Assembly: GCA_017530365.1 (NCBI GenBank)
Contig: JAFXMK010000011.1
Span: 62,001-126,000, forward strand
Direction: 5' to 3'
Length of the DNA stretch: 64,000 bases
From: Bacteroidales bacterium
GTDB taxonomy: Bacteria; Bacteroidota; Bacteroidia; Bacteroidales; F082
Below the pieces are notes generated by a model that worked only from the letters and a program-made list of their open reading frames with translations, was not told the DNA's origin and did no database searches. Position numbers and translations under genes: made by a program. Shown here piece after piece: positions 1-64,000 of the stretch (positions are counted from its first letter, which is position 1; every line of letters begins with the position of its first letter).

Positions 1-339
1 ATGCGGCATCTCGACTACTACTACGAGTTGGAAGACTACATCCTGGTGCACGCCGGCATGAACTTCAAAGCCGACAATCCATTCGAGGACTTCCACAGCA
101 TGGTCTCGGTAAGGAATTTCAAGGTGGACTTCAGCAAGACCGACGGGCGAAAGATCATCCACGGTCACATCCCTGTCGATTACAGCTTCATCGACTTTGT
201 CATCAACAACCCAAAAGGCCACGACTTCATCGCATTGGACAATGGCGTGTTCTACAACGACAAGCCCGGCATGGGCAACCTTATGGCTTTCAATCCCGAT
301 ACCAACCAGCTGATGGCGCAGTCCAACATGGACATGTAA
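1..339 (+). CDS. Metallophosphoesterase, C-terminal part (5' end outside window)
   Basis: The frame is open from the first base, so the start probably lies upstream; 112 residues are visible. They include a VHAG motif (about residues 16-19) and an IHGH motif (about 53-56). In calcineurin-like phosphoesterases of the bacterial Ser/Thr phosphatase / ApaH group, the histidines of such motifs bind the two catalytic metals. The N-terminal GDxHG and GNHE blocks would lie before the window. The substrate (phosphoprotein or Ap4A-type nucleotide) cannot be decided from this fragment. Its TAA stop is directly followed by the stop codon of the next, convergent gene, with no base between them. Confidence 0.75.
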   Translation: MRHLDYYYELEDYILVHAGMNFKADNPFEDFHSMVSVRNFKVDFSKTDGRKIIHGHIPVDYSFIDFVINNPKGHDFIALDNGVFYNDKPGMGNLMAFNPDTNQLMAQSNMDM

Positions 340-2910
340 TCATCGGGAGGCCACCACCACTGCCTGTTTATATTTCTTTACCATTCCATCCAAATGGAAC
401 ACTTCGGCAACCATGACATAGAGGCCGAGCGGGACAGGTTGATCTCGTTCATCCAAGCCGTTCCAAACGAAACTTCCTGTTTGGGAGATTAGCTCTCCTT
501 TGACCAGATGCCGAATCATCTGGCCTTCGACGTTGAAAACATAGACATTCATCGTGCAACCCGCCTCCTCAAAAGCATAGTTGACCAAACAGCTGTCATC
601 CATGCCATCTCCATCAGGTGAAAACACCTTGGGTTCAACCTTTATCACATCTTCTTCAGGATCATTTTGCGGCACCGCCATCATAGAATTCTCATAACCA
701 GGCGTACCAAAATGAACGGCTTCTACAGCCGAATGCCAATTGTCGGACTGGTCAGAGGGCGCATCCCAAGATACCCGTTCCAAGGACACCCCTTTAGTCT
801 CCTTCAGCAAGGGATAATGCATCTTTTCAGAAAACGACATCTGATCCACAACCACCCCTTGACGGCTCATCAACAAGGCCGTTCCTCCGGCATTGACATA
901 CGATGGAAACGAAGCCATATCGAAAAAATTCCCAGTACCGCAACCATATTGTTGTCCTACCGTATAGCCATCCGTTGAAAGCAACACATAGCTGTGCGGC
1001 ATGAAAAGGAACATGTCGGCCGTGATCTCTTTCAACACGGTATCCGCTGGATTCGGGAAGCTCTCTTTGATGCCCCCTAGTTTCAATTCACTCAAATCAA
1101 AAGTCTTGTCGGAATGGTTATACAACTCCACATAATCCACTCCCGGACTGATGGGGTCAAACAAGATCTCGTTGATAAGCACCTCGCCTGGACCTATTGC
1201 ATTAGGGATGCCAAAACGCACGCGCGTATCAGAAGCTATTGGCTGGCCGCTACAGCTCTCCAAGCCGTTCATCACCAAAGTATAAACCAATCCCTCCTGA
1301 AAGTCATAGTCAAACAGCAATTCCACCGAGGTTGAGTTCACAGGATTGCAGATCACCTCAGTGGGCAGTAGGCCAAGGTCTTCCACTCGATAATGCGCCC
1401 TATCTGCAAGGCTTGCTCGGTCCATTTGCTGATCAAACCAAAGCAACACCATGTTGTCGTCCAACACACTTACCCTCGAAATCTGAGGTGCTATCTCATT
1501 AGGCGCATTGATGGAATTCTCACGCCCAGGCGTCCCACCTGAAACATCATTCGAGGCCGACCAATTTACTGTACCAGCACAAGGGTTGAACGGGTCGATC
1601 TGCTCCAATGACCAACCGCCGTTTCTCTTGTCGGCATCGTGATACCAAGTGTCGTTGAATGACACTTCAGAAATCAGCATTTCATCAGGAGAAAACAACC
1701 TCAACGTGGCACCAGCGTTGGCGATTGAGAAACTCGAAAAGCTGCATGTGACGCCAAAGGCGGACAATTCACCAACCGCATCGTCCTTACATAAGATCAG
1801 ATAGCCTAAAGGCGCTATTTGAAGGGAAGAGAAGGTCTTGGTCGTCGTACCAATGCTCAAAGACCAATCTTTTAAGTCAACGGGCAGCTGCGTGGTGTTG
1901 AATAGCTCCACATATTCCCATTCCGGCAGGCCTACCACAGGGCTCGGATCAGCCATGATCTCGTTGATCACCACATCATTTTCCGAAGCCTTATAGATGC
2001 TGAAATCCCAAGTCGTTTCAGCCATAACGTTATCTGCCAAGTCGCGGATACCTGAAACCCGAAGCTGCAAACCAGTGTTTTCAGGCAAAGGCTCGTTGAA
2101 ACATAACAGCACTTTTGAAGGAACACCGTCAAAACACACAGAATCGGGCACATTGAGAAGTGAATAGTGTTGTGTGTCCAGTGCCGACACATCCAGCGGT
2201 TCATTGAAAGTCAGCAAAAGATGCTTATTGTCCCTCACCTCCAAAGACAACAGTTCAGGAGGATCATGGTCAATAATCTTCGGTCCGACATAGACGTCAT
2301 CAAAATAGAATTTCTTGGCGTTACTGGCGGTGAATTTGAGATAAAACCCAAAATAGCCTTCGATGGGAAAAGAGTCGTCGAAGCCTTCCGCCTCAACGGC
2401 ATAGTTGCCTATGTTGTCGTAATCCGTTTGCAAGGACCAACGTCCTTCTCTATCACGGTTGACCTTCACTGCCACTTGAAACGAAGAAGCGATGGCGGCA
2501 TCCGTTCCTTTGCAGACAAGTGTCTCGGCATTTCCATCCTTTCTATATAACTCGATGGCGTCCTGACTCCCGGCAGCGCCAAAACGAAGGAAATAACCCT
2601 GGGAGGCATTCGCGAGATCGGCTGTGTCGGCGGCAAGCCAGACCTCAGCATAGTTGTTTCCCGAGGGACTGAATGCCTCGCGGAGCCAGAAACGCCATTC
2701 CATAATATCACCCGCAATGACGAGAGAGAGAAACGCCTCTCCTGCCTCGGTAGCCGCCGATTGAAGCTGATGGTTGTTGTTCACAATAAAACTATTTACA
2801 ATACCCATCCATGCAGGATTAGACGTAAAATCCCCGTCAGAGAAATCATCCATCACTTGAGAGAAGGCGCAGAAAGGCAGAATTATCAAAAGTAGCAGTA
2901 TTGTTCTCAT
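340..2910 (-). CDS. Secreted lamin-tail-domain protein with FlgD-like C-terminal domain
   Basis: An 856-residue exported protein with a signal peptide ending near CAFS (about residue 17). The order of modules is: a beta-rich N-terminal region; a Big_5-like domain starting near a DPPELLS motif (about 218); a lamin-tail domain beginning VVINEIMADPSP (about 313); a second Big_5-like domain; a second lamin-tail domain beginning VLINEILFDP (about 575); and a C-terminal region with FSPDGDG followed by a FlgD-like Ig fold ending in SR. Such proteins are common cell-surface T9SS cargo in Bacteroidota, where the last domain directs export and anchoring. No catalytic residues are recognised, so an adhesive or structural role is inferred. 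A CAAAnnTA element on the reverse strand lies upstream. Confidence 0.8.
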   Translation of the reverse strand: MRTILLLLIILPFCAFSQVMDDFSDGDFTSNPAWMGIVNSFIVNNNHQLQSAATEAGEAFLSLVIAGDIMEWRFWLREAFSPSGNNYAEVWLAADTADLANASQGYFLRFGAAGSQDAIELYRKDGNAETLVCKGTDAAIASSFQVAVKVNRDREGRWSLQTDYDNIGNYAVEAEGFDDSFPIEGYFGFYLKFTASNAKKFYFDDVYVGPKIIDHDPPELLSLEVRDNKHLLLTFNEPLDVSALDTQHYSLLNVPDSVCFDGVPSKVLLCFNEPLPENTGLQLRVSGIRDLADNVMAETTWDFSIYKASENDVVINEIMADPSPVVGLPEWEYVELFNTTQLPVDLKDWSLSIGTTTKTFSSLQIAPLGYLILCKDDAVGELSAFGVTCSFSSFSIANAGATLRLFSPDEMLISEVSFNDTWYHDADKRNGGWSLEQIDPFNPCAGTVNWSASNDVSGGTPGRENSINAPNEIAPQISRVSVLDDNMVLLWFDQQMDRASLADRAHYRVEDLGLLPTEVICNPVNSTSVELLFDYDFQEGLVYTLVMNGLESCSGQPIASDTRVRFGIPNAIGPGEVLINEILFDPISPGVDYVELYNHSDKTFDLSELKLGGIKESFPNPADTVLKEITADMFLFMPHSYVLLSTDGYTVGQQYGCGTGNFFDMASFPSYVNAGGTALLMSRQGVVVDQMSFSEKMHYPLLKETKGVSLERVSWDAPSDQSDNWHSAVEAVHFGTPGYENSMMAVPQNDPEEDVIKVEPKVFSPDGDGMDDSCLVNYAFEEAGCTMNVYVFNVEGQMIRHLVKGELISQTGSFVWNGLDERDQPVPLGLYVMVAEVFHLDGMVKKYKQAVVVASR

Positions 2911-2946
2911 ATTATTATTATTTTTGCATGTTGGATATTTTCATTG

Positions 2947-2954
2947 CAAAATTA
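2947..2954 (-). promoter_or_regulatory. Putative -7 promoter element of the lamin-tail gene
   Basis: Read on the minus strand this is TAATTTTG, which fits the Bacteroidota -7 consensus TAnnTTTG, 37 bp upstream of the lamin-tail protein start. No clear -33 TTTG is seen at the usual distance, so confidence is moderate. Confidence 0.45.
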
Positions 2955-3004
2955 CAATAGGAGTGTCCATTAATATAAAAATGTTGAAAACAAATCCAAT
3001 AAAA

Positions 3005-4015
3005 ATGAAAATCGCGGTTGTAGGGGCCACTGGGTTGGTCGGTTCTAAGATGCTTCAAGTTCTTGATGAACAGAAGATTAAGATAGATGAATTGCTTGTT
3101 GCAGCTTCGGAAAGATCCGTTGGCAAGGAGATCGTTTTCCAAGGAAAGACACATCGTGTGATCAGCGTGGAGGATGCCATTGAAGCCCGTCCCGACATCG
3201 CCATTTTCTCGGCAGGCGCCTCAGCTTCGAAGCAATACGCGCCCTTGTTTGCGGCAAAAGGCACCTACGTCATCGACAACAGCTCTGCCTGGCGCATGTT
3301 CCCCGAAATACCATTGGTCGTCCCGGAAATCAACGCCGACACCATCACCAAGGATACCCATATCATCGCCAATCCGAATTGCTCCACCATTGAGATGGTG
3401 CTGGCCTTGGCTCCTTTACACAAGGCTTACGACATCAAACGATTGGTCATTGCGACCTACCAAAGCGTGAGTGGCAGCGGACTCAAGGGGATTAACCAGC
3501 TTGACCGCGAAGAAATGGAAAAAAGAAAACTCCCCACTCCCAACTCCCAACTCCCCAACGCCTACCCCCACCAGATCTACCGCAACGTTCTGCCTCATGG
3601 TGGCGATTTCTGTGAGAACGGCTACACCACAGAAGAGGAAAAGCTGGTTAATGAGACCCGCAAGATCTTGAGAACCCCACAGATTGCCATCACTGCCACG
3701 GTGTGCCGTGTTCCTGTGACTGGTGGGCATTCCGAAGCCGTCAACGTTGAGTTCAACAAACCATACGAGTTGGACGATGTGCGTCGTTTGTTGGAAAACT
3801 ATCCCGGCATCGTGGTAGAGGATGATCCCGCCCACAACGTCTATCCAATGGCCATCAACGCCTACGATAAGGACGAGGTGTTTGTAGGTAGAATCAGAAG
3901 GGATTTCAGCATCGACAACGGCCTTAATTTCTGGGTGGTCAGCGACAACATCCGCAAAGGTGCCGCCACCAACGCCGTACAGATCGCCAGATACGTCATC
4001 GAACACATCCTATGA
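3005..4015 (+). CDS. asd: Aspartate-semialdehyde dehydrogenase
   Basis: Catalyses NADPH-dependent reduction of aspartyl-4-phosphate to aspartate semialdehyde, the branch point to lysine/diaminopimelate, threonine and methionine. The start at 3005 gives the family's usual N-terminus with the nucleotide-binding GATGLVG; upstream in-frame ATGs at 2924 and 2981 would add atypical residues. The catalytic cysteine is in NPNCST, followed by YQSVSGSG and the conserved GGHSEAVNVEF. Length is 336 residues, normal for the family. One oddity: about ten residues reading KLPTPNSQLPN are encoded by four 7-bp tandem repeats (3529-3556), at a place where relatives have a short variable loop. The stop overlaps the start of ribF by 4 bp (ATGA), so the two are co-transcribed. 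Confidence 0.95.
   Translation: MKIAVVGATGLVGSKMLQVLDEQKIKIDELLVAASERSVGKEIVFQGKTHRVISVEDAIEARPDIAIFSAGASASKQYAPLFAAKGTYVIDNSSAWRMFPEIPLVVPEINADTITKDTHIIANPNCSTIEMVLALAPLHKAYDIKRLVIATYQSVSGSGLKGINQLDREEMEKRKLPTPNSQLPNAYPHQIYRNVLPHGGDFCENGYTTEEEKLVNETRKILRTPQIAITATVCRVPVTGGHSEAVNVEFNKPYELDDVRRLLENYPGIVVEDDPAHNVYPMAINAYDKDEVFVGRIRRDFSIDNGLNFWVVSDNIRKGAATNAVQIARYVIEHIL
3529..3556 (+). repeat. 7-bp tandem repeat inside asd (4 units)
   Basis: Four successive heptamers ACTCCCC, ACTCCCA, ACTCCCA, ACTCCCC, followed by AAC. They are translated in frame within Asd. The same heptamer family occurs at 24546-24580. Confidence 0.9.
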
Positions 4016-4962
4016 GAATCATCAACAATAGCATACAGGCCCGGAACATCAAGAATGCCGTGGTCACAATAGGCACTTTTGATGGAGTGCACCTCGGTCA
4101 TCAGGCCATCTTCAAGGTGATGCGCCGTCTCGCACAAGAAATTGGAGGTGAGACCGTGGTGGTCACCTTCCATCCCCATCCACGTCAGGTGCTCTCCATC
4201 GGGACTGAACGGCTCCGCTTCATCTGCTCCCAAGAAGAGAAGCTGAAAAAGATCGAGGAGTTTGGCATCGACAACGTGCTCATCATTCCTTTCACCAAAG
4301 AGTTCGCCAGCACTCCGTCAGAGGATTTCATCAAAAACTATATCATTGACAGCATTCATCCTTCGATCATCGTGGTGGGTTACGACCATCATTTCGGCAA
4401 AAACCGGATGGGCGATTACGAGATGCTGACGCAACTTGGCAAGCAATACAATTTCAGCACTGTTCAGGTAGAAGCACAGGACGTCAATGAGGTAGCCGTG
4501 AGCTCCACCAAAATCCGCAACTTCTTATGGGCAGGCAATGTGAAAGCCGCCAACGAGCTGTTAGGATATCCTTACTCCGTGACAGGAACAGTGGTCGAAG
4601 GCAACAAGATAGGACGCACCATCGGCTTCCCAACCGCCAACCTCGACATTCCTAACGAATACATGATGATCAACAACCCCGGCGTCTATGCCTGCCAAAC
4701 CATGATTGACGGGAAGCCTTACAATGCCATGGCCAACACTGGCCTGCGACCTACAGTAGAAGATCGCACCGACGGTGACTTTATCATCGAAGTGAACATC
4801 TTCGACTTCAACGGCGACCTCTATGGGAAGACCTTAAAGGTGTGGTTTTTAGACCGCATCCGTGACGAGGAGAAGTTCAAGGGTTTGGAGGCTCTGAAAG
4901 CTCAGCTGGAACAGGATCGTAAAAAAGTCAAAGAATACTTTTTGAATAATCCCTCAAAATGA
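4012..4962 (+). CDS. ribF: Bifunctional riboflavin kinase / FAD synthetase
   Basis: Makes FMN from riboflavin and then FAD from FMN and ATP. The N-terminal adenylyltransferase half carries GTFDGVHLGH (residues 21-30), FHPHPRQVL, and the SSTKIRNF motif. The C-terminal riboflavin-kinase half carries GRTIGFPTANL, with the PTAN signature, and a GVYAC strand. At 316 residues the length is normal. It starts in a 4-bp overlap with asd and is the second gene of that operon. The promoter of the next gene overlaps its 3' end. Confidence 0.95.
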   Translation: MRIINNSIQARNIKNAVVTIGTFDGVHLGHQAIFKVMRRLAQEIGGETVVVTFHPHPRQVLSIGTERLRFICSQEEKLKKIEEFGIDNVLIIPFTKEFASTPSEDFIKNYIIDSIHPSIIVVGYDHHFGKNRMGDYEMLTQLGKQYNFSTVQVEAQDVNEVAVSSTKIRNFLWAGNVKAANELLGYPYSVTGTVVEGNKIGRTIGFPTANLDIPNEYMMINNPGVYACQTMIDGKPYNAMANTGLRPTVEDRTDGDFIIEVNIFDFNGDLYGKTLKVWFLDRIRDEEKFKGLEALKAQLEQDRKKVKEYFLNNPSK

Positions 4963-4971
4963 ATAATTTTG
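4941..4971 (+). promoter_or_regulatory. Promoter of the C69 dipeptidase gene
   Basis: TTTG (4941-4944), a 19-bp gap, then TAATTTTG (4964-4971). This matches the Bacteroidota -33/-7 promoter pattern and lies 43 bp before the dipeptidase start. Confidence 0.65.
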
Positions 4972-5013
4972 TGGCTTTAACAACTTGAAACAACAATAAA
5001 TAAACAGTTTATA

Positions 5014-6747
5014 ATGAAAAGATTACTTACCATTTTGACGGCCTTGGCCCTTGTGTTTGCCTTCGGGAAAGCCAATGCCTGCACCAACTTCCTGATCACT
5101 AAAGGCGCTTCTGCCGATGGCAGCTGCATGATCTCCTACGCCGCCGACAGCCACGTGCTCTACGGCGAGCTTTACCACTACCCTGCTGCCGACCATGCGG
5201 CCGGCTCCATGCGCGACGTCTATGACTGGGATGGCGGCGCCTACCTCGGACAGATTCCCGAAGTCGCCCACACCTACAACGTCGTTGGCAACATGAACGA
5301 ATGGCAGGTCGCCATCGGTGAGACCACCTACGGCGGCATCGAAGCCCTCTACAATGGACAAGGTTGCATCGACTATGGCAGCCTGATGTACATCGCCCTG
5401 CAGCGTTCCAAGACCGCCCGTGAAGCCATCTGGTGGATGACCAAGCTCGTCACCGATTACGGCTACGTCAGCGAAGGTGAGTCGTTCTCCATCTGCGACA
5501 CCGAAGAGGTTTGGATCATGGAGATGATCGGCAAAGGTCCCCAGAACAAAGGTGCCGTGTGGGTCGCCCGTCGCATCCCCGATGGCTACGTCAGCGGTCA
5601 CGCCAATCAGGCACGCATCACAACCTTCCCATTGGCTTCACGCAAATGCAAGACCAGCGTCACCTACAAGAACATCGACAAGCTCCTGAAAGATCCTAAG
5701 ATCGACTGCGTGTATGCCGACGATGTCATCAAGTTCGCCAAGGATGCCAAGCTTTACAATGGTCCCGACGCCTTGTTCTCTTTCTCCGACGTCTATAACC
5801 CTGTCACTTTCGACGGCGCACGTTTCTGCGATCTCCGCGTGTGGGCCATGTTCAACAAGGTGTCCGACAACATGAAGGACTATTGGGGCTATGCTACAGG
5901 CCGCGACATCAAACGCGCTCTGCCTTACACCGCCAATATGTGCCAGACCCCCGACAACTTCCCGACCAACCGCATGCCCTTGTGGATCCAGCCCAACAAG
6001 AAGGTCAGTGTGCTCGATATGATGGACTTCATGCGCGACCACCTCGAAGGTACCGAACTTGACATGTCACAAGACGTCGGCGCCGGTCCTTTCCACTGCC
6101 CCTACCGCTGGCGTCCCATGGACTGGGAAGTCGATGGCGTGCACTATGTGCATGAACGTACCACCGCCACCCAACAGACCGGTTTCAGCTTCGTGGCTCA
6201 GAGCCGCGACTACAACCCCTTTGGCATCATCTGGTTTGGCGTTGACGACACCGACAACTGCGTCTATTGCCCCATGTACACCTGCATGACCGAGATCCCC
6301 GAGAGCTATCGCGAGGGCAACGGCTCGATGAGCCAATGGTCAGAGACCTCCGCTTTCTGGACCTTCAACCAGATGAGCAACTGGGCCTACACCAAATACA
6401 ACTACATCCATCCCGAGATCCGCAAGCGTCAACGTGAGATGGAGACCAAATGGGTGGAGAAGCTGGTACCTGAACTGGATAAACGCGTGGAAGCCATCAA
6501 AGGCCACGACGGCATGGTGCTGGAGATGACCCGTTTCTCCTGCAACACCGCCAACGAGTTGTGCGCCAACTGGAAACAGTTCTACCACGAACTCTTCATG
6601 AAGTACATGGACGGCAACCTGAACACCGCCCAACCCACCAAGGCTGGCAGCAAATACACGCCCATCAAGAGCGAACATCCCAAGTACAGCGACGAATACT
6701 ATCGCATCCTGATCGAGAAGACAGGGGAGAAGTATAAAGCATTTTAA
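5014..6747 (+). CDS. C69 family dipeptidase, exported
   Basis: A 577-residue Ntn-hydrolase of the PepD/C69 family. The signal peptide ends in KANA, directly before Cys23 of ACTNFLITKGASADGS. After processing this cysteine would become the N-terminal nucleophile, as established for the family. The remainder follows the family pattern, including GETTYGG, ESFSICD and the C-terminal NELC region. It probably cleaves short peptides in the periplasm. Codons end strongly in C or G, more than in the neighbouring lipoprotein gene, which suggests high expression. It has its own promoter and is followed by a repeat-rich spacer. Confidence 0.92.
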   Translation: MKRLLTILTALALVFAFGKANACTNFLITKGASADGSCMISYAADSHVLYGELYHYPAADHAAGSMRDVYDWDGGAYLGQIPEVAHTYNVVGNMNEWQVAIGETTYGGIEALYNGQGCIDYGSLMYIALQRSKTAREAIWWMTKLVTDYGYVSEGESFSICDTEEVWIMEMIGKGPQNKGAVWVARRIPDGYVSGHANQARITTFPLASRKCKTSVTYKNIDKLLKDPKIDCVYADDVIKFAKDAKLYNGPDALFSFSDVYNPVTFDGARFCDLRVWAMFNKVSDNMKDYWGYATGRDIKRALPYTANMCQTPDNFPTNRMPLWIQPNKKVSVLDMMDFMRDHLEGTELDMSQDVGAGPFHCPYRWRPMDWEVDGVHYVHERTTATQQTGFSFVAQSRDYNPFGIIWFGVDDTDNCVYCPMYTCMTEIPESYREGNGSMSQWSETSAFWTFNQMSNWAYTKYNYIHPEIRKRQREMETKWVEKLVPELDKRVEAIKGHDGMVLEMTRFSCNTANELCANWKQFYHELFMKYMDGNLNTAQPTKAGSKYTPIKSEHPKYSDEYYRILIEKTGEKYKAF

Positions 6748-6774
6748 GAAGACAGAAGTAAGAAGTAAGAAGAA
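6747..6774 (+). repeat. 7-bp tandem repeat after the dipeptidase gene
   Basis: Heptamers AGAAGAC, AGAAGTA, AGAAGTA, AGAAGAA begin at the last base of the stop codon. A small hairpin ACCCC-GTA-GGGGT follows at 6774-6786. Confidence 0.85.
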
Positions 6775-6793
6775 CCCCGTAGGGGTTTAAGCT

Positions 6794-6820
6794 CGGTAGA
6801 ATCGGTAGAATCGATAGAAG
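6794..6820 (+). repeat. 9-bp tandem repeat (3 units)
   Basis: CGGTAGAAT, CGGTAGAAT, CGATAGAAG immediately precede the lipoprotein start at 6827. The period differs from the 7-bp arrays of the window, but the position at a gene boundary is the same. Confidence 0.85.
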
Positions 6821-6826
6821 AATAAC

Positions 6827-8449
6827 ATGACAAGATTGAGAATATTCATAATGGTTGTGCTGGGCTTCTCCTTGCTTGCTTGCGAAAGGAAGCCGACAAA
6901 AGTATATCAGTACGTGGAGCCCGAAGAGGACATCGCGGAACGGGTATGGAATTGTTTGAAGACCCAGCACCAGGAAGTAGCGCCGGTATATAAACAAGCA
7001 GTAGATATCGACTTTATCTCTGATGACGAAGCAACCACCCATATCTCCAAAACCTATTTGAAGTACAACTACTTCATAGACCGCGGTTCCGAGGAACCAG
7101 ACAACCTTCTAGTAGCCCTCTATCAAGTGAAATGCTATCAAACTTTTGACGACTCATGGCTGTGCATTGTTTTGAAAGAAGCGAGAGGTTATGGACTTGA
7201 CGAAAAAGACCATGGAAAGAAAGTCTTTGCCGTTGATTACAAAAACGGAACGCTGACAGATCGCGACATCAATACATTGTTCCCAGAATCCTTCAAGATC
7301 GCTACAGACTATTTTAATGCCTCTTATTATGAAAGTTGTCTGGTTTTCGACAACGACGGACTCTCATTCTGTTCAACAGCGTATTGGCCCATCCGTTACA
7401 ACTGGAACGGCAAAACCTTTGATCAAGATCCGGAATCGGTTGTTTTGCGCAATTCCATCCATAACTTTTATGGTTATTTTGATGCCCCTGGCATCGGATA
7501 TCTTGCCATTGGCAAAGAGCCTGAAGGACTGAATAACAACGATGACTTTGTCTATGATGGCGAAGTGATGGCTCATTTCCTTTTGAAAGACGGTAAAATT
7601 ACCGGCTATACTTTGAAAAGTCCAAAATGCGGATTCGTTCAAACCACCGACTACCAAGCTGGTGTTGATCGGATTACCAGCAAACCCATCGCCATCGGTT
7701 TTCCCATCCAGAACGTGCTCAATTACGAAAAGAAGCCTTTAAGTATCAAAGACACCACCATTGTCACAAATCAAAAGGACGGCAACTATGTGATCACCCA
7801 ACAACTGATGCACAATACGCTGGACAGATTAGACATTTTCATCGAATTCACTGCCAAAGACAAGAATTCCGACATTGAATCCATACGCGTTTACAGCGAA
7901 GAGATTGTGGTCACCGTGGAGGACGAGCTTCGCAATAATGACGACATCAACCCAACAACAAAATCGATTTTCCAGGCCGTCAACTTCGACATCAACGACC
8001 CGGATTTCGGGGAGTTCTACTACGTGGGCGGATCCGACAATGGATTCACCATTCATTTCAAAGGAGCCGTAGATGAAGTAAGATTCCAGACATACCCTGT
8101 TGTTGATGGCAAAACGCTCGTCGTGCTCTCCAAACACTATGAGAAAGAGGACCTCACCACTCCCGAGTTCTGGTATTTCCAAAACGGCAACCTCACAAAG
8201 ACAACGGTCAATTTGCCCAAGCCGCGACCCGAGGATTTCCGTGCGTGGCGTATCAATTTCGACAGCACCATCCCTGCTGACGGCTACCAATTGCGTTTCA
8301 CTAATGCAGGCATTGAATACTACACCCGCTCGGAACGCAATGACGAGACGGATATGAGAGATGAATTTGGAATATTCATCAATCCTGATTTTTATACCGT
8401 AAAATACAATTGGAACGGAACTTCATTTGGACCCGATCCAGCAGAATAG
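6827..8449 (+). CDS. Lipoprotein of unknown function
   Basis: 540 residues with a lipoprotein signal peptide; the lipobox is LLAC, giving a lipidated Cys19. I do not recognise a family. The mature part is beta-rich, acidic and has two copies of a short motif of the form YNWNGxxFxxDP (about residues 190 and 530), which suggests two related domains. It is separated from the dipeptidase by repeat DNA, and glnS follows closely. The end of the reading frame lies 26 bp before the chosen glnS start. Confidence 0.75.
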   Translation: MTRLRIFIMVVLGFSLLACERKPTKVYQYVEPEEDIAERVWNCLKTQHQEVAPVYKQAVDIDFISDDEATTHISKTYLKYNYFIDRGSEEPDNLLVALYQVKCYQTFDDSWLCIVLKEARGYGLDEKDHGKKVFAVDYKNGTLTDRDINTLFPESFKIATDYFNASYYESCLVFDNDGLSFCSTAYWPIRYNWNGKTFDQDPESVVLRNSIHNFYGYFDAPGIGYLAIGKEPEGLNNNDDFVYDGEVMAHFLLKDGKITGYTLKSPKCGFVQTTDYQAGVDRITSKPIAIGFPIQNVLNYEKKPLSIKDTTIVTNQKDGNYVITQQLMHNTLDRLDIFIEFTAKDKNSDIESIRVYSEEIVVTVEDELRNNDDINPTTKSIFQAVNFDINDPDFGEFYYVGGSDNGFTIHFKGAVDEVRFQTYPVVDGKTLVVLSKHYEKEDLTTPEFWYFQNGNLTKTTVNLPKPRPEDFRAWRINFDSTIPADGYQLRFTNAGIEYYTRSERNDETDMRDEFGIFINPDFYTVKYNWNGTSFGPDPAE

Positions 8450-8475
8450 AAACCTCATTTATACTATCTTGGCCT

Positions 8476-10221
8476 ATGACAAACCCAGAAGAAGAAAAAG
8501 TAACGGAAAAGAAATCGCTCAATTTCATTGAAGCGAAAGTGGAAGAAGACCTCGCTAACGGCAAAAACGGCGGTCGGGTGCAGACCCGTTTTCCCCCAGA
8601 GCCGAACGGTTACCTTCACATCGGCCACGCGAAGGCCATCTGCCTCGACTTCGGCATCGCCGCCCAGCATGGCGGCGTGTGCAACCTGCGTTTCGACGAC
8701 ACCAACCCCACCAAGGAGAACATGGAGTACGTCGATGCTATCAAAGAGGACATCCAATGGCTTGGTTACCAATGGGGTAACGAATACTACGCCTCCGATT
8801 ACTTCCAGCAACTTTGGGATTTTGCCATAGAGCTGATTAAGAGAGGCAAAGCCTACATTGACGAGCAGAGCTCCGAGGAGATCGCCGCCCAGAAAGGCAC
8901 GCCTACCCAACCTGGCATCGAGAGCCCGTACCGCAACCGCCCCATCGAAGAGTCGTTGGACCTCTTCCAAAAGATGAACAACGGCGAGATCGGCGAGGGC
9001 AAGATGGTGCTTCGTGCCAAGATCGACATGGCCAACCCGAACATGCACTTCCGCGACCCGATCATCTACCGCGTCGTCGATACGCCCCACCACCGCACCG
9101 GCACCAAGTGGCATGCCTACCCGATGTACGACTTCGCACACGGACAGAGCGACTATTTCGAGGGCGTCACCCACTCCCTATGCACCTTGGAGTTTGTGGT
9201 ACACCGTCCCTTGTACGACCTGTTCATCGACTGGCTCAAGGAAATCCGTGGTGAGGGGGATAATTTAGACGACAACCGTCCACGCCAGACCGAGTTCAAC
9301 AAGCTGAACCTCAACTACATCTTGCTCAGCAAACGCAACCTGCTGGTCTTAGTAAACGAGGGCCTCGTGAGCGGCTGGGACGACCCACGTATGCCCACCA
9401 TCTGCGGCTTCCGTCGCAGAGGCTACACTCCCAGCGGCATCCATAAGTTCATCGACAAGATCGGCTATACTACGTATGACGCCTTGAACGACTTCGCCCT
9501 GATGGAGAGCGCCATCCGCGAGGACCTCAACGCCACTGCCACCCGTGTGGCCGCCGTGGTCAACCCCGTGAAGCTCGTCATCGCCAACTACCCCGAGGGA
9601 CAAATCGAGGAGATGGACGCCATCAACAACCCTGAAGATGAGACCGCTGGCAGCCATAAAATCGCCTTCAGCCGCGAGCTGTGGATCGAGAAAGAAGACT
9701 TCATGGAAGACGCTCCGAAGAAATACTTCCGCATGACCCCTGGCAACGAGGTGCGCCTCAAGAACGCCTACATCGTGAAATGCACGGGCTGCAAGAAAGA
9801 CGAGAACGGCAATGTCGTTGAGGTCTATGCCGAATATGATCCCGACACCAAGAGCGGCCTGCCTGGAGCCAACCGCAAGGTGAAAGGCACCATCCATTGG
9901 GTAAGTTGCGAGCGTTGCCTGCAAGCCGAGGTACGCATGTACGACCGTCTCTGGAAGGTCGAGAACCCCCGTGATGAGATGGCTCGCCTGAAAGACGAAG
10001 GCCTCAGCTCCTTAGAAGCCATGAAGCAGATGATGAATCCCAACTCGTTGGAGGTCCGTCCCGTATGCTACGTGGAGGAATTCCTAGCCGACGCCAAGCC
10101 GCTGGATCACTTCCAGTTCCAGCGCATCGGTTACTTCACGGTGGATAAGGACACCACCCCAGGACATCTGGTCTTCAACAGGACTGTGGCCCTCAAGGAC
10201 ACTTGGGCAAAAGCACAATGA
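8476..10221 (+). CDS. glnS: Glutaminyl-tRNA synthetase
   Basis: Charges tRNA-Gln directly with glutamine. With the start at 8476 the protein is 581 residues; longer in-frame starts would overlap the previous gene and add an atypical extension. It has PPEPNGYLHIGH (HIGH at 48-51), the GlnRS-type LDDNRPRQTEF and a KMSKS-like LSKRN. GlnRS and GluRS are related, but the PPEPNGY form of the first motif and the beta-barrel anticodon-binding region at the C-terminus are typical of GlnRS. Its presence matters because the window also encodes GatD- and GatE-like proteins, the indirect route to Gln-tRNA. A strong terminator follows. Confidence 0.96.
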   Translation: MTNPEEEKVTEKKSLNFIEAKVEEDLANGKNGGRVQTRFPPEPNGYLHIGHAKAICLDFGIAAQHGGVCNLRFDDTNPTKENMEYVDAIKEDIQWLGYQWGNEYYASDYFQQLWDFAIELIKRGKAYIDEQSSEEIAAQKGTPTQPGIESPYRNRPIEESLDLFQKMNNGEIGEGKMVLRAKIDMANPNMHFRDPIIYRVVDTPHHRTGTKWHAYPMYDFAHGQSDYFEGVTHSLCTLEFVVHRPLYDLFIDWLKEIRGEGDNLDDNRPRQTEFNKLNLNYILLSKRNLLVLVNEGLVSGWDDPRMPTICGFRRRGYTPSGIHKFIDKIGYTTYDALNDFALMESAIREDLNATATRVAAVVNPVKLVIANYPEGQIEEMDAINNPEDETAGSHKIAFSRELWIEKEDFMEDAPKKYFRMTPGNEVRLKNAYIVKCTGCKKDENGNVVEVYAEYDPDTKSGLPGANRKVKGTIHWVSCERCLQAEVRMYDRLWKVENPRDEMARLKDEGLSSLEAMKQMMNPNSLEVRPVCYVEEFLADAKPLDHFQFQRIGYFTVDKDTTPGHLVFNRTVALKDTWAKAQ

Positions 10222-10223
10222 TG

Positions 10224-10250
10224 AAAAAGGGGTCTTACGACCCCTTTTTT
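10224..10250 (+). terminator. Bidirectional rho-independent terminator after glnS
   Basis: Perfect 11-bp stem (AAAAAGGGGTC / GACCCCTTTTT) with TTAC loop and flanking A and T runs. It serves glnS and the convergent M56 gene, whose stop codon starts in the T run. Confidence 0.9.
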
Positions 10251-11962
10251 CATTTACCTAACCGATACGTCACCGGCAACACGTATCTCACTCTGACTGG
10301 CTTGCCATCCACGGTGCCAGGTTTCCATTTCGGCATGGATTTCACCACGCGGACCGCCTCGTCGTTCAGATCCTTTTTTGAAGGCTCGGGCTTCTTCAGC
10401 TCCACATTGGTTATGGAGCCGTCTTCGTCGACCACAAACTGCACAAAGACACGGTATTCCGCCTTGGTATCCATTTCTTTGTACTTCTTGGGCATGGTCA
10501 GGTTATCCTGCATAAAAGCCCTCAGGCCATCCATGCCACCAGGGTATTCGGGCATCGTCTCAGCAATGTCCCAAACACCATCCTTGCCGGATTTCAAGTC
10601 GGCTTGGGGAGCAATGGTCTCTCCCTTGACGGGCTTATACGTTTCACCCTCATCCAACTTAAAGAAGATGGGAAGCATGTAGCTGACACGGACCGGTTTG
10701 CCCTTCATCAGGCCCGGCTTCCATTTGGGCATGGCCTTCACCACGCGGAGCGCCTCGTCGTCACATTCTTTCCCAATCCCTTTTGCCACTTTGACATCAG
10801 AGACCGCGCCGTCTTTTTCAACCACAAAACTCAGGAACACCCTGCCACTGATGCCTTTCTCCTTGGCTTCTTCCGGGTACTTGATGTTTTTAGAGAGATA
10901 ATCCATCATCTTGTCCATGCCACCGGGAAATTCGGGCATCACTTCCACGATTTGGTAGATGCTGTCGTTATCGACCTTCTTGATCTTGATGTTGGTGATG
11001 TCTTTGGTGCTGAACTCATAGACGGTCTCGTCCGTTTTTTTCACTTGTTGCGCCGAAGCCCTTGCGTTGACAATCAGCAATAGCGCCAACACGGGCAACG
11101 TTGCCAGCAGCTTCCACCATAAGCCTTTGGCCTTTTCATGTTTTGTAATCATCTTGATACGTTTTTTGGTTAAGATTAAACTGAAATTATTGCTCATGTC
11201 GCTGAAATCGACGGCCGTGCACTGCTGCAAGATCAGCATCATGTAGTTTCGTTTATCAACACCGTTGGCCACCACATCATCGTCGGCGATGTATTCGTGC
11301 AGGCTCTGGAGTTCTCTTTTATAGAAATAGATGAAGGGGTTAAACCATTGGAAAATCTTCATCAGCTCCACCATCAGGATGTCCCACGAATGGTGATGGC
11401 TGATATGGCTCAACTCATGGCGGATGATGTCGGGATTGACATTCTCATCCGTGAAAAAGGCATAGCGGAAGAACGAATAGGGTCCATGTTCTTTGTGGGT
11501 AAACACCATGGTATAGCCATCCATCTTACGCTTGGGTGAGCGGATGATCATGGCGACCAGTTTCCCCATCTTGAAAAGGAAGAGCAAGGCCGTCACCGCC
11601 ACACCTATCAAATAAATCACGCCCAGCACCTGCCACAGGGAGAAGTGGATTCGGGTGGGAGTTGCCACCTCCACCTCGGGCAAAGTCACCGCTGTCGGTT
11701 CTCCGTATGAGATGGTGATTTCTTTGAGCATGAAGCCGCCTAACAAATTTTGCTTGAAGGCCACCACTTGAGGTGAGTTTTGTCCCATCAGAAACCCGAA
11801 CAAAGGCAACGCCAACGAGAACAGCATCGCCGAAAGCAGATAGAAGCGGTTGAATTGGAACCGGTTGCTGTTGGTGAACAGCAGACGATAAGCCACCCAC
11901 AACACCATCAAACCAAGAGCGATGGGCAGAAGATATTCGGTGAATAATACTTGTGTGTTCAT
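10250..11962 (-). CDS. BlaR1-like M56 membrane metallopeptidase with two TonB C-terminal domains
   Basis: 570 residues. The N-terminus has several membrane segments (about 9-27, 40-60, 112-131) and a zinc-protease motif HELSH (182-186), as in BlaR1/MecR1. After a further membrane segment (about 285-303) come two TonB_C-like domains. Each has the pattern VxFVVxxDGxxxxVxxxK...DEAxRVVKxMPKWKPG (about 365-450 and 490-570). It is preceded by a BlaI-type repressor gene 3 bp upstream, the usual arrangement for a protease that relieves repression by cleavage. BlaR1's beta-lactam sensor domain is absent; TonB-type domains replace it, so the signal is unlikely to be a beta-lactam. That last point is inference. 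Confidence 0.88.
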   Translation of the reverse strand: MNTQVLFTEYLLPIALGLMVLWVAYRLLFTNSNRFQFNRFYLLSAMLFSLALPLFGFLMGQNSPQVVAFKQNLLGGFMLKEITISYGEPTAVTLPEVEVATPTRIHFSLWQVLGVIYLIGVAVTALLFLFKMGKLVAMIIRSPKRKMDGYTMVFTHKEHGPYSFFRYAFFTDENVNPDIIRHELSHISHHHSWDILMVELMKIFQWFNPFIYFYKRELQSLHEYIADDDVVANGVDKRNYMMLILQQCTAVDFSDMSNNFSLILTKKRIKMITKHEKAKGLWWKLLATLPVLALLLIVNARASAQQVKKTDETVYEFSTKDITNIKIKKVDNDSIYQIVEVMPEFPGGMDKMMDYLSKNIKYPEEAKEKGISGRVFLSFVVEKDGAVSDVKVAKGIGKECDDEALRVVKAMPKWKPGLMKGKPVRVSYMLPIFFKLDEGETYKPVKGETIAPQADLKSGKDGVWDIAETMPEYPGGMDGLRAFMQDNLTMPKKYKEMDTKAEYRVFVQFVVDEDGSITNVELKKPEPSKKDLNDEAVRVVKSMPKWKPGTVDGKPVRVRYVLPVTYRLGK

Positions 11963-11965
11963 GGC

Positions 11966-12340
11966 TTATTTCTTTTCGTCCTCAATGGCATTGTCAATCA
12001 TTTTCTTTAAAGCCTCCAGCTCCTCCAAGCTGAAGTTCTCCTTTTTGGCGAAGGCCGATACCAGGTCGAGGTAGGAGTTGTTGAAGTAGCGTTCCACCAC
12101 GCTGCCGAGGAAATTCTCCGAATATTCCTCTTTGCTGATGGCAGGTTGGTAACGATTGGCTTTACAGAAGGTTTCGTGCTTGACAAAGCCCTTCTTTTCG
12201 AGAATCCTGATGATGGTGAGCACCGTGTTATAAGCCGGCTTTGGTTCGGGGAAGGCCGCCATGATATCGCTGGCAAAACCTTGTCCGATGCCCCACAGCA
12301 CCTGCATCACTTGTTCCTCTGCTTTTGTTAACTCTTTCAT
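11966..12340 (-). CDS. BlaI/MecI/CopY-family transcriptional repressor
   Basis: 124 residues, the usual size. The N-terminal winged helix begins LTKAEEQVMQVLW and includes YNTVLTIIRILEKKGFV, the recognition region of the family. The C-terminal helices support dimerisation, and the partner protease of the next gene would cleave there. Spacing of 3 bp to the M56 gene indicates one operon. A 16-bp perfect palindrome directly upstream is a candidate autoregulatory operator. Confidence 0.92.
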   Translation of the reverse strand: MKELTKAEEQVMQVLWGIGQGFASDIMAAFPEPKPAYNTVLTIIRILEKKGFVKHETFCKANRYQPAISKEEYSENFLGSVVERYFNNSYLDLVSAFAKKENFSLEELEALKKMIDNAIEDEKK

Positions 12341-12348
12341 ATTAAATA

Positions 12349-12364
12349 TATTAATCGATTAATA
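12349..12364. promoter_or_regulatory. 16-bp perfect palindrome, candidate BlaI-type operator
   Basis: TATTAATCGATTAATA is fully self-complementary and sits 9 bp upstream of the repressor start, overlapping the stop codon of the LRR gene. Position and symmetry suit autoregulation by the dimeric repressor. It does not contain the TACA/TGTA half-sites of classical BlaI operators. Confidence 0.5.
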
Positions 12365-13282
12365 AATAACTCCTAAAGTATCTAAATGCAATTCCTCTTC
12401 AAGGGTCAACTTGAAATAGTTATCGCGGATGACCATGATTTCCATCCCTGGTTTTTCCACCAAGTTCCAGGGACATTCATCCAACAGATTGTGCTCGCAG
12501 TCAAATTCGTACAGCGACTTCATCTTAGCCAAGTCGGGCAGTTCCAATAACTGGTTATAACCCACACCGAAACGCTGTATGGAATCCATTTCCACTATCC
12601 ACTCGGGTAGGAACTTCAAGTTGTTGTGATGGATATAGAAGTATTTCAACTTCTTGAGATTACGCAACGTATCGGGGATTCGCTCAATCTCGTTGAACGA
12701 CAGATAAATTTGTTCGAGATTCTCCAAACCGCCCATGAAATCAGGGATCTCTTTGATGTGGTTTTTGTAGAAATCAATCTGACGTAAGGTCTTCAAACGA
12801 GCGACACATTCAGGAATGGATTCAAACTGGTTTTCATAAAAGATGATATTGCCAATCTGTTCCAAGTCACCAAAGGATTCGGGCAAGGAACTCAATTTGT
12901 TTCGCATCAGCACCAATGTCTTACATTGCAAATCACCTATATTGTTTGGCAGCTTTTCGATGCCGTTGTTGGCCATCAGGAGACGTTCTACCTTGGCCAA
13001 ATGACGGATGTCAGCTTTCGTCAGTCGCAACTGGTTGCCGTTCAGGTTGATCTCCTTAAGGCTGTCGAGAGACGAAACCCAAGCGGGGATATGTTTGATA
13101 TGGTTTCTTTCGAGGTTGAGCGACCTGAGGTTTTTACACCTTTTTATATAAGAAGGGATACGTTTAAGATTCTGATTGGCAAGAGAAAGGTTTTCCGTAG
13201 TATAGTCATAGTCTCTTAGTGCTGCGCAAGAAGGCATCAGCAAGACTAGAAACAGGAGTGCTATGACGTATTTTGTTTTCAT
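12359..13282 (-). CDS. Leucine-rich-repeat lipoprotein
   Basis: 307 residues with the start at 13282; an earlier in-frame Met would put ten residues before the signal peptide. The signal ends in a PSC lipobox (Cys19). The rest is about ten leucine-rich repeats of 23 residues, of the LxxLNLxxNxIxxIP type. These form a curved protein-binding solenoid. It is probably displayed in the periplasm or on the surface; the ligand is unknown. It lies 18 bp upstream of the BlaI-type gene and could be co-transcribed with the repressor/protease pair. Confidence 0.88.
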   Translation of the reverse strand: MKTKYVIALLFLVLLMPSCAALRDYDYTTENLSLANQNLKRIPSYIKRCKNLRSLNLERNHIKHIPAWVSSLDSLKEINLNGNQLRLTKADIRHLAKVERLLMANNGIEKLPNNIGDLQCKTLVLMRNKLSSLPESFGDLEQIGNIIFYENQFESIPECVARLKTLRQIDFYKNHIKEIPDFMGGLENLEQIYLSFNEIERIPDTLRNLKKLKYFYIHHNNLKFLPEWIVEMDSIQRFGVGYNQLLELPDLAKMKSLYEFDCEHNLLDECPWNLVEKPGMEIMVIRDNYFKLTLEEELHLDTLGVIY

Positions 13283-13300
13283 TTCAACCGTATAACGCTG

Positions 13301-13308
13301 CAAATATA
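13301..13308 (-). promoter_or_regulatory. Putative -7 element of the LRR lipoprotein gene
   Basis: Minus-strand TATATTTG (TAnnTTTG) 19 bp upstream of the LRR gene start at 13282. This also supports that start over the longer one at 13312, which would leave the element inside the gene. Confidence 0.55.
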
Positions 13309-13387
13309 ACAAATATTTTAATCTTGCAACTAATTTTTTAGTTTTTTAATGATTTTTTTCACAAAGACAAAAATTCTCATTTTTTTC

Positions 13388-13416
13388 TTGTGTAAAATAA
13401 AAAAAGTGTATTTTTG
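13388..13416 (+). promoter_or_regulatory. Promoter of tRNA-Gln
   Basis: TTG (13388-13390), an 18-bp gap, then TATTTTTG (13409-13416). The tRNA begins 14 bp downstream. The tRNA-Leu promoter of this window has the same geometry. Confidence 0.7.
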
Positions 13417-13429
13417 CAGTCGCAACAGA

Positions 13430-13502
13430 TGCCCAATGGTGTAATTGGCAACACGACTGACTCTGGATCAGTAAAGTCCAGGTTCGAACCCTGGTTGGGC
13501 AA
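13430..13502 (+). tRNA. tRNA-Gln (anticodon CTG)
   Basis: A full cloverleaf can be folded. Acceptor TGCCCAA pairs with TTGGGCA. The anticodon stem ACTGA/TCAGT encloses loop CTCTGGA with CTG at 13463-13465. The T arm is CCAGG-TTCGAAC-CCTGG, and the discriminator is A. CCA is not encoded. The first pair is U1-A72, the bacterial tRNA-Gln form; archaeal tRNA-Gln usually has A1-U72. The window also holds glnS and gatD/gatE-like genes acting on this tRNA species. Confidence 0.95.
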
Positions 13503-13514
13503 CATAAATTACAA

Positions 13515-13552
13515 AGTATCAATCTGACAATTAACAGGTTGATACTTTTTTT
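13515..13552 (+). terminator. Terminator after tRNA-Gln
   Basis: 12-bp stem (AGTATCAATCTG / CAGGTTGATACT, one G-T pair), loop ACAATTAA, then six T. Confidence 0.9.
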
Positions 13553-13600
13553 ATGCCGTTCGTGTCCACGCGATGTCCTCCAAATGAACAAAAGATTTCT

Positions 13601-13608
13601 TATCTTTG
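13601..13608 (+). promoter_or_regulatory. Putative -7 element of sbcDC
   Basis: TATCTTTG (TAnnTTTG) 27 bp before the sbcD start. No clear -33 element was found. Confidence 0.5.
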
Positions 13609-13634
13609 CTAATGTTTCAACAAACCTGTAACCC

Positions 13635-14804
13635 ATGAAAATCCTACATACCAGCGACTGGCACCTGGGACATGTGCTCTATGGCCATGACCGTACGGAA
13701 GAGCAACAATCCATGCTTAACCAAATGGTCCACATCGTTGAAGAACAACAACCCGACGTGTTTCTGCTGTGCGGCGACGTGTTCCACACATCACAACCCT
13801 CGAATACGACACAGACCATGCTATCGGATGCCCTCATGAAAATACACGAGGCGAATCCCCAGATGGTCATCGTGATGACCGCAGGCAACCACGACAGCCC
13901 CACGAAACACGTGATCTTCCAAAAACCTTGGCGGGCATTGAACGTATATGCCATCGGACAACTGAAGAAAGAGGAGCTGGATGAGCACATCATCGAAATC
14001 CCCGGAAAAGGCTTCATCATTGCCATCCCCCATGTGAACGAGCAGACGCTCCCGGAAGGATTCTTCCAACAATTGCTCGACAAGGTAACGGAAAGGAATA
14101 CCGAAGGGTTGCCCGTGGTGATGACCGCCCACACTACGGTGAAAGGTTGTACCTTCAAGTGCCATGAATATGCAACGGAACTTACCGTGGGAGGCATCGA
14201 CGCAATCCAACTGGAACAGCTGGGCGAAGGATATGACTATCTGGCCTTAGGCCATATTCATCATGGACAGTTTGTTGATCTTGGCAAACACCGCGCACGA
14301 TACTCCGGCACCCCTTTACCTATCAGCTTCGACGAAAACTTCAGCCATTCCATCAGCATGGTTGAAATCGACAAGCACGGCGCTATTCCAACCGTGACAG
14401 AAATCGGGATCCACAACCCACGCCCTCTGGTCACCCTACCCGAAGAAGGATTTGCTCCCTGGGAGACAACCAAAAAACTATTAGAAAAATACGCTGATGA
14501 CGATCCCGCCTATATCAGATTAAATGTAGAAATCGAAGACTTCCAGCCTGTAGAAGCTTCGGCAGAAGCAGCAAAACTGACCGAGGGAAAACAATGTCGT
14601 TTTTGCACGCTCAACTTCAAAAAGAAAGTCGACAACCAAGCTGAGGCCAAAGTGCTAACCGTGCAAGAATTCCAAGCGGAAAAACCCATTGAAATCGCCA
14701 AGCAATATGCAGCATACGAAGGCATCAGCTTCGACGAAGAGATGACTGAGCTGTTCGATGAGGTTCTGAATTTGGTGGAAAACGACGCCCGAAACGAAAA
14801 ATAA
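13635..14804 (+). CDS. sbcD: Exonuclease subunit SbcD (Mre11 family)
   Basis: The nuclease subunit of the SbcCD complex, which opens DNA hairpins and trims blocked double-strand ends. All phosphodiesterase motifs are visible: SDWHLGH at the N-terminus, GDVFH, GNHDS (about residue 96), AHTT and GHIHHGQ. These bind the two Mn ions of the family. It has 389 residues. The C-terminal part after about 280 would contact the SbcC ATPase. sbcC starts 12 bp downstream in the same operon. Confidence 0.95.
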   Translation: MKILHTSDWHLGHVLYGHDRTEEQQSMLNQMVHIVEEQQPDVFLLCGDVFHTSQPSNTTQTMLSDALMKIHEANPQMVIVMTAGNHDSPTKHVIFQKPWRALNVYAIGQLKKEELDEHIIEIPGKGFIIAIPHVNEQTLPEGFFQQLLDKVTERNTEGLPVVMTAHTTVKGCTFKCHEYATELTVGGIDAIQLEQLGEGYDYLALGHIHHGQFVDLGKHRARYSGTPLPISFDENFSHSISMVEIDKHGAIPTVTEIGIHNPRPLVTLPEEGFAPWETTKKLLEKYADDDPAYIRLNVEIEDFQPVEASAEAAKLTEGKQCRFCTLNFKKKVDNQAEAKVLTVQEFQAEKPIEIAKQYAAYEGISFDEEMTELFDEVLNLVENDARNEK

Positions 14805-14816
14805 AAAACCGAGACC

Positions 14817-17705
14817 ATGAAACTACAGAAACTGACCATACACAACATCGCATCAATTGAAGATGCCACCATCGATTTTGAAGCAAAACCACTGGCCGAC
14901 AGTGAAGTGTTCCTGATTACAGGTAAGACAGGTTCAGGAAAGTCAACCATCCTTGACGCCATCTGCCTTGCCCTGTTTGCCAACACCCCAAGGTTGGCTG
15001 GAACACAGATGCAAGGAGGCACTAAAGACGGAGAGGCAGACGTCGCCATCAAAGACCCGCGCCAACTGATGCGTCGAAATACCGGTGAGGCTTTCGTGTC
15101 GCTCACTTTCACAGGAAGCAATGATGTGCACTATGAAGCCAAATGGTCGGTGGCCAGAGCCAGAAAAAAGGTAAACGGAAACATCCAAAGCAAAACCTGG
15201 CAACTGACAAACCTCGATTCGGAAGTTACCCACACCAAAGACAACGATATCAAAGATGAGATCCAGACAGCTATCGGCCTGGATTTCGGCCAGTTCTGCC
15301 GCACCACCCTCCTGGCTCAAGGCGAGTTCACCCGCTTTCTGAACAGCAAAGATGACGACAAGGCAGAAATCCTAGAGAAAATCACTGGTGTGGATATCTA
15401 TTCGAAGATCGGCAGGAAGGTCTTTGAGGTAACTGGTCAAAAGAAAACAGAATGGGAACAAGCTCAGCAAAAGATAGCAGGCATACGCACCTTGACCGAT
15501 GAAGAGATCGCGACCAAACAGGAAGAGATTGCCAAATACGAAGCATCGTTGGAACAAGTAAAGAAAGCAGGCGAGACTGATAAAGCAAAACTTCAATGGA
15601 TCAAGACAGAAAAGGAACTGGCCAAGGGAGTCACCGAGGCATCCTTAGCACTCCAACAAGCCCAAGCCATAGTCGAAAGCGACGACTTCAAGAAAAAAGA
15701 AACACTGGTTCGCCAATGGAATGCCACCATTGAAGCCCGCAACTGGCTAGGTGCGATGAAAGAAGCCGAAAAAACAATTACCGAAGGGAAAAAGAAGATC
15801 GAAGAATGCCGCAACACCATCGACAGCGAAGGTAAGAGACTCACGGAGACACTGCAACCCGCTTTCGACAAAGCTCAGAAAGAGGTAACCGAGGCACAAA
15901 CCGCTCTCGAACAACAAACGGCCACGCTGCAATCCCAAGAAGCAGCACTCGACGCACTTCATTTGCCCGACCTGAGAAAATCACGCGACAACGCCAAGGA
16001 ACTACAACGCAATATTGACATCACCTACGAACGAATCGAGGCATACGCCAAAGAAAAAGACCGTAAAGCCCAAACTGCCAAGACCCTAGAAGAGACCGCT
16101 GCCGCAATAGAAAAGAAACTGAAAGAAAGCGCCGATTTGGAGCCGCTGATCCATGACGCAAAAGTGGTAATGGACGACCGAAATGCGACCCTCGACAATC
16201 AGCGCGACACCATCGACAAGTTTGCCCAGACCCTGCGCCAAAAACTGCATGTAGGCGACCTCTGCCCCGTCTGCCGTCAGGAGATCAAAACCGAACTGCC
16301 CCACGAGGAAGAATTGGCCCAACTTGTCGGCGGCCTCGAAAAAGCCTTCAAGGAGGCCGAATCAGCCTACCAAGAACTGGTTAATAAGAGAAACAAGCTG
16401 GACGCTGAAATCAAGGCAACACAACAAACCTATCAGACTTCCAAAGAGAACTTCGATAAGGACGACTCCGTCAAGATGGCAAAACAAAAAGTCATTGATG
16501 CCTGCAAGGCTTGTGGAATTGAAATCATCGACGAAAGCACGCCCGAAAAGTTGGCCTCCCTAAAGACCGACACTGAAACCAAGCTTAAGGGACTTGAGGC
16601 CAAAATCGCTGAAGGCACCAAAGCCGAAAATGCCATCAAAGCTCAAAGAACGGCCCTCGACAAGGCAAATAAAAACTTGGATCAACTGAAAAAGACTGCG
16701 CTGAAAGCCCAACAAGACATCAGTGACTGCAAGGGCAAAATTGCTATCGCCGAAGAAGTCAAGAAAAGCACGGAACAAGTGCAGCTGAAACAAGCGGAGG
16801 AGACCCTCAACACCAACAAGCAGCAATTGGAGAACTTCCTAGGCAGTCATCCCGACCTTAACCTAGAGCGACTGACCGCCTTGAATGCCCTTTCCTCACA
16901 AGAAATCATCAAGACTCAAGCCTTGCTGGAAGCTGACAAAAACATGGTGCTTACCAAGAAAACGCTGAAGGATGACGCCGACAAGAGACTTGGAGAACAC
17001 AAACTGACAAAGCCCGAGCTAAAGGAGGAAGACACCGATGAATCACTGGTTGCACGAATCAACGAAAATGATAAAACGTTGGCTGACATCTCAGAAAAGA
17101 AAGGCGCCATCAACCAAGAACTGAAAGCTGACGAAGAGAACAAAAAACAAATTGGCCATCTGAAAGAAGAAGCCGAGAAGAAACAATCCATTTATCAAAA
17201 ATGGTCGCGCATGAACCAACTCATTGGCGATGCAACGGGCAACAAGTTCCGCAAGATTGCTCAGAGTTATGTGCTGAACAGCCTAATCCATTCGGCCAAC
17301 CACTACATGAAGACGTTGACCGACCGATATACTTTGAAAGTGGCGCCAGGTACCTTCGTCATCTCGCTCGAAGATTCCTATCAGGGCTATGTAAGCCGAG
17401 CGGCAAGCACCATCTCCGGTGGAGAGAGCTTCCTCGTATCTCTGTCATTGGCACTTGCACTCAGCGACATAGGACAGAAACTGGCGGTTGACACCCTATT
17501 CATCGACGAGGGCTTTGGCACGCTGAGTGGTGAACCGTTGCAGAATGCCATCAACACATTGCGTTCACTCCACAACAAATCAGGCCGCCATGTGGGTATC
17601 ATCAGCCATGTGGAAGAGCTGCAAGGGAAAATCCCCGTACAAATTCAAGTGGATCAAGAAGGCAACCTCTCTAGTAGCAAGATAAAAGTGATAACCATCG
17701 ATTGA
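14817..17705 (+). CDS. sbcC: Exonuclease subunit SbcC (Rad50 family ATPase)
   Basis: 962 residues with the SMC/Rad50 layout. The Walker A is GKTGSGKST (36-44), followed by a Q-loop region near GEFTRFL, long coiled-coil arms rich in K, E and Q, and a zinc hook CPVC (Cys483, Cys486) at the midpoint. The second arm leads to the ABC signature SGGESFLVSLSLALALSD and Walker B LFIDEGFGTL. It works with SbcD at DNA ends and hairpins. Inverted repeats such as the hairpin-forming arrays of this window are typical substrates of the complex; this link is only a possibility. Confidence 0.96.
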   Translation: MKLQKLTIHNIASIEDATIDFEAKPLADSEVFLITGKTGSGKSTILDAICLALFANTPRLAGTQMQGGTKDGEADVAIKDPRQLMRRNTGEAFVSLTFTGSNDVHYEAKWSVARARKKVNGNIQSKTWQLTNLDSEVTHTKDNDIKDEIQTAIGLDFGQFCRTTLLAQGEFTRFLNSKDDDKAEILEKITGVDIYSKIGRKVFEVTGQKKTEWEQAQQKIAGIRTLTDEEIATKQEEIAKYEASLEQVKKAGETDKAKLQWIKTEKELAKGVTEASLALQQAQAIVESDDFKKKETLVRQWNATIEARNWLGAMKEAEKTITEGKKKIEECRNTIDSEGKRLTETLQPAFDKAQKEVTEAQTALEQQTATLQSQEAALDALHLPDLRKSRDNAKELQRNIDITYERIEAYAKEKDRKAQTAKTLEETAAAIEKKLKESADLEPLIHDAKVVMDDRNATLDNQRDTIDKFAQTLRQKLHVGDLCPVCRQEIKTELPHEEELAQLVGGLEKAFKEAESAYQELVNKRNKLDAEIKATQQTYQTSKENFDKDDSVKMAKQKVIDACKACGIEIIDESTPEKLASLKTDTETKLKGLEAKIAEGTKAENAIKAQRTALDKANKNLDQLKKTALKAQQDISDCKGKIAIAEEVKKSTEQVQLKQAEETLNTNKQQLENFLGSHPDLNLERLTALNALSSQEIIKTQALLEADKNMVLTKKTLKDDADKRLGEHKLTKPELKEEDTDESLVARINENDKTLADISEKKGAINQELKADEENKKQIGHLKEEAEKKQSIYQKWSRMNQLIGDATGNKFRKIAQSYVLNSLIHSANHYMKTLTDRYTLKVAPGTFVISLEDSYQGYVSRAASTISGGESFLVSLSLALALSDIGQKLAVDTLFIDEGFGTLSGEPLQNAINTLRSLHNKSGRHVGIISHVEELQGKIPVQIQVDQEGNLSSSKIKVITID

Positions 17706-17725
17706 TGAGGGTAAAATATTTTTAG

Positions 17726-17733
17726 TACTTTTG
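17726..17733 (+). promoter_or_regulatory. Putative -7 element of the lipoprotein gene at 17756
   Basis: TACTTTTG (TAnnTTTG), 23 bp before the start. Confidence 0.5.
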
Positions 17734-17755
17734 CCTATCCAATAATCATTCAACC

Positions 17756-18580
17756 ATGAAAAAATCACTCCTCCTCCTTGCCGCCATCGCCCTGCTCGTC
17801 AGCTGCGGCAATAACAAACAAAACAACAAACCTGAGCCCAAACAGGAAGCCTTCTCTGTGGAGACCTACGACGTGGTAGGCGACAGCCTGTACGGCACCG
17901 AAGGTGAAGGTGAAGACGCCTACGAGGTGCGCGGCTCGTTCCAATGCGAGATCGACATCCCCGTCACCGAAAACCAAGCACTCCGCGACAGCATCTGCCA
18001 ATGGTTCGCCTCCAACTTCGGAGACGAGTACGACGGCGATCCTCGTGATGTGAAAGCAATGGTAAACCAATACAAGAACTACATCTTAGATCCCGGCCTC
18101 AATGAAGATCCGGAAGGCTTCGACTGTGGCTATACCGTCAAGATGCTGGAAGCCACCGACCGCTATGTCACCTATAGTTTCGAGACGTTTTATGAGGAAT
18201 ACAGCCAACCTAGGGCCGCAGTGGAGATCTTCTACCGCACCTTCGACCGCAACACCGGAAAGGCATTCACTGCCCAAATGATCAAAGCAGACGAGTCGCT
18301 CGAAATGCTCGTGATGAACGCCCTGCTCGAACAATACTTCAAGGATCTCTACGGAGACGATGATATCTCCGACCTGCTATTCTTCGACCCAGAAGACCTG
18401 GAAGAACAGGGATTCTGGCTCCCTGAAGTTCATGCACCTTGTATCCTGTACAACGAAGTACATTTCAACTATGGCGAGCACGAAATCGCTGACCGCTGCA
18501 CGGGACGTCCGTCATGCAGTCTCCCCTACAGCGTCATGGAACCATACCTAACCGAAGAAGGCAAAGCCTTCTTTAACTAA
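17756..18580 (+). CDS. Lipoprotein, possibly DUF3298/RsiV-like
   Basis: 274 residues with lipobox VSC (Cys17). The N-terminal part resembles the domain pairs found in RsiV-like and DUF3298 proteins: a strand-rich block containing RDSICQWFASNFG, then FYRTFDRNTGKAFTAQMIK, a segment typical of DUF3298. The C-terminus ends LPYSVMEPYLTEEGKAFF, also frequent in that family. Assignment is from remembered family patterns only. Its last four bases overlap the convergent uridine kinase gene. Confidence 0.7.
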   Translation: MKKSLLLLAAIALLVSCGNNKQNNKPEPKQEAFSVETYDVVGDSLYGTEGEGEDAYEVRGSFQCEIDIPVTENQALRDSICQWFASNFGDEYDGDPRDVKAMVNQYKNYILDPGLNEDPEGFDCGYTVKMLEATDRYVTYSFETFYEEYSQPRAAVEIFYRTFDRNTGKAFTAQMIKADESLEMLVMNALLEQYFKDLYGDDDISDLLFFDPEDLEEQGFWLPEVHAPCILYNEVHFNYGEHEIADRCTGRPSCSLPYSVMEPYLTEEGKAFFN

Positions 18581-19185
18581 TCTTCCAGGTTCATCTTGAT
18601 CCTAGAGGCCAAAATGTCAATCACCACAGGGCTCGATCCCTGCGGCAGGATGATGTCTGCATACCGCTTCGTGGGCTCGATAAACTGCAGGTGCATGGGC
18701 TTCACAAAAGTCTGGTAATGGCGCAACACCGCCTCCCAAGTGCGGCCACGCTCGGCAATATCGCGATGGATGATACGCATCAGGCGCTCATCACTATCGG
18801 TATCCACAAACACCTTGATGTCCATGCGCTTGCGCAGCTCCTCGTTGTTCAACACCAGAATGCCTTCCACGATGATCACTTCGGTGGGCTCCACATGGAC
18901 CACCTCCTCTGAACGGGCACAAGTGACGTAGGTGTAGATGGGCATCGGAATGGTTTCACCCTTCTTCAAACGGTCGAGATGCTCGATCATCAACGGCCAC
19001 TCAATGGCATCAGGATGGTCGAAGTTGATGTGCAACTTCTCCTCCGGAGAGAGATGGCCATTATCATAATAATAAGCGTCTTGGGATATAACTGAAACAG
19101 AGTTGTTAGGCAACTGCTTGACCAACTCCTTGACGACGGTGGTCTTACCCGAACCAGAACCGCCTGCAATACCAATGATTAACAT
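18577..19185 (-). CDS. udk: Uridine kinase
   Basis: Phosphorylates uridine and cytidine in pyrimidine salvage. 202 residues, normal length. The P-loop GGSGSGKTT is at residues 8-16. The region DAYYYDNGHLSPEEKLHINFDHPDAIEW (cited for its D-Y-Y-D and FDHPDA core) and the R-rich lid RIIHRDIAERGR follow the family. The gene is divergent from the FMN-binding protein gene and has its own promoter. Confidence 0.95.
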   Translation of the reverse strand: MLIIGIAGGSGSGKTTVVKELVKQLPNNSVSVISQDAYYYDNGHLSPEEKLHINFDHPDAIEWPLMIEHLDRLKKGETIPMPIYTYVTCARSEEVVHVEPTEVIIVEGILVLNNEELRKRMDIKVFVDTDSDERLMRIIHRDIAERGRTWEAVLRHYQTFVKPMHLQFIEPTKRYADIILPQGSSPVVIDILASRIKMNLED

Positions 19186-19207
19186 GTTATGGCGTTTTTT
19201 GAATGCA

Positions 19208-19215
19208 CAAAAATA
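19208..19215 (-). promoter_or_regulatory. Putative -7 element of udk
   Basis: Minus-strand TATTTTTG, 23 bp upstream of the udk start; divergent from the element at 19224. Confidence 0.5.
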
Positions 19216-19223
19216 AAAAAAAG

Positions 19224-19231
19224 TAACTTTG
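19224..19231 (+). promoter_or_regulatory. Putative -7 element of the FMN-binding protein gene
   Basis: TAACTTTG, 18 bp before the ATG at 19249. It supports this start over the longer in-frame one at 19189. Confidence 0.55.
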
Positions 19232-19248
19232 CAACAAATTCAAACGCC

Positions 19249-19758
19249 ATGAAAAAAACACAACTATTCTTCGCAGGGCTGATCATCGCCCTTTCCACCC
19301 TCTCTTTCGCCCAATGCACCAATTACAAACCCACCGAAAAAGACCTTCCCATTGAGACGCTGACGGAACTGCAAACAGCCTTCCCCAAGGCCGCCTACGT
19401 GGAGTTGACCGAGACCGCTACCTACGCCGTGAAAGACAAATCGGGAAAGATCATCGGCTGTGTGCTGCTCTCCTCGCCTTATTCCGACGATATCAAAGGA
19501 TTCAATGGCCCGACGCCATTACAGATCGCCATGGACAAAGACGGCAAGATCATCGAGGTGCGTGTGCTAGCCAATGATGAAACGCCCAATTTCCTGAATC
19601 GTGTCATCAACGCCGGCTTCCTCAACTCCTGGAACGGCTTGACCGCTAAAGAGGCCCTCAATAAAGAAGTGGATGCCGTCAGCGGAGCCACTTACTCCTC
19701 CAACGGCATCCAGAAATCCCTAAAAGCTAGGCTTCAGGCTGTTAAAGATTGTCTTTGA
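19249..19758 (+). CDS. Exported FMN-binding domain protein
   Basis: 169 residues from the start at 19249, which places a signal peptide (ending near SFAQ) at the N-terminus. The C-terminal half is an FMN_bind domain with the pattern VDAVSGATYSS. In NqrC and RnfG the threonine of S-G-A-T carries covalently bound FMN. It may therefore be a small periplasmic flavoprotein in electron transfer; no Nqr/Rnf genes are adjacent. A following Cys (AQC) could be lipidated, but the lipobox is poor. The 3' end overlaps the convergent peptidase gene by 17 bp. Confidence 0.82.
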   Translation: MKKTQLFFAGLIIALSTLSFAQCTNYKPTEKDLPIETLTELQTAFPKAAYVELTETATYAVKDKSGKIIGCVLLSSPYSDDIKGFNGPTPLQIAMDKDGKIIEVRVLANDETPNFLNRVINAGFLNSWNGLTAKEALNKEVDAVSGATYSSNGIQKSLKARLQAVKDCL

Positions 19759-21883
19759 AATATTGCGTGATCTTCATGATCAAATGGGCACGGTCCATGC
19801 CATAGACATTATGGTCGTGGCCAGGATAGACGAAGTAATCCAGCAGCTTGCCGTTGTGGATGCAGTTCTCCACGAACACCAAACTGTGCTGCCACATTAC
19901 CACGGGATCGGTGGTGCAATGAATCATCAACAGCTTGCCTTCCAGCTTGTCGGTCTTGTTCTCGAGGCTGGTCAGTTCGTAGCCTTCGGGGTTCTCCTGC
20001 GGGGTATCCATGTAACGCTCGCCATACATGATCTCATAGTACTTCCAATCCAGCACGGGGCCACCGGCCACACTTACCTTGAACACCTCAGGGTGGTTGA
20101 TCTTCAGTGAAGTTGACATGAAGCCGCCATAGCTCCAGCCATCTGAACCGATACGTTCAGCGTCAACGTAAGGCAAGGTCTTCAGCCATTCGATGCCCAC
20201 CATCTGGTCGCGCATCTCAAGCTGGCCACATTGGCGGTGGATGCACTGCTCGAAGGCCTCGCCACGGTCGGCGGAACCACGATTGTCAAGTGTGAACACC
20301 AAGAAGCCTTCCTGAGCCAAATAATTCAAGTAGATGCCAGCACCTGCCGTCCAATCATCAGTGATCAGCTGGGCATGGGGGCCGCCATACACATAGACGA
20401 TGACAGGGTACTTCTTGGAAGAATCGAAGTTATAAGGTTTGATCAGGCGGGTATAAAGCGTCTGGCCATCTTCAGCCTTCAGCGTGCCCAGGGTGGTCTC
20501 GCCGATGTTGTAGTCTTTCAGCGGATTTTCCGACTCATGGAGACGGTTCACAAACTTGCCGTTTTTATCCATCAGATCAACGTTGAAAGGCACATCGGTG
20601 CTGCTGTAATAGTCAAGGAAATACTTGCCGCTCTTTGAAGGAAGGACATCGTGCGTTCCATGTTCCTTGGTGAGCTTGGTGACTTTACCGCTCTTGATGT
20701 CCATCATGTAGCAGTGGCGCTCCAAGGGACTGACTTCAGTGGAACGGTAGTAAATCTTGCTGCCGTCCTTCGAGAAGCCGTTGAAGTCGGTGATGACGAA
20801 ATCGCCTTTAGTAAGTTGCTTCACCTGTTTCTTGCTGATGGTATAGAGATAGAGGTGATAGTAGCCGTCACGTTGGGCCTTCCAGATGAACTGGTCGGTA
20901 TTGTTTGGCAAGAAGTAAGCCGGACCTTGAGGTTCCACATACTGTTCGTCACGATCCTCAAAGATGGTCTGGATCAAATCACCCGTAACGGTGCTGTATT
21001 CATTGAATCTCAGATGGTTTTGCTCACGGTTGAGCACACCGATATAAATGCGTTTGTTGTCGTAATTCCATGTGATGGCGGTCAAGTATTGTTCCACGGG
21101 CTCACCCGTCTTGATGGTGATATCTTTGCCCGTGGCCATGTCATAGATGTGCAGGGTCACTTGATGGCTGGTCATGCCGGCCATGGGATACTTGATCGGT
21201 TTGGCCGTAGCGATGCGCTCGGTGATATCCACCAACGGGTAATCGGTCACCATGCGTTCATCCATGGAATAGTAGGCCAACTTTGAGCCGTCGGGCGACC
21301 AGAAGATGCCGCCGTTGATGGCGAACTCGTTGCGGTGTACGCTTTGACCAGCTACCACACCTTCAGGATTGTTGGTGATTTGGATCTGTTTGTCACCATC
21401 GGCCACATAAAGGTTGTTGTCAATGGTATAGGCAACACGCATGGTCTTATCACAGATATTCTGATCCTTGGCACCTTGAGGCACAGTGGTCAGCTTTTCT
21501 ACCTTCTTTGCTTTCACATCCATACGGTTCAAAGCGATACCGTCTTTACCCATGGCATAGAAATAAGCCTCATAGGCATTCAACCAGGTCAGCTGGGGAA
21601 TACGGCGGACGCTGTCGAGACCTGCTTCGTGTACATAGCCGTTGATCTCGTCAAGGGTCAAAAAGGTGGCTTCTTTTTTTCCGCCAGGCGTCATGGTGAC
21701 GATCTGTTTGCCATCGACTTTCATCAGGATGTCTTGGTCGCCGACCCATTTCAACTGGTTGGGACGTTGGGCGTAGAGGCTCCTATTATTATAGGAAGCG
21801 TCTGCTGGAGTGAAGAATTTCTTTTCTTGAGCTCCTGCGGTGAACGTCAGGGCAAGGATGAGGAAAAGGAATAGTTTTTTCAT
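19742..21883 (-). CDS. S9 family dipeptidyl peptidase (DPP-IV type)
   Basis: 713 residues with a signal peptide ending in TAGA. The N-terminal half is a DPPIV-type beta-propeller. The C-terminal alpha/beta hydrolase carries GWSYGG with the nucleophile Ser584, the acid in HCTTDPV and the catalytic His691 in YPGHDH. These enzymes release dipeptides, usually after proline, in the periplasm. It fits with the other peptidases of the window (C69, M1, C1) in peptide use. It has its own promoter and is not in the hyd operon that lies upstream on the same strand. Confidence 0.92.
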   Translation of the reverse strand: MKKLFLFLILALTFTAGAQEKKFFTPADASYNNRSLYAQRPNQLKWVGDQDILMKVDGKQIVTMTPGGKKEATFLTLDEINGYVHEAGLDSVRRIPQLTWLNAYEAYFYAMGKDGIALNRMDVKAKKVEKLTTVPQGAKDQNICDKTMRVAYTIDNNLYVADGDKQIQITNNPEGVVAGQSVHRNEFAINGGIFWSPDGSKLAYYSMDERMVTDYPLVDITERIATAKPIKYPMAGMTSHQVTLHIYDMATGKDITIKTGEPVEQYLTAITWNYDNKRIYIGVLNREQNHLRFNEYSTVTGDLIQTIFEDRDEQYVEPQGPAYFLPNNTDQFIWKAQRDGYYHLYLYTISKKQVKQLTKGDFVITDFNGFSKDGSKIYYRSTEVSPLERHCYMMDIKSGKVTKLTKEHGTHDVLPSKSGKYFLDYYSSTDVPFNVDLMDKNGKFVNRLHESENPLKDYNIGETTLGTLKAEDGQTLYTRLIKPYNFDSSKKYPVIVYVYGGPHAQLITDDWTAGAGIYLNYLAQEGFLVFTLDNRGSADRGEAFEQCIHRQCGQLEMRDQMVGIEWLKTLPYVDAERIGSDGWSYGGFMSTSLKINHPEVFKVSVAGGPVLDWKYYEIMYGERYMDTPQENPEGYELTSLENKTDKLEGKLLMIHCTTDPVVMWQHSLVFVENCIHNGKLLDYFVYPGHDHNVYGMDRAHLIMKITQYFKDNL

Positions 21884-21908
21884 TGTCAGATGATTTTGGA
21901 ATTTGTGG

Positions 21909-21916
21909 CAAAGATA
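21909..21916 (-). promoter_or_regulatory. Putative -7 element of the S9 peptidase gene
   Basis: Minus-strand TATCTTTG, 26 bp upstream of the start and directly after the hydG stop. Confidence 0.55.
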
Positions 21917-23371
21917 TTAAAAATACAAATCCCTCTCTCCGTTCTTTATTCTCTCAATGCGGCTCTTGAGTTCATCAAGGAACTTCGGATCCACATTCTT
22001 GAAGTTGTTCTCGATGGTCTTCCAACCCTTTGCGGCAACTTCAGGTGTGGCGTAGTCAACAAGGTACTCGCTGAGAGTGAGGATGGCATTCGGCGTGCAG
22101 TAGCGCTTGATGAAGCCCGGCACACTAAACTCCATGAAATGCTCGCCTGTACGACCCAAACGGTAGCAGGCAGTGCAGAAGCTCGGAATGAAGTCGTGAT
22201 CCAGCAGCTTATCGATGATCTCGCCCAAGGAACGGTCATCACCGATCTTGAACTGCTCACGATGTAAGTTCTGGTCTTCTTGTTTGTCGCTGTTCTTCTC
22301 TTCTTCTTCGTGATGGTATTTGTAGTCACCGATCTGCAGGTTGGTGCCGCCGTCGATCTGGGAGATGCCATATTCGATAGCGCGGGCACGGAATTCGGCG
22401 TCTTCGCGGGCGGTGAGGATCATGCCAGTGTATGGCACGGCAAGGCGGAAGATGGCAATGATCTTCTCAAAGGTCTCGTCGTCAACGAAATACTTCTTGT
22501 CGATGTTCAAGCCTGAAGCGTCCTTGATACGTGGGAAGGAGATGGTGTGTGGACCCACGTTGAAACAAGCTTCCAAGTGGTTGGTATGACGGATCATGGC
22601 CAGCACCTCGTAACGCCAATCGTAAAGGCCGAAGAGGATACCGAGACCATTATCATCGATGCCGGCCTGCTGGGCACGGTCCATGGCAGTCAAACGGTAG
22701 TTGTAGTCGCCCTTCTTGGTGTTGATAGGGTGATACTCGTTGTAGATCTCAGGGCAATAGGTCTCCTGGAAGATCTGGTAGGTGCCGATGCCCGCCTCTT
22801 TCACGGTGCGGAAGCCTTCTACATCCAGAGGTGCGGCGTTGATATTCACACGACGGATGCTGCCCTTGCCTTTCTTGGTAGCGTAAGTCACCTTGACGGT
22901 GTGGGCAATGTACTCAGGCGAATACTTCGGCGACTCGCCATAGACGAGGATGAGACGTTTCTGTCCGTCATCTTCCAAAGCCTCCACGTTGCGGACGAGT
23001 TCTTCATCGGTCAAAGTGGTTCTGACCTGCTCTTTGTTAGAGGAACGGAAACCGCAGTATTTGCAGTTGTTTACACAATAGTTGCCCACATAGAGGGGGG
23101 CAAACAGCACGATACGGTTGCCATAAATGCGGCGTTTCAGCTCACGGGCGCCTTCTTTAATCTCCTCAACCAGCGCAGGGTCGGTAGTGTTGACCAACAC
23201 AGCGGTCTCTTCCATCGTAAGACGGTTCTTGTCCAACGACTTTTGGATGATCTCATGCACACGTTCAGGGGTGCTCTTGGTGTTGTTGATAAAGTCCCAA
23301 ATCTCTTGGGAATCGATGAACGGGCGGTTCGGCTCGTCCGGGATACGGCATTTTTCAGGGTTGAATTGCAT
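21917..23371 (-). CDS. hydG: [FeFe]-hydrogenase maturase HydG (radical SAM)
   Basis: Splits tyrosine to give the CO and CN ligands of the hydrogenase H-cluster. The radical-SAM cysteines are C99, C103 and C106 in CVNNCKYC. HydG is distinguished from ThiH by a C-terminal CX2CX22C motif, which is present: CTAC, then 22 residues, then Cys before TPN. 484 residues, normal. It lies 22 bp downstream of hydF in the same direction, with an octamer repeat between them. No hydrogenase structural gene is in the window. Confidence 0.96.
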   Translation of the reverse strand: MQFNPEKCRIPDEPNRPFIDSQEIWDFINNTKSTPERVHEIIQKSLDKNRLTMEETAVLVNTTDPALVEEIKEGARELKRRIYGNRIVLFAPLYVGNYCVNNCKYCGFRSSNKEQVRTTLTDEELVRNVEALEDDGQKRLILVYGESPKYSPEYIAHTVKVTYATKKGKGSIRRVNINAAPLDVEGFRTVKEAGIGTYQIFQETYCPEIYNEYHPINTKKGDYNYRLTAMDRAQQAGIDDNGLGILFGLYDWRYEVLAMIRHTNHLEACFNVGPHTISFPRIKDASGLNIDKKYFVDDETFEKIIAIFRLAVPYTGMILTAREDAEFRARAIEYGISQIDGGTNLQIGDYKYHHEEEEKNSDKQEDQNLHREQFKIGDDRSLGEIIDKLLDHDFIPSFCTACYRLGRTGEHFMEFSVPGFIKRYCTPNAILTLSEYLVDYATPEVAAKGWKTIENNFKNVDPKFLDELKSRIERIKNGERDLYF

Positions 23372-23387
23372 ATCTTAAAAGTTTGAA

Positions 23388-23419
23388 GTTGTTCAGTTAA
23401 TCAGTTGTTCAGTTGCTCT
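23388..23419 (-). repeat. 8-bp tandem repeat at the hydF 3' end
   Basis: On the plus strand: GTTGTTCA, GTTAATCA, GTTGTTCA, GTTGCTCT. It covers the hydF stop and encodes the last residues (about EQLIN) of HydF. The same octamer (GTTGTTCT, GTTGTTCA) recurs at 46979-46994. Confidence 0.8.
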
Positions 23420-24541
23420 TTTAAAGATTCCTGTCATATAGGCGATGGCCATGCCATAGTTGGAGATGGGAATGCCTGCCTTGACAGCGAGGTTGGTACG
23501 ATTCAAAAGCTGTTTTCTTGTCGCCACACAGCCACCGCATTGGATGGCCATGGCGTATTGGTTGATATTATCGATAGGTGCCAGTCCGGCCACATAGTCG
23601 AATTGGATGTTTTTTCCAGTGAATTTACGAATCAAGGCTGGCAGCTTCACCCGTCCGATGTCGCCACAGCTGATTTCGTGAGTGCAGGATTCCAGCATCA
23701 GGATCTTGTCGCCATCTTTCAATTCAGCCAGATGAGGCGTGCCTTTCAGGTAGTTCTCAAAGTCGCCTCTCAATCTGGCTAGCAGGATGCTGAAGCTCGT
23801 CAGCCTGACTTCTTCAGGGACAATCTTGCTCACCATGGCAAAGGCTTGTGAGTCGGTGACCACGAGGTCGGGATAAGGCATGGTGTCGAAATACTGCTGG
23901 AGGTTGGTTTCCTTGAGCACCACGCAGATGCAGTCGTTGTCGAGCGCATTGCGGATGGCCATGACCTGAGGCAGGATAAGGCGGCCTTCAGGGGCCTCGT
24001 CGTCGATAGGAGTCACCAGCACCACCACGTCATTGGGTTTGACGATGCCTCCCAGCATGGAGGATTTCTTGTAAGCACTTTCGGGAATGGCTTTTTTCAA
24101 CGCTTCGATGATGGGTTGAGGCTCTTCCTTCAGGATATTGAGGTTGATGACATCGCTTTTAACAATGCCTTCAAACAGGTTATTGACCACAATGAAAGGC
24201 AAAGCATATTCTTTGAACTGAGCTATCAGCTGCTCTTCAGGATCACCGAATCGGTTGTCGGCGATGACGAGGATGGCGCAGTCAATCTCCTTGAGGGTCT
24301 GATAGGTCTTATCCATCCGTTGCTTTCCAAGTTCGGAGGTGTCATCGATGCCGGCGGTGTCGATCAGAACCACTGGACCAATGCCGAAAATCTCGATGGA
24401 TTTCTTCACCGGGTCGGTGGTGGTGCCGGCCTGATCAGAGACGATGGCGATAGGCTGACCCGTCAACTTGTTGATGAGGGTGCTCTTGCCGCTGTTGGTG
24501 CGGCCATAGATGCCAATGTGGGGTTTGAGATCGCGAGACAT
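23393..24541 (-). CDS. hydF: [FeFe]-hydrogenase maturation GTPase HydF
   Basis: Scaffold and carrier that delivers the di-iron precursor to the hydrogenase. The N-terminal GTPase has the P-loop GRTNSGKS (13-20) and DTAG (61-64). The Fe-S site is C286-x-H288, then 46 residues, then C335-x-x-C338. The residue before C335 is Gln, where many HydF proteins have His. 382 residues. It is the middle gene of TM1266-like, hydF, hydG; hydE is not present in this cluster. Confidence 0.95.
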   Translation of the reverse strand: MSRDLKPHIGIYGRTNSGKSTLINKLTGQPIAIVSDQAGTTTDPVKKSIEIFGIGPVVLIDTAGIDDTSELGKQRMDKTYQTLKEIDCAILVIADNRFGDPEEQLIAQFKEYALPFIVVNNLFEGIVKSDVINLNILKEEPQPIIEALKKAIPESAYKKSSMLGGIVKPNDVVVLVTPIDDEAPEGRLILPQVMAIRNALDNDCICVVLKETNLQQYFDTMPYPDLVVTDSQAFAMVSKIVPEEVRLTSFSILLARLRGDFENYLKGTPHLAELKDGDKILMLESCTHEISCGDIGRVKLPALIRKFTGKNIQFDYVAGLAPIDNINQYAMAIQCGGCVATRKQLLNRTNLAVKAGIPISNYGMAIAYMTGIFKRATEQLIN

Positions 24542-24545
24542 AAGT

Positions 24546-24580
24546 GAGAAGTTAGGAGTTGGGGGTGAGGAGTGAGGAGT
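24546..24580 (-). repeat. 7-bp tandem repeat between hydF and the TM1266-like gene
   Basis: Five units, on the plus strand GAGAAGT, TAGGAGT, TGGGGGT, GAGGAGT, GAGGAGT. It fills the spacer before hydF and forms the last codons of the TM1266-like gene. Confidence 0.9.
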
Positions 24581-24824
24581 CCTCTTTGGATTTCAGCAGG
24601 GCGGATTTAACCTCGATGCCTTCGATACGGCCCAATTGGCCAGTGAGCGAGCCGATACGGTCCGTTGTCCCTTCGAAGACCACAGAAATCAGACTATAAT
24701 TTGTTCTTGGGAAGCCTTGACGGCAGATGATGATGTCGGCATGACGCGACAGCACCTCGTTCAACTGCGGTGCCGACTGCCGGTCACCGACATAGATAAT
24801 GACGGTTCCAATTCTCTTTTCCAT
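24552..24824 (-). CDS. TM1266-like small ACT-fold protein of the hydrogenase maturation operon
   Basis: 90 residues resembling the TM1266 family, named as an iron-only hydrogenase system regulator because it sits next to hyd maturation genes. It has the ACT-like pattern RIGTVIIYVGDR ... NYSLISVVFEGTTDRIGSLTGQLGRIEGIEVKSALL, of which the start and end are typical. The last residues, about KEDSSLLTPNS, are encoded by the 7-bp repeat array, and relatives normally end near SALLK. First gene of the operon leading to hydF and hydG. Confidence 0.85.
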   Translation of the reverse strand: MEKRIGTVIIYVGDRQSAPQLNEVLSRHADIIICRQGFPRTNYSLISVVFEGTTDRIGSLTGQLGRIEGIEVKSALLKSKEDSSLLTPNS

Positions 24825-24908
24825 CTGTAATTACTTTTGGATCAGATTTATAACAAATATGAGCCTTGACATCAACGCGGGGTCTTTATCTCAGCTTTTA
24901 TTAGGCTG

Positions 24909-24916
24909 CAAAGATA
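24909..24916 (-). promoter_or_regulatory. Putative -7 element of the hyd maturation operon
   Basis: Minus-strand TATCTTTG, 85 bp upstream of the TM1266-like start; divergent from the element at 24929. Confidence 0.45.
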
Positions 24917-24928
24917 AAAAATAATTTG

Positions 24929-24936
24929 TAACTTTG
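24929..24936 (+). promoter_or_regulatory. Putative -7 element of the lipoprotein gene at 24941
   Basis: TAACTTTG ends only 4 bp before the ATG, so the transcript would have a very short or no leader. Confidence 0.5.
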
Positions 24937-24940
24937 CTCC

Positions 24941-25471
24941 ATGAAAAAGATATGGACTGTTTTATTACTGGCAACTATCGCCTTTGTAGCCTGCCAAAAA
25001 AAGATAGAATACCCCATTGAGCCAAAGATCACTTACGAGGGTATAACCTATCTTATGAATGCCGACAGCACGCTCACAGGTGAGATCATCCTCAGCATCG
25101 GCTACACCGACGGCGATGGCGACTTGGGGCTCGACGATGCCGACACGCTTTATCCTTTCGGCCCCACCGACCCGCACTATTACAACTTGATCATCGACTA
25201 TCTGAAATGGGATGGCACAGAGTTTACGGAAACTCCATTGCTCAGTTGGAATCAACAAACCCAGAGTTACGACTCCATCAGTTTCAACGCACGGTTCAAA
25301 AGGCTAGTCTTCAACGACGAAGAAGCCTCCATCTCTGGCGTCATCGACTACACCATGATGGTCTTCAACCCCTTGTCTTCCAACGATACAGTTAAATTTA
25401 GGGCACATATCATTGACCGAGCTTTGCACGAAAGCAACACCATCGAAACCGAGGCAATTTGGTTTAATTAA
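24941..25471 (+). CDS. Lipoprotein of unknown function
   Basis: 176 residues with lipobox FVAC (Cys18). The mature part contains the acidic stretch YTDGDGDLGLDDADT, which recalls calcium-binding loops and is common in a group of uncharacterised Bacteroidota lipoproteins. No enzyme motif is visible. It is followed by a 28-bp heptamer array and the M1 aminopeptidase gene. Confidence 0.75.
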   Translation: MKKIWTVLLLATIAFVACQKKIEYPIEPKITYEGITYLMNADSTLTGEIILSIGYTDGDGDLGLDDADTLYPFGPTDPHYYNLIIDYLKWDGTEFTETPLLSWNQQTQSYDSISFNARFKRLVFNDEEASISGVIDYTMMVFNPLSSNDTVKFRAHIIDRALHESNTIETEAIWFN

Positions 25472-25495
25472 GAATTTGAAATTAAGAATTTAGAG
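25468..25495 (+). repeat. 7-bp tandem repeat before the M1 peptidase gene
   Basis: Two 14-bp units, each of two heptamers: TTAAGAA TTTGAAA, then TTAAGAA TTTAGAG. It covers the stop codon of the previous gene and ends 2 bp before the next start. Confidence 0.85.
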
Positions 25496-25497
25496 AT

Positions 25498-27768
25498 ATG
25501 AAAAGAGTATTTTTATTCATTGGCATTCTCGCCCTCATTGGCATCGCCAACGCCCAGACCCCGGGCCAGAACTTCGACGTAACCCACTATGAGATCCACC
25601 TGGGGGACTTTGATTTTACCGACCAAACCATTCAAGGTGAGACTTTCGTCGATGTCGCCGTAACGACTCCCACCAACACCTTTGTGCTGGAGTTGAAGCG
25701 TCTTACCGTCTCCAATGTGACCTGTAACAACTACAGCATTAACAACTACCGTCAAGAAGATGACTTCCTCATTATAGTCATTGACGAATACGCCCTTGCC
25801 GGCGAGCACCTGACCTTTGACATCCATTATGGTGGCGACACTTTCAGTGAGACCTGGGGAGGTGTGGAATGGTGGGGCGACTACGTCTATAACCTCGGTG
25901 TCGGCTTCGACAGCCAGCCACATAATCTCGGTAAGACTTGGTTCCCCTGCGTCGACAACTTCACCGACAAGGCCACTTACAGCCTTTATATCACCGTTAC
26001 TAGCGACAAAAAAGCCATCTGTGGAGGCAACCTCTTCGACATCACAGACAATGGTGACGGAACCAGCACCTGGCATTGGGAGACTCCTCAAGAAATTGCC
26101 ACATACCATATTTCCTTTGCCATCGGCGACTATCAAGTATGGGAAGACGTCTATCACGGCATCGAACGCGATATCCCCGTTCAAGTCTATGCCAAGCCCT
26201 CTCAAATGAGCAAAGTTCCCGGAACGTTTGTCAATGTAAAAGAGATTGCTTCATTTTATGAATCTTGCCTTGGACCCTATCCTTTCAATCGCATTGGCTA
26301 CGTATGTACTGGTAAGGGCTGCATGGAACATACCGACAATATCGCCATTACTTCCGGCGTCATTACGGGTAACACCACCCAGGAAGAATATGTCGCTCAT
26401 GAGCTCTCTCACATGTATTTCGGCAACAAGGTTACATGCTCCACGGCAGGCGACATGTGGCTCAACGAAGGTTTCGCCCAGTTTTGGGGCGTATTCTATC
26501 TATCAGGAGTCTATGGAGAAGATCGTTATCAAACCGAGATGAACAAAAAGATCAACTCCATAACCAGTTGGTGTAAAAGCCAAAACAACTGGATCCCCCT
26601 CAACAACATTCCGTTGGATATGACTTACGATTCGAAAGCTGTTTACGATCGCGGAGCCGTCATCGCCAATACCTTGATGCATTATCTGGGACGGGATAGT
26701 TTCTTGACAGCACTCGGACAATATCTCAACTCCCACGCTTACGGAGTATCTTCCTCCGAACTGTTTCGCGACGCCCTTACCGCCTTCACTGGGGTTGATA
26801 TGAACGGATTCTTTGACACCTACGTTTTTACCGGAGGCATGCCTCATTTCACGGTCAATTTGCTTGGAGTTACCCCTAACGGAGCGCAATACAATGCCAA
26901 CCTCCAGATGAGCTATTGGCATTACGGACCTTCGCATGTGGGACAAAACAACCGTGTGGAAGTCACTTTCGTTGGCAGGGAAGGCCAACTGCACACCGAG
27001 CTGGTGGGATGGGACGGATTGGAAGGCGAGGAAACCGTCACCCTTGATTTTGAGCCTATCGCAGCCTTTGCAGATTATTTCAACCATTTCCTGGATGCCA
27101 AATTTGATAAGAACTTAACCGCTACTGGACCCGCAAACCTGAGCCAATCCAACTTCTCTGCTAACGTCAATAGCGTCAACGGTTCTACCATGTTACGCGT
27201 GGAAGCTCATCTGGTTGGTCCCGACAACGATCCCGAAATCCCATGGCTGACCCTTTCCAAAAACCACTATTGGAATTTCTTCCGTCATGACTCGGGAAGT
27301 GCCCATATTAATGGACAGTTCATCTACTCCAACTCGAATAGCGAGGACGGGGACATCATTCACACCAAAAATGACTCTGCAGTACTGCTCTATCGCGCCA
27401 ATGTCTTGGATCCTTGGCATACCATCAACTACACTCAGGAAGGAGATTGGGATTACGGCAGATTTACCGTAGATGAGGTTCAATCAGGACAATACACCAT
27501 TGGGGTTATTGACAAAGCCTTGTATGGCATTAACGAAGCCTATACTCAACCCACAGTCATCTATCCTAACCCCGCATCAGACCAGGTCACTTTGAAATGG
27601 GACAACGTGTCGGATGGTGTGATCCGTGTTTTCAACTCACAGCTTCAGCTTGTTAAAACCCAACCTTACCAAAACACCAACAACCTCGTAATTCCCATCA
27701 AAGATCTGACCCCCGGCTTATACTTCATCGAAAACAACCATGCCATCAACAAACTGATAATTTACTAA
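25498..27768 (+). CDS. M1 family aminopeptidase with T9SS C-terminal domain
   Basis: 756 residues. A signal peptide (ending NAQ) is followed by an M1 N-terminal beta domain. The catalytic domain has HELSH (301-305) and, 18 residues later, Glu324, completing the zinc site HExxH-x18-E. The usual GAMEN substrate motif is changed to GCMEH. The C-terminus, starting near VIYPNPASDQV, is a T9SS type A sorting domain ending in KLIIY. It is predicted to be secreted through the outer membrane and to trim N-terminal residues from peptides. A lipoprotein gene follows 2 bp later. Confidence 0.92.
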   Translation: MKRVFLFIGILALIGIANAQTPGQNFDVTHYEIHLGDFDFTDQTIQGETFVDVAVTTPTNTFVLELKRLTVSNVTCNNYSINNYRQEDDFLIIVIDEYALAGEHLTFDIHYGGDTFSETWGGVEWWGDYVYNLGVGFDSQPHNLGKTWFPCVDNFTDKATYSLYITVTSDKKAICGGNLFDITDNGDGTSTWHWETPQEIATYHISFAIGDYQVWEDVYHGIERDIPVQVYAKPSQMSKVPGTFVNVKEIASFYESCLGPYPFNRIGYVCTGKGCMEHTDNIAITSGVITGNTTQEEYVAHELSHMYFGNKVTCSTAGDMWLNEGFAQFWGVFYLSGVYGEDRYQTEMNKKINSITSWCKSQNNWIPLNNIPLDMTYDSKAVYDRGAVIANTLMHYLGRDSFLTALGQYLNSHAYGVSSSELFRDALTAFTGVDMNGFFDTYVFTGGMPHFTVNLLGVTPNGAQYNANLQMSYWHYGPSHVGQNNRVEVTFVGREGQLHTELVGWDGLEGEETVTLDFEPIAAFADYFNHFLDAKFDKNLTATGPANLSQSNFSANVNSVNGSTMLRVEAHLVGPDNDPEIPWLTLSKNHYWNFFRHDSGSAHINGQFIYSNSNSEDGDIIHTKNDSAVLLYRANVLDPWHTINYTQEGDWDYGRFTVDEVQSGQYTIGVIDKALYGINEAYTQPTVIYPNPASDQVTLKWDNVSDGVIRVFNSQLQLVKTQPYQNTNNLVIPIKDLTPGLYFIENNHAINKLIIY

Positions 27769-27770
27769 TC

Positions 27771-28268
27771 ATGTTTAAAGCTAAAACCAATTTGGCCATC
27801 CTCATAGGAATACTCTTCCTGGCCGTTTCATGCAATAAAACTCCCACAGAAAGCGAATGGAGCCGCTTCTACGGATTTACCCAGTCTGACATCGTAGGAC
27901 ATTATGAAGCCAACCCTGATGAAAGCATTTACCAGGATCTCCCAACCGAAGGTGTCGAGATCTATGACAACGCCAGCATCGACATTGTTGCGCTTTCCGG
28001 AAACACCATCTCACTAAGAGTTGTTATTCCAGGAGTCATCAACAAAAGTTTTTCTGGAATAGTGAATGCCGATGAGGATAGTTCAGACCTTGTCTTTAAC
28101 AATTACAACGAGGACATCCGAATGACCGTTTACAAAAACGCCAAAGGGCAAGTACGGTTCCACGGACGCGTGAAGCATTATTTCTATAACGCCGAACACG
28201 AGCTAGTCAACAGCAACAACTATGGTTTCGACGTGATCAAGGCTGCATCAGAAAGTGTAGCCGAATGA
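27771..28268 (+). CDS. Small lipoprotein of unknown function
   Basis: 165 residues with lipobox AVSC (Cys21). The rest reads as a small beta-sandwich with no motif I recognise. It starts 2 bp after the M1 peptidase stop, so it is probably co-expressed. Its 3' end overlaps the convergent patatin gene by 21 bp. Confidence 0.75.
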   Translation: MFKAKTNLAILIGILFLAVSCNKTPTESEWSRFYGFTQSDIVGHYEANPDESIYQDLPTEGVEIYDNASIDIVALSGNTISLRVVIPGVINKSFSGIVNADEDSSDLVFNNYNEDIRMTVYKNAKGQVRFHGRVKHYFYNAEHELVNSNNYGFDVIKAASESVAE

Positions 28269-30584
28269 GAAATAAACGCCGAAATGATTCTTGAAGTTTA
28301 GCTTCGACCAATGTGCCGTCAGTGAGACGGGACCTAATGGACTGTTGTAGGAATACTTCAGGCCAGCACCTTGTTCGTTAAACGAAAACAGTTCGGACTG
28401 AGATCCAGCTTCTAATGACGAAAAGTCAACCAAGGTGTTGTACATGCCCGTCAGATAATGGTTCCCATAGATGTTATATCGCAGGTCAAATCGTAGCATT
28501 CCGACCTTATCGCCATAATAATAAATATCGGTTCCCCCAATAAAAGGGAGCTGCCCGTCAAAATGACGGCCGGCTATCTCTCCACCATACACATTCCACA
28601 GATTGAAATAATACGGACTCCCGAACACAGTGCGGCCATATACTTGTGGAATAAGGGTGATTTTACCGTTTTTAGGCGTGAAATAGTATTGAAAAGCCCA
28701 TCCGAGATCCAAGTATTTACCCGTGGAGCCAAGTTCAGTATGTATGATGTCATCAGGATCCGGTTCCACTGGGTCAATATGATAACTGGCGGAAAAACTC
28801 GCAAAGATGCCGTGGTTTGCAAAATAATCATCATCCAGGTTGTCGTATTTGAAGTTGACAAAGGGAGTGATCAGCTTATTCTTGGTAAAAACGTAGGTTT
28901 GGTAGATATCCTCATCATCCAACGAAGAAAGGTCGAAGGTCGTATAGGTATAGGACAATCCGGCATTGACACTCATATTGAGCAGATGGAACTGAGAGAT
29001 GTAGCCGCTCACCTTCTGCTGCTGATAAGCCAAATTAAGGCCCTTTTCATTTTCAAGCATCAGTTTGAAATGCTCTTTCCTGAAGTCGTATGCAATATTG
29101 AAATTGGCCAACGATGACCTTGAGTAGGTATAGGTGAAATTAAGTCGCGGATTGTAACTCAGCTTTGCTCCAAGACTGAGCTTGGAACCGTTGAACTTCT
29201 TCTCGTTCAAACCCAAATTGAGCAAAATTGCTGCTCCTTCCTCAGTATCGTAACGCATACCCACTCCAAAAACATGGGGTTTGGCCCGTTTTACATTGAC
29301 ATTCAAGTCAAAAGCACTCGACAGTTGGTCACCATGATGGATGGAATCCCTTTCCAATACCCGATAGGTGATCTCATCGAAACAACCCGTGCCGCGGTAT
29401 ATCTTCATGGCTCGTTCAATATCGTCTTGTGAATAGTGGTTTGCGGCTTTTAAACCACCCTTACGGAGAAGCCAACGGCTTTCCCTATCACTCACATTGT
29501 TAATGCTGATGGACCGAAAGAGCACTGGGTCATGATTCAAATTCTTGGCCCGAGCCGCTTTCAAAGTCTTGCTGACAGGGTGTCCTGCCGAGGAATCAAC
29601 CGCCTGCTTGATGGACAACAGCTGGTCGTGATATTCACTTGCCTTTTTATAGCCTCGGCCCACCAAAGCGTCAATGGCCTCAGGGGTAAAGCTCAGCATG
29701 CCAAAGCCGCTGACGTCGGGAACGACATGCACATTACACATCTCGCGATTATCCACTCTCTTGGCACTCGTGGTGTTGGTGACCAACCGGGTGAAAACCT
29801 GAGGCAGCGACTGCAAATCATCAGCGGTGACATCCTTCATGGAGGTCACTTCAACACCGATGATGATGTCGGCACCCATCTCACGAAGCACGTCTGCAGG
29901 AAAGTTGTTCACCAAGCCGCCATCGACAAGCACCATGTCGCCCATCTTGACAGGAGAAAACAAGCCCGGAATAGCCATGCTGGCACGCATGGCAGTTGGC
30001 ACACTGCCACTACGTAGCACCACCTCTTTGCCTGAAATCATATCTGTCGCTACACAAGCAAAAGGAATGGGCAAATCGTTAAAATCCATCTCCTCCTGAT
30101 AACCAACACACAAGTCATTGAACAAGTTCACCAGCGAACTGTTGTTGACGTATGCACTCGGCAATTGACTGACAAACTTTGCATTGGGATCAGAGTCAAA
30201 GAAACTCTCATCGCTGAATGGCACATTGAAAATGGTGGTGTTGTTGCGCTTCCTCATTTCATACGACATCATGGTACGGTCGTTTTTGTTGCCGATATAC
30301 TCCGACCAATCGATCCCTGCGATAAGATCGGTGAGTTCGTCAGGAGTGTATCCCAAGGCATAAAAGCCGCCGATGATGGAGCCCATGCTAGTGCCAGCCA
30401 CAAAGTCAACCGGAATACCCAACTCTTCAATGTATTTCAACACACCGATATGGGAAGCTCCTCTGGCACCTCCACCTCCCAATACCACACCCACTTTGAG
30501 GCGTTGTGATGGGTTGTTGTCGTTTTGGGCATATAGCATGCATGTTACCGACAAGGCTACAAAGAGAAGAAAGATTTTTTTCAT
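28248..30584 (-). CDS. Patatin-like phospholipase fused to an outer-membrane beta-barrel
   Basis: 778 residues. After a signal peptide comes a patatin domain: oxyanion-hole motif GGGGARG (36-42), nucleophile Ser66 in GTSMG and catalytic Asp221 in DGG. A POTRA-like segment follows (about 360-410), then a C-terminal region of alternating strands that resembles a BamA/TamA-type 16-strand barrel and ends in Phe (SFGYTF). This is the layout of PlpD-like type Vd autotransporters, which carry a lipase into or across the outer membrane. Phospholipase A activity is inferred from the intact Ser-Asp dyad. Confidence 0.9.
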   Translation of the reverse strand: MKKIFLLFVALSVTCMLYAQNDNNPSQRLKVGVVLGGGGARGASHIGVLKYIEELGIPVDFVAGTSMGSIIGGFYALGYTPDELTDLIAGIDWSEYIGNKNDRTMMSYEMRKRNNTTIFNVPFSDESFFDSDPNAKFVSQLPSAYVNNSSLVNLFNDLCVGYQEEMDFNDLPIPFACVATDMISGKEVVLRSGSVPTAMRASMAIPGLFSPVKMGDMVLVDGGLVNNFPADVLREMGADIIIGVEVTSMKDVTADDLQSLPQVFTRLVTNTTSAKRVDNREMCNVHVVPDVSGFGMLSFTPEAIDALVGRGYKKASEYHDQLLSIKQAVDSSAGHPVSKTLKAARAKNLNHDPVLFRSISINNVSDRESRWLLRKGGLKAANHYSQDDIERAMKIYRGTGCFDEITYRVLERDSIHHGDQLSSAFDLNVNVKRAKPHVFGVGMRYDTEEGAAILLNLGLNEKKFNGSKLSLGAKLSYNPRLNFTYTYSRSSLANFNIAYDFRKEHFKLMLENEKGLNLAYQQQKVSGYISQFHLLNMSVNAGLSYTYTTFDLSSLDDEDIYQTYVFTKNKLITPFVNFKYDNLDDDYFANHGIFASFSASYHIDPVEPDPDDIIHTELGSTGKYLDLGWAFQYYFTPKNGKITLIPQVYGRTVFGSPYYFNLWNVYGGEIAGRHFDGQLPFIGGTDIYYYGDKVGMLRFDLRYNIYGNHYLTGMYNTLVDFSSLEAGSQSELFSFNEQGAGLKYSYNSPLGPVSLTAHWSKLNFKNHFGVYFSFGYTF

Positions 30585-30601
30585 AAAGATTTGATTTTAA
30601 A

Positions 30602-30636
30602 TATAAAGGGAGCCCCTATCGAAGGCTCCCTTTATA
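30602..30636 (-). terminator. Hairpin terminator of the mmd operon
   Basis: Perfect 13-bp stem (TATAAAGGGAGCC / GGCTCCCTTTATA) around a 9-base loop, 15 bp after the mmdB stop. The following U tract is weak. Confidence 0.65.
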
Positions 30637-30651
30637 AACCATATTTGGTAA

Positions 30652-32307
30652 TTACATCATTAAGAACGACATCATCACACCAGCTGCCACTGCAGAACCG
30701 ATGACACCTGAAACGTTCGGTGCCATGGCATGCATGAGCAGGTGATTTGATGGATCGTATTTCTGACCTTCCACCTCAACCACACGGGCACTGTCAGGCA
30801 CAGCCGAAACACCAGCGGCGCCGATCATCGGGTTGATCTTCTCCTTCAAGAAGAGGTTCATCAACTTGGCACCCAACAAACCGCCAGCCGTAGCCACGGC
30901 AAACGAACAGGCACCCAGGACGAAGATCTTGATGGAACTTGCCGTCAGGAACACCGAGGCTTGAGTTGAAGCACCCACGGTAAGACCCAGGATGATGGTT
31001 ACAATGTCGATCAACGGATTGGAAGCCGTGTTCTGCAAACGCTTCACGACGCCCGACTCCTTGATGATGTTGCCGAAGAACAGCATACCCAGCAGCGGCA
31101 ATGCCGTGGGGCTGATGAAGGTCGTCAGGATGAGACCAACGATGGGGAACATGATCTTTTCGGTCTTGTTCACCATGCGAGGAGCCTTCATCTTGATGAG
31201 ACGCTCTTTCTTGGAAGTCATCAAACGGATGATGGGCGGCTGGATCACTGGCACCAAAGCCATGTAGGAATAGGCCGCGATGGCGATGGGACCAATCAAG
31301 TTACGTGTGCCGTTCATGCCGTTGGCAAGACGCGAAGAAAGGAAGATGGCGGTAGGACCGTCAGCACCACCGATGATGCCGATGGCACCAGCTTCTCTCA
31401 AGTTGAAGCCAAGGTACAAAGCACCGATGAAGGTAATGAACACGCCAAGCTGTGCAGCGGCACCCAAGATCATCAGTTTCGGATTGGCGATGAGCGACGA
31501 GAAGTCGGTCATGGCTCCGATGCCCAGGAAGATCAAAGGCGGATACACACCAGAAGTCACACCGAAATACAGATAGTTGAGAACGCTACCCTTCTGGTAA
31601 AGACCGGTCTGAAGGTTCAGCTCTCCGCTTTGGAACACGCTGGTCAGCATGCCTTTCACGCCTTCGATGTCATGGTTCGTCAAACCGAAATCGGTCATAT
31701 TCAGATGCTCGACAGATTTGATGGCTTCACTAAGCACCATGTGTTTGTCACCCGCATTGTCGCCAAAGATTGACAGCAACAGGGCTTTTGCCGTATCCAT
31801 ATCCATGTTGAGCGTACCCGCATCCATCATGGCCTGCAAGTTAGCAATACCGTCAGCCAAGGTGATACCATATCCCTGGAAGAAGGGAATGTTACCACAG
31901 ATGATACCGGTTCCAATAGGAATGAGCAGCATCGGCTCGAACTCGAATCTGACGGCTAGGAAGATAAAGAGGATACCCACCAGGATCATAATGATGTTTC
32001 CGATCTTACAGTTTCTGAAACCCGTGAGGATCCAGAACTTGCGGAGACCATCCTTTAGCTGGGCTCTGGTGGACATGTCTTCTTCAGGGGCGTTGACCAC
32101 TTGGGGCGTGCTGTCGGCCATTTCAGCCAACTGGGCGTTGCTTTCCTCAACGCTCATCTCGCTGACCGAGTCAGTCTGCTCCGTGAGGTCGCTGATCCTA
32201 GTTGCAAATATGGGGTTGTTGACAACCACCATGTTCAGCAGGAACAAGACGACCAACGAGGCCAGTATGACGATCGGTCTTCTGTAAATACTTTTCTTAC
32301 CCAACAT
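30652..32307 (-). CDS. mmdB: Sodium-pumping decarboxylase beta subunit (methylmalonyl-CoA / oxaloacetate type)
   Basis: Integral membrane subunit that decarboxylates carboxybiotin and exports Na+. Family hallmarks are PPLIFLGIGAMTDFSSLIANPK and GIIGGADGPTAIFLSSRLA, of which the cores GIGAMTDF and GGADGPTAI are diagnostic. It is 551 residues, whereas usual family members have roughly 380-430. The extra length lies in an N-terminal extension with an added membrane helix (about 11-30) and acidic linker, and in an insertion at about 145-240 before the GIGAMTDF region. Last gene of the mmd operon, 4 bp after the biotin carrier gene. Confidence 0.92.
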   Translation of the reverse strand: MLGKKSIYRRPIVILASLVVLFLLNMVVVNNPIFATRISDLTEQTDSVSEMSVEESNAQLAEMADSTPQVVNAPEEDMSTRAQLKDGLRKFWILTGFRNCKIGNIIMILVGILFIFLAVRFEFEPMLLIPIGTGIICGNIPFFQGYGITLADGIANLQAMMDAGTLNMDMDTAKALLLSIFGDNAGDKHMVLSEAIKSVEHLNMTDFGLTNHDIEGVKGMLTSVFQSGELNLQTGLYQKGSVLNYLYFGVTSGVYPPLIFLGIGAMTDFSSLIANPKLMILGAAAQLGVFITFIGALYLGFNLREAGAIGIIGGADGPTAIFLSSRLANGMNGTRNLIGPIAIAAYSYMALVPVIQPPIIRLMTSKKERLIKMKAPRMVNKTEKIMFPIVGLILTTFISPTALPLLGMLFFGNIIKESGVVKRLQNTASNPLIDIVTIILGLTVGASTQASVFLTASSIKIFVLGACSFAVATAGGLLGAKLMNLFLKEKINPMIGAAGVSAVPDSARVVEVEGQKYDPSNHLLMHAMAPNVSGVIGSAVAAGVMMSFLMM

Positions 32308-32311
32308 GATC

Positions 32312-32752
32312 TTATCCGATTACGATTAATACATCACCTTGAAGCACATTGTCGCCTTGGCGGCAGTTGATGGCGGTAATGGTACCGTCGGCTTCGGCCA
32401 GCAGGTTGTTTTCCATCTTCATGGCTTCGTACATCAGCAGCTTGTCGCCTTTCTTCACGGTGTCGCCTTGATGGACAAAGATTTGCATGATGGTACCCGG
32501 CAGAGGAGCAGCCATCTTGTAACCGGCGCCACCAGCAGCAGCGGCAGGTTTTGGAGCAGCGCTCTGCGTTGAAGCGCTAGCAGCAGGTTTGGCGGCAGGA
32601 CGGGCGATCGGAGCGACAACCGGAGCAGCCTGTTCTTCCATCTCCACTTTATAATCGGTCCCGTTCACATTGACAGTGGCGATGTTGCCTTCAATGTTCT
32701 GGACTTCCACTTCGTATGGTTTACCACTAATGGTGAATTTGAATTTTTTCAT
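32312..32752 (-). CDS. mmdC: Biotin carboxyl carrier subunit of methylmalonyl-CoA decarboxylase
   Basis: 146 residues. An N-terminal domain is followed by an Ala/Pro-rich flexible linker (about 42-75) and a biotinyl domain with EAMKMEN, in which Lys112 is the biotin attachment site. It carries the carboxyl group from the carboxyltransferase (mmdA) to the membrane subunit (mmdB). The operon context decides between this and an oxaloacetate decarboxylase carrier. Confidence 0.92.
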   Translation of the reverse strand: MKKFKFTISGKPYEVEVQNIEGNIATVNVNGTDYKVEMEEQAAPVVAPIARPAAKPAASASTQSAAPKPAAAAGGAGYKMAAPLPGTIMQIFVHQGDTVKKGDKLLMYEAMKMENNLLAEADGTITAINCRQGDNVLQGDVLIVIG

Positions 32753-32763
32753 GATTGTTCAAT

Positions 32764-33144
32764 TTAACGTTTCCAGTGTCTAACTCCGTAATTTTTGTCG
32801 TTCCAAGAAGTATCCCTTCTCTCGATGGTGATCACATTGCTTTCTTCATCATGAAGATTGGTGGAGAGGTACAAAGCCATGCCGATGGCAGTAAGGACCT
32901 CGTTCGGAATTTCACCATCAGCAGCTGTCACTGCAGGATGGCTGACGGGTTTGTCTATTACCTTGGGAGTGTCCTTTTTCTCGTCTTTCTTGGTAAAATA
33001 TGCGGCTACACCACGGAAGATGTAGGAAAGCACGAACAGGGCAATGACAACGATCAAGAATCCCGCGATGGTAACGATCCACCCCTTGGTGTAAACCCAA
33101 TCTTCATGAGCCAACAGTAATGATATTTGTAACAGTTTCATCAC
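32764..33144 (-). CDS. mmdD: OadG-family small membrane subunit of the Na+-pumping decarboxylase
   Basis: 126 residues with one membrane helix (about 20-42), then a charged cytoplasmic stretch and a C-terminal part HPAVTAADGEIPNEVLTAIGMALYL, typical of OadG/MmdD in its IAAIxxAL-like helix. It probably helps to assemble the complex and, by family analogy, supports the decarboxylation. It sits between mmdA and mmdC. Confidence 0.85.
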   Translation of the reverse strand: MMKLLQISLLLAHEDWVYTKGWIVTIAGFLIVVIALFVLSYIFRGVAAYFTKKDEKKDTPKVIDKPVSHPAVTAADGEIPNEVLTAIGMALYLSTNLHDEESNVITIERRDTSWNDKNYGVRHWKR

Positions 33145-33160
33145 TTTAACGGTTTAGGGA

Positions 33161-34720
33161 TTACAGCGGGATATTCGAATGTTTCTTCTCGGGGTTGGCA
33201 AGACGTTTCGTCTCAAGTGTACGCAAGGCACGGATGACACGGAAACGAGTGTTGCGCGGTTCGATCACATCGTCGATGTAGCCGAACTTGGCTGCCTCGT
33301 ACGGGTTGGCGAACTTCTTGGTGTATTCATCCACCTTCTTGGCAACGAACTCGGCACGCTCTTCGGGATTCTCAATCTCGGCAATCTTCTTACCATCGAG
33401 TACCTCAACGGCACCGCTGGCACCCATGACGGCGATCTCTGCGGTCGGCCAAGCATAGTTGACGTCGTTACGCAGCTGCTTACAGCCCATCACGAGGTGA
33501 GAGCCACCGTAGGACTTGCGCAGGGTGACGGTAACCTTCGGAACGGTGGATTCACCGTAAGCATACAGCAACTTGGCACCATGGACGATGATACCGTTGT
33601 ACTCTTGACCAGTGCCAGGCAGGAAGCCGGGAACGTCAACCAAGGTCACGATCGGGATGTTGAAGGCGTCGCAGAAGCGCACGAAACGAGCGCCTTTGCG
33701 GGAAGCGTCGCAGTCGAGCACACCGGCGAAGAAGGCCGGGTTGTTGGCCACGATACCCACTGGCATGCCATCGAAGCGGGCAAAGCCGACGATGATGTTC
33801 TTAGCGTAGTTCTTGTGGATCTCAAGGAAGTCGCCGTTGTCAACGATAGCGGTGATGATGTCACCCACGTTGTAAGGCTTGTTCGGGTTGTCAGGGATGA
33901 TCTGGTTGAGGGCATCCTCCATACGGTCGATGGGGTCGTTGCATTCAACAAGCGGAGGATTCTCCATGTTGTTCTGCGGGATGAAGGAGATGAGCCTGCG
34001 GATGATGGCAAGACCTTCCTCTTCGGTTTCGGCAGCGAAGTGGGCCACGCCCGATTTCTGGCTGTGGATGCGGGCGCCGCCGAGGTCATCGGTGGAGACG
34101 TCTTCACCGATAACGGTCTTAACGACTTTCGGTCCGGTAAGGAACATATAGCTGCCAGCATTGGTCATGATGATGAAGTCGGTGAGGGCTGGTGAATACA
34201 CAGCACCGCCGGCGCAAGGACCGAAGATAGCTGAAATCTGTGGGATGACACCTGATGCATTGATGTTGCGTTGGAAGATCTCAGCGTAACCGGCGAGGGA
34301 ACGGGAGCCTTCCTGAATACGGGCACCACCTGAGTCGCAGATGCCGATGACGGGAGCGCCGACCTTCATGGCCTGGTCCATCACCTTACAGATCTTCAGC
34401 GACATGGTCTCACTCAAAGCGCCACCGAACACGGTGAAGTCCTGAGCGTAAACATAAACGACACGGCCGTCGATGGTACCATGACCTGTGACGACACCGT
34501 CACCGAGATACTGCTGCTTGTCGAGACCGAAATCGACGGTGCGATGGGTCACGAACATGTCAGTCTCTTCGAAGCTGCCTTCGTCGAGCAGGATGGCGAT
34601 ACGCTCACGTGCCGTCATCTTGCCTTTGGCATGTTGGGAATCGATGCGCTTCTGGCCGCCACCGAGACGGGCCTCACCGCGCTTCTCCAGCAATTCCTGG
34701 ATTTTCTGTTCTATTAACAT
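33161..34720 (-). CDS. mmdA: Methylmalonyl-CoA decarboxylase carboxyltransferase subunit
   Basis: 519 residues, the usual size of MmdA and propionyl-CoA carboxylase beta chains. Two crotonase-like halves carry the oxyanion-hole glycines: [18 protein letters not shown] (first half) and [12 protein letters not shown] with [11 protein letters not shown] (second half). It transfers CO2 from methylmalonyl-CoA to biotin and yields propionyl-CoA. The neighbouring epimerase and Na+ pump subunits support the methylmalonyl-CoA decarboxylase reading over the carboxylase one. Confidence 0.93.
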
Positions 34721-34730
34721 GATCTATGAT

Positions 34731-35147
34731 TTATTTGTTTTTGTTTTCGCAAAGTTCAGTCAACACACCAAACGTGGATTTCGGGTGCAGGAAGGCGATG
34801 CTGAGGCCTTCGGCGCCGCCACGAGGAGCTTGGTCGATGAGACGGATGCCCAGTTCCTTGGCTTCTTCAAGATGACCTTCAATGTTCTCCACTGCAAAAG
34901 CGATGTGGTGCATGCCGCCACGGCCGTTGTTGTTCGCGATGAATTTGGCGATGGTGCTCTCTTCGCTGGTGGGTTCAAGCAACTCGATCTTGGTCTGGCC
35001 ACAACGCAAGAAAGCAGTCTTCACTTTCTGGTCGGCAACTTCCTCAATGGCGTAGCACTTGGTGCCAAGAAGGGTTTCGAAAAACGGAATGGATTCTTCC
35101 AAGCTGGTAACCGCAATTCCGATGTGTTCAATGTGGGTAGGATTCAT
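34731..35147 (-). CDS. mce: Methylmalonyl-CoA epimerase
   Basis: 138 residues of the glyoxalase/VOC fold. The N-terminus has HIEHIGIAVTSLEESIPFFETLLG, with the metal-ligand His8, and the second half has HHIAFAVENI and the closing FLHPKSTFGVLTEL, where the last Glu is a metal ligand. It interconverts the R and S forms of methylmalonyl-CoA and so feeds MmdA. First gene of the mmd operon, 10 bp before mmdA. Confidence 0.94.
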   Translation of the reverse strand: MNPTHIEHIGIAVTSLEESIPFFETLLGTKCYAIEEVADQKVKTAFLRCGQTKIELLEPTSEESTIAKFIANNNGRGGMHHIAFAVENIEGHLEEAKELGIRLIDQAPRGGAEGLSIAFLHPKSTFGVLTELCENKNK

Positions 35148-35197
35148 GATTTATTCGAATAAATTAATAATAAAAATACGTATTTTAAAAATCGGTG

Positions 35198-35205
35198 CAA
35201 AGATA
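35198..35205 (-). promoter_or_regulatory. Putative -7 element of the mmd operon
   Basis: Minus-strand TATCTTTG, 51 bp upstream of mce. Confidence 0.55.
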
Positions 35206-35229
35206 CGGATTATTTCTGGGGTTTCCAAT

Positions 35230-35261
35230 AAAAAAATGGAGACGTTATACAACGCCTCCAT
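35230..35261 (-). terminator. Terminator of the gatD-like gene
   Basis: On the minus strand an 11-bp stem (ATGGAGGCGTT / AACGTCTCCAT, one mismatch) with a 4-base loop is followed by seven T. It separates gatD from the mmd operon. Confidence 0.85.
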
Positions 35262-35265
35262 CTTC

Positions 35266-35286
35266 CTTCTCACTTCTGCCTTCTTA
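35266..35286 (-). repeat. 7-bp tandem repeat at the gatD 3' end
   Basis: Plus-strand CTTCTCA, CTTCTGC, CTTCTTA; the last unit contains the gatD stop codon. Confidence 0.75.
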
Positions 35287-36672
35287 TTTATGCACCTTGC
35301 GGATAAACTCCTCAACCTCAGGCACTCCGCCCTGATAGACGAGGTAGCCGTTATAAGGTTCACGAGGCGTAATCTCGCTGTTGACAGGCGTCAACATGAT
35401 CTTCTTGACCTCTTCCCTATCTTGAGTCTGACCCAACGCCCAACCCAATTTGATGTAGGCAGTCTCAGCAAGCATGTTGCCTGCCGGAATGATGCCACGA
35501 TTCATCAAGTCACGACCCGTGTCATACACGAACATGTGTGCATAGCCCCAAATGGTCTGCACCGTCATGTACTGGTGGACACCTTTTTCGGTGGCACGTT
35601 GGATGGAATCGAACATACCGCGGTTGACGTGACCCAGTCCAGTGCCGTCCCAAATGATACCCTTGTATCCATTGTCAACCAAAGCGTCAAGCACGTCAGG
35701 TTTCATGCCAGGATAGTAGTAAAGGATGGCCACACGGTCGTCAAAGGTGGGGATGATCTTCACATCGCGGTCAGCACGGCGGTGGTTGTACTCATCCTTG
35801 ATGGGCACCACACCGCGTTTGCGATCCACGGTAGCCACCGGCGTGTCACCGATGGTACGGAAGGTGGAACGGTAACTGGAGTGCATCTTGCGCACACGAG
35901 TGCCGCGATGCAGGAAGCCATATTCGTCGGAGGTAGGACCAAACATGCAAACCATCACCTCGGCCACATCACCGTGACCTGCGGCAGTCATGGCGTGCAT
36001 CAGATTCAAGGCAGCGTCCGACGAAGGACGGTCGGAAGAACGCTGTGAGCCGACCAAGACAATCGGTACTGGCAAGTTCTGGCACATGAAGGTCAGAGCG
36101 GCGGCAGTATGGGCTAACGTGTCAGTACCGTGACCGATCACGATACCGTCGATGCCGTTTTGGATTTCCTCACCAATCTTCTTGGCCAGGGCGATATACT
36201 CCTTTGGCGACATGTTCTCAGAGAACACGGCAAACACTTTCTCCGTGTCAAGGTTGCAGATGTCGGCCAACTCTGGCACGGCACCATAGAGCTCTCCAGG
36301 CGAAAAAGCGGGAATCACAGCACCCGTGCGATAGTCCAAACGCGAGGCGATGGTGCCTCCCGTACCCAACAACTTCACGTGAGGAAGGCCTTCCGTGTAG
36401 GGGAATTCCTTCTCTGGAATGTGGTAGTTGGCCTTCTTGTAGTCGGTCTCCACCATACTGGTGATGGTGCTGATATCGACACCAATGTTATAGCCCGTAT
36501 TGACCTTCATCACGATATGCTGGTCGTCCTGGAAGGCGGCACGTGGCAAGATCGTGCCTTTGAAGAGTCCGCCTGTAGTCTGGCATTCAGCCTGACTCCA
36601 CACGCGGCAGTTATATTTCTTGAGCACCTCAAGGGCGGCGCCCCAATAACCCTGGAAAAAATCTTCAGCCAT
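35284..36672 (-). CDS. gatD: Archaeal-type Glu-tRNA(Gln) amidotransferase subunit D homologue (GatD)
   Basis: 462 residues. In the GatDE enzyme, GatD is the asparaginase-like subunit that releases ammonia for amidation of Glu-tRNA(Gln). Unlike plain asparaginases it has an N-terminal beta domain of about 95 residues with VMKVNTGYNIGVDI, matching the GatD pattern of LDNGYNIGI. The catalytic residues are present: Thr107 (GTGGTIAS), Thr183 and Asp184 (HGTDT), and Lys262 (RGTRVRKMH). Their spacing (76, 1 and 78) agrees closely with the archaeal enzyme as I recall it (T101, T177, D178, K254). QRSSDRPSSDA and HRGTRVRKMH are GatD-like. It has its own promoter and terminator; the likely partner gene lies at 41453. 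An asparaginase function is the main alternative. Confidence 0.85.
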   Translation of the reverse strand: MAEDFFQGYWGAALEVLKKYNCRVWSQAECQTTGGLFKGTILPRAAFQDDQHIVMKVNTGYNIGVDISTITSMVETDYKKANYHIPEKEFPYTEGLPHVKLLGTGGTIASRLDYRTGAVIPAFSPGELYGAVPELADICNLDTEKVFAVFSENMSPKEYIALAKKIGEEIQNGIDGIVIGHGTDTLAHTAAALTFMCQNLPVPIVLVGSQRSSDRPSSDAALNLMHAMTAAGHGDVAEVMVCMFGPTSDEYGFLHRGTRVRKMHSSYRSTFRTIGDTPVATVDRKRGVVPIKDEYNHRRADRDVKIIPTFDDRVAILYYYPGMKPDVLDALVDNGYKGIIWDGTGLGHVNRGMFDSIQRATEKGVHQYMTVQTIWGYAHMFVYDTGRDLMNRGIIPAGNMLAETAYIKLGWALGQTQDREEVKKIMLTPVNSEITPREPYNGYLVYQGGVPEVEEFIRKVHK

Positions 36673-36710
36673 ATCTGTGGTTAATATTTAATTCTGCTTT
36701 AACCAAGGTG

Positions 36711-36718
36711 CAAATATA
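36711..36718 (-). promoter_or_regulatory. Putative -7 element of gatD
   Basis: Minus-strand TATATTTG, 39 bp upstream of gatD. No good -33 box is seen. Confidence 0.5.
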
Positions 36719-36843
36719 GGGTTATTTCCTATAGATTTAAAAAAGTTGAAGATTTTTTTTGCCTCATTCACTAAGAGAAGCCACTTGTCACATCTGAAGG
36801 CAACGGCAAAAGGAATTGCGACCAACGTTGTTTTCCATTTTCG

Positions 36844-39800
36844 TTATTTTACCACGATTTTTTGCGTGGTGGTCGCACCATTTTCGTCCGTGATGCGAAG
36901 CAGATACGCGCCTTGTGGCAAACCTCTTAGGCTGATTTCTTTGGTGTTTTTTGCGGTTTTAAGCAATTGGCCAAATGTGTTGTACACTTGTACCTCATTG
37001 GCGATTACACCCTCTATGTGGACGCTGCCGTTGGTAGGATTGGGGGAAAGGGATACATGACTAGAATCATTCTGGTTTTCCTCCGTTGTAGTTACGTCAA
37101 AATCACAAAACACAGGAAGCAACTGATTCTCAAAGCTCATGCCCGTGTCACACCAACTTAAAAGTTGTTCACCATTCAATTCTTCAACTTTAAAATTGAG
37201 CGCATCTAGCAAGTCATTGGTTGTAACCATACCGCCTTCAAGAGCAAAAGCTATTTCCTCGGTGAGTTTCCAATGCCCACGACCTTCTTCGGCAAACGGA
37301 CTGGTGTTGTAGTAGTTGTCGCCTTCGCCAGGGGAGTCGTCCAATTGCATATAATAACCGCTGAACGCAGGGTCGAAGTTTCGGATACGATTGTAATAAC
37401 AATTGTACACTTCACCCATGTTGCTCCCGGTTATGCCATTTCGTGGTCCAAGACCAGAACCGCCACCATAGCCTGGGAAATTTAAGATTTCGTGGATATA
37501 GACATAGCTGTTTTCTATTATCCCATGATTGAACATGCCTATCAAACCACAGTGTTCGGACCAATCCATTTGCTCGATAATTGATGCGCAGTTGTAAATA
37601 TGCGATGTGGGATAGGACATGGCTGCAAAAACGCCAGGAATAGCTGTACACCAACCGTCTGAACGATATAGCGGTACATGTACCAAGCAGTTGTAAATAG
37701 TCGAACTGTCGCAAAGATAAACGAATGGTGACATACCTTCATGGATGTGCATTTCGCATTCAACAAAGCAGTGTTCAATTGTACTCTTGTGAACTTTATT
37801 CGCCAAAAAACCTCCTTCACTATTGAATTGAGATTGGGCTTCATAATAACCGTTTTTCAAGATGATGTTTGATAAAGTAGCTTCTGACGTTTTACCAAAC
37901 AGCCCCATGGCCCAATAATTCGAGATGCCGTTGGTCATAGTCAGCCCATCTATCACATGTTCTTTGCCATCGAAGTTGCCTTTGAATCCATCTATGATTG
38001 TGTTTTTCCCTGCAATAGGAATCCAAAGTGCTTCAGAAAGATCAATGTTTTCTTCAAGGTTAATGGTTCTCCTTTCAAAATCATCGGCTTCCTGTCCATT
38101 GAGGCCGTTGGTCACGGAGCAGAGCCAAGCCAAGGCTTCGGCGGAATAAAGATGCACATCGCCGTTACCGTCTACCACATATCCTTCGGGCTGCTCGGTG
38201 ACAAGGTCTGTCCAGTATTGGTCGGGGAGCTCTCGCACTGGGTTGAGACGTCTTGGGAAGGTTTTCAATTTCCGTAATGCCTCATCCGTCTGCTTGACGA
38301 AGGCTTCCGCCGACTTGGGAACAAATTGCGCCAATTTCCCCTTTACGCCCTTTGTCCCGTTTGCTTCCATTCTCAGGTAAAGGTTTCCAAGATCGATGGT
38401 GGCAAAGATGCTATCGTTGTAAGGTGTCTCCTCGTTTTCTATGACTGCCTCGTACCATGCTATGGCTTGCTCGTAATGCTCCCTGAGTTCATCGCATTTA
38501 TTGGAAAGTGAACTGGCCATGGCAGAAAGGCTTTCATTGCCTTGAATTGTCGTATCATTAAGGTAATAATACTGCAAATCAGCATAGTTCTCGCCGTCAG
38601 CACCCTCTATCAGCAATAGCTTTTTCAAGGCATTGATGGCACTGTTGGTATTGGGGTAAAGGGTCACAATATCCCTGTAGCTCGTCTTGGCGGAAGCGTA
38701 AAGCCCGATACCCCACAGCGAATCTGCCTCTTCCGACTTCCTCTGCGCTTCCTCATTGCAACTTGAGAGGCAATAGCCGTAGTCCCACTTGGGGAGGAAG
38801 TCGAACACAACACCGTTGTTCGTGTTGGTTACGTAGTTGAAGCGGCTCTCTATCTGGGTGTTGTTGTAATTCCCCCAAGTGTTGTTTTCTAGGTCGATTC
38901 TTGAACATAAGCCTTTGCCGTTATCAACATTGTCCTCATACTCAAAGAACCATCCATCCCCCGAATTCGTGATGCAATTGAAGCGGAAGGTTTGCGGCAG
39001 GCAGCCGCGATAGACAGACACCTCACAATAGTCGTTGTCATGAATGTGTTGAGTCAGTCCAGCATTAGAGGCTCCACAGTTGCCTGTAAAGTTGTTCACG
39101 GTGCTCCCATTGATCAGTTTTACTCCCCTGCCGCACTGGGTGATTTCGTTTTTGCCCTTGATGTCGGCAGTGGTTCCATACAAGGTGAGACCCGTTTCCG
39201 TGCATCCTTTTATGGTGTTCCGAAGTATCTGGCTGCAGATTCCCGATGTTCCGCAGTTGTAGAGCAAAATACCATCGGTATAAAAACGAGAGGACATCGA
39301 TCCCGTGCCACTCAACGTATTGTCAGCAATCATGATATTGGAATAGCCTTCAACGCGCATGGCATATTCACACTGGCTTTCTGAGGCACTGAATGTGCAA
39401 TTGACTGCCGAGAACGACGAGGCGTTTATAGACGGGGCTGTCCTGTTTGTCCCTATGTTTGCCTGAAGTGTGACATTTGCAAAAGTACAACCATCGATGA
39501 TGACAGTCTGTTGTCCGTTGATTGTTATCGTCAATGTTGCACTTTTCTCGGCTTTGAAAGTTACACCTTGGCCGATTTGAACGTTGCCGTCCACCACAAT
39601 TTCGCAATCGCCTCTCTTGGCGGTGATGACGGCGTTGTCACCGATGACGAGCGAAGAGTTCGCTTCAATCAGCAGTTTGCATTCGTGGACATCAGTGCCG
39701 TACATGTCAAGGCTGACACCTTCGTTGATGGTTAATGTCGATTGACCACTTACAGTGACGGTACGACGTGCAACTTTATTAGTGGCGCATGTGTAATTTT

Positions 39801-41313
39801 GCAAAATACTAAATGGGTAAATCAAGTCGTAATCTACCGATAGTGTTGTAGTACTGTTTTTTTGGATTATAGCATAGGGATGCGCAGCATCTAATTCGAA
39901 AACTTCTCCCCACCTATAGTCGTATAAACGCAAATTGTCAACATAGGCCGTACCATTTGTATAATTACCTGTATAATTGTTATTGTCAATTATTTGTAAA
40001 AAATACTTTCCACAATTGTAAGGTGAATATTTTCCCCCAAAATTCAAAGCCAAGTCTATTGGGCCTGGATTGTGATTGTCTCCGTTAATAGGAATGGATA
40101 CACCTTGCAGTTCTCCTCCTTGATAATTAAAAACCTTGAAAAATACAGAATTATCGGGCAATTCAACAGAGGAGTTATTGCCTTTACCAACCATTAGTCT
40201 CATCGATTGTCTTCTCGGATGAGCAACTGTTGCTGAAAGAAAAACAGTCTGTTCTGCACCATTGGTGGCGCGACATGTATAGGCTCGTTTGTTATACTGC
40301 AGCTGACCATTTGCCAATAACTTATAAGGGATCCATACATACCCGTTGTTTTTCCAATTTGCTCCCCAACTATTTGCTACTTTGAAAGCACCTTTTTCAC
40401 AATTGGCTAATGGAGTGTTCTCTTCAGGTTCTACATGATTATCCGAAACCCAAATGTTGTCATCGTATCCGACGATGGTAAGAGCGTGACCTCCGGATGA
40501 AGCCCAAGATTTGATAATGTATTCACCCTCATGTGGGTTTCCTGAAGGGATAGTAGTGTAATGGTTGTTATTGCTTGGCATTTTTACCGAAATGATCGCA
40601 AGGCCACCGATTTCATCAAGGGTATTATGGGTAAAAAGCCATCTTTTGAGCCCATCCAAACTACCATATGTATCTCCCCAAGATATTTTAAACGGGTAAA
40701 TACCTTCTGTAAAATCTATACTATTCTCTGTTGCAGAAATATAATTCTCCGTTCCATCCAACCAGTAGCGAAAAGGTAACTGGTTGGTATTCGGATTATA
40801 TGGCGGATTAAGAATAGGATTATAATAATTGTTTAGTGTAGGGCAACCATTTTCAGCCACAATTACAAATCCAGAACCATAATTTGTGTATTGTGTCCCA
40901 TCCCCTTTGTTTAGAAAATTATAAGTAAAGAAAGGATGGAAAAGATTCTGCATTTCCGTTTGCGTTCCATTGTACCAACGACTGCCTGCCGGCACATCTA
41001 AATATCGGTTTCGCTCATACGTAAACACATATCCAACTTCAGCACATTGTACGCATGAGCTCGAAAAACCTTGGTCAAAAATAGGCGGCATATATCCTTC
41101 AACCAAAATCGAATTGTCCACAGCGGAAGGCAAAACCCTTGTTAAAGCCTCCTGTATCCACACTATTTCAGGCAACGATGATTCAAAAACCGAATCAACG
41201 GTTGCGTCACAGACAATGTGTGTTTCGCTCATTGTTTGCCCAAAAAGATGCGAGACGAAGAGCAGAGAAATGGCTAAAGCCATCTTCTGGATAAGTACAA
41301 ATCGATTTTTCAT
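36844..41313 (-). CDS. Secreted papain-like (C1) protease with beta-helix and T9SS domains
   Basis: 1489 residues. A signal peptide (to about 25) is followed by a C1-type domain with a likely triad of Cys87 (QGFSSSCVQC), His276 (GGHALTIVGYDDN) and Asn314 (VANSWGANW). The cysteine lies in an SCV context, as in several Bacteroidota C1 peptidases, not in the classical CGSCW. A right-handed beta-helix region follows (about 500-830), then a helical TPR-like stretch (about 850-1010), GLUG-like repeats (about 1060-1350) and a T9SS type A tail from LSPNPTNGSV to IVVK. The protease part is visibly richer in A and T than the rest, which hints at a mosaic origin. It separates the gatE and gatD homologues. 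Confidence 0.85.
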   Translation of the reverse strand: MKNRFVLIQKMALAISLLFVSHLFGQTMSETHIVCDATVDSVFESSLPEIVWIQEALTRVLPSAVDNSILVEGYMPPIFDQGFSSSCVQCAEVGYVFTYERNRYLDVPAGSRWYNGTQTEMQNLFHPFFTYNFLNKGDGTQYTNYGSGFVIVAENGCPTLNNYYNPILNPPYNPNTNQLPFRYWLDGTENYISATENSIDFTEGIYPFKISWGDTYGSLDGLKRWLFTHNTLDEIGGLAIISVKMPSNNNHYTTIPSGNPHEGEYIIKSWASSGGHALTIVGYDDNIWVSDNHVEPEENTPLANCEKGAFKVANSWGANWKNNGYVWIPYKLLANGQLQYNKRAYTCRATNGAEQTVFLSATVAHPRRQSMRLMVGKGNNSSVELPDNSVFFKVFNYQGGELQGVSIPINGDNHNPGPIDLALNFGGKYSPYNCGKYFLQIIDNNNYTGNYTNGTAYVDNLRLYDYRWGEVFELDAAHPYAIIQKNSTTTLSVDYDLIYPFSILQNYTCATNKVARRTVTVSGQSTLTINEGVSLDMYGTDVHECKLLIEANSSLVIGDNAVITAKRGDCEIVVDGNVQIGQGVTFKAEKSATLTITINGQQTVIIDGCTFANVTLQANIGTNRTAPSINASSFSAVNCTFSASESQCEYAMRVEGYSNIMIADNTLSGTGSMSSRFYTDGILLYNCGTSGICSQILRNTIKGCTETGLTLYGTTADIKGKNEITQCGRGVKLINGSTVNNFTGNCGASNAGLTQHIHDNDYCEVSVYRGCLPQTFRFNCITNSGDGWFFEYEDNVDNGKGLCSRIDLENNTWGNYNNTQIESRFNYVTNTNNGVVFDFLPKWDYGYCLSSCNEEAQRKSEEADSLWGIGLYASAKTSYRDIVTLYPNTNSAINALKKLLLIEGADGENYADLQYYYLNDTTIQGNESLSAMASSLSNKCDELREHYEQAIAWYEAVIENEETPYNDSIFATIDLGNLYLRMEANGTKGVKGKLAQFVPKSAEAFVKQTDEALRKLKTFPRRLNPVRELPDQYWTDLVTEQPEGYVVDGNGDVHLYSAEALAWLCSVTNGLNGQEADDFERRTINLEENIDLSEALWIPIAGKNTIIDGFKGNFDGKEHVIDGLTMTNGISNYWAMGLFGKTSEATLSNIILKNGYYEAQSQFNSEGGFLANKVHKSTIEHCFVECEMHIHEGMSPFVYLCDSSTIYNCLVHVPLYRSDGWCTAIPGVFAAMSYPTSHIYNCASIIEQMDWSEHCGLIGMFNHGIIENSYVYIHEILNFPGYGGGSGLGPRNGITGSNMGEVYNCYYNRIRNFDPAFSGYYMQLDDSPGEGDNYYNTSPFAEEGRGHWKLTEEIAFALEGGMVTTNDLLDALNFKVEELNGEQLLSWCDTGMSFENQLLPVFCDFDVTTTEENQNDSSHVSLSPNPTNGSVHIEGVIANEVQVYNTFGQLLKTAKNTKEISLRGLPQGAYLLRITDENGATTTQKIVVK

Positions 41314-41344
41314 GTTGGGGAGCTTTTAAGAATTTGAGGCTTTG

Positions 41345-41375
41345 CAAATATAAGACAATTTTCCCAAACATGCAA
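41345..41375 (-). promoter_or_regulatory. Putative promoter of the C1 protease gene
   Basis: Minus-strand TTG (41373-41375), a 20-bp gap, then TATATTTG (41345-41352), 32 bp upstream of the start. Confidence 0.6.
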
Positions 41376-41390
41376 GTAATAACAATACGA

Positions 41391-41431
41391 AAAGCCGTCG
41401 CATGAGACGCTAAATATCATGCGACGGCTTT
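41391..41431 (-). terminator. Terminator of the gatE-like gene
   Basis: Perfect 15-bp stem (AAAGCCGTCGCATGA / TCATGCGACGGCTTT) with an 11-base loop, 22 bp after the gatE stop. The U tract is short. Confidence 0.75.
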
Positions 41432-41452
41432 GTCAATCCTAATTCAGAAAGG

Positions 41453-43399
41453 CTACTTTATGTTGTTAGCCAATTCCTTCAATTCGATGTTGCCCACCGC
41501 CTCTTTCATCTGTCCCATAATCCAGTTACGCTTGTTGACCGCTGCATGGAACTTCTTGCGAGGGATGTAAGACGTTATCAGTTTGTCGAGTTTCTTGCTG
41601 ATAGTATCTTCCGAAGCCCTACGGAAACCAATGGTCCGAAGCACTTCCTTCATTTCCATGGAAGCGTCGTTCACCAGTGTCGGAGCCATGTTCCAAGCCA
41701 GACGGTAGTTGAGTTTCTCACGTTTCAAGAAAGCAAAGAGTTTGTAAAGCGTCTCGCCATTGAATTGTGAATCGGGATTCTTGCACATCAGGTTCTTCAG
41801 TCTCATGCCCACGAAGCAGCCCAACATACGGCCATCCACGCCGAGTTTTTCCACGATGTCGTTCATGGCCGGGAACCAGTTCTTGGCAAAGATGTAGGTG
41901 AAGCAGTCCTGCGGGACATTCCATTCCTTCAGCTTGTAGTAACGATCGATGACCTCGGAAGGCAGTTCCTTCTTCATCGCCTCGATCTCCTTCGGATCCA
42001 ACGGGATGGGAGCCGAGTCAGTATCGGGATACATACGGTCAGCGCCAGGCAACACACGCTCGAAGATGGTGATGCCATTGCAGACGGCCTTACGGGTCTC
42101 TTTCGGCACACCGTCGAAAGCCATCAGGCAGCGTTCCTCAATGGTCTCAATGGCAGTAGGCATGTCGTTCTTGGGACCCCAGATCAGGATAAGGGCGTCT
42201 TTTTCGGTGGCGTGGACCTTCTTGCCGAGTTTACGCCACACGGAGGGTTCCAGCACCGGCTCAAACATCTCGTCATGAAGCATGTTGGGACGTTCAAGGC
42301 AGGCGATGACCTTCAGACGGTCGGCAATCTCATCGGCGAACATCTTGCCCGGTTGGGTGAAATGCGACAACACGCTGCGGAAGCCTGGGAGACGGACGAT
42401 CTTCAAAGCTCCACCGGCGGCTTTGGCATCGCAAATCGGAGTATAATCAGTCTTGAAGCCCACATCGGCTACTTCGACCTTCCAGTGGGCTTTCTTCAGT
42501 TTCTTGTTGAGCTTCTCGGCAAGCTGCACCAGCGACCACTGACGGAAGCACTCGTTGTGCGACAGCTCAGGAATCCACTTGGCATGCTGGACACCTTTGA
42601 GCTCGACACGGGTGCCGCCCTTACAGCTCACGTTGACGTCTTGACGGCCGGCGCCCATGCCCGTGCGGACAAGGCCAGTGGAACGGCCCAGGAAACGGAT
42701 GTATTCGCAGGTCTCACGCAACTCGTCGGGGTTCTTGCAATCGGGGTAGGTCACCGTCTCAATCAACGGCACACCCAAACGGTCGGTCTGATAGATGCGA
42801 CGGTGTCCGATATCGCTGATCTCACGGCAGGCATCTTCTTCGACGCTCAGCTGGATAAGGCGGATGTCCTTCTTCGGCATCTTCAACAGGCCTTCCACGC
42901 CCACAATGGCGGTACGTTGGAAGCCCGTCGGAATGGAGCCGTCGAGGTATTGCTTACGGGTGATGTGCACCTCGCCCACGATATTGAGATTCGATCTCAA
43001 GGCGATGACGATGGCGTTATGCAGCGCCTCCTTGTTGATGGGGAACGGAGGCGTGTCATCGATGTCGTAGGTACATGCCGTCTGGTTCTTGATGCGATAG
43101 ACGATCTCCTTCTTGGTTTTGAACTCCATCAAGGCGGTGCCGTCGTATTCACCCAACTCGGAAAGCGTGGGGCGCATGTGACGGATCAGTTCGGCATCGT
43201 AGTCCTCAAATTTGTTGAATCGTCCGGCTGGGCAGTGGCAGAACAACTTCTCTTTGGTCTTGATCTGCTGGTGCACTTCCAGTCCCGACATGAAGCCAAT
43301 GTGGTTGTAATCTCTTTGCTTGGCTTTTTTGCGCTCTACGTAGCCGATCTCTTTTTTGGTCTGCTCGTAGTTGGCGCGAGGATCAAAATTAGTGCTCAT
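41453..43399 (-). CDS. gatE: Archaeal-type Glu-tRNA(Gln) amidotransferase subunit E homologue (GatE)
   Basis: 648 residues. In GatDE, GatE binds Glu-tRNA(Gln), activates the glutamate with ATP and amidates it with ammonia from GatD. The catalytic part begins FMSGLEVHQQIKTKEKLFCHCP (the GLE-H-Q and LFC-C-P cores). It continues with RPTLSELGEYDGTALMEF, TACTYDIDDTPPFPIN and GSIPTGFQRTAIV, all closer to GatE than to GatB as I remember the families. A GAD-like insertion (about 310-440) with RLPGFRSVL and HATEKDALILI, and the LPGADRMYPDTD block, are absent from ordinary GatB. The C-terminal tail (about 480-648) has the GatB/YqeY-like helical form. Cys54 and Cys56 may bind zinc. It is divergent from the RNA methyltransferase gene. 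Confidence 0.85.
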   Translation of the reverse strand: MSTNFDPRANYEQTKKEIGYVERKKAKQRDYNHIGFMSGLEVHQQIKTKEKLFCHCPAGRFNKFEDYDAELIRHMRPTLSELGEYDGTALMEFKTKKEIVYRIKNQTACTYDIDDTPPFPINKEALHNAIVIALRSNLNIVGEVHITRKQYLDGSIPTGFQRTAIVGVEGLLKMPKKDIRLIQLSVEEDACREISDIGHRRIYQTDRLGVPLIETVTYPDCKNPDELRETCEYIRFLGRSTGLVRTGMGAGRQDVNVSCKGGTRVELKGVQHAKWIPELSHNECFRQWSLVQLAEKLNKKLKKAHWKVEVADVGFKTDYTPICDAKAAGGALKIVRLPGFRSVLSHFTQPGKMFADEIADRLKVIACLERPNMLHDEMFEPVLEPSVWRKLGKKVHATEKDALILIWGPKNDMPTAIETIEERCLMAFDGVPKETRKAVCNGITIFERVLPGADRMYPDTDSAPIPLDPKEIEAMKKELPSEVIDRYYKLKEWNVPQDCFTYIFAKNWFPAMNDIVEKLGVDGRMLGCFVGMRLKNLMCKNPDSQFNGETLYKLFAFLKREKLNYRLAWNMAPTLVNDASMEMKEVLRTIGFRRASEDTISKKLDKLITSYIPRKKFHAAVNKRNWIMGQMKEAVGNIELKELANNIK

Positions 43400-43402
43400 A
43401 TA

Positions 43403-43430
43403 TTTTCAATTTTCAATTCTCAATTTTCAA
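43403..43430 (-). repeat. 7-bp tandem repeat upstream of gatE
   Basis: Plus-strand TTTTCAA, TTTTCAA, TTCTCAA, TTTTCAA, only 3 bp from the gatE start codon, so it lies in the leader of the gatE transcript. Confidence 0.85.
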
Positions 43431-43475
43431 TTTAAAAGAATCGGCTAAAATAAGAAAATATCCGTTTAAAAAGTC

Positions 43476-43483
43476 TATTTTTG
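43476..43483 (+). promoter_or_regulatory. Putative -7 element of the RNA methyltransferase gene
   Basis: TATTTTTG, 16 bp before the GTG start. Confidence 0.55.
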
Positions 43484-43499
43484 CCAAAAATTTCATCCC

Positions 43500-44669
43500 G
43501 TGGAAAACAATTACCAACTCATTACCAAGACTGTCGCTGGACTGGAAGACGTGCTGGCAGCGGAGATCAGAAACCTAGGTGCCAAAAACGTCAAGGTGAT
43601 GCACCGTGCCGTCATTTGCGAAGGCAACAAGGAGATGATGTACCGTCTCAACTACAACGTGCGCACAGGCCTCAAGGTGCTGAAACCTTTCAAGACCTTC
43701 TTCGCCAAGAACCCCGATGAACTCTACAAGAAAGTGCAGGAGATTCAATGGTGGGAGCTGCTTCGTACCGACCAGACCTTCTGTGTCGATGCCGTGACCA
43801 GCGGACGTTTCTTCACCCATTCGCAATATGCCGCCTTGAAGACGAAAGACGCCATAGTGGACCAGTTTCGCGATGTGATGGGGCCACGCCCAAGCATCAA
43901 CACCTTGAATCCCGACCTGCGCATCAACCTCCATATCCGCGAGGACAAGGTACAGATCCTCTTCGACAGCTCCAATGAGAGCCTCCATCACCGCGGCTAC
44001 CGCAAACAAGTGGATAAAGCACCCATGAACGAGGTGCTTGCAGCGGGATTAATTCAACTCAGTGGCTGGAAGGCCGACTGCAATTTCCTCGACTGCATGT
44101 GCGGCTCGGGCACCCTACCCATCGAGGCAGCCATGTACGCCATGAAGATCCCGGCAGGCTACTACCGCAAGCAATGGGGCTTCATGAAATGGGACGATTG
44201 GGATCCCGAGTTGTGGAAAAGAATCAAGGATGAAGCCGACAGCCAAATCGTTGAATTCGAGCACGAGATCTGGGCCTCCGACCGCTCCCCTAAGGCTGTG
44301 GCCATCGCAGAAGGCAACATCAACAATGCACATTTGCAGCACGACATCCACTTGATGAAGAAAAACATGGAAGACCTCACGCCACCCGAAGAAGGTGGCA
44401 TCATCATCATCAACCCACCTTACGGCGACCGACTGGAGGAAGACGACATCGACCAGGTGTATGAAAACATCGGCAATACCTTGAAGCACAACTTCCAAGG
44501 TTACCAGTGCTGGCTCATCACCGACGATGCTGTAGCACTGAAGCATGTAGGACTAAAGCCCACCACCAAGATCCCAGTGTGGAACGGTCCGCTGGAGTGC
44601 AGGTTCGTGAGGTTTGATATTTTTGGAGGATCTTTGAAAGATTGGAAAACAGGCAACTATTGTTCCTGA
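43500..44669 (+). CDS. THUMP-domain 23S rRNA guanine-N2 methyltransferase (RlmL-like)
   Basis: 389 residues, starting with GTG; no ATG near it gives a better N-terminus. The THUMP domain (about 45-155) binds RNA. The methyltransferase domain has the SAM motif DCMCGSGTLPIEAA and the catalytic NPPYGDRL, the N-P-P-Y motif of guanine-N2 methylation. It resembles the N-terminal half of E. coli RlmL (m2G2445). The RlmK half is absent, as is usual in Bacteroidota. Its 3' end overlaps the convergent lipoprotein gene by 13 bp. Confidence 0.92.
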   Translation: MENNYQLITKTVAGLEDVLAAEIRNLGAKNVKVMHRAVICEGNKEMMYRLNYNVRTGLKVLKPFKTFFAKNPDELYKKVQEIQWWELLRTDQTFCVDAVTSGRFFTHSQYAALKTKDAIVDQFRDVMGPRPSINTLNPDLRINLHIREDKVQILFDSSNESLHHRGYRKQVDKAPMNEVLAAGLIQLSGWKADCNFLDCMCGSGTLPIEAAMYAMKIPAGYYRKQWGFMKWDDWDPELWKRIKDEADSQIVEFEHEIWASDRSPKAVAIAEGNINNAHLQHDIHLMKKNMEDLTPPEEGGIIIINPPYGDRLEEDDIDQVYENIGNTLKHNFQGYQCWLITDDAVALKHVGLKPTTKIPVWNGPLECRFVRFDIFGGSLKDWKTGNYCS

Positions 44670-45700
44670 AAACCCCAAGGTTTACGGAAAAGATCGAATC
44701 TTGTACCCGAAGACAATCGAAGTGTATTGCGCACCAGGATGCGAGATGAAAACAAACCGCAGCCGCCTTCTATATTGCTATAATCCGTCGAAAGACTGAG
44801 CCCGTTCTGCATCGCTTGAGTGAATTGATAATAATCATTAAAGTCCTCGCCAGCGGCAGAAATATAAACGATGAAATCGCCCATATAGCGCATCACATTA
44901 GGGTGATTCACATCCCATACAGTGTCGTTCCCAATAGCCGTTTCCAACATATTGAATAAAGTATTCACAGAATAATACAGCTTGTAAAAGTCTTCGGTGC
45001 CAACCACTTTTTCATACTCTGTAAGACGTTTGGTGCCATATGACCAAGAAACCTCTTTCTTTACCCTGGGCTTCCCTGGATAGACTTCCCAATAATCAAA
45101 TTGCATGGCGATTTCATAAAGCATTGCCTGTTCGGTGGACTTAAACAGCAACTCATTCGATTCATTGCTTGGTGTTGATTGAAAATCCACTTTCGATGTA
45201 ATGACCCTTGTATTACCACTTACAATACCCGTCTCCGCTGTGGCGGTATCACCATCAGGTTTGACTATATTAAGCTTGTATCGGTATTTATTGCCGCTGG
45301 TATTTGTGTTAAAACGCTCGGCGGTATAATACAATTGCTGGTGGGGTGAATAAAAATAACCTGGTTTTTTATTATGAATAGTCAAGGTATCCAGCCACAA
45401 TATACGTCCAGTTGGTTCAAAATGCTGGCCTGACGAACTTTTCAGTTCTTCAATGAAAGCGTCGAGTTTGCATGGATAGTTACTCGAATCATAGATAAGC
45501 GCGATGACATTGGCATCGATGGAATGCTCATCGTCACCGTAAAAGGCTTTGGTAATTTTGATATAATTGGTATCCGCCTGGGCGTCGATCAGGCCATAAA
45601 CGACTGGGATGTCCTTGTAGTCATTATAAAGATCGACATCGGTGCTGCAAGAAGCAAGAACCAAAGCCATCAAACCTATAATGAATAGTTGTTTTTTCAT
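44657..45700 (-). CDS. DUF4249-like lipoprotein
   Basis: 347 residues with lipobox LASC (Cys18). The order of strands and the closing YSNIEGGCGLFSS segment resemble DUF4249 proteins, which in Bacteroidota usually accompany TonB-dependent receptors. No receptor gene is next to it here. Assignment rests on the C-terminal pattern. A heptamer array starts at its first codon, between it and pth. Confidence 0.72.
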   Translation of the reverse strand: MKKQLFIIGLMALVLASCSTDVDLYNDYKDIPVVYGLIDAQADTNYIKITKAFYGDDEHSIDANVIALIYDSSNYPCKLDAFIEELKSSSGQHFEPTGRILWLDTLTIHNKKPGYFYSPHQQLYYTAERFNTNTSGNKYRYKLNIVKPDGDTATAETGIVSGNTRVITSKVDFQSTPSNESNELLFKSTEQAMLYEIAMQFDYWEVYPGKPRVKKEVSWSYGTKRLTEYEKVVGTEDFYKLYYSVNTLFNMLETAIGNDTVWDVNHPNVMRYMGDFIVYISAAGEDFNDYYQFTQAMQNGLSLSTDYSNIEGGCGLFSSRILVRNTLRLSSGTRFDLFRKPWGFQEQ

Positions 45701-45727
45701 TCTTACTTCTTTCTTCTGACTTCTTCA
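45700..45727 (-). repeat. 7-bp tandem repeat between the DUF4249-like gene and pth
   Basis: Plus-strand TTCTTAC, TTCTTTC, TTCTGAC, TTCTTCA. It fills the 24-bp spacer and includes the pth stop codon. Confidence 0.85.
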
Positions 45728-46282
45728 ATTAAACTGATTCATCGTCCTGTCCGGACCCTGAACCACAAAGCTCTTGATGGCTTCGACCGCCTTGTCAACA
45801 GTTTCATCCACAATGGGTTCCTCCGAGGATTTCCAATGGCCTAAGACAAAATCAACCAGGTGGCCTTGAGGAAAATCGTCGCCGATGCCGAAGCGCAAGC
45901 GACAAAAGACGCTAGTTCCCAGTTTCTCAATGATGTCGGTCAATCCGTTATGACCGGCGTCGGCGCCTTTTTTGCGGAGACGGATGGTGCCCACGGGAAG
46001 GGCGATGTCATCGTTGACGACCAACAGATTCTCAATGGGGATTTTTTCCTGGTCCAGCCAGTATTTAACCGCCTTGCCACTGAGGTTCATGTAGGTTGTC
46101 GGCTTGATGACAATAAGCGTTTTACCACGGAACTTCACCTCCGCCACCTGAGCCAGTCGGCCGGTAGTGAAAGTGAAATCAAGATCCTTGGCTAAACGGT
46201 CGCCTATCCGAAAACCCGCATTGTGCCGGGTATTCTCATATTCGGCACCGATATTTCCGAGACAGGCGATCAGGTATTTCAT
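45725..46282 (-). CDS. pth: Peptidyl-tRNA hydrolase
   Basis: Recycles peptidyl-tRNA that drops off ribosomes. 185 residues, normal. Catalytic His20 is in NTRHNAGF. The conserved KPTTYMNLSG, the Asp of VNDDIALPVG and GADAGHNGL follow. It lies downstream of rplY on the same strand, a common pair in bacteria, but a heptamer-type hairpin sits between them. Confidence 0.96.
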   Translation of the reverse strand: MKYLIACLGNIGAEYENTRHNAGFRIGDRLAKDLDFTFTTGRLAQVAEVKFRGKTLIVIKPTTYMNLSGKAVKYWLDQEKIPIENLLVVNDDIALPVGTIRLRKKGADAGHNGLTDIIEKLGTSVFCRLRFGIGDDFPQGHLVDFVLGHWKSSEEPIVDETVDKAVEAIKSFVVQGPDRTMNQFN

Positions 46283-46304
46283 TGATGATTATTTATCAAT
46301 AAAA

Positions 46305-46354
46305 TAGAGAATTAAAGATTTCAATTTCGAGCTTTTGAAATCTCTAATTCTCTA
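46305..46354. repeat. Inverted repeat (20-bp arms) between rplY and pth
   Basis: Arms 46305-46324 and 46335-46354 pair with one mismatch around a 10-base loop. The right arm is made of the tandem motif CTCTAATT. It could act as an attenuator or terminator between the two genes, though no long T run follows in either direction. Confidence 0.8.
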
Positions 46355-46373
46355 ATTCTTGACAGAATATTGA

Positions 46374-46949
46374 TTATTCTTCAGTCTCTTCAGCAGCGAC
46401 AGAGGCACCGCGTGCAGCGCGGACCTCGACGATGACCTGGTAACCAGGGGTCACCATGGTAACACCTTCGATATTAAGGTCACGGACCTTAATAGAATCG
46501 AGAATGTTGAGGTTGCTGATGTTGACAGTGATGATTTCAGGGAGGTCCTTGGCAAGACCGCTGACTTTGATCTTACGGACAGCTTGTTTCAGCTTACCAC
46601 CGCGCATGACGCCAGGGGCTGAGCCTTCGATGGCGATAGGCAGAACGACGGTGATGGGCTTGTCTTCCTTCACCAGAAGGAAGTCGGCGTGCAGCACGTT
46701 GTCGGTCACAGGGTGATACTGGACATCTTGAAGGATGGCGTTGTAAGACTTGTCACCCAAGTTAATGTTGATGATGAAGCACTCTGGGGTGAAGAGGATC
46801 TTCTTGAAGTTCTTTGCCTCGGTTGCAAAGTGAATTTGCTCGTCGCCGCCATAAAGGACGCACGGCACCATTTCGGCTTTACGTAAAGCCTTAGCATCTT
46901 TTTTCCCTACGTTCTCGCGAAGAGAACCGCTCAATGAGATAGTTTTCAT
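46374..46949 (-). CDS. rplY: 50S ribosomal protein L25 (long CTC form)
   Basis: 191 residues. The N-terminal L25 domain includes SLRENVGKKDAKALRKAEMVPCVLYG in family style (core LR-NVGKKDAKALR), and the TL5-type beta domain ends around VPGVMRGGKL. It binds 5S rRNA on the large subunit. The acidic tail AAEETEE is typical of Bacteroidota. It sits between prs and pth, a widely conserved order. Confidence 0.95.
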   Translation of the reverse strand: MKTISLSGSLRENVGKKDAKALRKAEMVPCVLYGGDEQIHFATEAKNFKKILFTPECFIININLGDKSYNAILQDVQYHPVTDNVLHADFLLVKEDKPITVVLPIAIEGSAPGVMRGGKLKQAVRKIKVSGLAKDLPEIITVNISNLNILDSIKVRDLNIEGVTMVTPGYQVIVEVRAARGASVAAEETEE

Positions 46950-46962
46950 GGTGTTGAATTTA

Positions 46963-47022
46963 AGTTATTAGTTATTAAGTTGTTCTGTTGTTCAGTTAAG
47001 AACTTTCAATTTCAATTTTCAA
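46963..47022 (-). repeat. Short tandem repeats between prs and rplY
   Basis: AGTTATT twice (46963-46976), octamers GTTGTTCT and GTTGTTCA (46979-46994), then TTTCAA, TTTCAA, TTTTCAA (47004-47022), on the plus strand. They fill nearly the whole 73-bp spacer. Confidence 0.75.
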
Positions 47023-47979
47023 TTATTTAAACAGTGAACTGATCGATTCGTAGTTCTCGATACGACGGATCACATCAGCGAACAGTTTCGCGGTGCTCAC
47101 TACCTTGATCTTCTTGGAAGCATTCGCCGGCAACGGGATGGAGTCGGTGACCACCACTTCCTCGAACACCGAGTTGTCGAGACGCTCCATGGCAGGGCCG
47201 CTGCACACGGCATGGGTGGCGAAGGCACGGACGCTCTTGGCGCCGTGGTCCATCATCACTTGTCCGGCTTTCACGATGGTACCGGCGGTATCGATAATGT
47301 CATCCAAGATGATGACATTCTTGTCCTTCACATCGCCGATGAGGGTCATGCTTTCCACCACGTTGGCACGGGCACGTTGCTTATGGCAGACGGCCAGGTC
47401 GCAGCCCAGACGTTTGGCGTAGGCCGAAGCGCGTTTCGAAGCGCCAAGGTCAGGAGCAGCAATCAGCAGGTTGTCGATGTTCATCTTCTGGATGTGGTCG
47501 ATGAAGATGCTGGAAGCGTACAAGGCATCCATCGGGATGTCGAAGAAACCTTGGATCTGATCGGCGTGAAGGTCCATGGTGATGATACGATCGACATGGG
47601 CTGCCGTCAGCATGTTGGCCACCATTTTCGAGCCGATGCTCACACGTGGCTGGTCCTTGCGGTCTTGGCGGGCCCATCCGAAATAAGGAATCACTGCGAT
47701 GACCTTGTGTGCCGAAGCGCGTTTGGCGGCATCGATCATCAACAGCAGTTCCATCAAGTTTTCAGTCGGAGGCATGGTGGACTGCACGATAAACACGTGA
47801 TGACCACGGATGCTCTCGTCAAACGAAGGCTGGAACTCTCCATCCGAGAAGACAACCACTGAAGATTTACCCAATTTGAAATCTGGCTTGTTCTCAATGC
47901 GGCCGTATTCCTCGGCGATCTTGGTGCCGAGTTCCTGAGTAGCCCTTCCTGCAAAAATGGAAACGAATTTTCCTGACAT
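47023..47979 (-). CDS. prs: Ribose-phosphate pyrophosphokinase
   Basis: Makes PRPP from ribose 5-phosphate and ATP for nucleotide, His and Trp synthesis. 318 residues, normal. Visible motifs are FSDGEFQPSFDESIRG, the flexible-loop region YFGWARQDRKDQPR and the PRPP-binding VIILDDIIDTAGTI. The promoter is divergent from that of tRNA-Leu. Confidence 0.96.
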   Translation of the reverse strand: MSGKFVSIFAGRATQELGTKIAEEYGRIENKPDFKLGKSSVVVFSDGEFQPSFDESIRGHHVFIVQSTMPPTENLMELLLMIDAAKRASAHKVIAVIPYFGWARQDRKDQPRVSIGSKMVANMLTAAHVDRIITMDLHADQIQGFFDIPMDALYASSIFIDHIQKMNIDNLLIAAPDLGASKRASAYAKRLGCDLAVCHKQRARANVVESMTLIGDVKDKNVIILDDIIDTAGTIVKAGQVMMDHGAKSVRAFATHAVCSGPAMERLDNSVFEEVVVTDSIPLPANASKKIKVVSTAKLFADVIRRIENYESISSLFK

Positions 47980-48008
47980 CGCTGAAAAAGTTTGGTTTTT
48001 TCGGGCTG

Positions 48009-48040
48009 CAAAGGTACGGCTTTATGATGAGATAGCCAAA
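48009..48040 (-). promoter_or_regulatory. Promoter of prs
   Basis: Minus-strand TTTG (48037-48040), a 20-bp gap, then TACCTTTG (48009-48016), 30 bp upstream of prs. Confidence 0.65.
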
Positions 48041-48057
48041 GTTTTTTTCAAAAAAGG

Positions 48058-48086
48058 TTGTATAAATGGATTTTTTTGTAATTTTG
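48058..48086 (+). promoter_or_regulatory. Promoter of tRNA-Leu
   Basis: TTG (48058-48060), an 18-bp gap, then TAATTTTG (48079-48086); the tRNA starts 24 bp later. Confidence 0.65.
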
Positions 48087-48109
48087 CAGCCTCGTTCGTT
48101 GAAAACCAT

Positions 48110-48193
48110 GCCGAAGTGGCGGAATAGGTAGACGCGTCGGTCTCAAAAACCGATGAGGTTAAACTCGTGCCGGTTCGATCCCGGCCTTCGGTA
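48110..48193 (+). tRNA. tRNA-Leu (anticodon CAA)
   Basis: 84 bases with the long variable arm of tRNA-Leu. Acceptor GCCGAAG pairs with CTTCGGT (one G-T pair). The anticodon stem TCGGT/ACCGA encloses CTCAAAA with CAA at 48144-48146. The T arm is GCCGG-TTCGATC-CCGGC and the discriminator is A. CCA is not encoded. Confidence 0.95.
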
Positions 48194-48200
48194 CTTTAGG

Positions 48201-48231
48201 CAGCCTCCAGGTGTTCTTGGGGGCTGTTTTT
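48201..48231 (+). terminator. Terminator after tRNA-Leu
   Basis: 11-bp stem (CAGCCTCCAGG / CTTGGGGGCTG, two wobble pairs), loop TGTT and five T. Confidence 0.85.
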
Positions 48232-48255
48232 GTAAACAATAAAAACAATAACATA

Positions 48256-48948
48256 ATGATTTACACACAAGAAGTGCAACATCAGTGTTGCGTGAAGAAA
48301 GGCGCCAACCATCCTTGCGCTCCGATTCCGGAGGAAGGCAAATGGGTGCGCGTCAAAGATGTGAAAGACATTAGCGGGTTTACCCACGGCATCGGCTGGT
48401 GTGCCCCGCAACAGGGAGCCTGCAAGCTCACCCTTAACGTGAAAGACGGTATTATCCAAGAAGCTTTGGTTGAGACCATCGGCTGCTCTGGCATGACCCA
48501 CTCCGCCGCTATGGCCGCTGAGATCCTGCCTGGCAAGACCGTCCTCGAAGCCCTCAACACCGACCTCGTGTGCGACGCCATCAACACCGCTATGCGCGAG
48601 ATCTTCCTTCAAATCGTCTATGGCCGCTCACAATCGGCATTCTCCGAAGGCGGACTGCTCGTCGGAGCATCTCTCGAAGACCTTGGCAAAGGCCTCCGTA
48701 GCCAGATCGGCACCATGTTCGGAACCCTCGAAAAGGGTCCCCGTTACCTCGAAATGACTGAAGGCTACTGCACCCGCATCGCCCTCGACGAGAACAGCGA
48801 GATCATCGGTTACGAGTTCGTCAGCCTCGGCAAGATGATGGACTTCATCAAGAAAGGCGACGACGCCAACGAAGCCCTGAAGAAAGCCACCGGCACCTAT
48901 GGTCGTTTCGCCGACGCCGCTAAATACATTGACCCACGTAAAGAATAA
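48256..48948 (+). CDS. NifU/IscU-like scaffold-type protein
   Basis: 230 residues with the ATG at 48256; an upstream in-frame GTG lies inside the terminator hairpin and is unlikely. The centre resembles the IscU/NifU N-terminal fold: GIGWCAPQQGACKLTLNVKDG and ETIGCSGMTHSAAMAAEIL, whose GCSGMTxS core mirrors the CGDxxx/GC-ASS elements of IscU. Cysteines C11, C12, C21, C49, C56, C77 and C96 could bind a metal or cluster. It is followed after 12 bp by a GGGtGRT-family gene, and the pair is found together in other anaerobes. A role in Fe-S or selenium/sulfur handling is a guess. Confidence 0.75.
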   Translation: MIYTQEVQHQCCVKKGANHPCAPIPEEGKWVRVKDVKDISGFTHGIGWCAPQQGACKLTLNVKDGIIQEALVETIGCSGMTHSAAMAAEILPGKTVLEALNTDLVCDAINTAMREIFLQIVYGRSQSAFSEGGLLVGASLEDLGKGLRSQIGTMFGTLEKGPRYLEMTEGYCTRIALDENSEIIGYEFVSLGKMMDFIKKGDDANEALKKATGTYGRFADAAKYIDPRKE

Positions 48949-48953
48949 GGAGG
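48947..48953 (+). promoter_or_regulatory. Canonical Shine-Dalgarno site of the GGGtGRT gene
   Basis: AAGGAGG, 7 bp before the ATG at 48961. Such a strong site is unusual in this window and in Bacteroidota; it overlaps the stop codon of the upstream gene. Confidence 0.8.
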
Positions 48954-48960
48954 ACATACC

Positions 48961-49971
48961 ATGGCAAGAAGAGAAGTTAAATTCGAAAGTCAGGAACGCC
49001 GCATGGCCAATGTCCTGAAAGTATTGAACCAATACGGTATCAACAGCATCGAGGAAGCCGACGAGATCTGCGAAGCCAAAGGCATCGATCCTTATAAGAT
49101 GGCTGAGGAAACCCAGCCCATCTGCTTCGAGAACGTGAAGTGGGCATACACATGTGGTGCTGCCATCGCCATCAAGAAGGGCTGCAAGAACGCTGCCGAC
49201 GCCGCTGAAGCCATCGGCGAAGGCCTGCAGTCATTCTGTATCGACGGTTCTGTCGCCGACGACCGTAAGGTCGGCATCGGCCACGGCAACCTAGCCGCCC
49301 GTCTGCTCCGTGAGGAGACCGAGTGCTTCGCCTTCCTGGCTGGCCACGAGAGTTTCGCTGCCGCCGAAGGCGCCATCAAGATCGCCGAGATGGCCAACAA
49401 AGTGCGTCAGAAACCCCTGCGCGTCATCCTCAACGGCCTCGGCAAAGACGCCGCCAAGATCATCAGCCGCATCAACGGTTTCACCTACTGCCGCACTGAG
49501 TTCGACTATTACACCGGCGAAGTGAAGGTAGTAGAACGCATCCCCTACTCCACAGGACTCCGCTCCAAGGTGAACTGCTACGGTGCCGACGACGTCCGCG
49601 AAGGCGTAGCCATCCTGTGGCTCGAAAACGTGGATGTGTCCATCACTGGCAACTCCACCAACCCCACCCGTTTCCAACACCCCGTGGCAGGCACCTATAA
49701 GAAGGAGCGTCTCCTCGCCGGCAAGCCCTACTTCTCAGTGGCTTCCGGAGGTGGCACGGGCCGCACACTGCATCCGGACAACATGGCCGCTGGCCCCGCC
49801 AGCTACGGCATGACCGACACCATGGGCCGCATGCACAGCGACGCCCAGTTTGCAGGTTCCTCATCCGTCCCGGCTCACGTCGAGATGATGGGTTACCTCG
49901 GCATGGGTAATAACCCGATGGTGGGCGCCACCGTCGCCGTCGCCGTGGCTGTGGAACAGGCAATGAAATGA
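48961..49971 (+). CDS. GGGtGRT family protein
   Basis: 336 residues. The name-giving motif is at 263-269 (GGGTGRT), followed by LHPDNMAAGPASYGMTDT. Further conserved-looking blocks are AYTCGAAIAIKKGCKNAADAA, KVGIGHGNLAARLL and ITGNSTNPTRFQHPVAGTYK (cores given). It has no signal peptide, so it is cytosolic. The function is unknown; the fixed partner is the NifU-like gene upstream. Codons end almost always in C or G and the SD is canonical, which suggests strong expression. Confidence 0.85.
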   Translation: MARREVKFESQERRMANVLKVLNQYGINSIEEADEICEAKGIDPYKMAEETQPICFENVKWAYTCGAAIAIKKGCKNAADAAEAIGEGLQSFCIDGSVADDRKVGIGHGNLAARLLREETECFAFLAGHESFAAAEGAIKIAEMANKVRQKPLRVILNGLGKDAAKIISRINGFTYCRTEFDYYTGEVKVVERIPYSTGLRSKVNCYGADDVREGVAILWLENVDVSITGNSTNPTRFQHPVAGTYKKERLLAGKPYFSVASGGGTGRTLHPDNMAAGPASYGMTDTMGRMHSDAQFAGSSSVPAHVEMMGYLGMGNNPMVGATVAVAVAVEQAMK

Positions 49972-49990
49972 TTTAGAAGTCGGTTTTTAT

Positions 49991-50032
49991 TCAACCCAAC
50001 TTGACCTGATGGTTAGGTTGGGTTGATTTTTT
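49991..50032. terminator. Bidirectional terminator after the GGGtGRT gene
   Basis: 16-bp stem with two mismatches (arms 49991-50006 and 50011-50026), 4-base loop, then six T. It also ends the convergent CotH-like gene. Confidence 0.85.
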
Positions 50033-52052
50033 ATTTCACCATCAATTTTTTCGTCTTGTTTCCTATCGTGAGGGAATACATCCCACTGGGCAACCTGCTG
50101 ACATTTACCTGCTGCATTTCGCCATGGATCGTACCAGTCATCAGGATTTGGCCCAGCATGTTGGAAATCCGATATGGTAGAGACGTGGCGCGCCGCGTCT
50201 CCAAGGTGATTACACCATGAGTTGGATTGGGAAACACTCTGAATCCATCGGAAACCTCAGTTTCAGGAATCGTGGTGACATCGTACCCTACCGTCCAGTT
50301 CTCGGGCAAACTATTGTCCAAATCCAAGTCGATAAGCTCCAAATAAGCCCCTTCACCGTCTGCTTCCCAAGGCCAAGGATCGCTATCGTAATAATGTACC
50401 TGGTCGATGACGTTGCCCCAAGCATCAACCAATACAAGGTTTTCCGACTTGTTGGAAAGGTTGCGGCTAAACTGTCCGAAAGGCACCATATTGTAATACT
50501 CGACAAAGATCAACGAATCAGAACAAAGTACCAAAGCATCATGAGCAGCCAACGTGGAGCCAACTGGAAAACCGTAGGTGACACCCAACTCACGGAAATA
50601 TACCCCTGTTAAATCAACTTCCTCGTCGCCATTATTGGTGATCTCGATAAACTCTAGATGGTCGCCGTCAACGCCCCACCAATCCTCGGGATGATAATTG
50701 ATCTTGGAGATAACCAAAGGCGGCAAATCCAACTCGTCGCAAGCGTCATAAGGACCAAAATGGGTGTTCAACCAATTGGTTCTCATCTGCAGCCATTCCT
50801 TCATGTCTTGGACGTAACTCTGATGACTGTTCATCTTATGCCAACGCTGGTTGTCGCGTCCCACCCCTTCCGTTATCAAGGCGTCGATCGCATCAATGCG
50901 ATTGCATACCAACTGATAGTTCAGAGGCTGCCCCCGCCGCGTCAGCTCTTCCCAACGCCGCGACATCAGACACCGAAACTGATCCGTGTCGAAAAGGTCC
51001 TTGAAAAACCGTGGACCTTTGTTGTCCTCGTTGTCGAACTGCCATACGTCATAGCGGCTGCGATAGCCGAATTCATCGTGGCCGAAAGCCAAGTTGTAGT
51101 CCCACACCGGACCTGCCCTTAGTTTCCCGTTTCTGTCTTTATGGAAGAAGGTACTCAAAGAATAGACATCCACATTGGAGGTGTATTCCGCGATCATCAT
51201 GAAGTCGATGAAAGAAGGGACGTCAATGATTGAAGGTATGCCATTCTCCGCTGAGGTGTTATGTTGTCCAGCTTTTTGCTCCAAGTCGAAGAACACTTGG
51301 CGTATGTATTGGTTCTGTGCTGGCGTAACGTCATCGGGTTTAGGGTAGTGATGGATGAAATCCACGTAACTGGGCCACCAGCCACTCCCATACTCTTGCA
51401 TTTGCCATGCCACAGGATCGCCTCCAGTGGTCTTGTCAGCCTTGGTGATATAGCCTCCCGTGACCTCAGGCACGCTGTTACAGTCCTCATCCATCTTCAC
51501 GATGTTGACGCGGTTTTTATCTACCTTTATCTTCTCCATGAAGACATAAAGGCCTTTGTAATCTCCGTTGATCATCACCTCGCAGTACACACGCCGAGGT
51601 GCATACTGACCCAAGCTTTCCGAAAGCTCGTATGCCAGCACATCGCGCATCCCTGTTTGGTCAAACGCCAAGGAATTCAACACCCAGTCGTTTTCCTCGG
51701 GCATCCCAAGAATACTGACGTTATTACTGGTGACATCATCAGCCTGAAACGTCGTCAGTCCGTAGGGTTTTTTTTCTAAAAACTCCTGGGAGGTGCTACC
51801 CCGTTTCTCAATGCCAATACGCCCGTCATAGTTCAGAAATGCAGGGTTGTTGATGTCAGTCAAATAATTGCGCGAACCATCAGGATGCCAAATGATTTTC
51901 ATGGTTCCTGGCACCTTGGGCTCGTCAGGAATACTGACGCCTCCGTCAGTCTCGATGACCACTATAGGCAGGTTACTGCTGGTAAGTATCTGGGCTTGAG
52001 CCACGACACTCACCAACATCATTAATGAAAGAGAAATGATAACCCGCCGCAT
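50031..52052 (-). CDS. CotH-like kinase with lamin-tail and T9SS domains
   Basis: 673 residues with a signal peptide (ending AQAQ). The CotH kinase-like domain (about 75-420) has RGSTSQEFLEKKPYGL, VYCEVMINGDYKGLYVFMEKI and the DYNLAFGHDEFG block that contains the D-x-N-x-A metal site of CotH proteins. A lamin-tail domain follows (about 450-590). A T9SS type A tail begins near VFPNPTHGVIT and ends KKLMVK. Protein kinase activity is known for Bacillus CotH; here it would act outside the cell, which is inference. Last gene of the operon permease-lipoprotein-cotH. Confidence 0.9.
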   Translation of the reverse strand: MRRVIISLSLMMLVSVVAQAQILTSSNLPIVVIETDGGVSIPDEPKVPGTMKIIWHPDGSRNYLTDINNPAFLNYDGRIGIEKRGSTSQEFLEKKPYGLTTFQADDVTSNNVSILGMPEENDWVLNSLAFDQTGMRDVLAYELSESLGQYAPRRVYCEVMINGDYKGLYVFMEKIKVDKNRVNIVKMDEDCNSVPEVTGGYITKADKTTGGDPVAWQMQEYGSGWWPSYVDFIHHYPKPDDVTPAQNQYIRQVFFDLEQKAGQHNTSAENGIPSIIDVPSFIDFMMIAEYTSNVDVYSLSTFFHKDRNGKLRAGPVWDYNLAFGHDEFGYRSRYDVWQFDNEDNKGPRFFKDLFDTDQFRCLMSRRWEELTRRGQPLNYQLVCNRIDAIDALITEGVGRDNQRWHKMNSHQSYVQDMKEWLQMRTNWLNTHFGPYDACDELDLPPLVISKINYHPEDWWGVDGDHLEFIEITNNGDEEVDLTGVYFRELGVTYGFPVGSTLAAHDALVLCSDSLIFVEYYNMVPFGQFSRNLSNKSENLVLVDAWGNVIDQVHYYDSDPWPWEADGEGAYLELIDLDLDNSLPENWTVGYDVTTIPETEVSDGFRVFPNPTHGVITLETRRATSLPYRISNMLGQILMTGTIHGEMQQVNVSRLPSGMYSLTIGNKTKKLMVK

Positions 52053-52065
52053 TTAGAAACGATGT

Positions 52066-53226
52066 TTATTGCTTTTCGGCCACCATCATGACAGAGCCGG
52101 CGGCATTGTATCCGAAACGGAAGCCCAGCGGACGAATGCCTTCGCCTTTTTTGAAGATATCGTCAAGCGATTTTTGATAGACACTCTGACCGAAAACAGC
52201 CAAAGGATGGGTGTATTTACCATACAGCATGACAGTCCAACCGTTCTCCAGCAAGGTATTGTAAGTGATACCTGTGTCATCCTGGATCAAAGCGAAGGAA
52301 TGGTCGAGGATATCCTGTCGCATCTGGGAGTATTTCTCCTCGTGGAGGCAATAGGAACAAGACTTCACGAACGAAGCCGTAGTCTCAGGATCGATCTTGT
52401 CGATCATGGCCTGCACACGAGGATCAAACTTCGTGGTGGCGATATTGCTTGAAAGGTAATATAGGGTCTGTTCCATGGGTTTCTCTCCATCAAGGAAGAA
52501 ACGGATCTTGATGAAAGGACTGTTTTCTTTCACGTCAACCCAATTGCCTTCGTTGGTAAGATCCTGATAGTCAATAGAAACTATTTCGTAGCCCATCCTA
52601 GCCATCAACGCCATGAAAACTGGGATGGTGCCGTCGATCTCATTCGTGTTCATGTCAACGGCCATGTCCTTGGTGATGAAGAAGCTGCTACCCAACAGGA
52701 CTTGCAGGGTCTTCTGCATCTGTTTATAGACCTTCCCAGTCAAGCCTTCGGGGGCGATGATCTTTCCAGTGGGCTCCAAGGCCAGCATGTAATAGGTCTC
52801 CGCCATGGGGAAGAAGGCTGTCATGAAGTTGAAGTCGGGACCGCTAAACGAATAAAAGACGTTGCTGGCTTTGTCAACAATAGCCGTGAGGTCGTTGTCG
52901 CGGATGGCAATCACCTTGTCGAGGGTCACCTGGCATTTCGCCCACATCTTGTCCATGGTCTGGGCATGCTGTTTCCATTCGTTGGTCTGGGTAAGTGCAT
53001 AAAGCGCGTCGCCTTCTTCGAGCGGAAGTCCTGCCAAAATGCGTGCAGTGGAATTGAGGACGGGATCGGCAACAGGACGCACGTAAGGATCGATTTCAAC
53101 GACTTCCGGGATGGAGTCGGCTACGGTTTCTTGTGCAGCTTTGCCTTCTCCGTTACTAGTGCAACTTGCAAAGACGGTCATTGCAAAAAGCACAAGACCG
53201 AAAGATAAGAGATAGTGTTTTTTCAT
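52066..53226 (-). CDS. Lipoprotein of unknown function
   Basis: 386 residues with signal and lipobox FASC (Cys22). The mature part is mixed alpha/beta, contains SCSYCL near the C-terminal third and ends GSVMMVAEKQ. I do not recognise the family. It overlaps the permease gene by 4 bp (ATGA) and lies 13 bp before the CotH-like gene, so the three are probably co-transcribed. Confidence 0.75.
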   Translation of the reverse strand: MKKHYLLSFGLVLFAMTVFASCTSNGEGKAAQETVADSIPEVVEIDPYVRPVADPVLNSTARILAGLPLEEGDALYALTQTNEWKQHAQTMDKMWAKCQVTLDKVIAIRDNDLTAIVDKASNVFYSFSGPDFNFMTAFFPMAETYYMLALEPTGKIIAPEGLTGKVYKQMQKTLQVLLGSSFFITKDMAVDMNTNEIDGTIPVFMALMARMGYEIVSIDYQDLTNEGNWVDVKENSPFIKIRFFLDGEKPMEQTLYYLSSNIATTKFDPRVQAMIDKIDPETTASFVKSCSYCLHEEKYSQMRQDILDHSFALIQDDTGITYNTLLENGWTVMLYGKYTHPLAVFGQSVYQKSLDDIFKKGEGIRPLGFRFGYNAAGSVMMVAEKQ

Positions 53227-54566
53227 TGTATGTTTTGTTTAGTTGTCATTTTACGGTCGATCAGATAGACGATGACACCCGACAGCAAGGTCAGGAAGCT
53301 CATGAGCGACATCCACATCACTGACTGGTCGTGGGTTACGAAAGTCTTCACATAATCCTCATGCACCAGATAGACGATACTCCAGATGATCAAAATGCAG
53401 AAGATGATAGGCGTGACGGGATAGCCAAGGGTCTTGTAGTTGCGTTTCAAATCAGGATATTTCCGACGGTGGATGAACACACCGAACACAGTGAGCAGCG
53501 AGCAGAACGAAAGCAGGATGCCCGTGTATTTGGTAATCATCTCGAACGAATTGGTGATGATGAGCAGGAAACTGATCACATATTGGAAGCCAATGGCGGC
53601 CATCGGGACGCCTTTTTTGTCCTTATGGGAAAGGAAGCGGAAGATTCGATGGTCTTCACCCATCACCTGTGCAACACGAGGACCCATGAAGACCATGGAA
53701 CTGATGCTCGACAGCAACAGTACCGAAATGATCAAACCCATGAGGTTGCCGATGTTGTTGCCGAAAATATTGCGCGCGCTGATCAGGCCGATCTCTACCT
53801 GACCTGCCAAATCGCTCATAGGAGTGGAGTGCAGAAAAACAAAGTTCAAAAGCAGGTAAAGGAACGTAACCACCAAGGTCGAGATGATGAGTGACAAAGG
53901 CAAATTCCGTCTAGGATTTTCTATCTCACTCGCCATATAGGTCGAAGCGTTCCAGCCAGAATAGGCGTAATAGACCCAGATCAGCGACACGGCAAAACCC
54001 GGATTGAACACATCCTTCGCCGTGAAAGTTTGGGCGCTATAGTCCTGAGGTTGTCCCGGCAGCACGAAACCACAAACAATAAAGGCGATGATGATAATCA
54101 CCTTGATGATGGTGAACACGTTTTGGAAAGACCCGCTGAACTTGAGGTTGCGGGTATGGATCAAAGTGATCAGGGTCAACACACCTACGCCAAGCCACTT
54201 CGGATTAATGACAGGAAACAGCCTGCAGACGTAGGAAGAAAGCGCCATGCAGGTCAAGGCGACTGGCGCTGCAAAACCGATAAGGAGCGATATCCATCCA
54301 GAGATGAAACCCACCGATGGATGGTATATCTTGCTGAGATAATGGTATTCACCCCCGGAACGCGGCATGGCGGCACCTAGCTCTGCGTAGGTAAGCGCCC
54401 CGCAAAGGGCAATCACACCGCCAAAAAGCCATAGCAGCATGATGGCATACATATTCGTCGTGTCGAGTAGCTGGAAACCAAGCGAAGTGAACACGCCCGT
54501 CCCGATCATATTCGCCACCACGAAGGCCGAGGCGGTCCATACACCTGTTTTCTTGTCGTTTGTCAT
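53223..54566 (-). CDS. APC-family amino acid permease
   Basis: 447 residues with about 12 membrane segments. The N-terminal GVWTASAFVVANMIGTGVF contains the helix-1 G-T-G break that binds the substrate backbone in APC transporters. SGGEYHYL and the helix-6 region YSGWNASTYMASEIENPRRNLP follow the family. Substrate class is not evident. It heads an operon with a lipoprotein and a CotH-like protein. Confidence 0.9.
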   Translation of the reverse strand: MTNDKKTGVWTASAFVVANMIGTGVFTSLGFQLLDTTNMYAIMLLWLFGGVIALCGALTYAELGAAMPRSGGEYHYLSKIYHPSVGFISGWISLLIGFAAPVALTCMALSSYVCRLFPVINPKWLGVGVLTLITLIHTRNLKFSGSFQNVFTIIKVIIIIAFIVCGFVLPGQPQDYSAQTFTAKDVFNPGFAVSLIWVYYAYSGWNASTYMASEIENPRRNLPLSLIISTLVVTFLYLLLNFVFLHSTPMSDLAGQVEIGLISARNIFGNNIGNLMGLIISVLLLSSISSMVFMGPRVAQVMGEDHRIFRFLSHKDKKGVPMAAIGFQYVISFLLIITNSFEMITKYTGILLSFCSLLTVFGVFIHRRKYPDLKRNYKTLGYPVTPIIFCILIIWSIVYLVHEDYVKTFVTHDQSVMWMSLMSFLTLLSGVIVYLIDRKMTTKQNIQ

Positions 54567-54600
54567 TTGGATGAATTACAGCGTTTTTCAATAGAAGTTG

Positions 54601-54608
54601 CAAAAATA
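54601..54608 (-). promoter_or_regulatory. Putative -7 element of the permease operon
   Basis: Minus-strand TATTTTTG, 35 bp upstream of the permease start; divergent from the rlmN element. Confidence 0.5.
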
Positions 54609-54630
54609 GAAAAATATCTTCATAAAACAC

Positions 54631-54638
54631 TATCTTTG
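54631..54638 (+). promoter_or_regulatory. Putative -7 element of rlmN
   Basis: TATCTTTG ends 4 bp before the rlmN ATG, implying a nearly leaderless transcript. Confidence 0.5.
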
Positions 54639-54642
54639 CACC

Positions 54643-55659
54643 ATGGAAGAAAAAGAAATACTATTAGGCAAGACCCCTTCAGAGATTCAGGAGGTCATAG
54701 ATCAGCTCGGCCTGCCGAAATTCACTGGAAAACAGCTGATCGATTGGATATACAAGAAGCATGTCGCCTCATTCGATGCCATGTCGAACCTCAGCAGAAA
54801 GTCGCGTGAATTATTGGCAGAACAATTTGAAGTCGGACTTTTTGCCCCGTTGAAGGAACAGGTTTCCAAAGACGGCACAAAGAAATACCTCTTCCCAGCT
54901 GGCGAGCGCACCGTGGAAGCCGCCTATATCCCCGACAAGGAACGCGCCACCCTCTGTGTCTCCACCCAAGTGGGATGCCAGATGGACTGCCTTTTCTGCG
55001 CCACGGGAAAACAGGGCTTCGAGAAGAACCTCAGTGCCGCCGAGATCGTCAACCAGATCCTCAGCCTGCCCGAGTTTGACACCTTGACCAACATCGTGTT
55101 CATGGGCATGGGCGAACCGCTCAACAACTACGACAACCTGATGCGTTCCCTCGACATCCTCACCCAGGAATGGGCCCTGGGTTGGAGCCCAACCCGAATC
55201 ACCGTGTCCACCTGTGGCGTCATCCCCAACTTGAAACGCTTCCTTGCCGAGTCGAAGTGCAACCTTGCCATCAGCATGCACAGTCCCTTCCACGATGAGC
55301 GCCTTAAGATCATGCCCATCGAGAAGAACTATCCCATCAAGGAAGTCATCCATCTGGTGAAACAACACGATTGGCACGGCCAGCGCCGTCTCTCTTTCGA
55401 ATACATCATCTTCAAAGACCTCAACGACACCAAAGATCATATCAAGGAGATGGCCCGTCTGCTGGGCAGCCTGCGTTGCCGTGTGAATCTCATCCGTTAC
55501 CACGCCGTGCCAGGCATCCCCCTGAAGAGTCCCGACAACACCACCATGACCTATTTCCGTGATGCACTCAACGACAAAGGCATCATCGCCACCATCAGAG
55601 CCTCACGCGGTCAGGACATCGACGCCGCCTGCGGACTGCTATCTACGAAGACATCATAG
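54643..55659 (+). CDS. rlmN: 23S rRNA / tRNA (adenine-C2) methyltransferase
   Basis: Radical-SAM enzyme that methylates A2503 of 23S rRNA (and A37 of some tRNAs). 338 residues, normal. The cluster cysteines are C112, C116 and C119 in CQMDCLFC. The methyl-carrying cysteine is C330 near the C-terminus (AACGLL). Its 3' end overlaps the convergent DUF5618-like gene by 17 bp. Confidence 0.96.
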   Translation: MEEKEILLGKTPSEIQEVIDQLGLPKFTGKQLIDWIYKKHVASFDAMSNLSRKSRELLAEQFEVGLFAPLKEQVSKDGTKKYLFPAGERTVEAAYIPDKERATLCVSTQVGCQMDCLFCATGKQGFEKNLSAAEIVNQILSLPEFDTLTNIVFMGMGEPLNNYDNLMRSLDILTQEWALGWSPTRITVSTCGVIPNLKRFLAESKCNLAISMHSPFHDERLKIMPIEKNYPIKEVIHLVKQHDWHGQRRLSFEYIIFKDLNDTKDHIKEMARLLGSLRCRVNLIRYHAVPGIPLKSPDNTTMTYFRDALNDKGIIATIRASRGQDIDAACGLLSTKTS

Positions 55660-56059
55660 CAGCACAGCGGTTGATGATATCGTTGGCAAGGCTTATCCCT
55701 TTTTGACAATTTGCCTTGTATGGATTTCCATCATATCCCATCGAAAGATGCATGATGTCGTATCCTGCATTGACGAAGGTTAGTAATTTAAGGTCTCGTT
55801 TGACGATTGCATTTCGGTAATCCCTGATATCTGGACGAGAACCATCATCGGTTTTCACTCGAAAAACAGCATCAAGCATAAGCAACACCCCATTCCAAAG
55901 GGTATTTCCAGCCATACGAACATATTTTCGATCCCTATAAAGTTGAGTTTCAACATCTAGTTTGGCTTTTTCCTTGAGTATATCCCTAGCATTCAACACA
56001 TACCTACGAGCTTCTTTCACAGGATCTTCAATAATTTCTATATGACTTGAATCTTTCAT
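55643..56059 (-). CDS. DUF5618-like small helical protein
   Basis: 138 residues, all-helical in appearance, with EARRYVLNARDILKEKA, YRDRKYVRMAGNTLWNGVLLMLDA and NAGYDIMHLSMGYDGN. These match my memory of DUF5618 proteins in Bacteroidota. The fold may be HEPN-like; the conserved R-x4-6-H of HEPN RNases is not obvious. Base composition is richer in A and T than the flanking genes. It has its own promoter and stands alone. Confidence 0.7.
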   Translation of the reverse strand: MKDSSHIEIIEDPVKEARRYVLNARDILKEKAKLDVETQLYRDRKYVRMAGNTLWNGVLLMLDAVFRVKTDDGSRPDIRDYRNAIVKRDLKLLTFVNAGYDIMHLSMGYDGNPYKANCQKGISLANDIINRCAAMMSS

Positions 56060-56105
56060 TATATCATTGTTTTATCTAATTAATAACAATCGTTATCTTT
56101 CACAC

Positions 56106-56135
56106 TGCAAATATACATACTATTTTAAATATGTC
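56106..56135 (-). promoter_or_regulatory. Putative promoter of the DUF5618-like gene
   Basis: Minus-strand TTG (56133-56135), a 19-bp gap, then TATATTTG (56106-56113), 47 bp upstream of the start. Confidence 0.55.
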
Positions 56136-56191
56136 AAGAGGTTTGATGTTGAATTTTTAGAAACAAATTGATTATTATTTAGAGATTTTAA

Positions 56192-56199
56192 TAATTTTG
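56192..56199 (+). promoter_or_regulatory. Putative -7 element of the FAD/Fe-S fusion gene
   Basis: TAATTTTG, 35 bp before the ATG; a TTG lies 21 bp further upstream (56168-56170). Confidence 0.55.
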
Positions 56200-56233
56200 T
56201 GCCTCTCAAAACGAGACACAAAACACTGAAACT

Positions 56234-59200
56234 ATGTATAAGATTGAGAAACACCCTATCTTGGACATCCCGCAGGAAGACCTCGTGGAGTTCCTGTATG
56301 AAGGCAAACCCGTAAAAGGACAGCGGGGCAAGACCATCGCCGCCGCCCTTCATCAAGCCGGTTATCCTGTTCACAGCCACAGCCTCACAGGACGCAACCG
56401 AAGCCTCGAATGCGGCATCGGCAAGTGCGGCGCCTGCGAGATGCTCGTTGACGGCAAGATCCGCCGCATCTGCATCACCAAGGTCGATGGCGTGAAGGAA
56501 GTTGAAAGGTTAGAGGTTAAAGGTGAGAAATCATTACAGACGCCAGCCACCTCTCACCTCTCACCTCTCACCTCTAACCTTAACATCTACAAGACTACCG
56601 TTGCCATCATCGGCGCAGGTCCTGCCGGTCTCGCCTGCCGCGAGAAGCTCCGTGAGCTCGGCATCGCCAACATGGTCATCGATAACAACGCCAACATCGG
56701 CGGACAGTTCAACATGCAGACCCACCAGTTCTTCTTCTTCGAGAAGGAAAAGAAATTCGGCGGCATGCGTGGCTTCGACATCGCCAAGACGCTGGCGGGT
56801 GACAACCACGAAGGCATCCTGCTGAACACCACCGTTTGGGACATCCTCGAAGGCAAACGTATCGCCCTGAAGAATGTCGTCACCCAGGAAATCAGCTACC
56901 TGGATGCTGAACATCTCGTGGTAGCCACTGGTGCCGTACCCTTCATGCCGACCTTCGAAAACGACGATGTACCAGGTGTCTATACCGCGGCCGTCTTCCA
57001 AAAGATGATGAACCAAGAGCATACACTGCTGGGCAAGAAAGTCCTCACCGTGGGTGCCGGCAACATCGGCTACTTGACCTCGTACCAAGGCATGCAAGCC
57101 GGTGCCACCATCAAGGCTATCATCGAAGGCATGGACCACGAAGGAGGCTTCCCTGTGCAGGCCAACCGTGTGCGCCGTCTGGGCATTCCGATCATGACTT
57201 CGCATGTGCTGCTGAAAGCCATCCCGAATGAGGACCATACCGGCATCGTGGGAGCTGTCATCGCCGAATGCAAGAACTTCAAGCCCATCCCAGGCACTGA
57301 GAAGATCATCGACGATATCGACATCATCAACATCTGCACCGGCCTCGTCCCCGATGATCAGATCCTCTCCAAGGGTAAGCAGGTCTTCGGCCTCAACACC
57401 TACGGCTGCGGCGACGCCGTCCGCATCGGTGAAGGCACTAGCGCCGTGCTCCGTGGCAAACAAGCCGCCTTCGAGGTAGCCCAAAACCTCGGCGTGCGCT
57501 ACAACTACGACGAATACCTCGAGGTTTCGAGACAATATATCGACTCACAGCAACGTCCTGTGCGCATCCTCGAAGAGCCCAACCTCCCAAGCAAAGAGCG
57601 CATGATGGCTAAACCCTTCGTGCAACTCGACTGTCTCTATGGCTTCGCCTGTAACCCATGCTCGTTCAGCTGCCCGCAAGGCGCCATCACCAAAGCTTCA
57701 ACCAACACCACACCTGTTGTCGATTACGACAAGTGTATCGGCTGTATGCAGTGTGTGAACCACTGCCCGGGCTTGGCCATCTTCGGCTACGACCTCAACA
57801 AGAACGTGGTTTACTTACCGGTCGAATATGATGTGGAAGAAGGCAAGGATGTCTATCTCATCGATAATGACGGCATGATCCTCTGCGAGGGCATCATCGA
57901 GAAGGTGATGCGCAAACCTAACAAGACACATGTCGTTCGCGTGAAAGTCGATAACGCCAAGTGGAGAACCGAGATGCCTTTGATGACCGAGATCAAGGGA
58001 TTCATCCTGAAAGATCGTTATCCGAAACCGATTGTTTTCAAGCCCAATACAGAACCTGTTTTGACGGAAGACGCCTACGTGTGCCACTGCGAAGACGTGG
58101 ATCTGAAGACCATCCTCAACGTCATTGGCGACCGCAAGTTCATCTCCGTCGATGAGCTCAAGCACATCACCCGCATGGGCATGGGCCCCTGCCGTGGCAA
58201 GCGCTGCGTGTCGAGAGCCAAACAGATCCTGCGCGGATACGGCATCGAGGTCGTAGGCGAGTCGTCACCTCGTGCTCCTTTGGCCAACCAGGTCACCTTG
58301 GGCGACGTGTATCAGCCCAACCGTAAGGAGACCTTCGTGTTCCAGACGGGTAACGACGTGAAGAAAGAGACCGTTGAGGTGCTCATCGCAGGCGGCGGTA
58401 TCGCTGGCAGCGGTGCCTTCCGTTACTTCGCCGAGGCGGGCAAGAAACCCGTGCTGGTCAACTACGACCGCGGCTCCTCATGGCGCTGCATCGCAGGCGG
58501 ACGTCCGGCTTTCTCGAACCCCGACATCGCCGACATCGCCAACCATAACCTCGAGATCTTCAAGAGCATCCAAGCCGTACATAACATCGACTTCAAATTG
58601 ACACGCTACGTGAACCTCGTCCACGACGACGCCACCTACAAGGCCCTCGATGCCTCACGTGCCTGGAGCGACGCCTACATGATCGACAAGAAAGACTTCC
58701 GCAAGGAGATCTCTCCGCTGTGGAACATGGACAGCAATGTCTATAGCCACGCCCTGATCTCGAAGAACTGCTGGCAGGCCACTCCAGGTCGTACCATCGA
58801 CTACATCCGCGGCATTGCCATCGAACACGGCGGCCGTCTGATGGAAGACTGCGAGCTGGTATTCGTACAGAAGAACTGCGACAAATACGTGGCCCTCGTC
58901 CGTACCCACGACAAGCAGTTTGTGGAGTTCACCTGCGACCACTTCGTCAACTCAATGGGATGGGGCGCTGAGAAGTTCACCGATATGCTCGGCATCGACA
59001 CACAGCTGTATCCCGTCAAGCACCAAGCATTCATCACACGTCGTCTGCCCAACTTGGGTGCCAATGGCGACTCACTTGACATGATCATCGACCGCCGTCA
59101 CTACAAGGGCTTCAGCGCCGTCTATGGCCAGCAGTTCCTGCATACTGGTCAGGTCATCGGCTGCGCCTCACCCGACTGCGACGCCTTCGAGGCCCGTCAG

Positions 59201-59497
59201 AACCTGAAGTACAACAGCAAGGAGTTCCTCGAGATCTGCTCCGAAGTGTTCGCCGACTGGATCCCCGAACTTGCTTCCGTGGGCTTCCACGCAGTGTGGG
59301 CAGGTTACTACATGGAACCACGCTACATCGTCGATCCAGAGGTCGGCATGCTGACAGGTCTCCGCGGCCATGGCTTCATGCTCGGCCAATACCTCTCTAA
59401 GCTTTATGTCGATAAATACCTCGGCAAGGAAGTCCCAAGCTACATGAAGGATCTTGCCTTGAGCGGCAAAGGCTTGAGCGAGAACGCTTTCAAGTAA
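56234..59497 (+). CDS. Multidomain FAD / Fe-S oxidoreductase (amine or amino-acid dehydrogenase type fusion)
   Basis: 1087 residues joining modules that are separate subunits elsewhere. In order: a Fer2_4 [2Fe-2S] domain with C60, C65, C68, C80; a linker made by repeat DNA (residues 92-116); a pyridine-nucleotide/FAD domain with GAGPAG (127-132), as in sarcosine oxidase alpha or HcnB; a ferredoxin-like segment (about 467-520) with CIGCMQCVNHCPG; a BFD-like [2Fe-2S] site (about 616-665) with VCHCED and GPCRGKRC; and a DAO-type FAD domain with GGGIAGSG (about 720) as in HcnC or D-hydroxyproline dehydrogenase. The likely reaction is oxidation of an amino acid or imino acid with electrons sent to ferredoxin or NAD; the substrate is unknown. 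Confidence 0.85.
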   Translation: MYKIEKHPILDIPQEDLVEFLYEGKPVKGQRGKTIAAALHQAGYPVHSHSLTGRNRSLECGIGKCGACEMLVDGKIRRICITKVDGVKEVERLEVKGEKSLQTPATSHLSPLTSNLNIYKTTVAIIGAGPAGLACREKLRELGIANMVIDNNANIGGQFNMQTHQFFFFEKEKKFGGMRGFDIAKTLAGDNHEGILLNTTVWDILEGKRIALKNVVTQEISYLDAEHLVVATGAVPFMPTFENDDVPGVYTAAVFQKMMNQEHTLLGKKVLTVGAGNIGYLTSYQGMQAGATIKAIIEGMDHEGGFPVQANRVRRLGIPIMTSHVLLKAIPNEDHTGIVGAVIAECKNFKPIPGTEKIIDDIDIINICTGLVPDDQILSKGKQVFGLNTYGCGDAVRIGEGTSAVLRGKQAAFEVAQNLGVRYNYDEYLEVSRQYIDSQQRPVRILEEPNLPSKERMMAKPFVQLDCLYGFACNPCSFSCPQGAITKASTNTTPVVDYDKCIGCMQCVNHCPGLAIFGYDLNKNVVYLPVEYDVEEGKDVYLIDNDGMILCEGIIEKVMRKPNKTHVVRVKVDNAKWRTEMPLMTEIKGFILKDRYPKPIVFKPNTEPVLTEDAYVCHCEDVDLKTILNVIGDRKFISVDELKHITRMGMGPCRGKRCVSRAKQILRGYGIEVVGESSPRAPLANQVTLGDVYQPNRKETFVFQTGNDVKKETVEVLIAGGGIAGSGAFRYFAEAGKKPVLVNYDRGSSWRCIAGGRPAFSNPDIADIANHNLEIFKSIQAVHNIDFKLTRYVNLVHDDATYKALDASRAWSDAYMIDKKDFRKEISPLWNMDSNVYSHALISKNCWQATPGRTIDYIRGIAIEHGGRLMEDCELVFVQKNCDKYVALVRTHDKQFVEFTCDHFVNSMGWGAEKFTDMLGIDTQLYPVKHQAFITRRLPNLGANGDSLDMIIDRRHYKGFSAVYGQQFLHTGQVIGCASPDCDAFEARQNLKYNSKEFLEICSEVFADWIPELASVGFHAVWAGYYMEPRYIVDPEVGMLTGLRGHGFMLGQYLSKLYVDKYLGKEVPSYMKDLALSGKGLSENAFK
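56507..56580 (+). repeat. Inverted heptamer arrays inside the FAD/Fe-S fusion gene
   Basis: Left arm AGGTTAG, AGGTTAA, AGGTGAG (56507-56527); right arm ACCTCTC three times, ACCTCTA, ACCT (56549-56580). The arms 56507-56527 and 56560-56580 pair with two mismatches, so a hairpin is possible. It is translated as residues 92-116. Confidence 0.9.
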
Positions 59498-59516
59498 AAG
59501 TAAATGGAAAACGGTG

Positions 59517-59550
59517 AAATGGAGACGCGCAAAGCGTGTCTCCATTTTTT
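59517..59550 (+). terminator. Terminator after the FAD/Fe-S fusion gene
   Basis: 14-bp stem (arms 59517-59530 and 59534-59547, one G-T pair) with an AAA loop and T run; it can serve the convergent polyprenyl synthase gene too. Confidence 0.85.
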
Positions 59551-60340
59551 AATGGTTACGTTCAGCGCAAAACACCGTCAATTCTCTTAAAGAATCAAAG
59601 GCTTCCTTGCCCTTCACAAATGGAGCCAGGGCATCTAAGGCATTCAAAGCCTTCTCCAAATACAATGGCAACTGCTGTTCAGCTATAGCGGTTGCCACAT
59701 CATCGTCGTTATCCAAAATGTCATCCCTCATCTGGAACACCAAACCCAGGTTAAGCCCAAACTCCCCTACCAATTCTAACTTCTCTCTTCTGTCTTCTGT
59801 CTTCTCCCCAAGCACCGTCATCGCACCGCCCAAACAACAGGCACGGATCAACTGCGCCGTCTTACGCTCTATGATCTCTAAATAGATAGCCTTCTCATTC
59901 TCCGTTCTCAATTTTCCATTCTGCAAAATCTCCCCCTCGCTCATCTTCATGGCAACCTTAAGCATCTCATTTAAAATAGGATAATCTGAAGAACCGGACA
60001 GCAACGACATGGCTTTGGCAAGCAGATAGTCGCCCGTCAGCACCGCCGTGTTAGTGTCCCAATGGGCATTCACCGATGGCTGTCCACGGCGGAATTCAGA
60101 GCCATCAACAACATCGTCGTGTATCAACGTGGCAGTGTGTAACATTTCCACAAACAGCGCCGTCCTCATCGTGGTCTCATTGGGCTCACCAAACAGCCTT
60201 GCCGTCAAGAACACCAGCCTCGGACGTAGCCGCTTGCCCTTGACCGAGGCAATATAGCCCAAAATCCTGTCCATCGACACGACTTCGCTCGACAGGACCT
60301 CGCTGAATGCCACCTCAAAAGCTTCCATTTCGTTTTTCAT
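59549..60340 (-). CDS. Polyprenyl diphosphate synthase, shortened form
   Basis: 263 residues with the start at 60340; the earlier Met at 60370 would place the promoter inside the gene. It has GKRLRP, the first aspartate-rich motif LIHDDVVD with FRRGQPSVN, and the second one FQMRDDILD. After DDILD, relatives normally have about 50-60 residues including a GKP-G-D--EGK-TLP stretch. Here the chain goes directly to a C-terminal helix (LYLEKALNALDALAPF), so that segment seems to be missing without loss of frame. Two 7-bp repeat arrays encode NGKLRTENEK and EKTEDRREKLEL. Product chain length and activity are uncertain. Confidence 0.82.
   Translation of the reverse strand: MKNEMEAFEVAFSEVLSSEVVSMDRILGYIASVKGKRLRPRLVFLTARLFGEPNETTMRTALFVEMLHTATLIHDDVVDGSEFRRGQPSVNAHWDTNTAVLTGDYLLAKAMSLLSGSSDYPILNEMLKVAMKMSEGEILQNGKLRTENEKAIYLEIIERKTAQLIRACCLGGAMTVLGEKTEDRREKLELVGEFGLNLGLVFQMRDDILDNDDDVATAIAEQQLPLYLEKALNALDALAPFVKGKEAFDSLRELTVFCAERNH
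59774..59808 (-). repeat. 7-bp tandem repeat inside the polyprenyl synthase gene (array 1)
   Basis: Plus-strand TTCTAAC, TTCTCTC, TTCTGTC, TTCTGTC, TTCTCCC, translated on the minus strand as a charged peptide before the second aspartate-rich motif. Confidence 0.9.
59893..59926 (-). repeat. 7-bp tandem repeat inside the polyprenyl synthase gene (array 2)
   Basis: Plus-strand TTCTCA, TTCTCCG, TTCTCAA, TTTTCCA, TTCTGCA: four degenerate heptamers and one hexamer, encoding the NGKLRTENEK segment. Confidence 0.75.
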
Positions 60341-60345
60341 GACTG

Positions 60346-60353
60346 CAAAAGTA
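60346..60353 (-). promoter_or_regulatory. Putative -7 element of the polyprenyl synthase gene
   Basis: Minus-strand TACTTTTG, just upstream of the ATG at 60340, implying a very short leader. Confidence 0.5.
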
Positions 60354-60363
60354 ACAAAATATT

Positions 60364-60395
60364 TTTGCACGCTTTTTGTTATTCATGTATCTTTG
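60364..60395 (+). promoter_or_regulatory. Promoter of the alpha-2-macroglobulin-like gene
   Basis: TTTG (60364-60367), a 20-bp gap, then TATCTTTG (60388-60395), 18 bp before the ATG. Confidence 0.65.
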
Positions 60396-60413
60396 TCCTA
60401 AATAATTTTCATC

Positions 60414-63400
60414 ATGAAACGATACATTGTCATCATTGCCGCACTGCTGTTGGCTGCTACAACTTTGCTCTCTTTCAAACTGAAAACAAAAGAAGTAAAA
60501 CCTACTGAAAAATACGAAACCATGTGGAAGCAATTCGAAGAACACCTTAAAAACTCCCTTCCCGAATCCGCCGAAAAAGTGCTGAACGAGATCGAGGGAA
60601 AGGCCTTGAAAGACCATAACGACATCCAGTTGCTGAAGACCATCCTCTATCGGCTAAAAGTGATGAACAAAACCGTCGAAGATGACCCCGAACAAGCTTA
60701 CCTAGCCTACGCCAACAGTAAACTCGAAACCCTCGACGAAGTGTCGCGCGCCGTCCTCCATTGCCAAATCGCTGAGGTTTATGGCAACTATCTGCAGGAG
60801 AACGAATATACCATCGTGGAAAACCTGGCTATTGACGGCGACATAAGCTCCAAGGAGATGAAATATTGGGACAAACAGACTTTCCTCGACTTGATCGACC
60901 AGCATTATGCCGAAGCCCTCAAGCCCGTCAAGCTGTTGCAAGAGGCCGACACCAAAGATTACCTCTGCCTCTTCGAGAAAAACCATGATAACTATGTGGA
61001 ATATGAACCCACCATGTTCGACTTCCTCTTCCACCGCGTCGCCAAACACTACCGTGAATCACAAACGGCCGACGACCTCGATCCTGCTTGGAACACGGAA
61101 CTCTGGTGGCTCGACGACAAGGACTTCGTCAAAGCCGACCTGGGCGATAGCGACAAGCCCATCATCAAATGCCTGAAGATCTTCCAACAGCTCATCGGCT
61201 TCAACATGAAGGACAACCAAGAATGCGCACTCTTTAACAACTACAAGAGATACGAGTTCGTCGATGGCATCCTCGATGATGTTGAGAAATACCAGAAAGC
61301 CATGCTCTCCCTGATGGATGCCAACAAAGGCAACAACTTCTATCCCCACTTCGTCTATGCCTACGCCTCCAGCCTGGTTACTCAATATGAAAACAACCCC
61401 AACGACAGCAGCCTCTTCGACAATTACCGCAAAGCGCTGGAGCTCTGCCAGAAAACCGTCGCCGACTACCAGAAGAACACGTATTATTGCAAACGCACCA
61501 TCGAACATATCACCGCACCTTACGTCAACGTCGCATTCAACCAAGTGCAGCTGCCTGACGAGGATATCCCCGTGGTGCTCGAATACCGTAACGTCGAACA
61601 CCCCGAGCTGCTGGTTTACAACATCACCGAAAAAGAACTGAAGGAATTCAACAGGCTTTACAAAGACGAAATCCTGAAAGCCCTGGAAAAGAAAACACCC
61701 GTGAGCAGACAGGTACCCAACCTTCCCGCCGAGACCGACTACCGGACCCACTCCACCCTCATCGCAATGCCAGCCCTTGACGCAGGACTCTACTATTTTG
61801 TAGCCAAGACCGAAAACAAAGCGAAACCCAGCTACACCACTATGCTTGCCTTCCAAGTCTCAACCTTGAGTTTCGTCACCAACGGCAGCTTCCCCGGCGT
61901 CCTCGACATTGTGGTCCTCGACCGTAAGACAGGTCAGCCCGTCCAAGATGCTACCGTAGAAATCATCAGTGAGAAATACAACTACGAAAAAAAGAAATAC
62001 GAAACCGTCATCCATAAAACACTAAAGACCGACAAAAACGGCCTGGCACAGAATAACAGCGGCATCACCAATTTCCAGATCACGTTGAGGAAAGGCAAGG
62101 ACGTCTTGTTGTCAAATAGCTCTTTTAACCTCCCAGCGTTTCCTGGCAATAGCTACACGCGTGACATCACCACCATCTTTACCGACCGAGCCATCTACCG
62201 GCCGGGACAGACGGTGTATTTCAAAGGCATCATGACACATCACGATGGCGACCGCAAGTCATTGATCACCAATGGCTCGGAGACCATCCGTTTCAAGGAT
62301 GCCAACTGGCAAGAGATCAGCTCGGCCAAGTTCACCACCGACGAATACGGCGGCTTCAGCGGATCGTTCGTCATCCCCACCAACTTGCTTAACGGATTCT
62401 TTACCCTCCAAGGCAATCACGGCAACGCCCACATCCAAGTGGAAGAATACAAACGTCCCACTTTCGAGATCGGCTTCGAGAAAGTCAAAGAACAATACAA
62501 GCTCAATGAAGACGTTGCCGTCACTGGCAATGTCAGCGCCTTGGCTGGCTTCGGCCTCGACGATGTCGAATACAGCTACCGTGTGGTGCGCAAGACCAGC
62601 TTCCCGTGGCGCTGCTGCTGGTGGTGGTACCCGCCTGTCGAAGACGAACAGATCGCCTACGGCAAAGGCCGCACCGACGAGAACGGGAAATTCCACGTCA
62701 CCTTCAACCTCAAGCCTTCGCTGAAGACCAAGCCTTCGCAGCAGCCCGTGTTTACCTACGAAATCGAAGTCACTGCCACCAGCGCTCAAGGCGAGACCCA
62801 CAGCGACACCCATTACCTACGTGCTGGCTACAACGAAGTCGCCATTAGCACCAACATTCCGAGCCTGATCGAGATGTCTGCCATCAACACCTACAACATC
62901 GAGGTGGTCAACATGAACGGACAACCCGCCAAGACCCGTGTGAAACGCCTCATCTACCGCTTCGACGAGTCGGATGACATCAACTACTTCGAAGCCAACG
63001 GACAAAGCATCTCCCTCGACCGGCAGGTGCTCAGCGACGGAGAACTCAAAGCCAAGTTCCCCAGCTTCAACTTCAACGGCAGCAACTACAAGATGCAGCA
63101 CAAGACCCTCGTCTTTGAAGACGAAGTGGAAATCAATGAGAAGACCTCTTTCTATCCGGGCAAGAATCCGCTGACACCTGGCAAATACTACATCGAGCTC
63201 AAGAGCCTCGACGACCCGCTGGCCGTCACCGCCAAGGAGTTCACCATCTATCAGAAAGACGCCCGCATCATGCCTTACAAGTCGATGACCTGGTACCAGA
63301 CCGACCAGACCTCTGTGCAGCCTGGCGACGTGTTCCGCTCCTCCATCGGCAGCTCAGCCAAGAACGTCAGGGTTTGGGTGCAGCTGATGCATGGCAACGA

Positions 63401-64000
63401 AGTGCGTTTGGAAGAATGGATCACACTTAACGACGAGATCAAGACCATCACCTACAACGTCAAGGAAGAAGACCGCGGAGGTCTCTGCCTCAAGACCGCT
63501 TTCGTCAAGGAAAACACCTATAACATCAAAAGCCAAAGCATCAGCGTCCCTTACAAGAACCTCGACCTCAATGTCAGCTTGGCCACCATGCGCGACAAGC
63601 TCAGCCCTGGCAGCGAAGAGACCTGGACCGTCAACGTCAAGGACTATCAAGGCAAGAACACCGCCTCGGCACTGCTGTCCGGCATGTACGATGCCGCCCT
63701 CGACGCCTTCGCGTCCAACTACTGGAGCTTCGACATGAAACCTAGCGGCGTCAGCAGCCGCAGATTCGGCTATGACGGACACCGCTTCATCTCTTCTTCC
63801 TCGGATGTGGACTACTTCCGCTTCATTGGCCTGTTCAACTACGAACTGCCTTCCGACTTCCCCTTCCTCCTGATCATTGCACGTCATTACAGAAACATGA
63901 GCGCAGGCGGCATCGCACCGCTCGCCAAAGGTATGGTGCTGGAAGAAGAAATGGTCATGGATGAAGCTGTAGCGCCGACCAATTTTGCAGCCATGGATGA
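60414..64000 (+). CDS. Alpha-2-macroglobulin-like protein, N-terminal part (3' end outside window)
   Basis: The frame is open from the ATG at 60414 to the last base, giving 1195 residues with no stop. A signal peptide (about 1-20, AALLLAATTLLSF) is followed by an N-terminal helical region (about 20-350), then MG-type beta domains. The MG2-like part has FTDRAIYRPGQTVYFKGI, the most recognisable motif of the family, and DENGKFHVTFNL-type strands. A region around ALLSGMYDAALDAF opens the A2M domain. A thioester motif (CGEQ) would lie beyond the window if present. Bacteroidota members are often about 1900 residues. Role inferred: periplasmic or surface protease trap or envelope defence. Confidence 0.88.
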   Translation, partial: MKRYIVIIAALLLAATTLLSFKLKTKEVKPTEKYETMWKQFEEHLKNSLPESAEKVLNEIEGKALKDHNDIQLLKTILYRLKVMNKTVEDDPEQAYLAYANSKLETLDEVSRAVLHCQIAEVYGNYLQENEYTIVENLAIDGDISSKEMKYWDKQTFLDLIDQHYAEALKPVKLLQEADTKDYLCLFEKNHDNYVEYEPTMFDFLFHRVAKHYRESQTADDLDPAWNTELWWLDDKDFVKADLGDSDKPIIKCLKIFQQLIGFNMKDNQECALFNNYKRYEFVDGILDDVEKYQKAMLSLMDANKGNNFYPHFVYAYASSLVTQYENNPNDSSLFDNYRKALELCQKTVADYQKNTYYCKRTIEHITAPYVNVAFNQVQLPDEDIPVVLEYRNVEHPELLVYNITEKELKEFNRLYKDEILKALEKKTPVSRQVPNLPAETDYRTHSTLIAMPALDAGLYYFVAKTENKAKPSYTTMLAFQVSTLSFVTNGSFPGVLDIVVLDRKTGQPVQDATVEIISEKYNYEKKKYETVIHKTLKTDKNGLAQNNSGITNFQITLRKGKDVLLSNSSFNLPAFPGNSYTRDITTIFTDRAIYRPGQTVYFKGIMTHHDGDRKSLITNGSETIRFKDANWQEISSAKFTTDEYGGFSGSFVIPTNLLNGFFTLQGNHGNAHIQVEEYKRPTFEIGFEKVKEQYKLNEDVAVTGNVSALAGFGLDDVEYSYRVVRKTSFPWRCCWWWYPPVEDEQIAYGKGRTDENGKFHVTFNLKPSLKTKPSQQPVFTYEIEVTATSAQGETHSDTHYLRAGYNEVAISTNIPSLIEMSAINTYNIEVVNMNGQPAKTRVKRLIYRFDESDDINYFEANGQSISLDRQVLSDGELKAKFPSFNFNGSNYKMQHKTLVFEDEVEINEKTSFYPGKNPLTPGKYYIELKSLDDPLAVTAKEFTIYQKDARIMPYKSMTWYQTDQTSVQPGDVFRSSIGSSAKNVRVWVQLMHGNEVRLEEWITLNDEIKTITYNVKEEDRGGLCLKTAFVKENTYNIKSQSISVPYKNLDLNVSLATMRDKLSPGSEETWTVNVKDYQGKNTASALLSGMYDAALDAFASNYWSFDMKPSGVSSRRFGYDGHRFISSSSDVDYFRFIGLFNYELPSDFPFLLIIARHYRNMSAGGIAPLAKGMVLEEEMVMDEAVAPTNFAAMD

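Follow-up and report, generated by a model that had tools for sequence, protein, structure and literature searches.

The closest described counterpart of the locus reported here is the archaeal amidotransferase GatDE. Two reviews from 2022 present GatDE as exclusively archaeal, and PMC9499178 (2022) states that GatDE is now confined to archaea, that GlnRS occurs in no archaeon and that archaeal GluRS charges tRNA-Gln, GlnRS being absent, hence the working of GatDE. PMC8007984 (2021) places GatDE in archaea only, PMC7373986 names GatCAB as the bacterial and GatDE as the archaeal enzyme, and PMC4206432 surveys AsnRS, GlnRS and GatCAB across 547 bacterial genera. A literature search that covered few of the subscription papers returned no report of GatDE in bacteria. 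Annotation of such bacterial proteins in databases is nevertheless likely to precede the present finding, since both proteins would be named by curated models that are already in place.

The DNA analysed here, referred to as the window, is a stretch of 64,000 nucleotides from a rumen bacterium of the order Bacteroidales, whose assembly is MAG-like (50 contigs, 88% complete). The preliminary description of the window had proposed that this Bacteroidota genome encodes GatD and GatE of the archaeal type, and profile scores, predicted structure and trees agree on this assignment. Like the archaeal enzymes of P. abyssi (1zq1) and M. thermautotrophicus (2d6f), the pair comprises both subunits with the same domain order, and shares with them the catalytic Thr/Thr/Asp/Lys of GatD as well as the core, the AspRS-like insert and the helical tail of GatE. 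It differs from them in its bacterial host, which possesses GlnRS and AsnRS, in forming separate clades in both trees, and in a GatE that is longer by about 28 residues at its N terminus and diverged in its tail.

Features of the gatDE region and of related genes in the window (positions count from the first nucleotide of the window)
Feature	Coordinates	Strand	Evidence	Remark
gatD, 462 aa	35284..36672	-	TIGR02153, Pfam, phmmer	predicted glutaminase/asparaginase-type subunit of Glu-tRNA(Gln) amidotransferase
GatD N-terminal domain, residues 34-70	36463..36573	-	Pfam PF18195, 42.2 bits (cut-off 25.7)	
TATATTTG, presumed Bacteroidetes -7-like motif	36703..36718	-	sequence inspection	upstream of gatD
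T9SS-sorted papain-like gene, 1489 aa	36844..41313	-		between gatE and gatD; outside the enzyme
Terminator-like hairpin followed by T	41394..41428	-	sequence inspection	3' of gatE
gatE, 648 aa	41453..43399	-	TIGR00134, Pfam GatB_N, phmmer	predicted kinase/transamidase, tRNA-binding subunit
GatE tail, helical and YqeY-like, residues 482-648	41456..41956	-		
AspRS-like (GAD-type) insert of GatE, residues 303-433	42101..42493	-		
glnS (GlnRS), 581 aa	8476..10221	+	TIGR00440, NF011291	same window as gatDE
tRNA-Gln (CUG)	13430..13503	+	ARAGORN, sequence	U1-A72, A73, short D-loop

The smaller protein scores 499.9 bits against gatD_arch (TIGR02153; cut-off 324) and 496.6 bits against a second GatD equivalog model (cut-off 310). 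Its GatD_N domain is fused to the asparaginase-type domains PF00710 and PF17763 and holds the NTGYNIG motif (residues 58-64) to which the preliminary description had pointed. The four residues named there, T107, T183, D184 and K262, which we take to be the catalytic Thr, Thr, Asp and Lys, are invariant across the aligned family members and align with the archaeal chains too. Among solved structures archaeal GatD is the best phmmer match (1zq1_A, E 2.8e-115; next 6e-103), with asparaginases far behind (E 9.8e-44). Type I and II asparaginases have the catalytic domains in common with GatD, and their model TIGR00519 is also passed (370 bits), but the protein carries the added N-terminal domain, scores 130 bits higher with gatD_arch, and stands apart from the clade formed by seven Bacteroidales asparaginases.

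The larger protein scores 380.1 bits against gatE_arch (TIGR00134; cut-off 319.55) and falls narrowly short of a second GatE model, NF003107 (439.7 bits, cut-off 456), while no GatB model gives more than 116.7 bits, short of every cut-off. Its best phmmer matches are archaeal GatE (2d6f_C, E 5.1e-83; 1zq1, 2.4e-80), the best GatB structure (3h0l, E 1.2e-19) being far behind. The predicted structure likewise fits archaeal GatE best, and in this model the AspRS-like insert, missing in ordinary GatB, lies at residues 303-433, in keeping with the GAD-like domain that had been suspected. The catalytic residues are conserved through to archaea in the alignments, and the tail region is, as judged by eye, more variable than the catalytic part. 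GatE has the GatB/GatE catalytic domain (PF02934) and its chemistry in common with the GatB of bacterial GatCAB, but differs from it in the insert and in a partner that is the asparaginase-type GatD and not the amidase GatA.

Trees of both proteins, built by a quick method without bootstrap and carrying a long-branch warning, place them outside the GatB and asparaginase clades. In the GatE tree (68 rows) eight GatBs are split from 60 GatEs with an SH-aLRT of 100. The three archaeal rows group together (100), as do 29 rows of a Bacteroidia type (100) and 27 rows of another Bacteroidota type (98), the latter two types being joined with 91; a single genome, G491, stands alone outside both bacterial clades. 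In the GatD tree (56 rows) the 47 bacterial sequences form one clade (100) with deep internal structure, two archaeal rows lying outside and the seven asparaginases apart, and GatE also falls into deep bacterial clades. Two genomes of another class (G304 and G533) are nested within the Bacteroidia type in both trees, and the pair therefore moves as a unit. With three archaeal rows in one tree and two in the other, the archaeal side is too thin to separate transfer from ancient descent.

GatDE is common in Bacteroidales and not peculiar to the lineage of the window. Counting matches over cut-off in 149 genomes of the order, GatE was found in 63, GatD in 67, GlnRS in 134, GatB in 10 and AsnRS in 142, and 57 of the 63 GatE carriers had GlnRS. 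In a set of 363 Bacteroidales genomes, at least 95% complete except for the window's own (88%), GatE passed its cut-off in 138 and GlnRS in 349. Across the phylum (392 genomes) GatE passed its cut-off in 31, namely the genome of the window and 30 genomes belonging to other classes, while the remaining orders of the window's class contributed none in this sample; 27 of these 30 had GlnRS and 23 had GatB over cut-off. In the window's genus GatE occurs in six of eight genomes and GlnRS in all eight, including the two without GatE. Among the 14 control genomes of the profile search, four of them archaea, GatE passed in four (not named individually). A scan of named genomes gave at least 565 matching stretches, of which the 80 kept were labelled Bacteroidota, Bacteroidetes, Bacteroidales or similar, with one Chlorobiota and one Sphingobacteriia; the nearest among the matches listed was the Bacteroidia MAG RUG14627 (98%). 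Spread by plasmids was considered and rejected, as tblastn in PLSDB returned a single GatE, in Natrinema, together with GatB-like matches.

The two genes were found together in relatives, a check that the preliminary description had suggested. In 70 of the 80 named loci kept from the at least 565 matches gatD follows gatE, always on the same strand, at 4-2571 bp (median 33 bp); seven of the ten loci without gatD end within 1.3 kb of gatE, while three (L075, L083 and L084) have room for it. In other classes of the phylum GatD adjoins GatE in 29 of 30 loci. No third gene is conserved with the pair, the commonest flanking families occurring in at most 15 of the 80 loci. Both genes are under strong purifying selection: between the window and 15 clade members dN/dS was 0.035-0.150 for GatE and 0.005-0.034 for GatD, with dS about 1 or above in most pairs, the safest pair being that with locus L033 (dS 0.30 and 0.35).

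The host does not share the lack of GlnRS that goes with the archaeal indirect glutamine pathway. An open reading frame of the window scores 662.7 bits against TIGR00440 (glnS; cut-off 425.8) and 762 against NF011291 (cut-off 681), and the host has AsnRS as well as GlnRS; GatDE is therefore not its only route to Gln-tRNA. The preliminary description had overlooked this glnS. No GatB over cut-off was found in the host genome (88% complete) besides the match of GatE itself. GlnRS was over cut-off in 134 of the 138 GatE genomes, the exceptions being G034, G075, G669 and G756. Coexistence of GatDE and GlnRS is not a binning artefact, since single contigs carry both: glnS and gatDE lie on one contig in the window, as do GatE and GlnRS in the single-contig assemblies G590, G653, G272, G280 and G441. 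Replacement of GlnRS by GatDE found no statistical support, the loss of GlnRS showing no association with GatE (absent in 5 of 141 GatE-bearing genomes, three partial matches included, versus 4 of 222 others; Fisher p 0.32). The presence of GatB did go with a missing GlnRS in Bacteroidales (5/10 versus 6/139, p 0.00017), in a comparison that ignores kinship and includes genomes of low completeness.

Neither GluRS nor tRNA-Gln was found to vary with GatDE. Position 358 of GluRS (T. thermophilus numbering), presumably a discrimination-related site, is Arg in 24 of 24 sequences, genomes without a GlnRS match included, and is uninformative as to a non-discriminating GluRS. No GluRS column separated ten GatDE-positive from eight GatDE-negative genomes, a comparison that excluded the host and genomes with GatB and no GatE. 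The 19 tRNA-Gln genes of 14 genomes all have U1-A72, with A73 in 16 and G73 in three, in no visible relation to GatDE presence. A special tRNA-Gln(CUG) that needs GatDE was discarded as a general explanation, since G101, which is without GatE, has a gene 99% identical to that of the window.

The pair belongs to a real bacterial GatDE branch, which most likely provides, next to GlnRS, another way to Gln-tRNA(Gln), as a second route or as repair. Judged from the sequences, GatD would free ammonia from Gln or Asn, and GatE would act on Glu-tRNA(Gln), phosphorylating its Glu side chain before amidation. The enzyme would rescue Glu-tRNA(Gln), which may arise either when GluRS wrongly charges tRNA(Gln) with Glu or through a deliberate bypass under shortage of free glutamine. 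With a well-discriminating GluRS, there would be little substrate for GatDE. The second-route reading draws on conservation and on the chemistry of the family; no difference in GluRS or tRNA-Gln was found between genomes with and without GatDE, and this lack of an accompanying change, the two of eight same-genus genomes without GatE and the missed NF003107 cut-off all count against it. Our preferred reading is that GatDE is under constraint yet dispensable. That an old GatDE branch has been kept in Bacteroidota as a dedicated quality-control device or starvation bypass is put forward tentatively; GlnRS would then make most Gln-tRNA(Gln), and GatDE would correct mischarged or deliberately charged tRNA by amidation.

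A new substrate, either another acylated tRNA or a non-tRNA carboxylate, acted on by a retained GatDE fold, would account for strong selection in genomes where GlnRS (134/138) removes the classical need, and for the variable GatE tail; we consider it unlikely, given that the catalytic residues and tRNA-binding architecture are retained and that the operon has no conserved third gene. It is less probable still that these cells rely mainly on GatDE together with a non-discriminating GluRS, GlnRS being secondary or in the process of being lost. Among genomes at least 95% complete, no GlnRS match was found in the four exceptions above or in G545 (partial GatE), and G034 and G075 also have no GatB beyond the match of GatE itself. 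However, the frequency of missing GlnRS is about that expected from assembly gaps, other members of the genera of G034 and G075 have an intact GlnRS and the glnS of the window is intact; because the host also has GlnRS, GatDE is most likely not its main route. A recently transferred archaeal operon, functionless and decaying, would fit the patchy distribution and the interrupted operon of the window, but is very improbable in view of dN/dS far below 1 and of the single, deeply structured bacterial GatD clade and the deep GatE clades. The MAG-like assembly might finally suggest archaeal DNA binned by error into a bacterial genome, an explanation that can practically be dismissed, as the flanks are bacterial, GlnRS lies on the same contig, single-contig assemblies hold both, and the sequences form bacterial clades.

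A large and strongly selected bacterial GatDE branch beside GlnRS contradicts the use of GatDE as an archaeal signature in reviews, which also place GlnRS and GatDE in different domains of life, and it bears on arguments over the amidotransferase of the last common ancestor. It also provides organisms in which to ask what indirect glutaminylation offers when a direct route exists, and genomes of one genus with and without GatE allow comparative tests. If the quality-control or bypass reading is true, misacylated tRNA would be repaired by amidation rather than by hydrolysis although a synthetase makes the repair dispensable, and GatDE would lose its standing as an archaeal signature.

The window itself departs from the compact arrangement. 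The two genes had been described as 5 kb apart on one strand with a secreted protease between them; the spacing (4780 bp) and strand hold, and the intervening gene does carry a T9SS sorting signal (TIGR04183, 44.5 bits), but its Peptidase_C1 match (19.7 bits) is below cut-off. This gene together with the hairpin 3' of gatE and TATATTTG before gatD, which we take to be a Bacteroidetes -7-like motif, suggests that gatE and gatD are probably separate transcription units here. The T9SS gene is not found at the gatE-gatD junction of L033, and in the nearest relative of the window among the matches listed the two genes are 11 bp apart.

Bacteroidia-type GatE and GatD are both present in two genomes of another class, G304 and G533 (loci L201 and L202), and their occurrence there is a sign of joint transfer of the two subunits. 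In genome G491 (L199) both proteins form long separate branches, and perhaps represent a separate acquisition. The junction between gatE and gatD is occupied by differing secreted-protein genes in three members of one clade, the window, L037 and L045 (see table), and measures 11 bp in L033, the closest relative. At three loci (L075, L083 and L084) no gatD follows gatE despite 3.7-7 kb of sequence beyond it. The haloarchaeal gatE of the Natrinema record CP031304.1 (L211) carries a frame break, and gatE is absent from the genes listed for this record in the PLSDB table.

Coordinates of the junction genes and of the GluRS gene of the window's own genome
Feature	Sequence	Positions	Strand	Remarks
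Junction secreted-protein gene	window	36844-41313	-	T9SS tail and papain-like part
Junction secreted-protein gene	L037	6951-9521		
Junction secreted-protein gene	L045	8945-10528		
GluRS gene	L234	9358-10821		genome G000, contig C13

Within the order sample of 149 genomes, GatB scored above the cut-off in ten, and GlnRS is missing in five of these compared to 6 of the 139 others. A tRNA-Gln(CUG) gene lies close to glnS in several genomes, at most about 3.2 kb away in the window (8476-13503) and less than 300 bp away in G005 (contig C22), G032 (C143) and G146 (C80). While E. coli GlnRS prefers the discriminator G73, 16 of 19 Bacteroidales tRNA-Gln genes (L143-L156, L165-L169) carry A73.

The sole GluRS match in G000 is, judged from its sequence, foreign to the order. 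The GluRS of G101, of the same genus, is 42% identical to it, versus 53-63% to the other native GluRSs compared; the top solved-structure match of the G000 protein is 4gri. The contig bearing the gene is Bacteroidales-like in GC and neighbours.
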